The notes beneath the pieces were generated by a model. That model made no database searches. It was not told where the DNA came from and worked only from the letters and a program-made list of their open reading frames with translations. Both the position numbers and the translations under genes were made by a program. From Bathymodiolus brooksi (Eukaryota > Mollusca > Bivalvia > Mytilida > Modiolidae), in the NCBI GenBank assembly GCA_963680875.1, contig OY804583.1:35205331-35269330 (forward strand): DNA of 64,000 nt, written 5' to 3'. Shown here piece after piece: positions 1-64,000 of this stretch (within the stretch, counting starts at the first letter, position 1; each line of letters begins with the position of its first letter).

Positions 1-690
1 CTGTCAACTATGACTCATTTAATTTCATTTAAGCTTAAGTACCCTGGTTCACCCACGGGGTTTTGTGTTGCTCAATCTTAAGTACCCTGTTTCACTCACG
101 GGGTTTTGTTGCTCAAGCTTTAATTTTCTATGTAGTGTTTTGTAGACCATTCTTTATCTTTTTGTCCGCTTTCTTACCATTGTATTGTTACGGTAGGGGT
201 CGTCATGGTCGTGATTGTATGGTAGTTGGATTTATATCTACCTATACAATCAGTTCCTATCACCACTGATGTTGTGAGTTCGAACCTCGATCAAGGCGAG
301 GAGTACTGTATTTTGTGATGACGTTTGTCAGTGACTTGCGACAAGTCGGTGGTTTTGTCCGAGTCCTGTTTCCTCCGACAATAAAACAGACCACCACGAT
401 ATAACTGAACTATTGTTGAAAGTGGCGTTAAACACCATCAAACAAACATATTGTTATGGTTCCTAATTTCCCTCTTTGGTATTGTTTTACTTTTTCAGAT
501 TCGAGTTATGAATGTGTAATGCCACTATCGAACACATCGCACCAAAGACCGAAGGAATGAATCGTTCTCGCCCACATTAAGTGGAGATAGGAATGTCTTG
601 TGTAAGTTGAAGTTAATCCAACGTCTATACGCTCATTTTGACACCTTGCATTCAGTTATAATTTATTTATCAAATTGTGGTCAAGTATTT
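1..690 (+). repeat. Interspersed repeat block (family A) with 51-bp motif and SINE-like tail
   Basis: This block recurs at 24190-24745, inverted at 24745-25735, at 43785-44360 and at 45300-45940. It opens with about two copies of the 51-bp motif that is expanded to eight copies at 25289-25700. It contains the widespread tail GCCACGATATAACTGAA at about 395-410, seen at many other places in the window. No plausible coding sequence is present; the 68-codon reading frame at 63-269 lies wholly in repeat sequence. Confidence 0.8.
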
Positions 691-706
691 TTCATATCAT
701 TAAAAA

Positions 707-1045
707 CCGCATCTGTGGTGTAATGGTTAGCATGCACGCCTCGAGTGAAATACCGGTCGATCGAATCAATCCAAAGACAATGCAATTGATATTTGCTGCT
801 TCTCTGCTAAGCATGCACAACTAAGGAGAAAGGGCAAAGACTTATTAGCTCGAAATCAGGTTGATGTGTCCGAGTGCAGCGGTAAGTCTACCTGCAGAAT
901 ATTGTTTCAGTGAAGTAGCACTATAAAAATCCAATTAAGTTTTTTGGTCGAGTACAAAGCAGAGATTATCATCTCATTGAATTTAACTTATTCTCTCCAT
1001 GACTCAGCTGAAATATTGCTCCTTTTGCGCCTATGAACAACCACT
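707..1045 (+). repeat. tRNA-headed SINE, B box lost
   Basis: The head GTGGTGTAATGGTTAGCATG fits a pol III A box. The B-box region is degraded compared with the copy at 21525. The body ('GCTTCTCTGCTAAG', 'TTTCAGTGAAGTAGCACTAT') matches copies at 44405, 45950, 21525, 33998 and 52985. It ends near a SINE-like CAGCTGAAATATTG tail. Confidence 0.7.
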
Positions 1046-2200
1046 CACTCAAATAATTACAATTTAAATCAAAAAACGATTCAATAAATAAATAGAGACT
1101 CTTCCCCCAACCTAGTGCTATATCAATCATAATTTAAATATCTACCTATTGTATATATTTTACAATCTGTAAATGTATGTAAAGGTAATAATAGGATAAG
1201 TACAACTATATTCCAATACACAGAAACTTCAGACATAAAATGACGAAGACAATACTAAGTTGAAAAAACTTGTGTCTGACCCTTTTCTCATTATTTAGAC
1301 AATAAAATATGTTTAAATTAAATTCAATTCAATAGACATAAAATACTACATTTTATTACTTTTATTACACGACATTTTTGTGCCTGTCCTTAGCCAACAA
1401 CTTGTTTTTAACGAGATATAGACGTCACGTGGAGGAGTATTTTATCAGTTGCGTGCATGTGTAGAAAGATTGTATTGGCAATTAAATTTTGGTTCAAAGT
1501 TGACTACTGTTTGTGCATAGTGTTGTCCAACACATATTGAATAGTGTTTTTGTTTTGTTGTTCTTCGTCTTGTACACCCTATGTTGTCAATTGTTCTGGA
1601 TTATTCAATTTTGATTGCCCCTTCGGTATTCTCCAACGTTTTTTTCCCTATGTCAAAGGTTATCGTTCCTTTTTTACAGAACTAATATATTATACATATG
1701 ACATCTGTCACGATTATTACTTATATGACATGCATAGAGATCAAGATTGGGAGTCACGTGTTCTTTACAACAATGCTAGTGTTCTACTCACACGTGGAAA
1801 ACGCTTGCATGGCTGCTTCAGTTCATTAAGAGATGAATGTTTGGGCCCATGATTCTAGTTTAACCACACCCCTTTTTGTTGAAGTGTCTGTACCAATCCA
1901 GGGAAGTGAGCGGTGATGTGCCTGAAAGATATCGATTTTGTCTACGATTTTTCTCTTTGATTTTGGACCTGTTCCGACAATGTTTGCAGTGTGCTTTATA
2001 TTTCATTTTATTTCCGCAATATTAACTTAATCTATAAATGAATGCATCTCTATTCTAAAAATATATGTTTTATTGACATAAATTGTATTGTGGTGGCATA
2101 TTTCTTGTGCTTATGTAGTAACCTTCTTTTAGCTGCCTTTCCTCGTCCCTTTAAATAAAAAAGTTTTATGTGAAATATGATTGCAACAATAAGTAATATA
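1046..2200. repeat. Duplicated non-coding segment (matches 46270-47250 and 49532-49706)
   Basis: Bases 1070-2040 read nearly the same as 46270-47250, and 2030-2205 the same as 49532-49706. Open frames here, such as 1544-1852, show no domain and are not kept open in the second copy. I see no gene. Confidence 0.7.
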
Positions 2201-2207
2201 CATAACG

Positions 2208-2350
2208 GATGTGGTCGAGTGGTCAAGGGCACTGGACATAAGGCTAAGCGATTGGTGCTGCAGTGTATCAATGGCGCGTGTTCAAATCCCGTCGAGGGAG
2301 GAACAAAAATTTGAAAGCTCAAAGATCTAATTCTAACACTGTTTGGTTTA
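2208..2350 (+). repeat. tRNA-derived SINE, copy 1
   Basis: It has a tRNA-Leu/Ser-like head with A box TGGTCGAGTGG at about 2212 and B box GTTCAAATCCC at about 2281, followed by a unique body ending in TTTTCAGACGTATATA. A second copy of the same structure starts 437 bp downstream. Because the body is not a tRNA acceptor and lacks cloverleaf pairing, I read it as a SINE, not a tRNA gene. Confidence 0.8.
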
Positions 2351-2372
2351 ATTTTCAGACGTATATATATAT

Positions 2373-2475
2373 CGTTAACACTTGTTTCCGATCCGACATC
2401 CCGTAGGTTCAAACGTCTCAAAAAGTAGCCAACGTCTGAAACTACGGAATGTCGGATCGGAAACAAGTGTTAACG
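2373..2475. mobile_element. Snap-back hairpin (MITE-like), 27-bp perfect arms
   Basis: Bases 2373-2399 are the exact reverse complement of 2449-2475, with further imperfect pairing inward (GTAGCC near 2425, GTAGTTTC-type pairing near 2440). It interrupts the tail of SINE copy 1, because the same SINE tail continues uninterrupted in copy 2 at 2790-2820. This is a miniature inverted-repeat insertion without coding capacity. Confidence 0.7.
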
Positions 2476-2535
2476 ATTCTGTGTAATCAGATTACAGACG
2501 CTGATGAAGCTTGTCGGTCAAGTGAAAAATCCGCC
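2476..2535 (+). ncRNA. Candidate hammerhead-ribozyme-like core
   Basis: The box CTGATGA (2501-2507) is followed by a 5-bp hairpin (GCTTG/CAAGT, loop TCGGT) and then GAAA (2524-2527), the spacing expected of a hammerhead core. Upstream lies a self-complementary TGTAATC-A-GATTACA, and GATT (2476-2479) could pair with AATC after the GAAA. A related copy at 29886-29945 has TTGATGA in place of CTGATGA. Stem III is weak, so activity is uncertain. Such motifs are known in some retroelements. Confidence 0.35.
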
Positions 2536-2644
2536 AACTTGATTATAATTATAGTTTTTTTGTAGACTTATAGTTATTTTTGTTATATTTTACCATCTTT
2601 TGTTGGTGTTGTTGTGCTACATTTTAGACGTTTATATATAAAGG

Positions 2645-2815
2645 GAGTGGATGTGGTCGAGTGGTCTAGGGCGCTGGACGTAAGGCTAGACGAATGGTGC
2701 TGCAGTGTATCAATGGTGTGGGTTCAAATCCCGTCGAGGGAAGAACAAAAATTTGCCAGCTCTAAAATCTAATTCTAACACTGTTTGGTTTAATTTTCAG
2801 ACGTATGTATATCTA
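2645..2815 (+). repeat. tRNA-derived SINE, copy 2
   Basis: Same head and body as the copy at 2208 (A box TGGTCGAGTGG, B box GTTCAAATCCC, tail TTTTCAGACGTATGTATA). It is followed by a TA-rich microsatellite at 2810-2842. Confidence 0.8.
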
Positions 2816-2842
2816 TATATATATATATATAGATATATATAT

Positions 2843-3500
2843 TTGTGATATAACACGGGACTGTACGTGAGAAAGCATGTGGGAAAATGAGGGCAACCCA
2901 CCGACCTTAAATTAGAAGATTTTTAAGATACGAAAGGGGTAATCAGAATCTGTAAATCGAAGGACAAAAGGACAAACAACGATCTACAAAACACTACATA
3001 GAAAACTAACGATCGAGCAACACGAACCCCACAATAAAACCGGGGTGATCTCAGGTGTTCTGGAAGGGTAAGCAGTTCCTGCTCCACTATTGCTACCCTT
3101 CTTGTTACTATTAAATGACACCAACATCATCTAACAGGGAAATCGTGTTGGACACCAGTATGCGTTAATAAATACAAAAAACATAAATAAAGCGTGAACC
3201 TCCCATAAAACAAATAGTAGTAAAGAGGAACCGAACAGCGTTTTACGCGAAATGCGTAGCGGACAATCACAACACGGAAATGTTTACAACATTGAACAAC
3301 AATGAAACCCACTAAGACAAGTAAAAAAGGGCAAGCCCATGTGGTTACATGTGGAGCAGGAACTTCTCATCCTTCCGGAGCACCCGAGTTCATACCATGT
3401 TTTAAGCGGGGTTCTTGATGCTCGATTTTAGTTTTCTGTGTAACGTTTTGTAGATCGTTGTTTGTCATTGTGTCCTGTTTCCTTTGGACATTAGAATAAA
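2843..3500. repeat. Fold-back-type repeat fragment (matches 32080-32760, 33840-34010, 51830-53010)
   Basis: It contains the minus-sense terminus that reads GGTAATCAGAATC, then the block 'AAGGGTAAGCAGTTCCTGCTC', and ends at about 3340-3480 with the plus-sense block GGAGCAGGAACTTCTCATCC. The same composite occurs at three other places. No gene. Confidence 0.7.
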
Positions 3501-4057
3501 CATATTTTATTAATTAATTCAATATTACACATTATGATAATACACATATAAATTATATATACATTTAAATTAATCAATATGATTCGGAAACAAGTGGTTA
3601 AACTTATATTAATCCGTATCCCTGTTGTTATCTGGTGTTCAAGGTTTAATTAGTATCGAAAGGTAGAGGTGTATTGAGAATTAATCAGGTGTTAATCAGT
3701 CGTTGTCAATGTTATTTGGTGTGCTTTAGTAAGAAAAAAAATAAAAACAAACAAACAAATGAAGTGTAAAGGTGCAAGTGCTTTTTCTTTTCTTTTTTTT
3801 AAACATGTTTAAGTTGTGTGAATATGGTTAAGAGGTGAATCGTTTACTACTTATGATGAAGTTCTGCACGTTTAAGAATATATCTGTATTTAGGGTATTC
3901 GTTAAGTCTGTAGAGCCAAACAATAATAAATCCTATTTAAGTTAATTGGTAAATTAATGGTGTGAATATATCTCAGTCTTGTTGCATTGTGACGAGGACA
4001 ATGTAATAGAAAATGGGCCGTGGTTTCTGTTGCCCCACATTGACAAAATGGGGGAAT
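3501..4057. other. AT-rich sequence downstream of LINE ORF2
   Basis: No gene seen. It lies just 3' (minus strand) of the LINE ORF2 and probably includes its 3' UTR; I could not place the 3' end of the element. Confidence 0.4.
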
Positions 4058-7006
4058 TTACAATGTTTTTACGAAATAAGTGATGATTGAGACAGCTGCA
4101 TTGCATACGCAACCTAGCGTGTAAAATTTTCCCAGTGGAGTACCAATATAATAATAAATGGGTTTAGTATTGTTTTGGGGTTGAAGATTTGATTTAATTA
4201 TCTGAACAGATCTGCTTGATTTAATATTTTCTGGCTGTTGGTTCCATAGTTGTACACTGGAGGGTATGAAATAGCTTGCGAAGAGCGATGTTCGAGTGCG
4301 TACTGGAGGAATACGTGAGGTATGACGAGTATTGTGGTCATGGATCATGCCGACATTTTGCAAAATTAAGTTACTAAGATATTGAGGAGTTAGATTATTT
4401 GACATCTTATAAAATTGAATCGTTCTATGCCTTTCCCTTCTATCTTTCAATTTTTCTCACCCGGTTTCAATATATAGATTACATAAGGATACAAGTCTGG
4501 TACTCCCAGTCACGATCCTAGCAGCCTCAACCTGAACATTTTCTAGTTTGTTAATTAGTATTTGAGTCTTGGTATCCCAAACAACATCCGCATATTCTAG
4601 TAATGGTCTTATAAAAGTAATATAAATTGTTTCTAGAGTTTTCCGATCCAGTATAAATTTGAATTTCCTTAAAATGTTAACAAGTGAGAATGCTTTTTTA
4701 GTTATCATGTCAATATGTTTATTCCAATTACAATCGTCAGAAAGTTGTAGTCCAAGGTGTTTATGTTCAGTAACAGTACAAATGATAGTATTATTCATAA
4801 TAAGGTTAAAATTTACCAGCCATTTTGTAGACCATGCATATAATTTCACTAGGTCATCATTGAGTGTTTGTGCTGTTTCTTTTGGGTCGTCTACAATTAA
4901 GTACAGACTAGTGTCATCGGCAAATAATTGTATAGTCGAATTAATATCAGTCAGTATGTCATTTATGAAAACAATGAACAAAAGAGGGCCTAGAATCGAT
5001 CCATGGGGTACACCAGCATTTATATCACGCCAACTAGAAGTTGAATTATTAATTACGACACGTTGTTTTCTTTCAGACAAGTAGTTTTTCACCCAAGATA
5101 ATAATGATCTTCTAATCCCTATTGATTCAAGCTTACGAAGTAATCCCTTATGCCAAACTCGGTCAAATGCTTTACTTATATCGCAAAGGACAACTCTCAC
5201 TTCCTTACCTTCATTCAACGCTCTACCAAATTCATTTGTGATGTACAGAAGTTGATTAACGGCAGAATCTCCAGGAGTAAAACTAGATTGATGGGAAGTA
5301 ATTAAGTTATTGTCAATCAAATAGTTATAAATATGTTTATAGACTAATCGCTCCATTACCTTGGCAAGTATACTAATGAGGGAAATTGGTCTGTAGATTT
5401 TCAGATTACTGGGATAATCTTTTCTTAAAAACGGGGGTCAAATTAGCATATTTCCATTCTGATGGAAAGGTAGAAAGTGCTAATGATAAATTAAACAGTC
5501 TACATACGGGATATTTAAGTATAGATGCTGCTTCTTTAAGGAGCATAGGGTTCAACAGGTCAGGCCCAATAGCTTTAGATGTATCAAGTATCTTCAATAT
5601 ATCTTCCACTTCGTTTTCTGTAATAGTAATTTGTTCAAGACCATTGGTCAATATATCAGTAATATCAGGCACAAAAGTTTCAGAATCATTAAGGTCAGCT
5701 TGTTTGCAAAAATAGTCATTAAACAATTCAGCTTTTTTGTTATCGTCTTGTATCATGTCATTTTCAACTTGAAGTGGCGGGATAGATCGATCACCACCTG
5801 AATCACTGTGAAGAAGACTTTTGACTACATTCCACCAATGTTTACTTCCGTTTGTCTCCGTGTTTATTTTTTCAGAAATTTTATCAAAATATGATTGTTT
5901 TGCATTTAATATAAATTTATTACATTTATTGCGAATTTTCCGAAATTTTTCCCATTGTCCGATAGTATTAGTTTTCTTTGTTTTTTTGTGAATTAGATTT
6001 TTACGGCGCATGTACTTTTTTATTTTTGTAGTGATCCAAGGTGGATTATCTTTCTTTATCGTTATGTATCTATATGGAATAGTTTTATTCGCTGCATCTA
6101 AAATTGTGTTTGTAATAGTATTAGTTATGATATCAATGTCGTCGTTTCTAAAGATTCCATCCCAGTCAACAACAGAAAGGAGATTTCTGTAAGATTCATA
6201 GTCCCCTTTGTTGTAATGGAATATTTTCCTCTTAAATGAAGCATTGACTATAGTCGGGTGATTTAGGATACCAGTAATAGGTAAATGATATCTTACTTGG
6301 TTCAACAAGGGGGGGGGGGGGGGGGGGAGCGACTTCCGTATATAAAACACTCGTGGAATTATTTACCACAACCAAATCTAATAAAGATGAGCTATGCTCA
6401 GTCATGTAAGTGGGTTCCGTAATTAACTGTTGAAAGCTGTATTGGGTCAGTAATGAACTAAATTTGTTCCTATGATTGTCATTTAATTGGTTTATATTAA
6501 AATCACCAGTAATGATGATGTCATGGGTATTGCTTAATGCCAGATCAATTGATTGGTCTAGTTCAATCCCAAGTTTGCAGATTGCTATTGAGAGGAATAT
6601 AAAATGTTCCATATAAGTATTTGTTGTTCTTGATTTTTATATCAAGCCATATACATTCAAAATTCCCTATTTGTAGATCAGGTCTATGCTTACAGTTGAT
6701 ATGGTCTTTTACAAAAACCACCACTGCGCCGCCCATTTTGCCTACTCTGTCTCGTCGAAATGCGGGAAATTTATATCCGGGAATTTTAAGCATATCGTCA
6801 CTTACATGAGGGTGCAACCAGTTTTCCGTAAATGAGAGTATCACATGACAAGAGTATTCTGCGGCTATTAGATCTAATTTTGGTGTAATACTTTGAATAT
6901 TCAAATGAAGAAAGGAAACGGAATTATGTATAAAATTACTTACAGTCGTTGAGGTTGAACTGATACTACCGAACCTACTTGATAAATCTGAATCAGAGGG
7001 ACCAGG
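4058..7006 (-). pseudogene. CR1/Jockey-like LINE ORF2 (endonuclease + reverse transcriptase), major part
   Basis: On the minus strand the order is AP-type endonuclease (about 6983-6290; LNIQSITPKLD at the start, GDFNINQL, SLLDLVVVN), a linker, then reverse transcriptase (about 5400-4457; GVPHGSILGPLLF and the catalytic box FADDTSLYL), then a C-terminal tail with LWNQ. This enzyme nicks target DNA and copies LINE RNA into the nick. It is dead: a run of about 20 Gs at 6308-6328 separates the endonuclease frame from the RT frame, a frameshift lies near 5404, and an in-frame TGA sits at 4457-4459 where the family usually has Trp. The N-terminal end of the same ORF continues at 18065-18330, beyond the Polinton. 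Clade assignment within the Jockey superfamily is tentative. Confidence 0.88.
7001..7006. repeat. Target-site duplication ACCAGG, left
   Basis: ACCAGG directly precedes the AGTAGTAGGG terminus and is repeated at 18065-18070. Six base pairs is the usual Polinton duplication length. Confidence 0.95.
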
Positions 7007-7332
7007 AGTAGTAGGGTGTGTTCAGTTTTAGTCTCCCCAAAACCCGTGGCGTTGTGGCGTTCTCATATATGGGTAGACCCGCCCATATGCCATATAAGGG
7101 CATACCCCACCCCCCGGAGCTGACGTCACAAAAAAATTGAAATCCATATATGGTCATGACGAACCTCTCGTCGCAGTATGACTCATGGTAAAAGAATTCC
7201 CCGCACCCCGAGGACCAAATATGGTCCCCCTCGATGCAATGTGATTCATCACATTCCGCCGTCCCGAGCGCACGATGACTCAAAACGGAAGGGTGACATC
7301 CATATTAGGTCAGGATATGTATTCACCAATCA
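7007..7332 (+). repeat. Polinton terminal inverted repeat, left
   Basis: Matches the reverse complement of 17748-18064 with scattered substitutions. Shared landmarks include TGGCGTTG, CATATGCC, TGACGTCA, CCATATATGG, ATGACTCATGGTAAA, ACCAAATATGGTCC and the inner edge TTCACCAATCA. The repeat holds several CCATATATGG/CRE-like (TGACGTCA) palindromes that could act as transcription-factor sites for the genes just inside. Confidence 0.93.
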
Positions 7333-7399
7333 GAAACGTCCAACAGGCGTATACAAGACCTAGTTTCGTTACCCTGGCTTTATTCACAGGTCAATCGAG

Positions 7400-7906
7400 A
7401 TGGAGAACGCACGTTGTAACATCGAGTTAGGAAACAACAGGTTCGTTCAAGCTACTGAATGGAAAGACGAAATCCACATCGACATCAGAGAATGGGAGAT
7501 CAAGGACGAAAACAGATACTCACGAAAAAGAGAATCAGTCTCCCCCTACACAGATGGAAGATGCTCGTCGACAGTCGAGTTTTTGGACCAGACCCTTGAC
7601 GAAAAGAGGGAATACGCTACACACCTGGGAAGAAATGTGTACGCTATCGTGAATGCAAGCGGCATCTGCGTGGACCTTAGGCAACACTGGCTACCACCCA
7701 ATCAAACATATGTCGTGCCTACCAAAAAGAGAAGAACGTTAAGACCGGGAGAATACGCCAAATTGAAAGATGTGGCCAGTGTGATCTGTGATTGTGCACC
7801 AGAACTGAATTCGGTAGTACCGTGTCCTTACAGATCGGACCACATGAACCAGTTGGGTTTCTTATCATGTCGTGAATGCAACCCAGATCATTGTGCTGAA
7901 TGGTGA
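7400..7906 (+). CDS. Protein with two PC4 (p15 coactivator)-like repeats
   Basis: 168 aa, uninterrupted, the first gene inside the left inverted repeat. PC4 family proteins bind single-stranded DNA and assist RNA polymerase II. The first repeat (residues about 5-55) shows NRFVQATEW followed by IHIDIREWE; the second (about 78-122) shows YAIVNASGICVDLRQHW and then a basic KKRRTLRPGEYAKL segment, matching the PC4 order of a beta sheet with D-[IL]-R followed by a basic helix entry. A Cys-rich end (CDC, CRECNPDHC) may bind metal. Its job in the element, as transcription or replication helper, is inferred. It is one of the few unbroken genes here. The first ATG after a short AT-neutral leader was chosen as start. 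Confidence 0.7.
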   Translation: MENARCNIELGNNRFVQATEWKDEIHIDIREWEIKDENRYSRKRESVSPYTDGRCSSTVEFLDQTLDEKREYATHLGRNVYAIVNASGICVDLRQHWLPPNQTYVVPTKKRRTLRPGEYAKLKDVASVICDCAPELNSVVPCPYRSDHMNQLGFLSCRECNPDHCAEW

Positions 7907-8002
7907 ATAGATTGTGACATTTGTTACAATGCCGGACTAGTGAATGACATTGTGCATACTGTTATCTTGACATGTGTATGTGGATACGGTATACTTTAAA
8001 AG

Positions 8003-9005
8003 ATGGCATGGAGTTTTAATTTGGTTGTATATTTTTTGTTCCCCACGTATAATTCTTTTCGTCTTATATTGCAGGAACCTTCCAATCAATCTCCGCAACC
8101 GGGACCCAGTTCACTACCAGAACCATCCATCACCCAGGCTGAAAACAAGAACAGATGTCGGCGATGTATCCAGCGTTTCCCCGACCGTCGTCAACTCTAC
8201 CTCCACGGGATGCAGGAGCACTACCAATCAGGTGGTGGAGCCGATTTCGCGTACTGTGAGATGGATACAGACACGGAATACATGGCCCTGTCGGGACCCA
8301 CGTTCGCTTCGTCGTCAAACATGAAATTAAAGACTCATACCAACGAGCACTGACCGGATGTTGCAGGGATGATGTCGATCCACAATGGCTTCCGCGCATC
8401 TGCTATACAAAGCAGGCCAGATACGATAAGAGAACCCCCGGATTATTTAAACTCGAATACGAGGGTGACGTCATGATAGGATTCTGTTCGAAAACTTATA
8501 TAATCCAAAAGATCAACACCGTTCCCACTTCCAACACAAGGATGGCAGCCTTCCGACTCCTCAGACGTGCCAAGAAACTCCCGGTCAAACGACTCGTCCA
8601 TCGTCCACGACAGGTGCGTGAAGTGAAATTTATCTCCAAGGGAATCACCAAGAGACGGGTCAAGGCTCCCATGACCACCTTTCGACACGTTCTCAACACC
8701 CAACGTGTCAGGGTACGTTAAAAGGTTTCCGAGCTCGCAACAACGGCATAGCCACATACCAACAGAAAAGAAACGGGTTCTCGTACTTCTACTGCAAGAG
8801 GAGAGTCTTGGACGACGGGGTTTCCACCGTACCCCTAGATCTAGAGCTGTGTCCGATCAAAAAAGAACAGATTGACGAAGAGGAACAACCCATGGAAGTC
8901 GACGACACTGAAATGTCGATGGAGGTGGATACTCCTGTGGTGTTAAACGACAACGATAAATACCTTATTCATCTGTTGGAAACTAACTTTGAAAACGAAA
9001 AGTGA
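8003..9005 (+). pseudogene. Polinton DNA polymerase B, internally deleted and frameshifted
   Basis: Three parts of a protein-primed family B polymerase are visible. A C2H2 zinc finger (CRRC near 8158, two His in LHGMQEH) typical of the N-terminus lies downstream of an acceptor-like TATTGCAG at 8067-8074. It is joined directly at about 8240 to the palm motif C region (EMDTDTEYMAL, 8260-8290), so the exonuclease and motifs A and B are missing. After a frameshift near 8305-8320 the C-terminal region follows (TPGLFKLEYEGDVM at about 8425-8470, then FISKGITKR). A second frameshift near 8718 leads to the last part (FSYFYCKRRVLDDG) and an acidic tail ending at 9005. The internal deletion explains the element's small size and makes it non-autonomous. 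Confidence 0.78.
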
Positions 9006-9814
9006 CAGTTTACCCTGTAACATTTTTAGAATTGTATCCATTGTGTTTTACTATGTTTTCCATCTACATCGTAAAAATTACCGTAATAATGTATGTAAAA
9101 AGCATAGATAGGGTATATTTTTTTGTGCAACATTTGATTTCTTATGAATCTTATGAACGCTTCCCATACGTTTTCTATAATAAAAATTGAGCGATAAAAA
9201 TCTGAGAGGGTTAAATTTTAGTCGCTTAAAAAGCGAAGGTTAAGACATGTTACCGACGAAAAAAGTGTATTCATGGATTTTTAGTGGTTCAAAACCCTAT
9301 GGAAATAACGTAGGACTCGATTATTTTTCCTTTGTTATGACATTTTTACTCATCTTTTTTTGATTGTGTCTGATTTTTGTTTACTTAAAATCGATCGACT
9401 GTGAACAAAAAATGTCCAAAAAATGACACGTGAAGGAAATTTTGTCGGTTTCCATATGTTTTCTATAATAAAAATTGAGCGATAAATATCTGAGAGGGTC
9501 AAATTTTAGTCGCTTAAAAAGCGACGGTTAAGAAATTTTATCGACGAATAAAGTATATTCGTGGATTTTTACTGGAAATGACGTAGGACTCGAATATTTT
9601 TCCTCTGCTATGTAATTTTTACGCATCTTTTTTTAATTGTGTCTGATGTTGTATGTATGATTTTAAGTGTCTGAACTTATTTTCTGAGTATATATTGTGT
9701 TTATAGGACGATAGAAAGTGAATATGATTTGGGTTTTTTTCCGAATTGTGTATATATTATTTGACTGTATATATTTTGTATATTTCTCGTGTGAATAAAC
9801 AACATACTCCATCG
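9006..9814. other. Non-coding AT-rich centre with a direct duplication
   Basis: No gene. Bases 9163-9380 and 9451-9650 are diverged direct repeats (shared CGATAAAAATCTGAGAGGG-type core and AGTCGCTTAAAAAGCGA palindrome) about 288 bp apart. This is where plus- and minus-strand transcripts converge, so the AATAAA-type sites (9796, plus) may be 3' ends. That role is inference. Confidence 0.6.
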
Positions 9815-10062
9815 TATTTCTTTTTCGCAAGTGGAAAAGTTTATCAGTTGTTTGCCCAGAGTCGGTGGTTCTCATCGGGTACTCCGACTTCCTGCAACAC
9901 GTAATCCATTGTATTTCTTTTTTCGCAAGTGATAAAGTTTACCAGTTATTTGCCCAGAGACGGTGGTTCTCACCGGGTACTCCGGCTTCCTCCACCACTA
10001 AAACTGATCGCCACGATATAGCTGAAATCTTGTTGAAAGTATAGTTAAACACCAAAAATTCG
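9815..10062 (+). repeat. SINE tail, two tandem partial copies
   Basis: CGCAAGTGGAAAAGTTTA (9828) and CGCAAGTGATAAAGTTTACC (9925) each start a copy of the tail; the second runs through GCCACGATATAGCTGAAA to TTAAACACC. The same sequence lies at 25975-26112 and inverted at 43310-43450. It is a host SINE-type insertion into the Polinton centre. Confidence 0.75.
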
Positions 10063-10140
10063 TATTTCTTTTTACACATTTTATTTAATCAGGCTCATGG
10101 AGAAGTTACACAATAGACCATACACACAAATACACATTTT

Positions 10141-10329
10141 TTAAAACGTACAAATACAATATAGCAATACACAATATTCTGAAAATACACGTAAAAAGTC
10201 AAAGAGTGATCCGGGTCGGTTTTTTCTCTGCTCGGATCTGCTGTGACGTCGTCCATGACGTTTTGTTGAGATCGATTTGGAGGCGAGACGTTGGTATTTC
10301 TCGTAATGTATCAATATCATTTTCTCCAT
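10141..10329 (-). CDS. Small basic ORF, possibly a fragment of a conserved Polinton gene
   Basis: The first ATG (10329) opens MEKMILIHYEKYQRL, which resembles the start of a small protein I associate with animal Polintons. The remainder is Arg/Ser-rich and runs into AT-rich sequence, suggesting truncation or frame loss. It would be the last minus-strand gene. No function can be given. Confidence 0.35.
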   Translation of the reverse strand: MEKMILIHYEKYQRLASKSISTKRHGRRHSRSEQRKNRPGSLFDFLRVFSEYCVLLYCICTF

Positions 10330-10415
10330 GATCGAGAGCTTACGACGTTCAATAGATGAACGATGGCGGTGGTCTTGCTTTGTAGAGCTTTTAGTTTATC
10401 CCGCCTTTTCGTCGA

Positions 10416-10631
10416 CTATTTTCCCAAGACGCTCAGCACCTTCTTGTTCTTCTTCATTCTGTTTTTATCGGACGGAGACAGAATGACGCTTCCTTTGATG
10501 ACGTTGTGAGCGATTTCGCTTAGGGCTTTCAGCTGCAACTTGTCGATGGTTCTCAACAACGTTTGTCTCTGAAGTTTCCGAGTGGTGCGTAACAACTCTA
10601 AGAAGTGGTCTTGTTCCAGGAGTCGGCCCAT
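10416..10631 (-). CDS. Small basic conserved Polinton protein, copy 1
   Basis: 71 aa from ATG 10631. A Leu-rich helical first half (FLELLRTTRKLQ) is followed by LSEIAHNVIKGSVIL and a Lys-rich end (KKNKKVLSVLGK). Small proteins of this pattern are common in animal Polintons and adintovirus-like genomes; a virion-core or membrane role has been suggested for similar proteins but is not shown here. A paralogue lies at 15120-15478. The start lies 30 nt after the ATPase stop, and a TATAAGAGG motif spans that stop at 10657-10665. The frame is open further upstream, but that part overlaps the ATPase in another frame, so ATG 10631 is preferred. Confidence 0.65.
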   Translation of the reverse strand: MGRLLEQDHFLELLRTTRKLQRQTLLRTIDKLQLKALSEIAHNVIKGSVILSPSDKNRMKKNKKVLSVLGK

Positions 10632-10656
10632 TTTTTCTCGTCCATCTCTAGTTCTT

Positions 10657-10665
10657 CCTCTTATA
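10657..10665 (-). promoter_or_regulatory. TATAAGAGG motif 34 nt upstream of small basic protein 1
   Basis: The minus strand reads TATAAGAGG; the TAA is also the ATPase stop codon. It is the first of seven such motifs on this strand of the Polinton. It is a candidate TATA-type core promoter. Confidence 0.45.
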
Positions 10666-11187
10666 AATGCTTGGGAGCGTACACTATCGGGACCTCTCCC
10701 GGGAACACGCGTGTTCTCAGTCTGTAGGTGTCTTCCGAGTGAGGTGACATGTCCATGACCAGGTATCCGAACGGAAGCGAAGTGGCGTCGGCGAAAGCGG
10801 ACGTCAATATCTTGGAGCGTCCGGGAGAGTTGTCTCCCCAGCGTGGCGACCTGAGACACGTCCCTTACGTTTTTCATCATGACGAGATATGTCGTGTTTA
10901 ATGCGATGGTTCTCGATTTCGTTCCTCTGTGGAAAATGTTCTGTGTGATGAACACGACGCTCAGTTTGCGGTGGTGACATCCCTGGGTAAATAACAATTC
11001 CATGTCCACGTTCTGTACGACTCGGTGCATCAAATCGTCCAACACGATCACTCGGTGACGTCTGTCTGCCGTGAAATCGTCGATGACTTCCGGTGAGGGT
11101 AGTCCTTGGTAAAACGTGATGTTTGGGATGGTCTTTTCCATTTCTTCGAACAGCGGCTGGTGAATGCCGAAACAGTACATGATCTCG
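10661..11187 (-). pseudogene. FtsK/A32-type genome-packaging ATPase, C-terminal part
   Basis: Second part of the ATPase that pumps DNA into the capsid. The Walker B segment VIVLDDL is at about 11055-11030, followed by a sensor-like SVVFITQN and the ALNTTYLVMMKN block. A frameshift near 10826 moves the remaining ~55 codons (YLVMDMS, YRLRTRVFPG) into another frame, ending at TAA 10661. The first part, with Walker A, is at 12365-12495. The palindromic insertion between them is flanked by a 6-bp duplication. Together the two parts give about 220 codons, the normal length for the family. Confidence 0.85.
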
Positions 11188-12364
11188 GATAATATGAAGC
11201 AGCCGGTGCGATACTGGTATTACCAGTATTGTAATATTTACAATACTGGTATTACCAGTATTATAATATTCACAATACTGGAAATACCAGTATTGTAACA
11301 CTGTACAATACTAGAAATACCAGTATTGTAATGTTACAATACTGGTAATACCAGTATCGTACATATACAATACTGGATGTACCAGTATCGTGCATTTACA
11401 ATACTGGAATACCAGAATCGTTGATCTATACACAATACCGGAAACTCCAGTATTCTTCATCCAACAATACTGGTAATACTAGTATTGTAAAACACACGAT
11501 ACTGGAAGCTCCAGTATTCTTCATCCAACAATACTGGTAATACTAGTATTGTAAAGCACACAATACTGGAAACTCTAGTATTCTTCATCCAGCAATACTG
11601 GTAATACTAGTATTGTAAAACACACAATACTGGAAGCTCCAGTATTCTTCATCCAGCAATACTGGTAATACTAGTATTGTAAAACACACAATACTGGAAA
11701 CTCTAGTATCTGGCAATTTGACATGAGTGGGCAGAGCCTAATTCTAACGGTAAATCACAGCTCATTGTATTTACCGTTAGTATTAGGCTCCGCCCAGTCA
11801 TGTCAAATTACCTTACCAATATATATCAAACTCTAAGGGACCATACAAAATATTTTGACATTACAGGGCTTTTGCCTCTTATGTTATGTACAGCAGAAAT
11901 GACGTATGAGTATGAATTATATTCAATTCTTTTAGTATAATGTAGGCATAAAACTCGGGTTAACCGGAATTCTACCTAATCTTCCAATATCTGCAATACT
12001 GGTATAACCAGTATTTTCCAGAATCTTCCAGTATCTGCAATACTGGTATTACCAGTATTTTCCAGAATCTAACAGTATCTGCAATACTGGTATTACCAGT
12101 ATTTTCCAGAATCTTCCAGTATCTGTAATACTGGTATTACCAGTATTTCTCAGAATCTTCCGGTATCTACAATGCTCATATTTTGGCAATGACCAGTATC
12201 TTCTAGTATTGCAGATACTGGAAAATTCGGGAAGATACTGGGATACTAGTATTTACCAGTATCTGTACCAGTATTGCAGATACTGGAAGATACTGGTAAA
12301 ATACTGGTATTACCAGTATTGTGTACCAGTATTGTAATACCAGTATCGCGGCCGGCTGCTTCAT
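11188..12364. mobile_element. Palindromic-repeat insertion (1,177 bp) inside the ATPase gene
   Basis: It is flanked by ATCTCG at 11182-11187 and 12365-12370. It has terminal inverted repeats containing ATGAAGCAGCCGG (11194) and CCGGCTGCTTCAT (ending 12364). The interior is dozens of short palindromes of the form CAATACTGGTAATACCAGTA, in about 50-60-bp higher-order units (11440-11700 and 12000-12345). A separate hairpin module sits at 11710-11815. There is no protein. The direct duplication plus inverted ends mark it as a transposed element, not local slippage; its family is unknown to me. Confidence 0.85.
11710..11815. repeat. Hairpin module in the centre of the palindromic insertion
   Basis: GACATGAGTGGGC...CTAACGGTAAAT at about 11720-11755 is followed by the matching reverse complement ATTTACCGTTAG...CATGTC to about 11810, separated by a ~15-bp loop. 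It lies between the two palindrome arrays and differs from them in sequence. Confidence 0.75.
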
Positions 12365-12495
12365 ATCTCGTTCGGAGGGTCTTCGACGTACATGTCCTTG
12401 ACGGTCTTCAATAATTGGAAGACGAACCGGGTCTTTCCACTTCTCGTTTGTCCGGTCACGCACGTACTGCTGCAAGGTAAGAAGGGAAACACCAT
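12365..12495 (-). pseudogene. Packaging ATPase, N-terminal part with Walker A
   Basis: ATG 12495 opens MVFPFLPCSS and leads to the Walker A box GQTRSGKT at about 12453-12430, followed by a helix FVFQLLKTVKD. The frame is cut by the palindromic insertion at 12364 and resumes, after one copy of the 6-bp duplication, at 11187. An ATAAGAG motif lies 35 nt upstream of the start. The Walker lysine and threonine are intact; the gene is disabled by the insertion and by the later frameshift near 10826. Confidence 0.85.
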
Positions 12496-12523
12496 GATTC
12501 GAATCGGCTCGCTCCTTCTTCTT

Positions 12524-12530
12524 CTCTTAT
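12524..12530 (-). promoter_or_regulatory. ATAAGAG motif 35 nt upstream of the ATPase
   Basis: The minus strand reads CATAAGAG; its TAA is also the stop of the small frame at 12527-12676. Same spacing to the start codon as at 10657 and 15113. Confidence 0.4.
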
Positions 12531-12676
12531 GATTTGGCCACTTTCAACGTGGAACTGGGTGGGGCGTATCCGATGGCACTGCTGAGTAAGGTGATCCACA
12601 GTTCGTTTTTCCCGTTCTGTAGCGATAGGTTGACGATCGACGTGCTACTCTCTCGATCCACGATGTCCTCCTCATT
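12527..12676 (-). pseudogene. Small ORF between protease and ATPase, frame broken after its ATG
   Basis: An ATG (12674) overlaps the protease stop as ATGA, the junction style used by other genes here. That frame soon diverges, but the neighbouring frame is open for about 48 codons: an acidic start (EEDIVDRES), a hydrophobic WITLLSSAIGYA and an end at TAA 12527. This fits a small membrane-associated or structural protein with a one-base indel just after the start. I do not recognise a family. Confidence 0.35.
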
Positions 12677-13121
12677 GTATTCTCTTCTTTCCTGTTATGA
12701 ATTTCAGCACTTTTCTATCGTTTTCCTCCAACTTTTCTCTGCTGAAGTCTTTCAAGACGTCGCGGAAAGAACGGTGTCGATATCGCTCTCGAACGAAATG
12801 AATGCAGTAGGCTTCGCAGGTATCGCTGTCTTCCGGTTGAATTTGGTCCGGCGTGTAAAGATATCCCGGTCCGTTGTTGGCTAGGACGTATTCGAAGCGT
12901 GAGTTGTAGGTTTTCGCTCGCTCACCCATCGAGTCGAAAAATTCCGGAGGTCCGAGTCGAGGGAAATGGAACACGGTCCAGTGCGATCCAGGCAGCGAAC
13001 ATGGATCGGTGTTGACGACGTACGTTCTGGGTCTCTTCCCGATCGAGATGGGCAATTCGTCCGCACAAGTCACTCTGACGGGGAAGTATTTCAATCGTCT
13101 TTCCAGTTCCAAATTATTCAT
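12672..13121 (-). CDS. Adenain-type cysteine protease (virion maturation)
   Basis: 149 aa, uninterrupted. Polinton proteases belong to the adenovirus protease (C5-like) family and are expected to cleave capsid precursors. Visible residues are His47 in GSHWTVF, Asp63 in FFDSMG, Gln95 ahead of the nucleophile and Cys102 in SDTCEAYC, the order expected for a His-Asp/Glu-Gln-Cys site. The length is somewhat short for the family, as adenain is about 200 aa. ATG 13121 overlaps the capsid gene's TGA (ATGA). It is the only morphogenesis gene with catalytic residues and frame all intact; whether it is expressed is unknown. Confidence 0.85.
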   Translation of the reverse strand: MNNLELERRLKYFPVRVTCADELPISIGKRPRTYVVNTDPCSLPGSHWTVFHFPRLGPPEFFDSMGERAKTYNSRFEYVLANNGPGYLYTPDQIQPEDSDTCEAYCIHFVRERYRHRSFRDVLKDFSREKLEENDRKVLKFITGKKRIQ

Positions 13122-14363
13122 TGCAGCAAGACACTGCGGGATTTATCCACGTGTACGATCCGCGGAAACTTGCCGTACATGAGAACTGTAACGCTTTCCG
13201 GTAGGGCCGTACCGAATCTAATTTCAAAGCGACAATCTCCTCTGCGTTTGGTATTGAAGTCGACGTCGTCGTCCACGTTCAGGACGTAGATTGCGTATCA
13301 TCCACCGTAGGCTGCGTAAGAAACGTCGACGTCGTTTCTAAAGACCGACAACGTCCTGTAGGCTTCCACGTAGTTTTTTTGGTGAAGTTGGGCTATAACG
13401 GTTTGGCCGGGTACGATTGTCCGTCGAGGTACAGGGCCAGAAAATTACAGTCGAACGGTTGGAAATTGAACAGCGACTTATTACTTCCACTGAAGGCTTC
13501 GCTGCTGACGAGTCCCACGATCAGTTGCGAGGGGACGTCTCCCTGGAACAGGTTGCTCTCGCTGTGGATGTACTCTCCTTTATACAGGGAAGCGATCTTG
13601 AAGAACGTACTGACGTACGGATACATGGCCGTCCCGTTGGCCAATAGTTTACTGTGGGCCATCAACACTCCGGCGTTGGGTTTCTGAAGACACAGCTTGA
13701 AACTGGCGTCCAGGATCTGTACTGTGTAGGCGGCTCCTTCCTCGCCGGACATCAGGCGAAATGCGTTTTTCCTGGGCCATAGCTTCAAGGTCAGACTGAC
13801 TCGTTGACGATCAAACGTTTCTGTCTAAAGACGTCTAGGTGAAGGGGTCCTTCCAATTCCAAGAGGCGACCTTCGTCCGTATACATGGAGCGTGTGTACA
13901 GACCGATGTTGGCTCCATTTCTCACGTCGTCGTGGTATCCAGGTGAGTCCTTCTCGAAGAGTTGCGAGTCCCGTAGCACTCTGTCGTTGGCACCCGTCTC
14001 CAGTAGCGTGTCGATGTAGGCTTTGTAATTGGTTCCGGTCTGCGTAACGGAAGTTTGTTGGAGACTGCAATCCACTTGCGAAAAGACGGCTTGTAAGGGA
14101 AGATTGACCAATCCGACGTTGGCGTCTTTGGCGACGGGCTGTCCTAGGGCGTTGGTGAGTCGAAGTTTGATTTTCAGAGTAATTCACCTCAGATCCATGT
14201 ATCCGACAGACTGCGGTGGAATCAGAAACTCCAACGGGAATTCCCCGCTTATTTGGTTGGTGGGTCGGTATTCGATCCATTGTCTGGTGTGGACACCCGT
14301 ATTGGTGAGCGGAGGCGTGAATACCGACAGTTCGTCTTCGTGGTTCTCTTCCAAGTGGTTCAT
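13118..14363 (-). pseudogene. Major capsid protein (double jelly-roll type), multiply broken
   Basis: About 415 codons from ATG 14363 to TGA 13118. The N-terminal part (ELSVFTPPLTNTGV, FLIPPQSVGYMDL) resembles the start of Polinton capsid proteins. The centre (about 14100-13800, LPLQAVFSQVDC) and the C-terminal jelly roll (about 13750-13395, LLANGTAMYPYV, NLFQGDVPSQLIVGLV, FNFQPFDCNFLALYLDG) follow in order. Damage comprises TGA 14184-14186, a frameshift near 13798, TAG 13393-13395, a frameshift in a 7-A run (13374-13380) and TGA 13298-13300. The start overlaps the upstream stop (ATGA) and the stop overlaps the protease ATG. Fold assignment rests on pattern and gene order. Confidence 0.75.
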
Positions 14364-14674
14364 GGTTCGTCCAGTTGGATGAAAGAACCTCTGCGTTTCT
14401 TTCCTCTTATAACTTTCTGTCGAGCCAATTCCGATTTGGCCATCTCGAGAGTCTGCGCCACCGGCGTCACCAGTTCGACTTTGGGAGTTTCTGGTTCGAC
14501 TTTGTGAGTGTGGGGTCGCCAGCGGGCACCGTTTCCCACGAGATATCGGCGTCTGTGATCGGCTCGAGCTCTTCCCTCCGACACGTCGGTAAGGTGCTGC
14601 TCCCATTTCTTGTAGTCGGGTACGTAGGGTACCCATCGTTTGTTCTTGTGATCGTAGATTTCTATAGACCCCAT
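14360..14674 (-). CDS. Conserved 104-aa Polinton protein of unknown function
   Basis: ATG 14674 opens MGSIEIYDHKNKRWVPY, followed by KKWEQHL, RRRYLVGNG and later AQTLEMAKSEL, ending in a basic stretch and TGA overlapping the capsid ATG. I recognise this layout (short beta start, WEQH, RY-VGSG-like, helix) as a small protein that often sits beside capsid genes in animal Polintons. No biochemical role is known to me. The frame is intact. Its start lies inside the 3' end of the upstream gene (14-bp overlap). Confidence 0.55.
   Translation of the reverse strand: MGSIEIYDHKNKRWVPYVPDYKKWEQHLTDVSEGRARADHRRRYLVGNGARWRPHTHKVEPETPKVELVTPVAQTLEMAKSELARQKVIRGKKRRGSFIQLDEP
14403..14411 (-). promoter_or_regulatory. 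TATAAGAGG motif 48 nt upstream of the capsid gene
   Basis: It reads TATAAGAGG on the minus strand, inside the coding frame of the 104-aa protein (codons for VIRG). Candidate core promoter of the capsid gene. Confidence 0.4.
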
Positions 14675-15084
14675 CTTCGTTTTCTCAAATGAAGCGTGCA
14701 GTACAGTCGATCGATTTTGAATCGACAGGGTTGAAGTCGATCGTCTCTTATAAATATTCGCACTCGATTCAACTCCATCTGACGCATCCTCGTGTAATAG
14801 GGTCTTCCGAATTTTAGGTCTAACGTGCCCACCTGCGTCGGGTCGACGGAGCGCAAAACCGGCAGGAAAGTATTTTTCAGGTACGAGTCTTGGACGAGAT
14901 CGGAGCACAAGCAGAGACGTTCAGTTCGTCGCTCCGTCTGCGGATGCAAGGTCAGTTCCGTCAAGGCGCATTCCCAGCGTCCTTCCAACAGATACGTCCT
15001 GGGTAAGTCCACCACGAAGTCTCCGGCGTTCACGTGGGTCGATAACGAATCCCCGCAGTACAGATACAAGTAAAATTCCTCCAT
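14662..15084 (-). CDS. Minor-capsid (penton-like) candidate
   Basis: 140 aa from ATG 15084. The start FYLYLYCGDS is followed by GDFVVDLPRTYLLEGRWECAL, a pattern (small beta protein with a G-x-WE-x-AL block near residue 40) frequent in Polinton and adintovirus-like minor virion proteins. Later segments FLPVLRSV and RLYCTLHLR also fit. The frame is intact. The start lies 36 nt after the stop of the upstream gene and behind a TAATAAGAGG motif. Assignment as penton/minor capsid is by pattern and position, not certain. Translation from ATG 15084 is chosen because codons further up are not ATG. Confidence 0.5.
   Translation of the reverse strand: MEEFYLYLYCGDSLSTHVNAGDFVVDLPRTYLLEGRWECALTELTLHPQTERRTERLCLCSDLVQDSYLKNTFLPVLRSVDPTQVGTLDLKFGRPYYTRMRQMELNRVRIFIRDDRLQPCRFKIDRLYCTLHLRKRRWGL
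14744..14752 (-). promoter_or_regulatory. TATAAGAGA motif 78 nt upstream of the 104-aa protein gene
   Basis: The minus strand reads TATAAGAGA within the minor-capsid-like frame. Same motif family as the other sites. Confidence 0.35.
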
Positions 15085-15112
15085 GATCACTTTGTCTGTA
15101 GGGTGCGCAGTT

Positions 15113-15122
15113 CCTCTTATTA
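15113..15122 (-). promoter_or_regulatory. TAATAAGAGG motif 36 nt upstream of the minor-capsid-like gene
   Basis: The first TAA is the stop of the small basic protein; ATAAGAGG follows at once. Start-codon spacing equals that at 10657 and 12524. Confidence 0.4.
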
Positions 15123-15478
15123 TTGTTTGCCGGACCGAATCGATAAGACGACGGCTCGATTCAGGTAGTGCGGTCTCAGTAAACGAGGCACGAAGTTATG
15201 ATACGTCACCAGTGTGTTTCTCTTACGTCGTAACGACATTCTGGGATCGATGACCTGTCTCAAGATCAGCGACCGTTCCCTAAAATGTGTGGTGTCTTGT
15301 GGGAGGACGCGAATGGATCCTCGAACGATGTAGCCCGCGACTTCCGCCAAAGCTTCCATCTGTTCTCTCGTCATGTAGCGCACGAGCAGTTTTCTGATCG
15401 TCTTGTTGGCTTGTCCTAGTTCCCTGAGAAAATGAATGCATCGGTACACGAGGGATTGATCTATGATTAGAAAGACAT
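15120..15478 (-). pseudogene. Small basic conserved Polinton protein, copy 2 (frame broken near start)
   Basis: About 115 codons. The segment FLRELGQANKTIRKLL, then MEALAEVAGYIVRGSIRVL and a basic middle (MSLRRKRN) parallel the 71-aa protein at 10416-10631 position by position, so the two are paralogues within one element. The likely ATG (15478) overlaps the integrase stop as TAATG but runs into a stop after three codons; the conserved frame is one base away, implying a single indel. The C-terminal extension (RLLRPHYLNRAVVLS) is absent from copy 1. Confidence 0.6.
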
Positions 15479-16574
15479 TATCCCTCCGATCTCTTATAGT
15501 CTTTTAGCGAGGCCGTGGGTATCCAGCTTTTGAATTTCGAGGGCCATCCCATCCATTTGACTAACGCGTCATTGCGTCGTCGGCGTAGAACTTTTTCGAT
15601 CATGTACACCGTCTGCTCGGTTACCTTCACTCCGTTCAATTCCGGTTGATAAAAGTACCCTGTTCGGCGTCACCGGACGTATCCTTTAACGTGTAATATG
15701 GTATGCCTTCCTTCATGCCTCGACCGTCCACCACGAAATATTCCATCGTCCATCGTTCGTCGTATTCCCTATCGAACGGTTGTCTCACGTGCGAGATGCG
15801 AACAGTGTCTCCTTTCCGGAACGCGTAGCGTCGTGTCAGTGCCTTGGCGTACTGTCTGGTGGTCTACTGTAGTTTCCACAAACGGGTTTCGTCTTTCATG
15901 GTCAACGCTCGGGGAGCCATCTTGATGGAACGATGATAGCTTCCGTTGTAGCTCTGGGTGATCTCGTCGAGAATGTCGATCCAGCGATGAGTTTGATGAC
16001 GGGATAGGTAACGGAAGAGTTTGAACTTCAGCGTCTTGATGCATCTTTCGGCGTAGGAACTCTTCTGTTCGTTCTGTGTGTAGAAGTGGTCCACTCTCTC
16101 TTGGCCTTCAAGAGTCGTTGCACCTCTCTGTTCCGGAACTCGACTCCCTTGTCGGTTCTCAGCTTGGTGGTTTTTTTTACCTCGACGGAATAAAATCTGC
16201 AGCGCGGACGACATGTCCTTATCTCGAGTCGAGCGTAAGGGAAACGTGTGTGCGAAGCGGGAAAAGACGTCGATGGTCACTACAAAGTAAGCGTACCCGT
16301 CGTTGTCTTTGGCAAGCGATTTCATCACGGCGGTATCGGCGTCCCACTGGTAGTCGATGAACGGGGAGATCACTTTGCGTCTACTGAATTTTCTGTTGAT
16401 CTGTCTGTGCAGACCGAACGTTTCTTGTGTTTCCAACCATTTTCTGATCTTGGCTTTTCCCAGCACGTATTTTCCTTCTTGGCGGACGACCTTGTACAGT
16501 TTGTCCACGCCACCAAACGAACCCGGATGTTGCGGGTCGTAATAGATCTTTTCCAAGTAGTCTTGATAAGTCAT
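15479..16574 (-). pseudogene. Polinton retroviral-type integrase with chromo-like C-terminus
   Basis: About 365 codons from ATG 16574. It joins element ends to target DNA. The N-terminal DNA-binding part (HPGSFGGVDKLYKV, residues 16-29) is followed by the catalytic core, with first Asp in QWDADTAVM (about residue 80) and TIDVFSRF; the second Asp (RTDKG, about 16150) is legible only in a neighbouring frame, because the main frame slips in an 8-A run (16171-16178) and returns near 16100. The Glu region YTQNEQKSSYAER follows. An in-frame TAG at 15864 and a slip near 15655 precede a chromo-like tail (MIEKVL, LVKWMGWPSKFKSW). The protein is inactive as read. Confidence 0.88.
15490..15498 (-). promoter_or_regulatory. 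TATAAGAGA motif just upstream of small basic protein 2
   Basis: The minus strand reads TATAAGAGA 20 nt before ATG 15478, inside the last integrase codons (YKR). Confidence 0.35.
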
Positions 16575-16578
16575 CGTC

Positions 16579-16785
16579 TTATTGAATCCTCTTCTTTTCG
16601 TCCAGAAATGTCTCGATCATCTCGTATTTCCACCGAGGTTCTGTCAAGTATTTGTCTTTTAGGTATTCTCTCGCTTTTTCGAGATTGGTTTTACTCATGG
16701 CCACGTACACGTCGCTTGGTTTCGTCGCAGACAGTAAAAGAACGTACGTCTTATCCACCGACCACGTATCCCCTCTTATAAGCAT
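16579..16785 (-). CDS. Unrecognised 68-aa ORF upstream of integrase
   Basis: The frame is open from ATG 16785 (MLIRGDTWSV) to a stop 2 nt from the integrase ATG. It has a hydrophobic strand (YVLLLSA) followed by charged helices (NLEKAREYLKDKYL) and a basic end. The ATG overlaps the TBP-like gene's TAA. I do not recognise a family. Tight packing between two recognised genes supports it being real. Confidence 0.5.
   Translation of the reverse strand: MLIRGDTWSVDKTYVLLLSATKPSDVYVAMSKTNLEKAREYLKDKYLTEPRWKYEMIETFLDEKKRIQ
16772..16780 (-). promoter_or_regulatory. TATAAGAGG motif at the TBP-like gene stop
   Basis: The minus strand reads TATAAGAGG; the TAA is the TBP-like gene's stop codon (16776-16778). 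The next ATG on this strand beyond the motif is about 85 nt away (VAMSKT), so the promoter reading is weaker here. Confidence 0.3.
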
Positions 16786-17282
16786 AGAGCGAGTTCTAAT
16801 AGTACGTTACAAATATCGTCCAGGTCACTCGACCGCTTGATTCCCGTGATCATCGTCTTTCTGGACAGGTGACAGATGAAATGCATGCGTGACGTCGGAA
16901 CATGACGGCAGGAAACAGTTCGGGTTCATAACTAAAGTCTTTTGGCAATCGAGTCGGGTCGATTCTGTCGGTCAATTGGTGAGCTGCGAACGCCGTGACC
17001 ACTCGGACGTTGGTGAGTCGTACGGGATAATTCATCTTTTGTAATATTCTTGCGTATCGGCGAAGACGAGGTCGACCGTCTTGTAGGGAAAGGCATTTCC
17101 CGTTACAGTAGATTTTTCCCGTTGGAGAACAGCAAGCAATTTCCTCCTATCTTTCGATGTTGACAAACGACAGCGGAAAACACTTTGGGGTCGTAGCGGG
17201 CATTCGTCAATCGATACGACAGCACGCGTAGATCGAGGCTGCATCCGAAGTAGGCTTGTACCACCACGTTGGTCAGTTACAT
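16776..17282 (-). pseudogene. TATA-binding-protein (TBP)-like protein, two-repeat core, frameshifted
   Basis: TBP binds the TATA box through two ~80-residue repeats. The first repeat (about 17277-17115) reads LTNVVVQAYFGCSLDLRVLS, then YDPKVFSAVV and CLLFSNGK. The second (about 17020-16776) reads YPVRLTNVRVVTAF, FSYEPELFPAVMF, then MITGIK and CNVLLEL. Between them RRYARILQKMN matches the inter-repeat helix. Three of the four intercalating-Phe positions are Phe (VFSAV, LLFSNGK, LFPAVM); the fourth reads Leu (CHLSRK). It is disabled by a TAA as codon 2 (17277-17279), a slip near 17125 and a slip near 16890. The start overlaps the CARD gene's stop. The length of about 165 codons equals a bare TBP core. 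This is not a standard Polinton gene as far as I know. Confidence 0.82.
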
Positions 17283-17640
17283 TCTAAACGATCAGCCAAA
17301 TCCTCGAACTCTTACAAACGAAGGGCTTCGACGAAAGCGAAAAAGCCAGGGGTCCTCTTCTCACTAGGATCATCAACAGTTGTCGAACTTTATTCTTCGC
17401 CATGTTTTGGAATAAAATGTCTTCTGCTTATTCGTCGTTGAGAATGCGTTTCTCTACCAGATGTCTTACCACGGGATCTACGGGAGTTTCGGTCACCAGA
17501 CGGACGAAATTCTTGAAGAGCTTCTTTTTATCGCGTGTGTCCATGGGGAAGGTTCTTGAGAAAATAACGATAGTATCCAAGAAATTCGACATATATATGG
17601 TGTCTAGGTTTGATTGGTCTATTTCAATTTTTTTTTTCAT
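17273..17640 (-). pseudogene. CARD (death-fold) domain gene, broken by stops and a frameshift
   Basis: CARDs are six-helix interaction domains of caspases, Apaf-1-like and innate-immune adaptors. The frame opens at ATG 17640, but a second ATG at 17544 (MDTRDKKKL) matches the usual domain start. The helix pattern then follows: KKLFKNFVRLV, VVRHLVEKRIL, a TAA at 17428 within the helix-3 region, AEDILFQN, KVRQLLMILVRRG, a slip in a T-rich tract near 17335, FVEALRL, a TAA, and EFEDLADRL, ending at TGA 17273. The order and spacing fit CARD helices 1-6, with the conserved KVRQLL-x-RRG core. It is the outermost minus-strand gene beside the right inverted repeat, the usual place for cargo. A captured host apoptosis or immune regulator is the natural inference; function is not shown. 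Confidence 0.75.
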
Positions 17641-17747
17641 TGGTGGGTACGTATGCTTCGATCGGTGTGAAGGTGAGTCATCGAGTCGAAATTATGTATT
17701 TTTTTCATATTTTTAATTTTTGCGAGGTCAGGTCCGGGGTGGGGCTA

Positions 17748-18064
17748 TGATTGGTGAACACACATCAATATGGATGACACCCTCCCTTTTGAGTTATCAT
17801 GCGCTCGAGACGTGGAATGTGATGAATCCAACGAAGGGGGGACCATATTTGGTCCTGCTGGTGCCGGGAATTTTTTTACCATGAGTCATACTGCGACGAG
17901 AGGGTCGTCATGACCATATATGGATTTCAAATTTGTTTGTGACGTCAGTTCCGGTGAGTGGGGTTATGCCTTTACATGGCATATGGGCGGGGTCTACCTA
18001 TATATGGGAACGCCGCAACGCCACAGGTTTCTAGGGGGACTAAACTGTCCTCTTCCCTATTACT
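17748..18064 (-). repeat. Polinton terminal inverted repeat, right
   Basis: Mate of 7007-7332; it ends CCCTATTACT at 18064. Diverged from the left copy by scattered changes, so the insertion is not recent. Confidence 0.93.
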
Positions 18065-18070
18065 ACCAGG
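18065..18070. repeat. Target-site duplication ACCAGG, right
   Basis: Second copy of the 6-bp target sequence; see 7001-7006. Confidence 0.95.
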
Positions 18071-18330
18071 ATTCATTTCTATTCCTGATATTATAAGCAA
18101 AATACACATCACAATGCACAAGAAGACGTAGTTATTAACATATTCCAGCGATTTTGATTTAACTAATTGGTCGCTAGTTTGAACGGTACTACCTGAAAGG
18201 TTAGCGCGATATTTATAATGAAGCGAAAAATAAAAACTGTAATAGGCAACGCAACAATACCATGAATGGCAAAAAAATATATACCTATTAATTCTAATAT
18301 TGTTAGCCGTTTATTATTTTTAACAGTACG
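18065..18330 (-). pseudogene. LINE ORF2 N-terminus with degenerate 2A-like motif
   Basis: The minus strand reads a hydrophobic CIVMCILLIISG followed by IEMNPG at the Polinton boundary. The codons on the far side of the Polinton (7006 downward) begin with Pro-Gly of the duplicated target and continue in the same frame into the endonuclease, so this is the missing N-terminal end of the LINE ORF2. Hydrophobic stretch plus NPGP is the layout of the 2A-like sequences known in APE-type LINEs; the usual Asp before (V/I)E is Gly here, so self-separation may be lost. Confidence 0.75.
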
Positions 18331-20325
18331 TGCTAAACAATAGAACCGACCGGTGCTCTCTCTGTGTTGTACCACGTCAGTACTCATGAATCATGTCATA
18401 CCCGTTGGTACATGTAGCACGAATAAAACGTGAGAGAGAGCAGTATCAGTTAGGAGTTCAATCAACACGTAGGTCACCAATGTCAGATTCACCATTGAAG
18501 GATTTGTGAGAATAGTGCAAAACAAATTAAAAAGGGTGTGCATAGAAAAGAAGTAACATAAGTGATCAATATTATGGATAATAACGTGATTATGGAAAGT
18601 AGGATACGAGGTACTGTAGTATGTATGCGGAATTTACGAAGTTCGAATATGTTCCCTAAGATATTGTAGGACGTGTGATTATGGTGCTCGGATTATTTAC
18701 AAAAACAAAATCAAACAAATAATACACAACATAAAATATGTGAAATACATGTATCAAGATACATTTTTTTTGGTAAGGTCTGCACTCGACGCTTGGAAAC
18801 GAAAACATATATACAAAAACAAAATCAAACAAGCATAAACAAAACATAGAATATATAAAATAGAATATATGAAATACATGTACATGTATCAAGATATATT
18901 TTTATAAGCAAATAGAACTAATGGAGCGCAGACTTATTGATAGGGTTAAGGTAGATCACCCTGAAGAAAATGAGGTTAAAATGTTAACCAATTACAAATC
19001 AGTAATGTAAATTGAGCTGTTTCGATTGAAATATTGTCATCATTGGGCTACATTTGTAAATCGGCTTGCTTGTACACAATAGAAATATTGCACGCTAAAG
19101 CGGCATTTACGTGCAGGTTTAATATCTTTGATGCAACTGCAGTAGAACTATATTCATTAACTATAATGTACATAAATTAAAATACTATTATCTTGCATTG
19201 TGTTTACGACTTATTAAAAAACCCATCTGAGATTACTATATGCTACATTGAGTTTACGACGACGGGAATAACTGGTCAATCAATAATCACTACTCCAAAT
19301 TCCCAGTTGGTGGACATAAGATATTATCAATGAAATAAGCTGAAAAATTTTGAGGAATAGCCATACATGTACATGTACAATGTACTTATGCATGTATGTA
19401 CACTCATTTAACATATTTAGATTAATTTGATATTTAGAAAAGGCTGGGATATAAATAAACATGAAATATATGTACCTATGAGAACGTCCAATTATAGTTA
19501 AAAGGTCAACAATTCAAGATCCAAATATGCGGTTGAGCTGATTTAACTGGATAATTAAAATGACCACACATAATTTAAGCGATTTACAATATGTCGACAA
19601 ACCAATTAGATGATATCCATACTTATATACATGTATACACTCACGTGTAAACGTATTTAGAAATAGTATACGTCTCGGCTGGTGTATTTTTGTAAACAAA
19701 CATAACTAATCGAGCGCAGTACTGAAAAGGTCAAGGTTGGTCACACAATAGAAATGTTAGCCAATTACAAAACAGAAGTGAGCTACTTTAATTAGAGGAT
19801 TTTCATGAATGAACTAAAGTTGAGTTGATACTCCAACATGTATTCATGTAAACAATAGTCATATTGTACGTTAATTTAAATACTACGACAATTACGACCA
19901 TATTTGGAATAATTGAACAGCTCAATCGGAATATCTGTAGTAAAAGAATATTCATTTGTGTCTTTCATGTACGATATTACATTTTGTTTACTATGATAAG
20001 AAATAGGGTTACTGTGAGAAGATCAACCAATTTAGTACAACGCAGGAATTGCAGTATATAAAAAAAAAATATATACAAATAACTGAGTAAAACAGAAGTT
20101 TACGCGAGACAGTGTAAACGAACTGAGTAACCATAACATGCATATACATGATATTATATATCTATATAATAATTATGTTTAACATGTAAGATACACGTAA
20201 TAATTAGTACAGTAGAAAAAAATTGAAGTATGGTCATACTACATTGTTGATATATATAGAGATATTTAGAAAATAAACAGTCAACAATTCAACAAGTCAT
20301 TTTATTTAATGAACAGTTAGCTAGA
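18331..20325. other. AT-rich spacer between LINE ORF1 and ORF2, with a short direct repeat
   Basis: No gene seen. Bases about 18698-18775 and 18810-18905 are direct repeats (ACAAAAACAAAATCAAACAA then GAAATACATGTA). The spacer is far longer than a normal ORF1-ORF2 gap, so it probably includes a further insertion whose ends I could not find. Confidence 0.4.
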
Positions 20326-21172
20326 TTATTCGGGCAGGGTATATGATGGATCTAGTTGAACTGCAACCTGTAGAAATCGATCTATTGTGTTCGTTTCATA
20401 TATTCGGCCGTGTCTATCTTTAAGGCGAATGTTGCCATTTGTTGTCCATACTTGTTCTACGGATTTGTTCTTTTGAAGTTGTCTTGCTAAGAAAAATATT
20501 TTGTTTCTAGTGTGAGTTAGATCTTCATTGATGAAGACATACTTAAAGTCTCTTGACAGCTTCAAATTTTCCGACATTTCATTAGTCTGATTTTAACTGA
20601 TGGGTCGGACAGACGGACAATTATTTGTGTGGGCTTTCTGTGTGATACCTGGCGACCGCTACATTTACCAACCCAATGTGATCTGATGACGTCTTCTAGT
20701 TTGTGGTCTGGGTCGATTTCAGACATTATTTTAAGAACAGCAGTAGTTGTTTCATCTCTTGTCGCACGCTCGGATAAACCAGAAATTCTAACTAAACTAC
20801 GGCGACCATACTGCTCCAGTGCGTCAAGGTCTTTTTGTAATTGTTTATTTTCAGTTTCCAGTTTTGAAATTTTCTGGACTAATGATTCTGTTTTTGCGTG
20901 TATGATTTTGTTGATATCAGCAAGTATTTCAGCCTTAACTGCTTTGGATATTTTTATAATATCTTCTTCAGTTATGGACATCTTTTGTGACAAGAGTGGT
21001 TGTACAAATTCAATCGCGTCAGCCATCTCGTTATTATTTGAGGAATTGGTTTCAGAGTCAGACAGAGAATCGAAAGGTTCGGATCTTGCCTTTTTTATAT
21101 CTACTCGTTCAGGAGGGGTATGGTGCTAGTGCGAATATGTCGTTTTTGTATCGGAGTCGATTGATTATTGGA
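20326..21172 (-). pseudogene. LINE ORF1 (coiled coil, RRM-like and C-terminal domain)
   Basis: The frame runs from MADAIEFVQ (21026) through a coiled coil (IHAKTESLVQKISKLETENK), an RRM-like part (RRSLVRISGL ... QIIVRL) and, after a slip near 20570, a C-terminal domain (FKYVFINEDLTHTRNKIF, VWTTNGNIRLKDR) to TAA 20326. A possible earlier start at 21172 (MSNNQSTPIQ) needs another slip near 21125. ORF1 proteins of this kind coat LINE RNA. Strand and position fit the LINE whose ORF2 lies at 18330-4058. Confidence 0.78.
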
Positions 21173-21524
21173 CATCTGATATATTGTCAATTTACTTTCA
21201 ATGTAACTAAACTGTCCACGCCAAACAAATCAATGTGTATTCAAAATGTAAATAGAATTAATGGCGGACATAATATCCATCAATACCTCATTTTGTTTTG
21301 ATTTCGTGAGTAGTGTTCACCGGGTTCCTTTTAACAATGTCCAACTCCAGGTATATATAATAACAATTAAAATTGTTCTTTACATACAATTGTCACAATT
21401 ATCACATATTTCATAGGGCTATGTACCTAGGAATTTTTTTTTTTCACATTATTGCAAAAAAAAAATGCGCTCTTGGAAAAACACCACTTCTACTTCTCGG
21501 ACATGCGCATTATGTTGGACATTA
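21173..21524. other. No gene seen; likely LINE 5' UTR or flank
   Basis: AT-rich with two homopolymer runs at 21428 and 21457. It lies upstream of LINE ORF1 and ends at the SINE at 21525. Confidence 0.4.
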
Positions 21525-21850
21525 ATAGCCGTATCGGTGGTGTAATGATTAGATAGCTCGCCTTGCGTGGGGTAGATCGTAGGTTCGAACCCTGATCGGG
21601 TCAAACCAAAGGCTATTAAATTGGTATTTGTTGTTTCTCCGCTAAGAACGCAACATTAAGCAAAGACTGGTTGGCTTGGAAAACAGGATAATATGTCCAG
21701 TGGGGCGACATGTCTATCCGTAAACTGTTGTTTCAGTGAGTTACCACTATAAAAATCCAACTAAGCGTGTTGGTCTAATACAAAGCGGACCTCATCATCA
21801 CGTTGTTGAAAATTACCTTTTCATCACCATCATATAGCTGAATAATTGAT
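21525..21850 (+). repeat. tRNA-headed SINE with intact A and B boxes (unit U1 start)
   Basis: A box GGTGGTGTAATGATTAG (21537) and B box GGTTCGAACCC (21584). The body continues through TTTCTCCGCTAAG and GTTTCAGTGAGTTACCAC. Copies with the same downstream context are at 33998 and 52985. Confidence 0.85.
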
Positions 21851-22144
21851 GAGTTGAATTTAAACAGCATCACTCTTGCACTCCTTTTGGCCATTGTGTT
21901 GTTTGTCCTTCGGTTTACGACTTCTGATTACCTGTTTGGTATCTTTAAACTTTTCTTGCTCCTAGGCTGCAGTCATCGCAACAAAGATTATTTGGTCGTC
22001 ATCACAATCTGGTTGACCGTTGCGAAACATCCATCTCTCAAAAGATAATATGTCTTTTCCTTTCTAAGTAGTTTATTTTCTTTCCTGTATCTTCGACAAG
22101 ATTTTTACCACAGATATATTCCACTGGTCGTAAACACTTCCCGG

Positions 22145-23095
22145 TCATTTTCTCATTCATGACTTATCACGGGTTGTAACTAGATCAACACGGCGGGTGC
22201 CACTAGTAGAGCAGGAACTGTTTACCCTTCTGGAGCACCTGAGTTCACCCCCGGTTTTTGGTGGGGTTCGTGTTACTAGATCTTTAGTTTTATGTGTATG
22301 TTTTGTAGATCGTTGTTTGTCTTTTTGTACTTTTTTCTTTTGGCTCTTGAGTTGTCTGCTTTTCTTGAATTTACGGATTCTGATTATCCCTTTGGTATCT
22401 TCAAACTCTGCTTAGCTATGTATATGTGTGTAATACGGCGGGTGTCTTATAAGAAGAATAGTCTGCTTACTCTTCGCTAGCACCTGAGTTCACCCGCGGT
22501 TTTTTGTGGGATCCATGTTGCTCATCTTTTTATTTTTCAGTGTTATTTTGTGTTTTGTTTGTCTTCGCTATGTGTCTTGTGTGACCAATGTTGCCAGTGT
22601 CGGTGAATAGTCCATTAGTGATTGCCTTTCGGGTTTCTACGTTTGTTTAACCCTGCCCCCTTTTAATGACAGTGTTTGTACCAAGCTAGTTAAGTAGTCG
22701 GCTACCTATATGCGTGTTAAGGGTATCGATTTTGTCTCCATTTATATGATTTTGGTATTGTTCTGACGTTGTGTGTTTGCTTTGTGCTTTGCTGTTGTTT
22801 TTTTTTATTAATAATATATGTAGGAGGAGTTCGAAGATACCAAAGGGGTAATCAGAATCCGTATATCGAAGAAGAACAGACAACACAATGGCCTAGAAAA
22901 AAGTACAAAAGGACAAACAGCGATTTGCAAAAAATACACATAAGACTAAATATGGAGCAACACCAACCCCACTGAAAACCGGGATGAACTAAGGTGCTCC
23001 GGAAGGGACAGTGGTTCCTGCTCCACTAGTGACACTCGTCGTGTTAATCTAGTTACAAACCCGGTGATAAGTCAAGAATGAGAAAAGGACCGGAA
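22145..23095. mobile_element. Fold-back element, copy 1
   Basis: Bases 22150-22405 (TCATTCATGACTTATCAC ... TTTGGTATCTTCAAACTC) are the reverse complement of 22830-23085 (GAGTTCGAAGATACCAAAGG ... ATAAGTCAAGAATGAGA), around a 420-bp centre. No coding capacity. Copies with the same flanks are at 34625-35570 and 53510-54350, and single arms occur at 2925, 25745, 32170, 43730, 45180 and 51905. Confidence 0.82.
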
Positions 23096-24180
23096 ATATG
23101 GCGTCAAATACAACAGTTAGTAACTGTATCAAACAAGACGTTCGGGACGAACTTGTCCTCAACATTTGCTATAAGATGTAGTGTACTGCTCCTTCGTGTC
23201 TGAATTAAGATTTTGTAAGACAGAATTGCATAGAATGCAAACATTTGTCATTAACGTTGATTTTTTGTGAAAAAAACATGTTTTAATCTAACGTTGCACG
23301 TCTTCCATGGTATGGGTACTGGTCAACCCTGAATTGATAGCATGGCCAAAGTGGCGAATATGACCATTTGGGGGAGGGGGTTGTCAGGTTATAACATGGC
23401 AAGTCAGAAAATGAACCATATATACATTTGTAGTAGGTAACATGCTTGGAGAATACCATTCTCTCTGTACGTTAAAGTCCTCTATTGTAGATTTTGGAAA
23501 AGAGAAGGAACATTGTAACTGCTACAAAAGTCAAAACGTTTGGTTCTTGCTCAAATCCCTACACATGTTCAGTTCTCCACCGTGGCACATTATTGAACAA
23601 ACCATCGACCACAAGTCGCTGACAAATGTTTGTCACATAAAATTTGTATCGAGTACACCTAGACATTCCTCGAATCGAGTTAGCATCTTGAACTGTGGTT
23701 ATAGGCATTGATTGACCAAGCAAATTAAACAAACATACAAAAGAAATTGCTGCTTTCCATTTAATAATAAAGAGCAAATACGAGAAATATGTGAGATATT
23801 ATAAAATACAAAGTAAGCACAATATGTTTTTTTGCATTTTTACGCGAGTTATTTCCCTTACAATGAACAAAATGGTAACCGATCTAGCAAGAGCAATGAC
23901 TTTCAATATAATGTTCTCCTATTTTGTGGATATTTAAAGCTTGTTTAAAGCGAGATCAATTTTTTAGCAAAGAGGAAATTCACAAGTTGCTACAACATGG
24001 AATTTACATTTTCAATAAATTATGGGAGGAAATATGTTATTTCAATAGCCCTTAGAATGAAAGGGGCCCTACTGTCCACATTAAGGGGAAATGACTCCTG
24101 CCATATGTATAATTCTAGAAGTCGAAAATGTGGAAATGGTCTACATGATGTACATACTAAAAATAGTTATTAGACAAAAT
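23096..24180 (+). repeat. Unit U1, right part (truncated before the peptide gene)
   Basis: Matches 35570-36560 and 54340-55770 in order (landmarks CTTCCATGGTATGGGTACTGG at 23306, GGGGGAGGGGGTTGTCAGG). It stops at about 24180 after AAAATGTGGAAATGG, so the secreted-peptide exons are missing. No intact gene. Confidence 0.75.
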
Positions 24181-24189
24181 CTTTATTCT

Positions 24190-25310
24190 TCTGTGTTGTG
24201 GTTTATGGACCATTGTTAATCTGTTAGTTCGTTTGCCTGTCATTGTATTGTTACGTTACGGCCCGTCATGGTCATGATCGTATGGTAGTTCGATATACAA
24301 CTACATATGCAATCAGTGCCTATCACCAATGATGTTTGTGAGTTCGAAACTCGATCAGGACTAGGTGTACAACATTATGTGATGAAGTTTGTCAGTGACT
24401 TGCGACAGGTCGGTGGTTTTCTCCGGGTCCTCCGGTTTCCTCCACCAATAAAACTGACTGCCACGATATAACTGAAATATTGTTCAAAGTAGTGCTAAAC
24501 ACCATCAAGCAAACAAACAAACAAACGTACTGCTACGGTACCTAGTTTACCTCTTTGGTATTTTCCACATTTTCGCAGTTGTGGGTTATGAATATTTAAT
24601 GCCACTATCGAGTACATCGCACCATAGGCCAAAGGCACGAGAGGAGCTAACCATTACCCCACAGAAGCGGTTTCTAATGATATTAAAAATACCTTAAAGG
24701 GAATTTTGTCCAAATTCATGACCACAATTTGATGAATAAATTATAACTTAATGTAAGTTGTCGAAATGAGCGTATAGACGTTGGATTAAATTCAACTTAT
24801 AAAAGACATTCCTATCTCTACTTAATTTGAGCGAGAACGATTCGTGCCTTTGGTCTTTGGGGCAATGTGTTCGATAGTGGCATTAAACATTCATAACTCA
24901 CAACTGAGAAAGGTTGAAAAATACCAAACAGGGAAATTAGAAACCGTAACAATATGTTTGCCTTATGGTGTTTAACGCCACTTTCAACAATATTTCAGCT
25001 ATATCGTGGTGGTTTGTTTTATTGTCGGAGGAAACAGGAGGACTCGGACAAAACTACCGACCTGTCGCAAGTCACTGACAAACGTCATCACAAAATGCTG
25101 TACTCCTCGCCTTAATCGAGGTTCGACCCCACAACATCAGTGGTGATAGGAACTGATTGCATAGGTAGTTGTAATTCCAACTACCATACGATAACGACGA
25201 TGACGGCCCGTAACATAACAATACAATGACAAACAAGCGAAAAAAAGATAAACAATAGTTTAGAAAACACTACACAGAACATTAAAGATTAAGATTGAAC
25301 AACAAACCTA
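24190..25310. mobile_element. Palindromic family-A element, arms about 555 bp
   Basis: The plus-strand family-A sequence (24190-24745) is followed by its reverse complement (24745-25310), meeting at about 24745 (TGATGAATAAATTATAAC). Each arm holds the SINE-like tail (GCCACGATATAACTGAAATA at 24461 and the mirror at about 24995). The right arm runs into the 51-bp array. Confidence 0.75.
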
Positions 25311-25710
25311 CAAAAAAACATAGGTGAACCAGGGTACTTAAGATTGAGCAACAGACCTACACAAAGCCCCGTGGGTGAACCAGGGTACTTAAGATTGAAC
25401 AACATACCTACACAAAGCCCCGTGGGTGAACCAGGGTACTTAAGATTGAACAACAAACCTACACAAAAAAACCGTGTGTGAACCAAGGTACTTAAGATTT
25501 AGCAACATACCTACACAAAACACCGTGGGTGAACCAGGGTACTTAAGATTGAGCAACATATCTACACAAAACCCCGCGGGTGAACCAGGGTACTTAAGAT
25601 TGAGCAACATACCTACACAAAACCCCGTGGGTGAACCAGGATACTTAAGATTGAGCAACAGATCTACACAAAACCCCGTGAGTTAACCAGGGTACTTCAG
25701 CTTAAATGAA
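25289..25710 (-). repeat. 51-bp minisatellite, about 8 copies
   Basis: Each unit carries GTGAACCAGGGTACTTAAG, at 25324, 25375, 25426 and so on every 51 bp. Because 51 is a multiple of three, reading frames stay open through the array on both strands; these are not genes. The same unit occurs once or twice at the ends of other family-A copies (1-110, 43800, 45330). Confidence 0.9.
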
Positions 25711-25969
25711 ATTAAATGAGTCATAGTTGAAAGCAAGAAGAGTTTGAAGATACCAAAAAGGTAATCAGAATCCGTATATCGAAGAAGAACAGACAACACA
25801 ATGGCCAAAAGAAAAAGTACAAAAGGACAAACTACGATCTACAAAACATACACAGAAAACTAAAGATCGAGTAACACGTACCCTACTAAAAACAGGGGGT
25901 GGAAAAAACATATTCATTTTATATATAATATATCATAATTGGTAAGGTATTTTTTAAAAGAGTGCACTC

Positions 25970-26112
25970 GACTCGCAGCCGCAAGTGATAAAGTTTACCA
26001 GTTGCTTGCCCATGGTCTGTGATTCTCTCCGGGTACTTCGGATTCTTACACCACTAGAACTGGTCGCCATGACATAGCTGAGATATTGCTGAAAGTGGTG
26101 TTAGCCAGTCAA
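25970..26112 (+). repeat. SINE tail copy
   Basis: It reads CCGCAAGTGATAAAGTTTACC through CCATGACATAGCTGAGATAT to GTGGTGTTA, the same tail as 9925-10060 and the reverse of 43310-43450. Confidence 0.75.
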
Positions 26113-26545
26113 TGGGGTTTGTAATTAATATTTCGCATGCACAATAGCGACCCCACACCATAATGTGTGAAAACAGAAATATCCTTTTGTGGTTTAAATG
26201 CGTATTAGCTGCATTACATGTAAACTGATTAAGGCCTTTAACTAGAACAGGGAAAGATGTACGCTTGAGTGAAATAGTGTTGTAATAAAAGATCGTGAAC
26301 GTAATGTACAAGTATGAAAAAATTTCAATGTATATTTTAAATGAGGTTGAAACAAGTCACCATTTGATATCAATTCGTTTGTATTTCATTTTGACGAATT
26401 TAATTACGGAAGACGGATCACAACCATATTTTTATTTAGATTGCAACTCAGCTGTGTTTTTTTCATAGCCTATAATAAAATTAAAAAATATGCATCACAC
26501 TGTCGGAACCGTTCCAGCATTCAATAGAAAAATCGTTGAAATGTG
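26095..26545 (+). repeat. Inverted repeat flanking unit U5, left arm
   Basis: Reverse complement of 30235-30705, about 85-90% alike by eye (landmarks GGGGTCGC..., TTAACTAGAACAGG, GAACCGTTCCAGCATTCAAT). The two arms enclose the inverted peptide-gene unit 27000-29885. Confidence 0.75.
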
Positions 26546-27080
26546 TAAATTCGATATTCCTAGCACACATATATATGATCCCTCCTGGCTTAGTTCAGGT
26601 ACTTCAATAAAAAGTGACGGGGTTAAACCAGTAGACAATATATTTTTCTAAGGCATTTCTCTTATTTAAAAAAAAAACAATACAAAGCGAAAATCGAGAA
26701 TGGAATCATTTATTTTTCTTTACATATGAAATCAGAAATGTTCCATTCAATATCCAGTTATACATAACTATTATACTACTTGAATTTCCTTAGTCAGATT
26801 ATTTATTTTCTCCCAAGTCTGGCAAAATTACCTATTAGTGCGAAAATTTAAATCAGAAATAATTAAAAAAAAAAAAAAAAAAAAAATGAAAAGCACCCCT
26901 CCTTGAAGTATATCTATGTATAGTGTTTGAGGAAAATATATATTTTGTATGCAGAGTGTAATGTCACTATGAAGCCATTATTTGGCCAGTAATATTAATT
27001 TTTAACTGTTTTAAATACCGAAATGAAAAAAATATATATCTAATCACTTATACTCAACGAAAAATTTCAAGACAAATGTT
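26546..27080. other. No gene seen
   Basis: AT-rich sequence with a 24-A run near 26865-26886. Confidence 0.5.
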
Positions 27081-27189
27081 GCAATAAGGTCGCCCTCAAA
27101 AGATCTTTACGTAAATTAACATTGGTACAGCGAGCTCTTGGTAATGGACGAAGTAGATATGCTAGAGATGTCAACCAGAAACAGCAAAG

Positions 27190-28045
27190 TGTTAAAATAC
27201 CATCAAAGCAGTACTACTCGAGGATATAAGACAAGAAATCAGAGAGGCAAACGAGAAACGTCATCTGCGCATGTCAAAGGGAAGAGCACATGCAGCGAGA
27301 GTGGCAAGAGATGCACAAACCTTCAAGAACGTTCACAAATGAATGCTTGCTAAGACAGAAGATGCGGGTAAATGATTAAAAATACAATGTAATTGTCACA
27401 TGGTTTAACATGGGCGTTTATTACCCTCTTATTAGTATGCACAAAGGCTTAAACTTTTCTCTTACTACAAAAATGAAACCTATCTAAATCGAAGCTCCTG
27501 GGGACCAGCTTTTGGATTCGGAATAGACGATGTTCGGTTTATACAGGTTGATATAATTGAGAGTTCTTACATTAGGACTTGTACAGTTCGCTTTATACAG
27601 GGTTCGGCATAGACAGGTTTCACAGTAGTTTGCAAGAGGTTTAAATGACAATTTATTTTAATTACATTTATGCTGTATCTATTTTGTCGATATACAAACA
27701 TCTAATAACATCCTGTATGAGATCACTGTAGTTAAGTTAACCTGTAGCTCATATTTAACCGTCCAATCATATTTATGATAGTAAAATTATAATGATCAAT
27801 CAGAAAACAGCTCTCAGCTTATGTTCGGTTTAACTATGAAAAAAACAAAGTGACTACCACCAGAAAAGCAAAATCCACATTTTTAGTTTGGACAGATTAA
27901 AACATAAATATCGTAAATAATGTAATTATTAAATTTTAAACATCTTGATAGCAATATAGCAACCGCTCCTGTGTATACAGTTTATTTTTCACAGATTTTT
28001 TACAATGCCAACGTCTTGTGAGTAATAAAATATGGAAGTCATTAA
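27190..28045 (+). pseudogene. Secreted-peptide gene, diverged pseudogene (U5)
   Basis: In the frame near 27230-27360 the translation (RMSKGRAHAARVARDAQ, then a TGA, then LAKTEDAG) lines up with the C-terminal half of the intact peptide exons at 58212-58458 and 62146-62392. The signal-peptide half is unrecognisable, and an internal stop is present. The splice donor (GGTAAATGATT at 27368) and, about 630 bp on, the acceptor TTTTTCACAG with exon 2 (CAATGCCAACGTCTTGTG, about 27995-28040) are still legible. Confidence 0.6.
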
Positions 28046-29885
28046 TTTTAAAATAGACGGAAGATATCAAAACATTGTTGGAAGAGTATTATATCACTTG
28101 CGTACAGATGGACGACAAAAGATGGTATTGGGTTAGGGTTATGGTGTTGAACGGCACTATCAACAATATTTCAGTTATATCGTGGCTATCCGTTTTATTG
28201 ATGTTGAAATCCGTGGCTGACTATCGTTTCCTTTGTATGTGGTATGATGGCATTGTACCCATCTTATATTTAAATGATGGTACCAACTATCGGCTTTCTC
28301 CAGTAGAACTAATATTATACATGTGAGAAATTCTGTGACACGAAGATAAAATATATGCTATGAATAATGATCAAAATAAAGGCAGTCTTTTTAATACAAA
28401 ATAGTTCGCCTAGTTGTGAGTTGGAATTTTACTAGCTTGTGGAAAACTCCTTTAGCCACGAGGGAGGCTTACACTAGGTTAGCCCCACCAATCTCTACGT
28501 TTTCAGAATATTTACATTTTCTAAATAATAATCCTTGGACCTCGCGAAATAGTATTCAAAAGCAAAATATGTTATTTGTTTTATATAAATCAATACTTGC
28601 TCTATGATTTCTACTCTAGATTGCTTTCTAAATCAACCAAATTTCCATAGTGTTAGATTCACATCTTTCATGTTGGTATTTATTTAAAATATTAATATTA
28701 TGAAAAGAAAGTGTAAACAGTGATGGTCAACAATTGCATCGTTATCATCAAAAAGGACAATTACCTCTCACCAACAAACACACGCGAACACACAAGTTGT
28801 AATTCCATGTACATGTCTGAACAGTTGCAGATTCGAAACTTTTCATTATATCTTATTAACCTTTTCTTATTTTAGGTAAGCCTTGACTTTGATGATAGGA
28901 TAAAGAACCACATATAGATTGCAGGACAAAGAACAACCACCTAACATCATTACTTGGTGATGCACTAAATTGAACTGACATTATTTCATAATCCAGTCAT
29001 CCATAGCTTATTAAAGCTACATTTTTCTAATTTAAGCTATATTTTTCTAATTTAAAACTATATTTTTCTAATTTAAAACTATAATTTTCTAATTTAAAAC
29101 TATATTTTTCTAATTTAGATATATATTTTTCTATTATATATTTTTGGTATGTACTTCATATAGACCATTTCCACATTTTGGACTTCTAGAATAATACATA
29201 TGACAGGGGTTATTTTCCCTTAATGTGGACAGTAGGTCCCCTTTCATTCTAAGGTCTATGAAAATAACATACTTCCTCCCATAATCTATTGAAAATGTAA
29301 ATCCCATGTTGTAACAACTTGTGGATTTTCTCTTTGCTAAAAAAATAACCTCATTTTAAACAAGTTTTAAATATCCACAAAATAGGAGAACATTATATTG
29401 AAAGTCATTACTCTTGCTAGATCGGTTACCATTTTGCTCATCGTAAGGGAAATAACTCGCGTAAAAAGAATATTGTGCTTACATTGTATTTTATAATATC
29501 TCACATATTTCTCTTATTTGCTAACTCGATTCGAGGAATGTCTAGATGTACTCGATACAAATTTTATGTGACAAACATGTGTAAGCGACTTGTGGTCTAT
29601 GGTTTGTTCAATAATAAAAGCTATGAGCCACGGTGGAGAACTGGGCATGTGTGGGGATTTGAGTAAGAACCAAACGTTTTAACCTTTGTAGCGGCTACAA
29701 TAGAGGTCTTTAACGTACAGAGAGAATGGTATTCTCCAAACATGTTACCTACTATAGATGGCTCATTGTCTGACTTGCCATGATATAACCTGACAACCAC
29801 GTCCCCCAAATAGTCATATTCGCCACTTTGGCCATGCTAACAATTCAGGGTTGACCAGTACCCATACCATGGAAGACGTTGATGA
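28046..29885 (-). repeat. Unit U5, remainder (inverted copy)
   Basis: It matches, inverted, 35770-37640 and 54490-57540, and directly 63060-64000. It includes 21-bp TTTTCTAATTTAAAACTATA repeats at 29030-29130 and the end mark CCATGGAAGACGT at 29868. The open frame at 28075-28326 crosses a SINE-like tail (ACAATATTTCAGTTATATCG) and I do not call it a gene. Confidence 0.75.
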
Positions 29886-30030
29886 AGCTTGTCGGTCAAG
29901 CGAAATATCCGTCAACTTGATTATTATAGTCTTTTGTAGACTTATAGTTATATTTGTTATATTTTAGCATCTTTGTTAGGTGTTGTTGTGCTACATTTTA
30001 GACGTTTATATATATATATATATATATGTA
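29886..30030 (+). repeat. Hammerhead-like segment, copy 2
   Basis: It matches 2497-2640 closely (GATGAAGCTTGTCGGTCAAG ... ACATTTTAGACGTTTATATA). The hairpin GCTTG/CAAGC and GAAA are kept; the first core base is T (TTGATGA), so it would not fold as an active core. Confidence 0.5.
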
Positions 30031-30234
30031 ATATATTGATATAAGATTGTTTTATGTGTATATTATGACCTGTAATTGAGAGATGAGACTTAAATAAAAT
30101 ATTGAATTAAATTGATTGAATTACTAAATGTGTTGAAGTTTATTCTTATAATCTTCATATCATTGTCTTATTTTAAATCACAAAATTATATGAAGATTAT
30201 GAGGAAAAACTTAATAGGGATAGCGAATTTACCT

Positions 30235-30705
30235 ATTTCTACGATTGTTCTATTGAATGCTGGAACTGTTCCGACATTGTGATATATATGTTTTTCATTT
30301 TATTATAGGTTATGAACAAAAAGCAGCTGAGTTGCAATTGCTAAAAAAAAAAAATGGTTGTGATCGTCTTCCGTAATTAAAATCGTCAAAATGAAATACA
30401 ACCGAATTGATATCAAATGGCGACTTGTTTCAACCTCATTTAAAATATACCTTGAAATTCTTTCAAACTTATACATCACGTTCACGATCTGTTATTACAA
30501 CACTATTAATATATTTCACTCAAGTGTACATTTTGTTCCTGTTCTAGTTAAAGGACTTTATCAAACAGAATCATACAGTTTACATGTAATGCAGTTAATA
30601 CGCATTTAAACGACAGAAAAATATTTCTATTTTCTACACCTTTTGGTGTGGGGTCGCTATTGTGCATGCGAAATATTAATTGCAAACCCCATTGGCTGGC
30701 TATAT
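30235..30705 (-). repeat. Inverted repeat flanking unit U5, right arm
   Basis: Mate of 26095-26545. Confidence 0.75.
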
Positions 30706-30739
30706 GCTGCGTGTTTAGAATATTCTGGTTTTTTTCTCG

Positions 30740-31660
30740 ATCGACAGTTCAGAAGCTAGAAAACAATATGATGAATATTGTCTGTTAATCTGGCCAAATG
30801 GATCAAAACTTGGTAGGAAGCATCATTGGAAGGTTCTCTATAAAGATTGCTCATTTAGTTCCGATCCGTTAACAAACATGGCCGCCACAGGCCATTCTTG
30901 TTTTTGATTGGTTGATTTCTAAAAAATATTCTCCTCTGAAACCGCTCTCCCAAATGAACTGAAATTTGGTAGGAAGCATCTATGGAAGGTTCTCTATAAA
31001 GATGGCTCATTTTGTCCCGATCCATTGACAAATATGCCGTCACAGGCAATTCTTGTTTCTGATTGGTCGATTTTTTTAAATCTCCTCTGCAACCGCTTGG
31101 CTAAATGAACCGACAGTTTGTAGGAAGCATCTATGGAAGGTTCTCTATAAAGATGGCTCATTTTGTCTCGATCCGTTAACAAATATGGCCGCCACAAGCC
31201 ATTCTTTTTTCTGATTGGTTGATTTCTAAAAAAAATCTTCTCCTCTGAAACCGCTTTCCCAAATGAACTGAAATTTGGTAGAAAGCATGTATGGAAGGTC
31301 CTCTTTAAAGATTGCTCATTTCATCCAGATTCGTTAGCAAATATGGCTGCTACAGGCAATTCTTGTTTCAGATTGGTCGATTTCTAAAATTCTTCTTCCC
31401 TGCTTAGCCAATTGAACCGAAACTTGGTAGGAAGCATCTATGGAAGGTTCTCTATAAAGATTGCTACTTTCATCCCGATCTGTTAACAAACATGGCTGTC
31501 ATAGGCAATTCTTGTTTCTGGTTGGGTGATTTCTAAGAATCTTCTCTGAAACTGCTTAACCAAATGAACCAAACTTGGTGGGAAGCACCTATGGAAGGTT
31601 CGGTATTAAGCTTCCTCAAAGCAGAATGAAAGGGTAGCGACACAGGCGCATGCCACTGGG
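30740..31660 (+). repeat. Tandem array of a ~152-bp unit, about 6 copies
   Basis: The phrase GGAAGGTTCTCTATAAAGAT recurs at about 30830, 30985, 31137, 31287 and 31440, each with TTTCTGATTGGT and GCCACAGGCAATTCTTG. The last unit runs into GACACAGGCGCATGCCACTG. The same array, about four units, is at 41230-41880. No coding. Confidence 0.85.
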
Positions 31661-33997
31661 CCTCTAGTTTTACCCCCGCTCGCTTCAAGTCGTGTTTGGT
31701 TTTTTTAAATTTCTTCTAATATATTCAAAACCCTGTTTCCTTCAACACATAAGATCTTATTTAAAAAAAATATCCCTTGTGAAGACGCAGCGGTCGTTTT
31801 TGTTTATCGGGAAGCCATGCACAGATTCCGTACCTCCAACAATGCAAAGTAACATCTCGAAATCAAGGGACGTAGCTTTATTTTATAGACAGATAACGCT
31901 TTAAAAGTAAGCGGCCATGCATTGTTTATGTCGAAACCAAATTACTAAGTGCCCTTTTTATCATAAAAAAAATTCCCTGCCCTTTCCTGGCACCCTGCCC
32001 CTTTCAAATTCTAGCTGGAGCACTGTAATTTATATTGTAAATAATGTTGATTTTGTATATATATATTATTATATATATATATTTGTCATGTGACACTGGG
32101 ACACTGGACTGTACGTGGGAAAGCATGTGGGGAAATGAGAGCAACCCACCGACCTTAAATTAGAAGATTGTTAAGATACGAAAGCGGTAATCAGAATCCG
32201 TAAATCGAAGAGGGACAAATGGACAAACAACGATCTACAAAACACTACACAGAAATCTAACGATCGAGCAACACGAACCCCACACAAAAACCGGAGTGAT
32301 CTCAGGTGTTCCGGAAGGGTAAGCAGTTCCTGCTCCCCTATTGCTACCCTTCGTGTTCCTGTTAAATGACACCAACGTCATCTAACAGGGAAATCCTGTT
32401 GCACACCAGTATGCGTTAATAAATACAAAAATCATAAATAAAACGTGAACCTCCTGCAAAACAAATAGTAGTAAAGAGGAACCGAACATCGTTTTACGCG
32501 AAATTCGTAGCGGACATCACAACGAGGAAATGAAAACATGAAATTTGACAACATTGAACAACAAGGAACCCCACTAAGACAAATAAAAAGGGCAAATCCC
32601 AGGTGCTCCGGAAGGGTAAGCAGTTCCTGCTCCACTATTGTTACCCTTCGTGTTACTGCTAAATGACACCAACATCATCTAACATGAAAATCGTGTTGGA
32701 CACCAGTATACGTAAATAAATACAAAACACATAAATAAAACATGAACCTTCTACATCAGAATTTAAGTTATATGCTTAAATTCGTTTATCGCGTCGGGAT
32801 TCTACGGGATTGTATTAAGGGCTTTAGGTTGACAGTTTAGAGTGACGTAGTGATTCCTTACCAAACAGGACGGATGTTGATCAGCGATTAATTTTAAACC
32901 CTACCTCCCTCTCCAGTAATTTAGAATGGATACTGCTGCTGGTTTTGAATTTATAATTTCAGATGCTGATCCGCCTTGATGATTGGAAACTGGTTCTTTC
33001 TATAGTGTAAATGGATTTACAGTACCAAATAACGATTTACTCATCGTGAAGAATTAATTGACAATTTGTACAGTTTCCGTTATTTGTATTTGTGCGTGTT
33101 GAACGTTAATTCGTGCAAAGTGAAGTCCTGTTAGATTCCAGCGGTGGCGGAATTCGCTGCTTTTTATGTTTATCTTTGTATACTATTCTGCTTGAAACAT
33201 ACCATTTGAACATGTACACCTGTGTATCCCACGGTGTGATCAGACTTTAATTTACAAGCACCTGTGTATCCCACGGTGCATTGTATACCCGTTGAATATC
33301 TATCTATCCAAAGGTTGTCATAATTTGTCGGTAACCACATATCTTGTTATTGTATCTATTTTTCTATCTATCTAAACATTTATATATATATTGATCTGAT
33401 ATTATATAAATATTAATAATTAAACCTGTGGCCAATTACCGCCAAAACTTTATATAGTTGTTTCTTTATAACCGTACGAGTTAAAACAAATAGTAGTAAA
33501 GACGAACCGAACATCGTTTTACGCGAAATTCGTAGCGGACATCACAACACGGAAATTTGACAACATTGAACAACAAGGAAACCTAGTAAGACAAGTAAAA
33601 AAGGACAAGCTCATGTGCTCCGGAAGGGTAAGCAGTTCCGGAACCTCTAGTGGCACAAGCTAGCGAATTAGGAACTAATAGGTAAGACTCAATCAGCCAA
33701 TCTGGATGTGGCAGTCAAAAGTAGTACTTAGCTTCATAGATCTACTTTCACTTTCCATTGGAATATCATTGCTGAATGAACGAGTTAGAGTTATGGTGCT
33801 CAGTACAATAATTGTCTTGACAGAGCTCAGCTACTGACGCAAAAGCTGCTCAACATGGTTACATGTGGAGCAGGAACTTCTCGTCCTTCCGGAACACCCG
33901 AGTTCATACCATGTTTTTAGCGGGGTTCTTGATGCTCGATTTTAGTTTTCTGTGTAATGTTTTGTAGATCGTTGTTTGTCATTTGTCCTGTTTCCTT
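31661..33997. repeat. Mosaic of fold-back fragments and unique AT-rich sequence
   Basis: Bases 32080-32760 match 2843-3330 and 51830-52470, with two tandem copies of the AAGGGTAAGCAGTTCCTGCTC block. Bases 33480-33630 match again. Between (32770-33470) I see no gene, only the repeated phrase CCTGTGTATCCCACGGTG at 33221 and 33262. Confidence 0.65.
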
Positions 33998-34330
33998 TGG
34001 ACATTAATAGCCATATCGGTGGGGTAATGGTTAGATACCTCGCCTTGCGTAGGGTAGAACGTAGGTTCGCGCCCTGATCGGGTCAAATCAAAGTCTATTA
34101 AAATTGTTGTTGTTTCTCCGCTAAGCACGCAACATTAAGCAAAGACTGGTTGTCTCGGAATCAGGATAATATGTCCAGTGGGGCGACATGTATATCCATG
34201 GACTGTTGTTTCAGTGAGCTACCACTAAAGAAATCCAACTAAGCGTGTTGGTCTAATACAAAGCGGACATCATCATCACTTTGTTGAAAATTAACGTTTC
34301 ATCACCATGACATAGCTGAATAATTGATGA
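33998..34330 (+). repeat. tRNA-headed SINE (unit U2 start)
   Basis: Same head and body as 21525 (GGTGGGGTAATGGTTAG, B box GGTTCGCGCCC). Confidence 0.8.
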
Positions 34331-34624
34331 GTTGAAATTAGACAGCATCACTCCTTCGCTCCTTTGGCCATTGTGTTTTTGTCTTTCTTCGATTTACGAC
34401 TTCTGATTACCCCTTTGGTATCTTTAAGATTTTTTTCTTACTCCTAGGTGGAAATCATCGAAACAAAAATTATTTGGTCGTCATCACAATTTGGTTGACC
34501 GTTACGAAACATCCATCTTTCAAAAGATAATATGTCTTTTCCCTTCCAAGTAGTTTATTTTCTTTCCTGTATCTTCGACAAGATCTTTACCACAGATTTA
34601 TTCCACTGGTCGTAAGCACTTCCC

Positions 34625-35570
34625 GGTCATTTTCTCATTCATGACTTATCACCGGGTTTGTAACTAGATCAACACGACGGGTACCACTAGTGGAGCAGGA
34701 ACTGCTTACCCTTCTGGAGCACCTGAGTTCACCTCCGGTTTTTGGTGGGGTTCGTGTTACTAGATCTTTAGTTTTATGTGTATATTTTGTAGATCGTTGT
34801 TTGTCTTTTTGTACTTTATTCTTTTGGCTCTTGTGTTTTCTGTTTTTCTTCAATTTACGGATTCTGATTATCCCTTTGGTACCTTCAAACTCTATATATA
34901 TGTGTGCAATACGCGGGTGTCTTATAAGAAGAATAGTCTGCTTACTCTTCGCGAGCACCTGAGTTCACCCACGGTTTTTTGTGGGATCCATGTTGCTCAT
35001 CTTTTCATGTTTCAGTGTTATTTTGTGTTTTGCTTGTCTTCGCTATGTTTCTTGTGTGCCCAATGTTGCCAGTGTCGGTGGATTATTTATTAGTGATTGT
35101 CTTTCAGTTTTCTACGTTTGTTTAACCCTGCCACTTTTTAATGACAGTTCTTGTACCAAGCTAGGACAGTAGTCGGCTACCTATATGCGTGTTCAGGGTA
35201 TCGATTTTGTCTCCATTTATTTGATTTTGGTATTGTTCAAGCGTTGTGTTTTTGTTTTGTTTTTTGTTGTTGCTTTTGTTATTAATAATATATGTACAAG
35301 GAGTTCGAAGATACCAAAGGGGTAATCAGAATCCGTATATCGAAGAAGAACAGACAACGCAATGGCCAAAAGAAAAAGTACAAAAGGACAAACAGCGATC
35401 TACAAAAAATACACATATGACTAAATATGGAGTAACACCAACCCCACTGAAAACTGGGGATGAACTTAGGTGCTCCGGAAGGGTAAGCATCTCCTGCTCC
35501 ACTAGTGGCACTCGTCGTATTAATCTAGTTACAAACCCGGCGATAAGTCAAGAATGAGAAAAGGACCGGA
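34625..35570. mobile_element. Fold-back element, copy 2
   Basis: Arms 34630-34895 and 35300-35560 are inverted repeats, with the same ends and centre as 22145-23095. Confidence 0.82.
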
Positions 35571-37640
35571 AATATGGCGTCAAACACAACAGTTAATAAC
35601 TGTATCAAACGAGACGTTCGGGACGAACTTGTCCTCAACATGTGCTATAAGATGTAGCGTACAGCTCCCTCGTGTCTGAATTAAGATTTTGTAAGACAGG
35701 ACTGCATAGAATGCAAACATTTGTCATTAACATCTAATTTTTGTGAAAAATATATGTTTTAATCTAACGTTGCACGTCTTCCATGGTATGGGTACTGGTC
35801 AACCCTGAATTGTTAGCATGGTCAAAGTGGCGAATATGACCATTTGGGGGAGGGGATTGTCAGGTTATATCATGGCGAGTCAGACAATAAACCATATATA
35901 GTGGGAAACATGTTTGGAGAATACCATTCTCTCTGTACGTTAAACACCTCTATTGTAGAATTTGGAAAAGAGAAGGAGCATTGTAGCCGCTACAAAAGTG
36001 AGAACGTTTGGTACTTACTCAAATCCCCACACATGCCCAGTTTTCCACCGTGGCCCATAGCTTTTATTATTGAACACACCATAGACCACAAATCGCTAGC
36101 AAATGTTTGTCACATAAAATTTGTATCGAGTACACCTAGACATTCCTCGAATCGTGTTAGCATCTTGAACTGTGGTTATAGGGATTGATTGACCAAGTAA
36201 ATTAAACAAACATACAAAAGAAATTGCTGCTTTCCGTTTAATAATAAAGAGCAAATACGAGAAATATGTGAGATATTATAAAATACAATGTAAGCACAAT
36301 ATTTTTTTTTACATTTTAACGCGAGTTATTTTCCTTGCGATGAACAAAATGGTAACCGATCTGGCAAGAGTAATGATTTTCAATATAATGTTCTCCTATT
36401 TTGTGGATATTTATAGCTTGCTTAAAGCGAGTTTATTTTATTAGCAAAGAGAAAATCCACAAGTTGTTACAGCATGGAATTTACATTAAGGGGAAATAAC
36501 TCCTGTCATATGTATAATTCTAGAAGTCCAAAATGTGGAAATGGCCTATATGAAGTACATACCAAAAATAGTTATTAGAAAAATATATATTTAAATTAGA
36601 AAAATATAGTTTTAAGTTAGAAAAATATAATTTTAGATTAGAAAAATGTAGCTTTGATAAGCTATGTATGACTGGATTATGAAATAGTGTCAGATCAATT
36701 TAGTGCATCACCAAGTAATGATGTTTGGCGGTTGTTCTTTGTCCTGCAATCTATATGTGGTTCTTTATCCTATCATCAAAGTCAAGGCTTACCTAAAATA
36801 TGAAAAGGTTAATAAGATATAATGAAAAGTTTCGAATCTGCAACTTTTCAGACATGTACATGGAATTACAACTTGTGTGTGTGCGCGTGTGTTTGTCGAT
36901 GAGAGGTGATTGTTCCTGCTGATGAAAATGGTGCAATTGTTGACCATCACTGTTTACACTTTCTTTTCATAATATTAATATTTAAAAAAATTACCAACAT
37001 AAAAGATATGAATCTAACACTATAGAAATTTGGTTGATTTGGAAAGGAATCTAGAGTAGAAATTATAGAGCAAGTATTGATTTATATAAAACAAATAAAA
37101 TATTTTGTTTTTAAATTCTATTTCGCGAGGTCCTAGGATTATTATTTAGAAAATGTAAATATTCTGGAAACGTAAAGATTGGTGGTGTTAACCTAGTGTA
37201 AGCCTCCCTCCTGGTTAAAGGTGTTTTCCTCAAGCTTGTGAAATACCAACTCACAACTAGGCGAAATATTTTGTATTGAAAAGACTGCTTTTATCTTGAA
37301 AATTTTTCACAACATATATTTTATCTTCGTGTCACAAAATTTGTCACATGTATAATATTATTTCTACTGGTGAGAGCCGATAGTCGCTACCATCATGTAA
37401 ATATAAGATGGGTACAATGCCATCATACCACATTAAAAGGAAATGATAGTAAGCCACGGATTTCAACATCAATAAAGCTGTGAGCCACGATACAGCTGAA
37501 ATATTGTTGAGAGTGCCGATAAACACCATAACCCTAACACAATACCATCTTTTGTCGTCCATCTGTACGCAAGTGATAGAATACGTTTCCAACAATGATT
37601 TGATATCTTCCGCTTCTTTAAAATCCTTGACTTCCATATT
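35571..37640 (+). repeat. Unit U2, middle part
   Basis: It matches 23096-24180 then 55740-56680/57390-57540, and inverted 28046-29885. It holds 21-bp AGTTTTAAGTTAGAAAAATA repeats at 36585-36650. The frame at 37344-37637 (minus) crosses a SINE-like tail and is not called. Confidence 0.7.
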
Positions 37641-38553
37641 TTATTACTCAGAAGACGTTGGCATTGAAAAAAATCTGTGAAAAATAAACTTTATGCTCAG
37701 GAGCGGTTGTTATATTGCTATCAAGATGTGGAAAATTTAATAATTACATTATTTAGGAAATTTATGTTTTAATCTGTCCAAACTGAAAATGTGGATTTTG
37801 CTTTTCTGGTGGTAGTCAATTTTTTTTTTATAGTTAAACCGAACATAAGATGAGAGCTGTTTTCTGATTGATCATTATAATTTTACTATCATAAATATGA
37901 TTGGACGGTTAAATATGAGTTACAGGTTAACTACAGTGAACTCATACAGGATGTTATTAGATGTTTGTATATCGACAAAATAGTTACAGCATACATCTAA
38001 TTAAAATAAATTGTCATGTAAGCCTCTTACAAACTACGGTGAAACCTGTGTATGCCGAACTCTGTATAAAACGAACTTTACAAGTTCCAATGCAAGGACT
38101 CTCAATTATATCAATCTCCATAAATCGAACATCTTCTATTCCGAATCCAAAAGCTGGTCCTCAGGAGGTTCGATTCAGGTAGGTTTCATTTTTGTAGTAA
38201 GAGAAAATATTTAAGCCTTTGCATACTAATAAGACGGTAATAAACGCCCATGTTAAACTACATGCATGTGACGATTGCATTGATTTCTTAATCACTTACC
38301 CACATCTTCTGTTTCAGCAAACATTCTTTCGTTGAGGTTCTTCAAGGTGTGTTCATTTCTTGCCACGCTTCTTGCATGTACTCTCTCCCTTGGCAATTTA
38401 TAATTTAAACCTCTTTTCTGTCTCAACTCATCTACAGCGTCCATTTCTGGTTTTGTTTGAATACTTCCTCGGCAGCCGCCAGCATCATTACCTCGATTTT
38501 CAACAAACGTCAACACGACGACGAAAAAAAAATGCAAAAATAGCAATCTTCAT
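37641..38553 (-). pseudogene. Secreted-peptide gene, pseudogene (U2)
   Basis: Exon 1 reads from ATG 38553 (MKIAIFAF) but a run of Ts at about 38525-38534 shifts the frame, and the original frame stops within 20 codons. The neighbouring frame continues the family pattern (FVVVLTFVE, then VDELRQKRGLNYKL, HARSVARNEHTLKNLNERMF, ETEDVGK) to the donor at about 38301-38300. Exon 2 (AATGCCAACGTCTTCTGAG on the minus strand, about 37667-37640) keeps its acceptor. Compared with the intact copies the segment after the signal peptide is also altered (NRGNDAGGCRG). Confidence 0.7.
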
Positions 38554-38857
38554 CTTTGAATAGAAACATTGTAAATTGCATTAAAAATAGCTTAATGAAG
38601 TTTCCATACCTGATAATATTTGTTTGTTTGTTTGTTTGTTTTTGTCTTTGCTTTGTTTTTTTTTCTGAACTATTTTGATTTTTTTTTCTTTTTTGTGACA
38701 ATATTGATACAAACAATTAGTATACACATCTCGCACGTGTTATAATATATAAACTATTTGATTCTGAAAACTTCTAGATTTAAAGACGACATCGTCTGGA
38801 AATTTCTAACTCATTATGTCTTTTGATCAATTTCTCATAATTCTTGAACTTATAAAT

Positions 38858-39640
38858 ATTATGCGTAGGCTGTTTTAAGTAGATGATTAAATACTCTACG
38901 TAGGCTGTTTTAAATAGATGATTAAATATTATACGTAGGCTTTTCTAAGTAGGTGATTAAATACTAAGCCTAGGGTGTTTTAGGTAGATGATTAAATTCT
39001 ATGCGTAGGCTGTTTTATGTTGATGATTAAATACTCTGCGTAGGCTGTTATAAGTAGATGATGAAATACTATGAATAGGCTGTTTTAAGTAGATGATTAA
39101 AAATTACACGTAGGCTGTTTTAAGTAGATGATTAAATACTATGCGTAGGCTGTTTTATGTAGATGATGAAATACTATGCGTAGGCTGTTTTAAATAGATG
39201 ATTAAATATTATACGTAGGCTGTTCTAAGTAGACGATTAAATATTATACGTAGGCTGTTTTAAGTAGGTGATTAAATACTATGCGTAGGATGTTTAAGTA
39301 GATCATTAAATACTATGCGTAGGCTGTTTTAAGTAGATCATTAAATAATATGCGTAGGCTGTTTTATGTAGATGAATAAATACTATACGTAGGGTGTTTT
39401 AAGTAGATTATTAAATACTATGCGTAGGCTGTTTTAAGTAGATGATTTCATACTATACGCAAGGTGTTTTAAGTAGATGATTACATACTATACGTAGGCT
39501 TTTTACGTAGGTGATTAAATACTATGCGTAGACTCTTCTAAGTAGATGGTGAAATACTATACGTAGGTATTTGTAAGTAGATTATTAAATACTAAAGGTA
39601 ACCTGTTTTAAGTAGATGATGAAATATTAAGAAAAGTATG
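38858..39640 (+). repeat. 35-bp minisatellite, about 22 copies
   Basis: Unit near TATGCGTAGGCTGTTTTAAG followed by TAGATGATTAAATAC. It is expanded only in unit U2; U3 has about one and a half units at 58845-58895 and U4 less than one near 61740. Confidence 0.92.
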
Positions 39641-40964
39641 CTATTAATTATAAATACTATCATGAAGAAGCCTAACTCACCATTGTTAATTGATTATATA
39701 TTAAATAAGGAAACAAGATAGTATGAGCGAAGGAGACAGGAGGGTATGTTGCTACTACTTATCACAAAGTAGTAAATCTGAGAAAACAGGAACAAAAATC
39801 GCATGCTTCACCTCTTAGATATACCACTATTATATATAAGTAAAAGTTTTTCGAATATAAAATATGATTGATTAATTGTTTGTTGCTTAACTTCCAACAA
39901 GAAACATTTTTGAATATTCATGACGTATATTATGAAAGCTGAAAGACATTTAATGCACATATACACTGTCGTCAAAGAGCTCCGGTCGGAATTGTTCTGT
40001 CATCTTTCGGTACAAGTCAATTAGGCATGTTTGACATACAGGCGACGACAAAATATAAGTATTATGATCATATAGTATTATTATATCTTGAATCCAGAAG
40101 ATGACGTTATCGGTCGATTATTTTTGTTTGTTTTTACCTATATGTTTCTGTGGTTAACTTAATAGATTACTTAGATATAGATAAAATGATGGCTATAAAC
40201 AATGAAAAATGCTAATAATGAGATTGAAATCATCAAATAAAGCTATGAAAGGAAGTTTATATGTGTAATTAAAGTACACAAACCCTTTGTAATGCTTATA
40301 TACATGAGAGTTTGCACTGGCGTTCCACCATGAATAGCTTTAGACTTACTACAGTAAAAAACACAATGCTTATTTACCTACATTCGTTCCGGCTCTGTCA
40401 GTCACTACTTTCCGGTTGGGTGCCAACATTTTTTTTTCAGTAGAACCGGTTTGCTTATGTAAAAAATTGAAAGAATAGCGAAAACAGCTCAATATCACAA
40501 TTATCTTTCCTTTTTGTAATTCATTTAAGGTTCATTATAACACTTGTCAAGGGTATGTTCGACTTGCAAATTGATAAAAAGAAAAAACAAAAAACAAAAA
40601 ATTGTCTTCATTGAATAAAAGTTGTGAAAAAAACCATAGTCAAATATTTTACATGTGGATGTTTTGTATAACATTAAAAGAAAGAAATACAAAGCGGTTT
40701 GTGCAGAATTGGCATTCGCCAAGTCACCTTCGACAGAATGGTCATGATTTTGTATAGAACTTATAATTCTTTTTCTTTGTTTGCTATGCAGGTGGATTAT
40801 TGCAATATTCAAAGAGTGTTTGAACAAAAGTAGGAACTCTCACTGTTTATATAGATATCAAGTAACTCTTATTGTTTTGGATTAATTTTTGTTTTCAAAT
40901 AATATATTGAAGGACAATAAGAAATTTTGATTAAAAAAATCATAAAAATAAAATAAAAATAGGG

Positions 40965-41190
40965 AACCGCATCGGTAGCGTAATGGTTAGCGTTCTCGCT
41001 TCGAGTACGACAGATTGTGGGTACGAACTGCGGTTTTTGTCAAACAAAAGAATATAAAATTGGTATTGGTTGCTTCTCCGCTAAGAACGCAGCATTAAGG
41101 AGAAAGAGCAAAGGCTCGGAATCAGAATAATGTGTCCGAGTGGAGCGTCATATCTACCCAATGACTGTTGTTAGCTCACCTTGCCAAAGG
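40965..41190 (+). repeat. tRNA-headed SINE
   Basis: Head GCATCGGTAGCGTAATGG, degenerate B box GGGTACGAACTGC, body GCTTCTCCGCTAAGAACGC. Confidence 0.75.
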
Positions 41191-41229
41191 CAATGCGAGC
41201 TTTTACCATCACTTGGCGGCCGTCGACCG

Positions 41230-41880
41230 TCGTCTTTCATTCGTCGTCTGTCGTCCATTAACTATTCACATTTTAATCTTCTCCTCTGAAACGCCTCAAC
41301 CAATGGAAGTGAGGCTTAGTAGGAAGCATCTATGGAAGGTCCTCTGTAACGATTACCCATTTCGTCCCGATCCGTTAACAAACATGGTCGTCATAAGCGA
41401 TTCTTGTTTCTGATTGACAGATATAAAAAAAAATCTTCTCCTCTAAAACTTCTTAGCCAAATGAACCGAAACTTGGTATGAAGCAACTATGGAAGGTCTT
41501 CTATGCAGATTGCTCATTTCATCCCGAACCGTTAACAAACGTGGTCTCCACAGACAATTCTTGTATCTAATTGGCCGATTTGATAGAATCTTTTCTTCTC
41601 AAACTGCTTAGCCAAATGAACCGAAACTTGGAAGGAAGCACCTATGGAAGGTCTTCTATAAAGATTGCACATTTCATCCCGATCCGTTGACAAACATGGT
41701 CGCCACAGATAATTCTTGTTTCTGATTGGTCGATTTCTAGCAATCCTCTTCTCTGAAACTGTTTAGTCAAATGAGCCGAACTTTGGTGGGAAGTACCTAT
41801 AGAAGGTTATGTCTGTATCAAGTTTCCTCAAAGCAGAATGAAAGGTGAACGACATAGGCTCAGACCACTGAGCCTCTATT
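41230..41880 (+). repeat. ~152-bp tandem array, second locus (about 4 copies)
   Basis: Same unit as 30740-31660 (CTATGGAAGGTCTTCTATAA, TTCTTGTTTCTGATTGG). The end phrase GAATGAAAGGTGAACGACAT corresponds to 31625, so the array ends at the same point as the first. Confidence 0.85.
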
Positions 41881-42950
41881 TTCAGTGAGCAAAGCACGAA
41901 CATTTGTAGTATTACAACTTTTAACGAACGTTGCATTAATCGAGCACACCTAACATTTTCTTTGTATGCAAACCGCCAAAATCGTCCGTGCGGAAAGGAA
42001 TTCAATACTACAGCCTTTGTTAATTTGCTTATCTGTAATGTTAATGTAAACATTATACTGTGAAGAAACTTAAATATCGTATCCATGAAGTTATTTCCAC
42101 AGAGTGACTTACTTCGTTATCAACGAGAATAAAATTAAAATATTGCGTAATAAAAAGAATCTCCCAATACTCAATTGATGCTCCTGGACAGCTACTTAAA
42201 GTGAGTGTAGCGTATTGAGCACCAACCGTGATGTCAGTGCCACAAAAAACATAAAAAAATCAAGTGTTCGCGACAGTAACAATTTAACATAGAAATAATT
42301 ATTGTACAAAGTAGCTGAAATTAGCAGCCATGGCGAATATTCATACTATGGGTCAGTATTTATCGCCTTTGAGATATTTCCTAATCATAGCTACCCCGGT
42401 ATTGTTAAATTGCAATATAATGCTCAAAAACAATAAGATCAGTGGTATTTACATACTGACAAACCCGGTTATTTATAAATGACCCAACCGGTTTGTATAC
42501 ATGTTTACATTCTGACCAAGCCGGATTTCAAAACATCTGTTGACATTATGTTTTAGGGTATAACTAGTTACTAATTGACTTTTCATCAACAAAATAGTAT
42601 TTTTAAGTAAAATCAATCATTTATCAATATTGTTTTCTTTTTGGGCAACATTTAATTCAATCGTAAATGCAAGATATAGCGATATTTCAGTTGATTGTAA
42701 TGATTTTGAAGCCGGATTCCTTATAACTTATAGACAAATCTAATTTTACACTACAAAAATAAATGATATATGGACAAAAAATGAAATTAATAATAATAAC
42801 AATCGTAAACATCATAATTCAAAACATTATATACACAGTATTGTTAGAAATACTTACGATAATTATCTGTGTCTGCTTTAAAAATACCGCTTTAAAATAT
42901 CCCGGATGTTGACAAAACATTTTCGATCGGAGCTATTTGACGACAGTGAT

Positions 42951-43290
42951 ATAATTTCCATTATATTCTCGTGCAGATCAACGAGAACATTCTTAAAGTA
43001 ATATACATGTAATCGTTTATGCAAGCCATATGAGGTACACCAGAATGTAAAAGGATCTCAAATAAAATTGTGAATTCATCACCAATACTAATTTCCTTAT
43101 CTTGGGTTTTATGTTGTTTGAATGTTATGATGAAGTGCAATATATACCCTTTTTAATGAAATTACTGTATAAATGCGTAGTGAAAATTACGTGATTGTTT
43201 CTCATGAAGGTTGAATTACGTCATTTTGAACCGACTAGACAATGAGTCTGTATATGCTATTTAAATGATCATTAGCGGCAAATTATTCAT
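42951..43290 (+). repeat. Unit U2, end part
   Basis: It matches 58975-59230 and, inverted, 61430-61690. Confidence 0.7.
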
Positions 43291-43299
43291 CATATTAAT

Positions 43300-43577
43300 G
43301 ATTGATTGATTGATTTCTTGTGTTTAACGCCACTTTCAGCAATATCTCAGCTATATCATGGCGACCAGTGTTAGTGGTGGAAGAAGCCGGAGTATCCGGA
43401 GAGAACCAACGACCATGGGCAAGCAACTGGTAAACTTTATCACTTGCGACTGTGAGTCGAGTGCATCCTTTTTTGTAATCTACAAAGCCGGGCGCGAACC
43501 CCCGTCGTATTGGTGATAGGCTTGTATTGGCTGTTAGGTAATCCAACTGCCAAACTCATTGAGCCACCCGGGCCCTA
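43300..43577 (-). repeat. Full-length tRNA-derived SINE
   Basis: On the minus strand the head carries GGTGGCTCAATGAG (A box) and GGGTTCGCGCCCGGC (B box), then CGCAAGTGATAAAGTTTACC and the tail ATAGCTGAGATATTGCTGAA to TTAAACACAAG. It is the only copy here with both head and tail, so it identifies the tails at 9815 and 25970 as SINE fragments. Confidence 0.85.
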
Positions 43578-43729
43578 CCATTTTGATGTACCATACAATT
43601 TATTTATTAAATAGTCTTGATGGGGTTTTTCTTACCAGGCATAAACCTGTTCCCATTTATGTTTTGTAGATCGTTATTTGTACTTTTGTACTTTTCTTTG
43701 CCATAGTGTTGTCTGTTCTTCTTCGATAT

Positions 43730-44400
43730 ATGGATTCTGATTACCCCTTTGGTATCTTCAAACTTAACTCTTCTTGCTGTCAACGATGACTCATTTAATT
43801 TCATTTAAGCTTAAGTACCGTGGTTCAACCACATGGTTTTGTGTGGGTTTGTTCGTTACGGTCCTTCGTGGTCATGATCGTATGATAGTTGGATTTACAA
43901 TTACCTATGCAATCAGTTCCTATCACCACTGATGTTTGTGAGTTTGAATCTCGATCAGAGCTAGGTGTACACCATTATGTGATGAAGTTTGTCAGTGACT
44001 TGCGACATATCGGTGGTTTTCTCCGGGTCCTTCGGTTTTCTCCACCAATAAAACTGACCGCCACGATATAGCTGAAATGTTGTTGAAAGTGGTGTTAAAT
44101 ACCATCAAACAAACAAACGAAAAAACGTACTGCTACGGTATCTAGTTTACCTCTTTGGTATTTCCAGCTTTTCCCAGTTGCCAGTTATGATGTTTAATGC
44201 GACTCGAGTACATCGCACCAAAGGCCAAAGGCACTAATCCTACTCGCCCAAATTAAGTGGAGATAGGAATGTCGTGTATAAGTTGAATTAAATCCAACGA
44301 CTATGCGCCCATTTCGACATCTTACATTCAGCTTTAATTTATTTATTAAATTGTGATGATGAATTTGGAAACAATTCGCTACAAAGCATTTTTCATATCA
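43730..44400 (+). repeat. Fold-back arm plus family-A copy
   Basis: GATTCTGATTACCCCTTTGG (43735) is followed by the 51-bp motif (one copy) and the family-A body, as at 1-690. Confidence 0.75.
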
Positions 44401-44404
44401 TTGA

Positions 44405-44680
44405 AAACCTTTTTGGTGGGGTAATGGTTAGCGTGGTCGCCTCGAGTGAAGCCCAGGTCGATCAAATCAAACAAACAACTAATACAATTGTTATTTACTG
44501 CTTCTCCACTAAGGACGTCGCATTAAGGAGAAAGGGCAAATACTGGCTGACTCGAAATCATGTTGATGTGACGGAGTGGAGCGATATGTCTACCCACATG
44601 TTATTGTTTCAGTGAAGTAGCACTATAAAAATCAAATTCAGCGTTTTGATCTAGTAAAAAGCAGACTTCATTATCATTAT
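44405..44680 (+). repeat. tRNA-headed SINE, B box degraded
   Basis: Matches 707-1000. Confidence 0.7.
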
Positions 44681-45179
44681 ATATGATGAAGTGCAATAGA
44701 AACCTACCCCCTTTTTAATGAAATTACTGTATAAATTCGTATTGAAAATGCAATTCAATGATCATTTAAAAACCAGTAGCTCGCCTATTTATATATTGTG
44801 TTTGATATTATTTTTGTGAACTATGTTCTAATAGTGTTGTGTTATTGGGCACAAATAGATAACTTTTATCTTCAAAATGTTTCTCACGAAGTTGTCACGA
44901 CATTTTGACCCGACCAGACTACAAATCTGTAAATGGAAGTTAGATGATCATTAGCGCAAATTATTTATCATTTTAATGTACCATAAAATTCATTCTTTAA
45001 ATTTATTTTATAGTTGAATAAGATTTAGTTTTATTATTGGGTTTTTATTACGAGCTCTAAAACTGTTCCCATTTATTCAAAAAATACAAATTATAATATA
45101 TTATACCGTATGTATAATGGATATGTTTTTTCACCCCCTGTTCGAATAGGGTACGTGTTACTCGATCTTTAGTTTTATA
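44681..45179. other. No gene seen
   Basis: AT-rich; 44885-44960 loosely repeats 43190-43270 (end part of U2). Confidence 0.4.
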
Positions 45180-45945
45180 TATATGTTTTGTAGATCGTTG
45201 TTTGTCCTTTTGTATTTGTTCTTTTGGCCATTGTGTTGTCTGTTCATCTTCGATATACGGATTCTGACTACCTCTTTGATACATTGTGTCTGCAAGCTCT
45301 TCTTGCTGTCAATTATGACTCATTCAATGTCGAAGTACTTTGCATTGGTTCACCCACGGGGTTTTGGGTGGTTCTGTTTATCAAGCTTTAATGTTCTGTG
45401 TAGTGTTTGGTAGATCATTGTTTATCTTTTTGTCCGCTCTCTTGCCATTGTATTGTTACGGTAGGGATCGTCGTGGTCATGATCCTATGATAATAGTATT
45501 GCCAATTACCTATGCAATCAGTTCTTATAACCACTGATGTTTGTGAATTCGTTCGAATCTCGATCAGGGTAATGTGTACAACATTATGTGACAATGTTTG
45601 TCAGTGACTTCCAACTGATCAGTGGTTTTCTTCGGGTATTCAATAAAACTAACCGCCACACTATAACTGAAATATTGTTGAAAGTGGCACTAAGCACCAT
45701 CAAACAAACATATTGTTACGGTTTCTAATTTCCCTCTTTGGTATTTCTCAAAGTTGCGGGTTATGAATGTTGAATGCCACTATCGAGTACATCGCACCAA
45801 AGACCAAATGAATGAATCGTACTTGCCCAAATTAAGTGGAGGTAGGAATGCCTTGAATAAGTTGAAGTAAATTCAATATCTATACGCCCATTTCGACACC
45901 TTACATTTAGTTATATTTTATTTATCAAATTGTGATCATGAATTT
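45180..45945 (+). repeat. Fold-back arm plus family-A copy
   Basis: Same order as 43730-44400 and 1-690, with one 51-bp motif at about 45340. Confidence 0.75.
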
Positions 45946-45949
45946 TGAT

Positions 45950-46240
45950 ACCGCATCGGTGGTGTAAAGGTTGGAGTGCTAGCCACTGGTAACCACACAA
46001 CATTAAGGAGAAAGGGCAAACACTTGCTTGCTCAAAATTCGGATAATGTATCCGAGTGGAAGGACATGCCTACTAACAGACTCTTGGCTCAGTTCAGTGT
46101 TTTTGTCGAGTACAAAGCAGACATCATTATTATATCATTGAATTCAACTTATACTCGCCATGACACAGCTGAAATATTGCCCATTTACCACTTAAGAACA
46201 ATCACTTACTCAAATAATTACAATACTTTATGCGAATAAG
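45950..46240 (+). repeat. tRNA-headed SINE, middle of head deleted
   Basis: Matches 707-1040; about 45 bp between the A and B boxes are gone. Confidence 0.7.
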
Positions 46241-46269
46241 AATGATTAAATATATCACCCAAATTCTCT

Positions 46270-47260
46270 TGTTTTCTTCATTAAAAAACGATTCGATTAA
46301 AAATTACCCCCTCCCCCCCCCCCCAACCTAGTGCTATATCAGTCATAATTTAAATATCTACCTATTGTAAATATTTTACAATCTGCAAATGTATGTAAAT
46401 GTAATCTTAGGATAAGTAAAACTATATTCCAATACACAGAAACTTCAGACATAAAATGGCGAAGACAATACAGTCATGTATTCATAAAAACATACATGTA
46501 TTGCTGTTGTGGAGATCTCATTATCAAGAAGGAAAGGTTGTAATTGAGGTTCCTTTGATTGGATTAACTCCGCCACTTGTTATGCCTGTCCTTTGTCAAC
46601 AACTTGATTTTCAACGAAAAAATAGCTTTGTCTTATCTTTCAAGACGTTCTGGAGATATAAACGTCACGTGGAGAAGTATTTTATCAGTTGCGTACAGGT
46701 GACAAAAGATTGTATTGGCAACTAAATTTTGTTTCAAAGTTGACTACTGTTTGTGCATAGTGGTATCCAACACATATTTAATAGTGTTTTTTGTTTTGTT
46801 GTTCTTCGTCTTGTACACCCTATGTTGCCAATTTCTCTGGATTATTCAATTTTGATTGCCCCTTCGGTATTCTCCAACGTTTCTCTTTTACAGAACTAAT
46901 ATATTATACATATGACATCTATTCCGATTATTACTTATATGACATGCATAGAGATCAAGATTAGGACTCACGTGTTCTTTACAACAATGCGAGTGTTCTA
47001 CTCACACGTGAACAACGCTTGCATGGTTGCTTGAGTACACTAAGAGATGAATGTTTTGGGCCCATGATTCTAGTTCAACCACACCTCTTTTTGTTGAAAT
47101 CCTGTACCAATCCAGGGCAATTAGCGGTGATGTGTCTGAAGGATATCGATTTTGTCTCTACGATTCTTCTCTTGGATTTTGGACCTGTTCCGACAATGTT
47201 TGCAGTAAGTTTTATATTCGCAAAAAAAAAATTAATATTCTTTTCCTGATGTATAAATAT
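46270..47260. repeat. Second copy of duplicated segment 1070-2040
   Basis: Near-identical order of landmarks (CAACCTAGTGCTATATCA, CCCCTTCGGTATTCTCCAAC). The frame at 46456-46725 is open only in this copy and includes sequence resembling the unit's TTGCGTACAG...AAAAGAT region. I do not call a gene. Confidence 0.65.
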
Positions 47261-49531
47261 GGATGTTTATATGTATATTAGCGTTTTATTATGTTGGATA
47301 AGGGAATGAAATCGATTTTAAAATTCGGTCAACGATAGATGGATGTCGCCATTTTGATAGCATCTCGATACCAATTATCACGTGATGTCTAAATACCACC
47401 ACGCCCCAAAACAAGCGTGACATACCGGGGTCCTCACTCAGTGTCGATATGGCTTGTCAGACGTACGGTTATTTAACCCGACAAGGGAATGGCAAAAGCC
47501 TATTTCGTTTTTCTGACCATCAAACAAATAGGGGAAAAAGGTCCGTCTTTAATGAGACACATTTACAATAGATTTGTTTTCAAAAAATCAAAATAGGCCT
47601 ATGCTACGGGGCAAAATTATTTTAATGATATTATTTATAAGATCGCACTTTGTATTCGATCGTTCATGCACTACAATAAAGCTACACATAAGCTCTGCTT
47701 CTTAGCTAATAGCACAGAAAGTTACAGGGTAGGAAGCCATAAAATTGAGAGGATTATGTAAACATATAATTTGTTATAGTTTTCATTTGACAATTACAGA
47801 CTTTTAAAGTTTATTATGCAAAACTTCAGGGTACATCTCATACGTAATATAATAATTTGTTGATGGAAATACAATATTCGTATTCGCCAACAGTAAAAAG
47901 ATTAATCTGTTTTCATAACGATTATTTCTGATTTGAACAAAGCGTAACATATAATATGTCTCTGCGTAAAGAAAACATTTTTTGTTTATTTTAATCACGT
48001 CTTTCGAACTGGTGGAACCTTCTGATTAATCTCAGAATAGTCATAAAAAATGTCGTTGTTGTTTTAATAAGGGAAATTGCATACGAATGGTTATTGTCTA
48101 TTTTGCTTTTTGGGTTTTACAAGAAGAATTTTCTACCCTGCCCTGTTCACCCTGCTTTCCTTCATAATCTTGGTTGTTGTTATATCATTATGATGAGGCA
48201 CAAAACAAATCAAGATAAAAATGAACAATTCAATATAACTTACGATCAATGTTAATCTAAAGATTTTTTTGTGAAAATAGCCACAGAATCATTGCTGCAT
48301 CAGGCGTGGATCCAGCAGTTTTGAAAATGGGGTCCCAGCCTCTTGTTTGCCAATTTTTACCCAATTTATCGACTAAATTGTCGAACACCCCCTTGATCCG
48401 CCAGTGTGCATTAATATGCACTCATTCCTAATGTATACTTGATGAGGGTCGTGTATTTTTATCACCTATCAGAACCTTCAAAATGTGTCTTGTATCTCCT
48501 ATGCTAGTCACGGGTAGCGTTAACGGGTCATAAAATGTGTATTGCGTTTCTGATTATTGCCAAAGTTTGTGACACATGTATTCAGGTAATCGGTCAGAGT
48601 CCCGTCGACAGGATGTTAAATGACACTTGTATATTCTACCTGGCGACTTCCTGGTTGGACCTAAGCTCATTACGCAATTAAAATAATGATTGAGTAAAAT
48701 CTTAATCATTTGTTTGTATTATTGAAAAGAAAAATCTATTTCTAAACGTTTCGGCCTAAATCTTTTTATTTAAAATTAAAATTAAAACATCTTTTATGAA
48801 CATCGATAGTTAAAATTGTGAATACATATTAATTATGATGAGACAGCTATATATAGCTAGGTCAATTTGACACCTCTCATAATGAAAACTTATAATTTCA
48901 AGGATGGTGTATACGTTTTTATCATCTAAAACATAATTACAATTATAACTGTTCCTGTTATTTCAACATTATATGTATTCTAATGATTTACAAATATTTT
49001 ATCTTTAATAAATAATAAACGATCAACTAACTCGTCTTGGAAAGCAAATAGTGTGTATTCAAATTCCCATTTTATTATTAAACTCACCTTGAATTTTACA
49101 CCTGTATAATGTTATCCTTCGGCTAGAAAGCACTCAAGCGGACATCTACATGGGGAGATCAAAAGAACCGTTTGTAAATATAAAGGAAATGAAACATTTT
49201 GTTCATTTAAAATAGTTGTTTGTTAAAAAGATACGTATCTGTTCAATTCAGTATTTAATTTTCCAACGGTTATTAGATTTAAATTACAGTTCTCTGAACG
49301 ATTTAAATGATGCGAATTTAACATCAGCGACCCATATTTTAAATTTCAAGCGCACAATGCATTATCGGACGAAAACGTCACGACCCGATGGGAAAAGTAG
49401 AAATTAAAATTACAAATTTGCAATTTGCTTCGTTATTTGTGGAAATATGTCGATAAAACTTTGTGAATATGTATTTTATATCACCAGGAACATATTTAGC
49501 TAACATCTAAAAAATCGCGAATTTTCCCATT
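47261..49531. other. Unique AT-rich stretch, no gene seen
   Basis: It interrupts the duplicated block, since 2040 joins 2030-2205-like sequence only at 49532. Reading frames are short and without motifs. Confidence 0.5.
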
Positions 49532-49706
49532 AATCTACAAATGAATACATCTCTATTCTAAAATTATATGTTTTTTTGACATCATTGGTATTGTTGTGGT
49601 ATAGTTCATGTGCTTATGTAGTAACCTTCTTTTGGCTGCCTTTCTTCGCCCCGTTGGATAAAAAAGGTTTATGTGAGATATGATTGCTACAATAAGTAAT
49701 ATATAT

Positions 49707-51475
49707 ATTACTTAGCACAGGCAGAAAGATCAGCCCTTAGGGATATACAGGAAAGAGATGATATTATTATTAAACCAGCAGATAAAGGGAGTGCAGTAGT
49801 AGTCATGGATAAAACACATATGTATTAGAAGCAGAAAGACAACTGTCCGATTGTCGATTCTACGAAATATTAGATTCTGACCCTACACTGGATTTGACGC
49901 AGAATATCACGCGAGCCTTAGAGGCTATGCATGCTCGTGGCCACATAGACGATAAGACCATGGAGTACCTTACTCCAGAGGATCCCAAGCCAGGCTGTTT
50001 CTATCTCCTGCTTAAAATTCACAAGGAAAAAATCCTGGGAGACCGATTGTGTCAGCCAATGGTCACCCAACTGAAAAGATATCGGAATTTATTGATTTTC
50101 ACCTTTCGTTGAAAACCTTCCATCACACATCAAAGATACTACCAACTACTTGAAAATTTAACCATTCCAGAAAATACCACGCTTGTTACCATGGATGTAA
50201 CTTCCGTTTACACGAACATTCCACATGATGACGGAATTGCTGCATGCAGAAAAATATGGAAGCAACGAACAGTTCAAGAACCTCCGACCGAATGCTTAGT
50301 GGAGATGCTTACACTGGTTCTAAAAAACAACAATCTTACTTTTGACGGAAACCACTATCTTCAAATAAATGGGACAGCTATGGGAACCAAAATGACACCC
50401 TCCTATGTCAACATTTTTATGGGGGATCTAGAAGAACGATTACTCCTCTCGTCTCTTAAGCAACCTCTTTCATGGTTGCGATTTATTGATGACGTTGACA
50501 TGAAGTGGATACATAGCGATAGAGAGCTTGATGAATTTTTCGAACATGCCAACATTATCCATCCGTCTATTAAATGCACACACGAAGTGTCGAAAACGAA
50601 AATGTCCTTCCTTGATGCTACCACCACGGTCAACGAGGGCAACATAACAACCGATTTATACTCTAAACCCACAGAAAAACATCAATACCTTTCACCCAGT
50701 AGTTGCCATCCTAGGCACTGTTTTAAGAGTATCTCATTCAGCCAAGCCATTAGCGTGAAGCGAATATGCTCCATTGTTGAAACCACCAGGCAAAGACTAG
50801 GAGATTTACGTCATCATTTGAAGAGACGGGGATAATGACAAAGTTTTAGAGAGTGGGTTTCCAAAGGTCAGTGAAATTAACAGAAATAAGGGGTTCCCCT
50901 TGTTCTCACTTACCATCCCTCTTTAGAGAAAATTCCAGGCATTGTCCGTCATCATTGGAAAGAAATTGAAAAAAGTGAAAACTGGCCATATTGTTTCCTG
51001 AACCACTCGTTGTAGCGTTCCGGCGACCTAAAAGCTTTAAGGATACTCTGGTCTGAGCTGCGGTGTCTAGACCTTCATCGCCGGTCGGCCAGTGTAAACC
51101 ATGTGGTGACAAGCGTTGCAAGTGCTGCCTCCAATTGCAACTCGCGCAAGTGTTCCATAGCAAGACGATAGAAATGGAGTATAAGATCTTTTGCAATGTC
51201 ACGTCTTCGGGTCGCAAAACGTAGGAGAAAGTGTCCAACCATTCAACAAAAGAATGAATGGTCACAGAAGTGACCTTACGAAAAAGAGGCTCTTGCCCGT
51301 GAGTCAACACTTTGTGTCCCCAGGGCACTCTCATTAGATGACTTTGGTAGATCCAAAATGTATATCATTGATCACAATCCAAGTTGGAAAGAGAATCAAA
51401 GACAAAAAAGAGAGAGTTTTTGGATCGGCGAGTTACGAACATTACATCCGGAGGGCATAAACAAAAAGGCTTAAA
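49707..51475 (+). pseudogene. Penelope-like element (RT + GIY-YIG endonuclease remnant)
   Basis: The order is an N-terminal motif [13 protein letters not shown] (about 49780), a stop, then the [11 protein letters not shown] (about 50000), MDVTSVYTNIPH (50191), LQINGTAMGTKMTPSYVNIF and the catalytic box FIDDVDMKW (about 50480), FLDATTTV, YSKPTEKHQYL. The long frame ends at 50835. Frames beyond show the linker CGDKRCKCC (about 51100) and the endonuclease C-terminal half (NKRMNGHRSDL at about 51245, IIDHNPSWKENQ, FWIGELRTLHPEG), while the GIY-YIG core itself is missing around 51205-51220. It is inserted into the duplicated block at a TA-rich site. Multiple stops and frameshifts: dead. Confidence 0.85.
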
Positions 51476-51499
51476 TCTTTTGCTTTTTTAACTTTTTAA

Positions 51500-51808
51500 C
51501 CAGTGCTTGGTTCTTAGATAGTTGGCAAATTTCATCATTAATATTACATACTCAGTGTCATGAAGAAGAGAATTGCTAAACTTCCAAAGGCCTTTGCCTT
51601 TCATAAACTCATTTATTTTGAATGAAAATATGACTGGCGAATGGTCTGACCTATAGCTATTATCAATTTTAACATCACATACACTATGAAAGAAGCTATC
51701 GGAGACCTAAAAGAAATCTAACCGAGACTGCTTGAAAAGAAAATCTTTTAAGAACAAGATAAAAGGATCAACTAAATTATAGTCTTCCTTAATGTCTAAA
51801 AGTTTTTC
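51500..51808 (-). pseudogene. LINE endonuclease fragment (L1/Tx1-like)
   Basis: The minus strand reads QSRLDFF, a TAG, VSDSFFHSV, YRSDHSPVIFSF and GKGLWKFSNSLL, the conserved C-terminal end of an AP-endonuclease (SDH motif) and the start of the linker. About 100 codons survive; there is no RT. It differs from the CR1-like LINE at 4-7 kb. Confidence 0.7.
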
Positions 51809-51819
51809 TCTAGACGTTT

Positions 51820-52984
51820 ATATATATATTTGTCATATGACACTGGACTGTACGTGAGAAAGCATGTGGGAAAATGAGAGAAATCCACCGACCTCAAATT
51901 AGAAGATTTTGAAGATACCAAAGGGGTAATCAGAATCCGTAAATCGAAGAAGGACAAAAGGACAAACAACGATCTACAAAACACTACGCAGAAAACTAAC
52001 GATCGAGCAACGGGAACCCCACAAAAATCCGGGATGCTCTCAAGTGTTCCGGAAGGGTAAGCAGTTCCTGCTTCACTATTGTTACCCTCCGTGTTACTAT
52101 TAAATGACATTAACATCATCTAACAGGGAAATCGTGTTGGACACCAGTATGCGTTAATAAATACAAAAAACATAAGTAAAACGTGAACCTCCTACCAAAC
52201 AAATAGAACTAAAGACGATTCGAGCATCGTCTGACGCGAAATTCGTAGCCGACATCACAACACGGAAATGAAAACATGAAATTTGGCAACATTAAACAAC
52301 AAGAAACCTCACTAAGACAAGTAAGTAAAGGGAAAACCCCAGGTGCTCCTGAAGGGTAAGCAGTTCCTGCTCTAAAATTGTTACCCTTCGTGTTACTGTT
52401 AAATGACACCAACATCATCTAACATGGAAATCGTGTTGGACACCAGTATGGGTTAATAAATACAAAAAACATAAATAAAACGTGAACTTCCTATAAAACA
52501 AATAGTAGTAAAGACGAACCGAACATCGTTTTACGCGAAATTCGTAGCGAACATCACAACACGGAAAATTGACAATATTGAACAACAAGGAAACCAAGGA
52601 AAGACAAGTAAAAAAGGGTAAGCCCATGTGCTCCCGAATGGTCAGCAGTTCGGTTCCTCCAGTGATGCAAGCTACGAATTAAGGTAGGAATTAAGAACAT
52701 CTCACTAAGAGTGGATGTAGACCTGACAATAGCGAATTAGGAATATATCATTGCTGAATAAACGAGTTAGGATTATGGTGCACAGTACAATTATTGTCTT
52801 GACAGAGCTCAGCTACTGACGCAAAAGCTGTTCAACATGGTTACATGTGGAGCAGCAACTTCTCATCCTTCCGGAGCACCCGAGTTCATACCATGTTTTT
52901 AGTGGGGTTCTTGATGCTCGATTTTAGTTTTCTGTGTAATGTTTCTTAGATCGTTGTTTGTCATTTTGTCCTGTTTTCTTTGGA
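51820..52984. repeat. Fold-back fragments, third copy of the composite at 2843-3500
   Basis: Three partial copies of the AAGGGTAAGCAGTTC block (52055, 52355, 52600), then the terminal GGAGCAGCAACTTCTC block. No gene. Confidence 0.7.
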
Positions 52985-53310
52985 CATTAACAGCGTATCG
53001 GTGGTGTAATGGTTAGATAGCTCGCTTTGCGCGGTGTAGGTCGTAAGTTCGAACCCTGATCGGGTCAAGCCAAAGGCTATTAAATTGGTATTTGATGTTT
53101 CTCCGCTAAACACGCAACATTAAGCAAAGACTGATTGGCTCGGAATCAGAATAATGTGTCCAGTGGGACTGCATGTCTATCCGTGGACTGTTGTTTCAGT
53201 GGGCTACCACTATGCAAATCCAACTAAGCGTGTTGGTCTAATACAAAGCGGACCTTATCATCACGTTGTTGAAAATTAACTTTTCATCACCATGATATAA
53301 CTGAATAATT
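52985..53310 (+). repeat. tRNA-headed SINE (unit U3 start)
   Basis: GTATCGGTGGTGTAATGG and B box AGTTCGAACCC, as at 21525 and 33998. Confidence 0.8.
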
Positions 53311-53509
53311 GATGAGTTGAAGTTAGACAGCATCACTCCTTCACTCCTTCGGTCATTGTGTTGTTTGTCCTTCGTTTTACCCCTTTGGTATCTTTAAACT
53401 GTTCTTGTTCCTATGTTGAAGTCATCGCTACAAAAATTATTTGGTCGTCATCACAGACTTTTACCACAGATATATGCCACTGGTCGTAAACACATGCCGG
53501 TCATTTTTT

Positions 53510-54350
53510 CATTCTTGGTGGGGTTCGTTTTACTAGATCTTTAGTTTGATGTGTATGTTTTGTAGATCGCTGTTTGTCTTTTTGTTCCTTTTTCTTTTGG
53601 CTATTGTGTTGTCTGTTTTTCTTCAATTTACAGATTCTGATTATCCCTTTGGTATCTTCAAACTCTGCTTAGCTATGTATATGTGTGTAATACGGCGGGT
53701 GTCTTAAACAAAGAATAGTCTGCTTACTCTTCGCAAGCACCTGAGTTCATCCGCGGTCTTTGTGGGATCCATGTTGCTCATCTTTTTATTTTTCAGTGTT
53801 ATTTTGTGTTTTGTTTGTCTTCGCAATGTGTCTTGTGTGCCCAATGTTGCCAGGGTCGCTGGTTTGTCCATGCGTGATTGTCTTTCGGTTTTCTACGTTT
53901 GTTTAACCCTGTCACGTTTTAATGACAGTGCTTTTACCAATCTAGGAAAGTAGTCGGCTACATATATGCGTGTTCAGGGTATCGATTTTGTCTCCATGTA
54001 TATGATTTTGGTGTTGTTCTGACGTTGTGTTTTTGCTTTGTTTTTTGCCGTTGTTTTTTTTATTAATAATATCTGTACAAGGAGTTCGAAGATACCAAAG
54101 GGGTAATAATAATCCGTATATCGAAGAAGAACAGACAACAGAATGGCCAAAAGAAAAAGTACAAAAGGACAAACAGCGATCTACAAAAATACACATAAGA
54201 CTAAATATGGAGTAACACCAACCCCACTGAAAACCGGGGATGAACTTAGGTGCTCCGGAAGGGTAGGTAGTTTCTGCTCCACTAGTGGCACTCGTCGTGT
54301 TAATCTAGTTACAAACCCGGTGATAAGTCAAGAATGAGAAAAGGACATTT
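53510..54350. mobile_element. Fold-back element, copy 3 (left arm shortened)
   Basis: Inverted arms 53515-53670 and 54075-54330; the outermost about 100 bp of the left arm are deleted compared with 22145 and 34625. Confidence 0.78.
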
Positions 54351-55045
54351 TCCTCAACACGTGTTATAAGATGTAGTGTCCCTCTGTGTCTGAATTAAGA
54401 TTGTGTTAGACATGACTGCATAGAATGAAACATTTGTCATTAACGTTGAATTTTGTGAAAAAACATGTATTAATCTAATGTTGTACGTCTTTCATGGTAT
54501 GGGTCATGGTCCCTGAATTGTTAGCATGGCCAAAGTGGCGAATATGACCATATGGGGGAGGGGGTTGCCAGGTTATAGCAAGTCAGACAAGGAACAATAT
54601 ATAGTAGGTAACATGTTTGGAGAATACCATTCTCTCTGTACGCTAATGACCTCTATTGTAGATTTTGGAAAAGAGACGGCGCATGGATAGCCGCTACACA
54701 ATTCAACACTTTTGGTTCTTACGCAATTCCCCACACATGCCCAGTTCTACATCGTGGCCCATAGCTTGTATTATTGATCAAACTATCGACAACAAGTCGC
54801 TGACAAATGTTTGTCACATAACATTTGCATCGAGTACACCTAGACATTTCTCGAATCGAGTTATCCTGAGCTGTGGTTATAGGCATTGATTGACCAAGTA
54901 AATTAAACAAACATACAACAGAAATTGCTGCTTTCCGTTTAATAATAAATAGCAAATAAGAGAAATATGTGAGATATTATAAAATACAAAGTAAGCACAA
55001 TATTTTTTTATATGTTTATACGAGTTATTTCCCTTATGATGCACA

Positions 55046-55525
55046 AAATGGTAACAGATCTAGCAAGAGTAATGACTTGACAATGTTCTACTGTAACATA
55101 TTTAACAGATTTAACAAGAGTAATGACTTTCAATATAATGTTCTACTGTAACAGATTTAACCAGAGTAATGACTATAAATATAATGTTCTACTGTAACAG
55201 ATCTAGCAAGAGTAATGACTTTCAACATAATGTTCTACTGTAATAGATCTAGCAAGAGTAATGACTTTCAGCATAATGTTCTACTGTAATAGATCTAGCA
55301 AGAGTAATGACTTTCAACATAATGTTCTACTGTAACAGATCTGGCAAGAGTAATGACTATCAAGATAATGTTCTACTGTAATAGATCTAGCAAGAGTAAT
55401 GACTTTCAACATAATGTTCTACGGTGACAGCTCTAGCAAGAGTAATGACTTTCAATATAATGTTCTCCTGTAACAGATCTAGCAAGAGTAATGACTTTCA
55501 GTATAATGTTCTCCTAATTTGTGGA
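55046..55525 (+). repeat. 46-bp minisatellite, about 10 copies
   Basis: Unit AGATCTAGCAAGAGTAATGA + CTTTCAACATAATGTTCTAC + TGTAAC. U1 (23880) and U2 (36357) have a single unit at the same place, so the expansion is specific to U3. Confidence 0.92.
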
Positions 55526-55789
55526 TATTTGAAACTTGTTTAAAACGAGGTTATGCTTATAGCAAAGAGAAAATTCACAAGTTGTTACAACATGGAATTT
55601 ACATTTGCAATAGATTATGGGAGGAAATATGTTATTTTCATAGACCTTAGAATGAAAGGGGAACCTACTGTCTACATAAAAGGGAAATAACTCCTGTCAT
55701 ATGTATAATTCTAGAAGTCGAAAATGTGGAAATGGTCTATATGAAGTACATACCACAAATAATTATTAGAAAATTATATATTTAAATTA

Positions 55790-55905
55790 GAAAAACATAA
55801 AGTTTTAAATTAGAAAAATATAGTTTTAAATTAGAAAAATATAGTTTTAAATTAGAAAAATATAGTTTTAAATTAGAAAAATATAGTTTTAAATTAGAAC
55901 AATGT
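55790..55905 (+). repeat. 21-bp tandem repeat, 5-6 copies
   Basis: AGTTTTAAATTAGAAAAATA units; two to three copies in U2 (36590) and about five diverged copies in U5 (29030-29130, inverted). Confidence 0.85.
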
Positions 55906-56680
55906 AGATTTAATAAGCTATGTATGACTGGATTATGAAATAATGTCAGATCAATTTAGTGCATCACCAAGTAATGATGTTTGGCGGTTGTTCTTTGTCC
56001 TTCAATCTATATGTGGTTCTTTATCCTATCATCAAAGTCAAAGCTTACCTAAAATCTAAAAAAGTTAATAAGATATAATGAAAAGTTACGAATCTGCAAC
56101 TTTTAAAACATTTACATGGATCTACAACATGTGTGTGCGTGTGTGTTTGTCGGTGAGAAGTGATTGTTCGTTTTGATGATAAAGGTGCAATTGTTGACTT
56201 TCTTTTCATAATATTAATATTTTAAGCAAATACCATAAAAGATATGAATCTAACACTATAGCAATTTGGTTGATTTGGAAAGGAATCTAGAGGAGAAATC
56301 ATAGAGCAAGTATTGATTTATATAAAACAAATAACATATTTTGTTTTTAAATACTATTTCGCGAGGTCCAAGGATCATTATATAGAAAATGTAAATATTC
56401 TGAAAACGTTAAGATTGGTTGGGTTAACCTAGTTTATGCCTCCCTAGTGGTTAAAGGTGTTTTCCTCAAGCTAGTAAAATACCAACTCACAACTAGGCGA
56501 ACTATTTGGTATTAAAAAGACTGCTTTTATCTTGATCATTATTCATAGGATATATGTTATCTTCGTTCTACTGGAGAGAGCCGATAATCGCTACCATCAT
56601 TTAAATACAAGATGGGTACAATGCCATCACACCACATAAAAAGGAAACGATAGTCAGCCACGGATTTCAACACCAATAAA

Positions 56681-57388
56681 ATAATGGTAATAACAAAATT
56701 ACCGAACTCCGAACAATCTTACAAAGGGAAAGTCAAAACTCATAATTATACAAACAGACAAAATCAGTCAACAACCGGAAAACTGACCCTGACTTGGTAC
56801 AGGCATTTCTAAAGAAATGGTGGGTTGAATCAGATTTTAAAGCGCCAAACCTCCCGCTCTCATTACGGTTCAAAGGTTCCGGCTGTCACTATAACAGTAT
56901 TTAAATACAGGAACAAATTAGGTAAAATAGTTGTCAAAGCAGTACCATATTCGGTGACGTAAATGTCAAAGCTATTTTTACGTCACACATTGATAAAAAA
57001 ATATCCTTGACATTTATCTCGACTTCTTTATCTTTATACATTTTCACTATGTGAAAATGCATCGCTTATAATCGTTTCTGCAGAGACGGAATATATTTCG
57101 ACAAGATCTTGGTATCGGAATATAAACTTTTTAAGAGATCGAATAAGGCGAACCTGTTCATAGCCCTGGTCCAGTAGCCTGTTTCTCAGATGAAGATGAC
57201 GTTTCAGGAAATCAGAATAATTGCTACTGGCCCTTGCATAGCGAATCAATTGCGAGATGTAAACACCATATGCAGGGGAAGCTGGTATATTGCTGCACAT
57301 GTTTGGAAGATTTATGATTTTAAAATTGAAGTCGTCCCGCTTATAATAAATTTTAGTACTGAGTTGACCACTGTCGTCAAATTCGAGC
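56681..57388 (-). mobile_element. 5'-truncated retroelement insertion in U3
   Basis: The unit sequence is continuous across this point in U2 and U4. The insert's minus strand has an 88-codon frame (57034-57300; IPASPAYGVYISQLIRYA, RLLDQGYEQVRLIRSLKKF), a pattern I have met at the C-terminus of retroelement RT proteins, then a 3' region ending in TTATTACCATTAT. The same 3' end (GAGTTCGGTAATTTTGTTAT) lies at 60315. Family not fixed. Confidence 0.6.
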
Positions 57389-57543
57389 CGATAGCCACGA
57401 TATAACTGAAATATTGTTGATTGTGCCGTTCAACACCACAACCCTAACCCAATACCATCTTTTATCGTCCATCTGTACGCAAGTGGTAGAATACTTTTCC
57501 AACAATGTGTTGATATCTTCCGGTTCTTTAAAGATCATTGGCT

Positions 57544-58458
57544 TCACAGTTTATTACTCACAAGACGTTTGCATTGTAAATAATCTGTGAAAAATAAACT
57601 CCATACGCAGGAGCGGTTGGAATATTACTATCAAAGTGTGGATAATTTAATAATAACATTATTTAGGAAATTTATGTTGTAATCTGTTCAAACTGAAAAT
57701 GTTGATTTTTTTTTTATGGTGGTAGTCACTTTGTTTTTTTCATAGTTAAACCGAACATAATATGAGGGCTGTTTTCTAATTGATCATTATAATTTTACTA
57801 TCATAAATATGATTGGACGGTTAAATATGAGTTACAGATTAACTACAGTGACCTCATATTGGATGTTATTAGATGTTTGTATATCGACAAAATAGATACA
57901 GCATACATCTAATTAAAATGAATTGTCATTTAAGCCTCTTGCAAATTACATTGAAACCTGTCTATACCGAATACTGTTTAAAACGAACTTTACAAGTCCC
58001 AATGTAAGAACTCTCAATTATACCAACCTGTATAAACCGAACATCGTCTATTCCGAATGCAAAATCTGGTCCCCAGGAGGTTCGATTCAGGTAGGTTTCA
58101 TTTTTGTAGTAAGAGAACAGATTTAAGCCTTTGCATACTAATAAGAGGGTAAGGAACGCCCATGTTAAACTACATGAATGTGACGATTACATTGATTTTT
58201 TAATCATTTACCAGCATCTTCTGTTTCAGCAAATATTCTTTCGTTGACGTTCTTCAAACTATGTGCATATCTTGCCACACTTCTTGCATGTACTGTGGCC
58301 TTTGACAATTTGTAATTTAAACCTCTTTCTTTTCTCAACTCATCTACATCGTCCATTCCCGGTCTTGTATGAATAAAACCAAGTGTTCTTTCGAGGGGTT
58401 TACTTTCAACAAGCGTCAACACGACGACCATCAAAACGGCAAAAATAGCAATCTTCAT
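57544..58458 (-). CDS. Two-exon secreted peptide gene, intact copy (U3)
   Basis: Exon 1 (58458-58212) starts MKIAIFAVLMVVVLTLVES, a clear signal peptide, followed by a charged, Cys-free stretch (DDVDELRKERGLNYKLSK, VHARSVARYAHSLKNVNERI, ETEDA). A donor GGTAAATGATT sits at 58211. If it is not used, the frame ends four codons later (84 aa). A good acceptor TTTTTCACAG lies 627 nt on, and exon 2 (57584-57544) would add about 13 codons (YLQCKRLVSNKL). The mature peptide would be about 75 aa, probably helical, with one Cys. I do not recognise the family; a secreted bioactive peptide is only a guess. It is divergent to its near-twin at 62146 in a palindrome. A TATTTAAAG-like sequence precedes the ATG. 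Confidence 0.65.
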
Positions 58459-58639
58459 CTTTAAATAGATACACTGTAGATTGCATTAAAAATAGCTTAA
58501 TGAAGTTTCTAGACTTGATAATATTTGTTTGTTTGTTTGTTTGTTTTTGTTTTTGCTTTGGTTTTTTGTCTTAATTATTTGATTTTTGATTTTTGTTTTT
58601 TCACTTTTTTGTGACAATATTGATGCAAACAGTTAGTAT

Positions 58640-59406
58640 ACACATCTCGCACGATAAGTATCAATATATTCCAATACACAGAAACAACAAACATAAAATG
58701 GAGAAGACAATACTAAGTTGAGAAAACATGTTGTAATGTATAAACTATTTGTTCTGAAAACTTCTAGATTTAAAGACGGCATCACTTGGAAATTTCTAAC
58801 TCATTATGTCTGTTGATCAATTTCACAGATTTCTTGAACCTGTCAATATTATTCGTAGACTGTTTTAAGTACATAATCAAATATTATGCGTAGACGTAAA
58901 TTATGAAAACTGAAAGACATTTAATGCACAATACACCATGATAGATTTATCATAGAAAATCATACATATAATTTGCATTATATTCTCGTGCAGCTCAGCG
59001 ACAACATTCTTAAAGTAATATACATGTAATCGTTTATGCAAGCCATTATGTACAAGAATCTCAAATAAAATTGTAAATTCATAACTAATACTAACTTCCT
59101 TACCTTGGGTCTTATGTTGTTTGGATGATATGATGAAGTGCAATAAATACCTAACCCCTTTTACTGAAATTACTGTATATATTCGTTTTGAATCTCACGT
59201 GATTGTTATGCAATCCATTGATCATTTAAAAACCATATATCGTATGTTGTACATCACGGTATACGTAACTACTAAAAATAACTAGCGTGCTCGTCTCGAG
59301 TGCAGTAGATCGTGGGTTCATGCCCCGATCGGATCATGCCAAAGACCATAAAATTGGTATTTGGATCATCACTAGAATTTAGATTGTAGAAGTTGTCGCC
59401 CCTGTA
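58640..59406 (+). repeat. Palindrome, left arm (inner part)
   Basis: Reverse complement of 61234-61990, continuing outward through the peptide gene. The arm ends at 59406 (GTCGCCCCTGTA). A SINE head fragment (GTCTCGAGTGCAGTAGATCG, B box GGTTCATGCCCC) sits at 59280-59360. Confidence 0.85.
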
Positions 59407-59743
59407 ATGGCTGCACCCATGAAAATATTTTGATAGACCAAAATATGAGATATTCTACAATAACTATGATTTACAGAGAATAAGATCACATGAATAATAG
59501 AAAAATATAACTATTTGAAGATGTCTTGAAAGCGGTGATGTAGTGAAAACGCATTTTACCTGTAAAACCTGTGTATTTTAATTCGAGCAGCTGATCCACA
59601 ATGAAGTATGTTATCTCACATATTTTGTTTACTGTATAGACATGTAGTTTCACACACATGATAGTATAATTAACATTTATAGTTTCATTTGTTTCAATAA
59701 ACATTGAAGAGTATATATATACAGAACATTTTATACATGTAAT

Positions 59744-59959
59744 ATGGCTTCGTCAGCTGAATTTCAAGAGCTGAAAACACTGATTTTAGGAGTTGATGAA
59801 AAGGTTGGTGACTTTTCGGAAAAGCTCGATAATGTTGAACGTAGTTTAAAAACTATGGATAATGAAGTGAAGGCAGACGTCAACGTGCTGAAAGTAAAAT
59901 GTAACACTTCAATAGCGGACATCAAAGAGTTACGCAGAGATTTTACTGAGCTTGAATAA
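59744..59959 (+). pseudogene. LINE ORF1-like N-terminal coiled-coil fragment
   Basis: 71 codons, MASSAEFQELKTLILG followed by heptad-like DEKVGDFSEKLDNVERSL, then a stop where the opposite-strand LINE tail begins. Coiled-coil starts of this kind are typical of LINE ORF1, but other coiled-coil proteins cannot be excluded. Confidence 0.4.
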
Positions 59960-61154
59960 GAATAAGAATATAATAATAAGAAAACTTTATTTTGATTCGG
60001 CACATAATAAAACAGTACAACATAAGCTCTAAGGAGCTTTCTACGGAATATACATTAACAATAAAACAGCACAAGTCACATGCAAAGTTACAAACTAAAA
60101 TAAGCTAAGACATACAGGTATAAAAAGGAGGACTGTGTATAGATCTGAACAAGAACCCACGTGGCAAGTGCCTCTTTGGACTCTTGTTCAAGATCCATAC
60201 ACAGATGTTCCAACATAAAGCAGCATTTAAAAAAGAAGCAGCAGATAAAAAAAAATGAATAATAATAATAATACTGAATACTTAACTTTCCCTTTGTAAG
60301 ATTATTCGGAGTTCGGTAATTTTGTTATTACCCTTATAATCAGTAAAAGCAGCACTGTCTAACTAAAAAATCAAAGAATATAAAATGTTCAAGCCAAACT
60401 AAAAAAAATAATAATTAAAAAATAAAAAATAAGAAAATATAAGCAAACCAGTCCTGAAATGATCTGGGAGGCTGTTCCACAATGTAGGTGCAGCAAAATC
60501 TGAAAGATTTTCTACCGTACCGGCATATTGCATATAGATGCCGGCCGGGGACCAGGTGGCAATGCCTCTCTGGGTTGCCACCGGCAGCTACATACAGCAT
60601 GACAAAATAGAGCAGAAAATTAAGCATGTTTGGATAAAAAATTGACAAGCACTAAAACAAAGCAATATATATCTAAAAGCTATATGCAAATAAAAAGAGC
60701 AAAAACAGTAGCAGAATATTTACCATCTGCATGCAGAACAGCAACATTCAGTCCCTTTCCAGGACTGCATTAAGCTCTTAAATTGAGAAAAACTGTTTTC
60801 AGTCCTGAAATGGTCTGGGCGGCTGTTCCACAATGTAGCAGCAGCGAATTTAAATGTTTTTTTGCCATACCTTGATGTTCTGACCTGTGGAATGTTCAGT
60901 ATATTGTTGTATCTAAAATAATATTTTGAATTTCGTAAATGCACAAGGCTATGGAGACATGATGGCGACAATTTATTCATAATCTTAAATGTTTCAAGGG
61001 CCATAGTTCTCATTCGACGAATCTGCAAGGAAGGCACCTTTGCTTTTTTCAATAAATTATCATATGAGCTATTGTAATCCTCATACATCTTTTTGAAATT
61101 TTTCTCCGTACAAAAATGCCAGGCCAAAGGGCAAAAGTTAAAATTACTAAGCAT
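59960..61154 (-). pseudogene. LINE 3' end: RT C-terminal fragment and duplicated tail
   Basis: On the minus strand a 144-codon frame (61154-60720) carries the last part of a Jockey/CR1-type RT protein (CPLAWHFC, RRMRTMALETFKIMN, TLWNSRPDHFRT, WKGTECCCSAC). A second, shorter copy of the LWNSLPDHFRTG segment follows at 60480-60420, and the element ends in TTATTATTATTCTTATTC at about 59960. No catalytic domain remains. Confidence 0.72.
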
Positions 61155-61233
61155 ACAAGTATGGAAAATTGTAAGCTTTGGTTTTTTTTCTTAATTATTT
61201 TTATTTTTTTCATTTTTGTTTTTTCTTGTTTTT

Positions 61234-62145
61234 TACAGGGGCGACAACTTCTACAATCTAAATTCTAGTGATGATCCAAATACCAATTTTATGGTCTTTG
61301 GCTTGATCCGATCGGGGCTCGAACCCACGATCTACTGCACTCGAGGCGAGCACGCTAGTTATTTTTAGTAGTTACGTATACCGTGATGTACAACATACGA
61401 TATATGGTTTTTAAATGATCATTGGATTTCATAACAATCACATGATTTTCAAAACGAATGTATACAGTAATTTCAGTAGAAAGGTTTGGGTATCTATTGC
61501 ACTTCATCATAGCATCCAAACAACATAAGACCCAAGGTAGGAACTTAGTATTAGTTATGAATTTACAATCTTATTTGTGATTCTTGTACATAATGGCTTG
61601 TATAAACGATTACATGTATATTACTTTAAGAAGGTTGTCGCTGAGCTGCACGAGAATATAATGCAAATTATATGTATGATTTTCTATGATAAATCTAGCA
61701 TGGTGTATTGTGCATTAAATGTCTTTCAGCTTTAATCATTTACGTCTACGTATAGTATTTACAGGTTCAAGAATTCTGTGAAATTGATCAACAGACATAA
61801 TGAGTTAGAAATTTCCAAGTGATGCCGTCTTTAAATCTAGAAGTTTTCAGAACAAATAGTTTCTATATTACAACATGTTTTCTCAACTCAGTATTGTTTT
61901 CTCCATTTTATGTTTGTTGTTTCTGTGTATTGGAATATATTTATACTTATCGTGCGAAATGTGTATACTAACTGTTTGTATCAATATTGTCACAAAAAAA
62001 GGAAAAAACAAAAATCAAAAATCAAAATAATTAAGAAAAAAACCAAAGCAAAAACAAAAACAAACAAACAAACAAACAAATATTATCAAGTCTAGAAACT
62101 TCATTAAGCTATTTTTAATGCAATCTGCAATGTATCTATTTAAAG
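61234..62145 (-). repeat. Palindrome, right arm (inner part)
   Basis: Mate of 58459-59406. Includes the SINE head fragment on the minus strand (B box GGGCTCGAACCC at 61315). Confidence 0.85.
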
Positions 62146-63060
62146 ATGAAGATTGCTATTTTTGCCGTTTTGATGGTCGTCGTGTTGACGCTTGTTGAAA
62201 GTAAACCCCTCCAAAGAACACTTGGTTTTATTCAAACAAGACCGGCAATGGACGATGCAGATGAGTTGAGAAAAGAAAGAGGTTTACATTACAAATTGTC
62301 AAGGGCCACAGTACATGCAAGAAGCGTGGCAAGAAATGCACATACCTTGAAGAACGTCAACGAAAGAATGTTTGCTGAAACAGAAGATGCTGGTAAATGA
62401 TTAAAACATCAATGTAATCGTCACATTCATGTAGTTTAACATGGGCGTTTCTTACCCTCTTATTAGTGTGCAAAGGCTTAAATCTGTTCTCTTACTACAA
62501 TAATGTAACCTACCTGAATCGAACCTCCTGGGAACCAGATTTTGCATTCGGAATAGACGATGTTCGGTTTATACAGGTTTATATAATTGAGAGTTCTTAC
62601 ATTCGGACTTGTAAGGGTCGTTTTATACAGGAATCGGCATAGACAGGTTTCACTGTAGTTTGCAAGAGGCTTAAATGACAATTTATTTTAATTAGATTTA
62701 TGCTGTATCTATTTTGTCGATATAAAAACATCTAATAACATCCTGTATGAGGTCACTGTAGTAAACCTGTAACCCATATTTAACAGTCCAATCATATTTA
62801 TGATAGTGAAATTATAATGATCAATTAGAAAACAGCTCTCAGCTTATGTTCGGTTTAACTATAACATAAACAAAGTGACTACCACCAGAAAAACAAAATC
62901 CACATTTTCAGTTTGAACAGATTACAATATAAATTTCCTAAATAATGTAATTATTAAATTTTCCACACTATGATAGTAATATACCAACCATTCCTGCGTA
63001 TGGAGTTTATTTTTCACAGATTATTTACAATGCCAACGTCTTGTGAGTAATAAACTGTGA
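62146..63060 (+). CDS. Two-exon secreted peptide gene, intact copy (U4)
   Basis: Exon 1 (62146-62392) starts MKIAIFAVLMVVVLTLVES, then KPLQRTLGFIQTRPAMDD and a charged tail (ELRKERGLHYKLSR, HARSVARNAHTLKNVNERMF). The donor G/GTAAATGATT is at 62393, and an acceptor TTTTTCACAG ends at 63019, giving a 627-nt intron, the same length as in the mirror copy. Exon 2 (63020-63060) codes YLQCQRLVSNKL and stops at TGA 63060. Unspliced, the frame would stop after EDAGK at 62400. About 85% of exon-1 residues equal the copy at 58212-58458, and changes cluster in the mature part. Family unknown to me. Confidence 0.65.
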
Positions 63061-64000
63061 AGCCAATGATTATTAAAGAACCAGAAGATATCAACACATT
63101 GTTGGAAAAGTATTATACCACTTGCGTACAGATGGACGATAAAAGATGGTATTGGGTTAGGGTTATGGTGTTGAACGGCATTATCAACAATATTTCAGTT
63201 ATATCGTGGCTATCAGTTTTATTGGTGTTGAAATCCGTGGCTAACTATCGTTTCCTTTTTATGTGGTATGATGGCATTATACCCATCTTATATTTAAATG
63301 ATGGTAGCGATTATCGGCTCTCTCCAGTAGAACTAATATTATACATGTTACACATTCTGTGACACGAAGATAAAATATATGTTGTGAATAATGATCAAGA
63401 TAAAAGCAGTCTTTTTAATACCAAATAGTTCGCCTAGTTGTGAGTTGGTATTTTACAAGCTTGAGGAAAACACCTTTAACCACGAGGGAGGCTTAAACTA
63501 TATTAACCCCACCAATCTTAACGTTTTCAGAATATTTACATTTTCTAAATAATATTCCTTGGACCTCGCGAAATAGTATTTAAAAGCAAAATATGTTATT
63601 TGTTTTATATAAATCAATACTTGCTCTATAATTTCTACTCTAGATTCCTTTCCAAATCAACCAAATTTTCATAGTGTTAGATTCATATCTTTCATGTTGG
63701 TATTTATTTAAAATATTAATATTATGAAAAGAAAGTGTAAACAGTGATGGTCAACAATTGCACCATTATTATCAAAAGGAACAATCACCTCTCACCGACA
63801 AACACACGCACACACACACAAGTTGTAAGTACATGTACATGTCTTAAAAGTTGCAGATTCGAAACTCTTCATTATATCTTAGTAACTTTTTTAGAATTTA
63901 GGTAAGCCTTGACTTTGATGATAGGATAAAGAACCACATATAGATTGAAGGACAATGAACAACCGCCAAACATTATTACTTGGTGATGTACTAAATTGAT
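63061..64000 (-). repeat. Unit U4 continuing past the window edge
   Basis: Reverse complement of about 55949-56680 and 57389-57540 and direct match to 28046-28975 of U5. The frame at 63057-63362 begins inside exon 2 in another frame and crosses a SINE-like tail; not called. Confidence 0.7.

Follow-up and report, generated by a model that had tools for sequence, protein, structure and literature searches.

TATA-binding protein and PC4-type genes in Maverick/Polinton-like elements of bivalves

TATA-binding protein (TBP) is common to all nuclear transcription, and a TBP-like gene packed among the genes of a mobile element raises the question of whether such an element carries a promoter factor of its own. 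The question was addressed with 64,000 nt of the forward strand of Bathymodiolus brooksi (GCA_963680875.1, OY804583.1:35,205,331-35,269,330; hereafter the window). The first-pass annotation of this DNA had described a Polinton that brought its own TBP, now broken. Our analysis indicates that a decayed bivalve element of the Maverick/Polinton-like kind lies in the window, and that TBP and a tandem PC4 are regular genes of its lineage, which probably serve the element's own promoters. We give this reading as a whole a probability of about 0.6.

The element in the window

The TBP gene lies at 16776-17282 on the minus strand, where the first-pass annotation had placed it, and is broken in the way described there, by a stop at codon 2 and by two changes of frame. 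What remains is a complete core of repeat 1, inter-repeat helix and repeat 2 in three frame pieces, all on the minus strand. The repeat 1 piece (17106-17276) matched PF00352 with an E value of 2.7e-10 and 40.4 bits against a cut-off of 22.9, the piece with the helix and the start of repeat 2 (16853-17146) matched it weakly and below the cut-off (0.002, 18.3 bits), and the piece with the end of repeat 2 (16779-16925) alone matched no Pfam family. Human TBP was the first match in the PDB for the first two pieces (5.6e-10 and 4e-7, respectively), and the identification as a TBP was upheld. A profile built from 94 database relatives had three matches among 1230 ORF pieces of the window, all of them TBP: 16853-17146 (1.4e-36, a value that is partly circular because the relatives were found with that piece), 17106-17276 (8.9e-25) and 16779-16925 (1e-12). 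The same profile had no match when 10 shuffles, with 10,544 ORFs, were searched.

The gene sits within an element of 11,058 bp (7007-18064) with inverted repeats and AGT-type ends, whose GC content is 45.5% compared with about 35% in the flanks. Direct reading gave a perfect 6-bp target site duplication, ACCAGG, on both sides (7001-7006 and 18065-18070). The left (7007-7306) and right (17767-18064) terminal inverted repeats (TIRs) are 87% identical over 288 bp; they end in AGTAGTAGGG and AGTAATAGGG, respectively, with AGTAGT and AGTAAT as the terminal letters. Inspection by eye also showed CCATATTTGG- and CCATATATGG-type words in both TIRs, CCAAT words inside both element ends and a TATA-like TATATATG about 50 bp ahead of the ORF upstream of TBP.

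From the TIR on the TBP side inwards, the gene order is upstream ORF (17287-17550, minus strand), TBP, small ORF (16582-16806, minus strand) and integrase; a PC4 gene comes first at the other end, and both ends read inwards. The small ORF and the integrase were present beside TBP as the first-pass annotation had it. The "CARD gene" named there exists as an ORF that recurs beside TBP in seven other copies, and its name found no confirmation, as the pieces of the upstream ORF (17287-17691) had no CARD match in Pfam or the PDB. The small ORF occupies the same position in six other copies. The integrase (15867-16616, minus strand) matched the rve family below the cut-off (PF00665, 1.6e-4) and was 57% identical to the integrase half of a Tegillarca protein (E 2e-46). 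Its chromodomain (15481-15669, minus strand; PF00385, 2e-4, below the cut-off) recurs at six other loci.

The PC4 (SUB1/p15)-type coactivator ORF (7364-7903, plus strand, with a methionine at 7400) lies just inside the left TIR and matched PF02229 with 2.8e-7 and 30.4 bits (cut-off 25). Its second half matched human PC4 in the PDB weakly (0.016). Seventy-two other database relatives were found, and the seven with an organism name are all from Mytilus. Across five relatives scanned, PF02229 E values ranged from 1.8e-17 to 6.8e-24; four of the five contain two PC4 stretches, and the family has a C-terminal tail rich in Cys and His. The window ORF is open throughout, with residues 41-55 (about 15 codons) unlike those of most relatives, as if frame-shifted. 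A structure prediction with this partly damaged ORF as its first row gave a pLDDT of 42.7 and was discarded.

The remaining ORFs of the element are candidates recognized by eye. A degraded ORF with a stretch resembling a C2H2 zinc finger (8000-8350, plus strand) had no Pfam match; an ORF near PC4 in the copy on contig C1 (L051:966-1346) matched zf-C2H2 (1.4e-12), and window ORFs compared with that locus by tblastn had no match. The ORF at 8260-8718 (plus strand), without a match in Pfam or NCBIfam, resembles the C-terminal end of a Polinton PolB by visual comparison only. A packaging-ATPase-like gene on the minus strand has a first part with a Walker A-like GQTRSGKT (12361-12543; family matches insignificant) and a second part with a Walker B-like VIVLDD (10416-11219; no Pfam match). 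It is split by a tandem-repeat stretch whose extent was judged by eye (11238-12337) and which includes an array of repeat family D6 with a spacing of 32 bp (11238-11749). An adenain-like protease ORF (12672-13142, minus strand) was recognized by its motif and had no Pfam or relevant PDB match, and minus-strand ORFs at 13393-14183, again without a Pfam match, have some resemblance to capsid proteins. Searches of the window with hmmscan and against the PDB gave no significant match for a packaging ATPase, a protease or a double-jelly-roll capsid protein.

Copies of the element in the B. brooksi genome

A search of the 2.0-Gb genome yielded 19 PF00352 matches. Two are exons of the host TBP on contig C2, where four stretches, split over several kb, are 77, 84, 97 and 97% identical to human TBP. 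A further two, near 159.95 Mb on C1, were assigned to an intron-split TBPL1-like gene, the first of them alone lying in the stretch examined. The other 15, including the window, belong to the element TBP family and are spread over nine contigs. The TBP frame is open over 168 codons at two of the 15 loci (L003 and L010). Downstream of TBP and in the same orientation an integrase was found at 10 of 15 loci, with 41-91% identity at the nine outside the window; the upstream ORF preceded TBP at eight, the small ORF followed it at seven and the window's TIR was present at seven. These neighbor counts are lower bounds because flanks of unequal length, 1.5 to about 4 kb, were searched. At loci L004 and L005 a fragment of an integrase lies on the opposite side of TBP, L002 (= L018) and L013 have no integrase in the searched flanks, and L017 has the TIR, upstream ORF, TBP and small ORF without an integrase match.

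The same linkage is seen outside B. brooksi. A Tegillarca granosa protein of 283 residues (P0092) contains PF00352 in its first half and rve, below the cut-off (0.0028), in its second. Two more proteins (P0061, from Mytilus, and P0058) run past TBP, and their matches extend into the small-ORF region of the window in another frame; a further protein (P0009) starts in the last part of the upstream ORF and continues through to TBP.

The genome search for PC4 gave at least 150 matches, with 150 of 669 candidates scored. Four face a TBP locus at a distance of 14.9-18.1 kb, and TIRs with a perfect 6-bp duplication enclose each pair: C3 49187716-49204237 (AACTTG), C14 71050141-71069785 (TACAAT), C1 105845890-105863825 (ATTATT) and C3 49076493-49094755 (TTTGTG). 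These full-length elements measure 16.5-19.6 kb and have PC4 at the end opposite TBP, as in the window. By simple arithmetic, the chance that a random site falls within 20 kb of one of 150 PC4 sites is about 0.3% in a genome of 2.0 Gb. A PC4 partner was not seen for 10 of the 15 TBP loci, and the number of partners is a lower bound given the fraction of PC4 candidates scored. The view of the first-pass annotation that the element brought the TBP with it is borne out by the adjacent integrases, the Tegillarca gene model and these four elements: TBP is regular cargo of the lineage and did not land there by chance.

The 6-bp duplication was present in all five elements with both ends located. The terminal AGTAGT was read at eight further ends, and ATTAGT stands at the left end of the C1 copy. 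Identity between left and right TIRs was 87-95% in the five elements (over 149 bp only in the C14 copy), so they are not fresh insertions. The two TBP-bearing elements on C3 (49.08-49.20 Mb) are about 93 kb apart in opposite orientation.

PC4 genes also occur more widely. The window's TIR adjoins the PC4 ORF at 13 of 30 PC4 loci retrieved, and since only four of these pair with a TBP locus, many TBP ends may have been lost or decayed. A second, high-copy group of PC4 ORFs (L036-L049) matched the window PC4 at 1e-5 in 12 of 14 loci, with 25-38% identity. At three of these loci (L042, L047 and L048) an ORF in the same stretch has Walker A- and B-like motifs and resembles a packaging ATPase; Polintons of B. 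brooksi may therefore carry PC4 widely.

The name Polinton in the first-pass annotation stands as far as AGT-type ends, the 6-bp duplication and an integrase with a chromodomain are concerned, and no polymerase was found with them: in a search that scored 91 of 195 candidates, no PF03175 match lay within 20 kb of any of the 15 TBP loci. Nor was a PolB seen in interior stretches beside PC4, where 10 pieces of L051 were compared with Pfam, L050 with three window ORFs, and L052 was inspected by eye. We therefore use the label Maverick/Polinton-like, for a lineage that shares its ends, duplications and integrase with that group. In B. brooksi it may be non-autonomous, or its polymerase may be too decayed to recognize. 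Elsewhere in the genome there are 128 PF03175 matches, some in open frames of more than 1300 residues and none near a TBP locus, so other Polinton-like lineages may be more intact.

Most copies of the TBP gene are decayed, and the analysis of selection (NG86) is based on one piece of repeat 1, with 54 in-frame codons compared among 10 of the 15 loci (45 pairs). Within families, dN/dS was 0.43-1.41 (n = 12), with few changes in each pair. Between families it was 0.10-0.16 (n = 15), and another 18 pairs were saturated at synonymous sites; only four of the 15 pairs had a dS below 1 (0.80-0.93), with a dN/dS of 0.12-0.16. The codons thus bear a signature of selection between families and drift within them, as expected if the gene is required during movement of the element and decays after each insertion.

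The TBP family and its probable role

A 98-residue piece of the window TBP matched 45 database proteins, and a profile from 18 of these found 269, the best 120 of which were listed. Fifteen of the 18 profile members have 168 residues exactly or within a few, without an N-terminal extension. An organism name is attached to seven of the 120 listed proteins, every one of them from a bivalve, and five genera are represented: Mytilus edulis, M. galloprovincialis, Crassostrea virginica, Pinctada imbricata, T. granosa and Mercenaria mercenaria (two proteins). Four of these species represent four orders of Autobranchia. The proteins from Crassostrea, Pinctada and Mercenaria are full-length TBPs, whereas the gene models from Mytilus continue in a wrong frame and the one from Tegillarca joins TBP to the integrase. 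Two PF00352 stretches were detected in P0066, P0092 and P0104 and one in P0061.

Short metagenome contigs are the source of many database relatives. Four of the database proteins, two of them TBPs, are identical letter for letter to B. brooksi loci (P0016 and P0019 to L010, P0165 to L026 and P0173 to L027), so such entries may be animal DNA in metagenomes and not free viruses. No relative was found among phage records or prokaryote genomes, or among viral contigs, for which the queries were the TBP piece, cellular TBPs, two alignments of TBP, PC4, the integrase and two DNA patterns. The scan of viral contigs with cellular TBPs missed giant-virus TBPs too and was therefore insensitive, which leaves the absence of a free viral form weak.

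The predicted fold of the family is the saddle of cellular TBP, with 31% identity to human TBP in the fold match. Three family members are 30-32% identical to human TBP (yeast and human TBP, 81%), and identity to the host TBP is 30-38%. In a tree of 62 rows (56 of the 139 proteins from the TBP searches, two window pieces, human, yeast and Arabidopsis TBP, and human TBPL1, which drew a long-branch warning), the family and both window pieces are set off by a 100/100 branch from these cellular proteins, the comparison being made without viral or host bivalve TBPs. Both window pieces group with P0001 and P0003 (98/99).

The TFIIB-docking motif is conserved in the family alignment, and of the four intercalating Phe residues three are retained by at least 88 of 94 rows; at the fourth position 62 rows have His and 25 have Phe. 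Conserved changes occur at the equivalents of the DNA-contact residues N253, V255 and T218 and, in most members, F301. These altered contacts, mostly in repeat 2, suggest that a core element other than the canonical TATA box is recognized.

The recurrence of TBP and PC4 on one element suggests that it brings part of its own gene-switching machinery, and we infer that the TBP works as a core promoter factor. In an active element, its TBP would bind the element promoters instead of TFIID and would dock host TFIIB and RNA polymerase II through the conserved second stirrup, while PC4 would help to open or activate those promoters. The element genes would then be transcribed independently of host promoter choice. 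A more specific version is tentative, and we consider it about half as probable as the general one: a private initiation module, kept through much of the autobranch radiation, in which a TBP retuned by changes in its second repeat (Asn to Thr, Val to Ser, Phe to His) would act on an element-specific core promoter with a single-chain double PC4 and with host TFIIB and RNA polymerase II. If true, this would be an orthogonal core promoter system within animal nuclei.

Two alternatives would derive the gene from the host. A recent retrocopy of host TBP or TBPL1 that landed in a Polinton by chance would fit the intronless reading frame. However, the host TBP on C2 and the TBPL1-like gene on C1 are both split by introns, and the former is 77-97% identical to human TBP; family members at 30-32%, set apart by the 100/100 branch, and a TBP at the same position in many elements leave this explanation next to no probability. 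No close host match was seen, and we reject it, which leaves the first-pass annotation standing, since the host TBP is a different, intron-split and far more conserved gene. A bivalve family of host TBP paralogs, captured late by elements or merely repeated with them, is somewhat less remote and still very improbable. The named matches are indeed bivalve proteins, some of them called TBP, TBP 2-like or TBP-like 1, and 5 of 15 loci have no downstream integrase. Against this, 10 of 15 TBP genes stand beside an integrase, the 15 loci are spread over nine contigs with the window's TIR at seven, and two near-identical Mercenaria proteins are encoded on contigs of unequal size.

Other alternatives accept the TBP as an element gene and give it a different task. 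As a decoy, it would capture host TFIIB or occupy host TATA boxes and so shut down host transcription, for which the conserved docking motif and the bare 168-residue core of most relatives can be cited. We regard this as unlikely, since the conserved changes in DNA contacts would probably weaken competition for host TATA boxes and PC4 on the same element points to activation. Less likely again is an architectural role, in which the TBP would bend DNA during replication, integration or packaging at the inverted repeats and take no part in transcription. The TBP fold does bend DNA, and the gene adjoins the integrase near a TIR, but the retained TFIIB-docking motif would be needless for such a role. 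Transcription of the element's own genes from its own promoters is the reading that we prefer. The element-borne TBP itself probably accounts for "TBP-like" gene models in the annotation of bivalve genomes and offers a route to testing whether Mavericks control their own expression, and the family is a natural divergent TBP lineage in which one could ask which DNA and protein contacts can change.

Comparison with known elements and viral TBPs

In a literature search that left most subscription papers outside its scope, so that a report elsewhere is possible, we found neither TBP nor PC4 reported in a Polinton, and "Polinton" and "PC4" occurred together in no paper. "Polinton" and "TATA-binding protein" co-occur in PMC10675990, PMC10132985 and PMC7786948 (the last unrelated), none of which describes a Polinton TBP in the text available. 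In the accessible portions, a paper on vertebrate Mavericks (PMC8097293) does not contain TATA, TBP or transcription factor, bivalve genome papers (PMC10294476, PMC8905726) mention Mavericks and not TBP, and a survey of integrating viruses of protists (PMC10120064) is without TATA, TBP or PC4. An alga has TBP in elements of putative mirusvirus origin, according to the part of PMC10675990 available.

The B. brooksi elements resemble Mavericks/Polintons in their AGT-type ends, long TIRs, perfect 6-bp duplications, chromodomain integrase and full length of 16.5-19.6 kb; vertebrate Mavericks are described, in the available text of PMC8097293, with (AGT)2//(ACT)2 ends and 6-bp duplications. Unlike that group, the bivalve element carries TBP and PC4, and no PF03175 PolB was found near the copies examined. 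The element TBP shares with cellular TBP (PF00352) the two repeats, the saddle fold, three of four intercalating Phe positions and the TFIIB-docking motif, but it is only 30-32% identical to human TBP (three members), mostly has no N-terminal region and differs at DNA contacts. The element's PC4 ORF matches the domain of PC4/SUB1 (PF02229) above the curated cut-off, but its relatives have two such domains per chain (four of five scanned) and a tail rich in Cys and His.

Giant viruses (Nucleocytoviricota) and mirusviruses also bear TBPs, as far as the accessible text of PMC10132985, PMC12085832 and PMC11464507 goes. Among these papers, that on CpV-BQ1 proposes that viral TBP and TFIIB redirect the host polymerase, and mirusviruses carry TBP on a contig of 431.5 kb (PMC10132985). 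The 50 viral fold matches listed were 8-20% identical to the element TBP, compared with 31% for human TBP. The viral TBPs described in these sources belong to very large genomes, whereas the bivalve TBP is carried by an animal element of less than 20 kb together with a second general cofactor.
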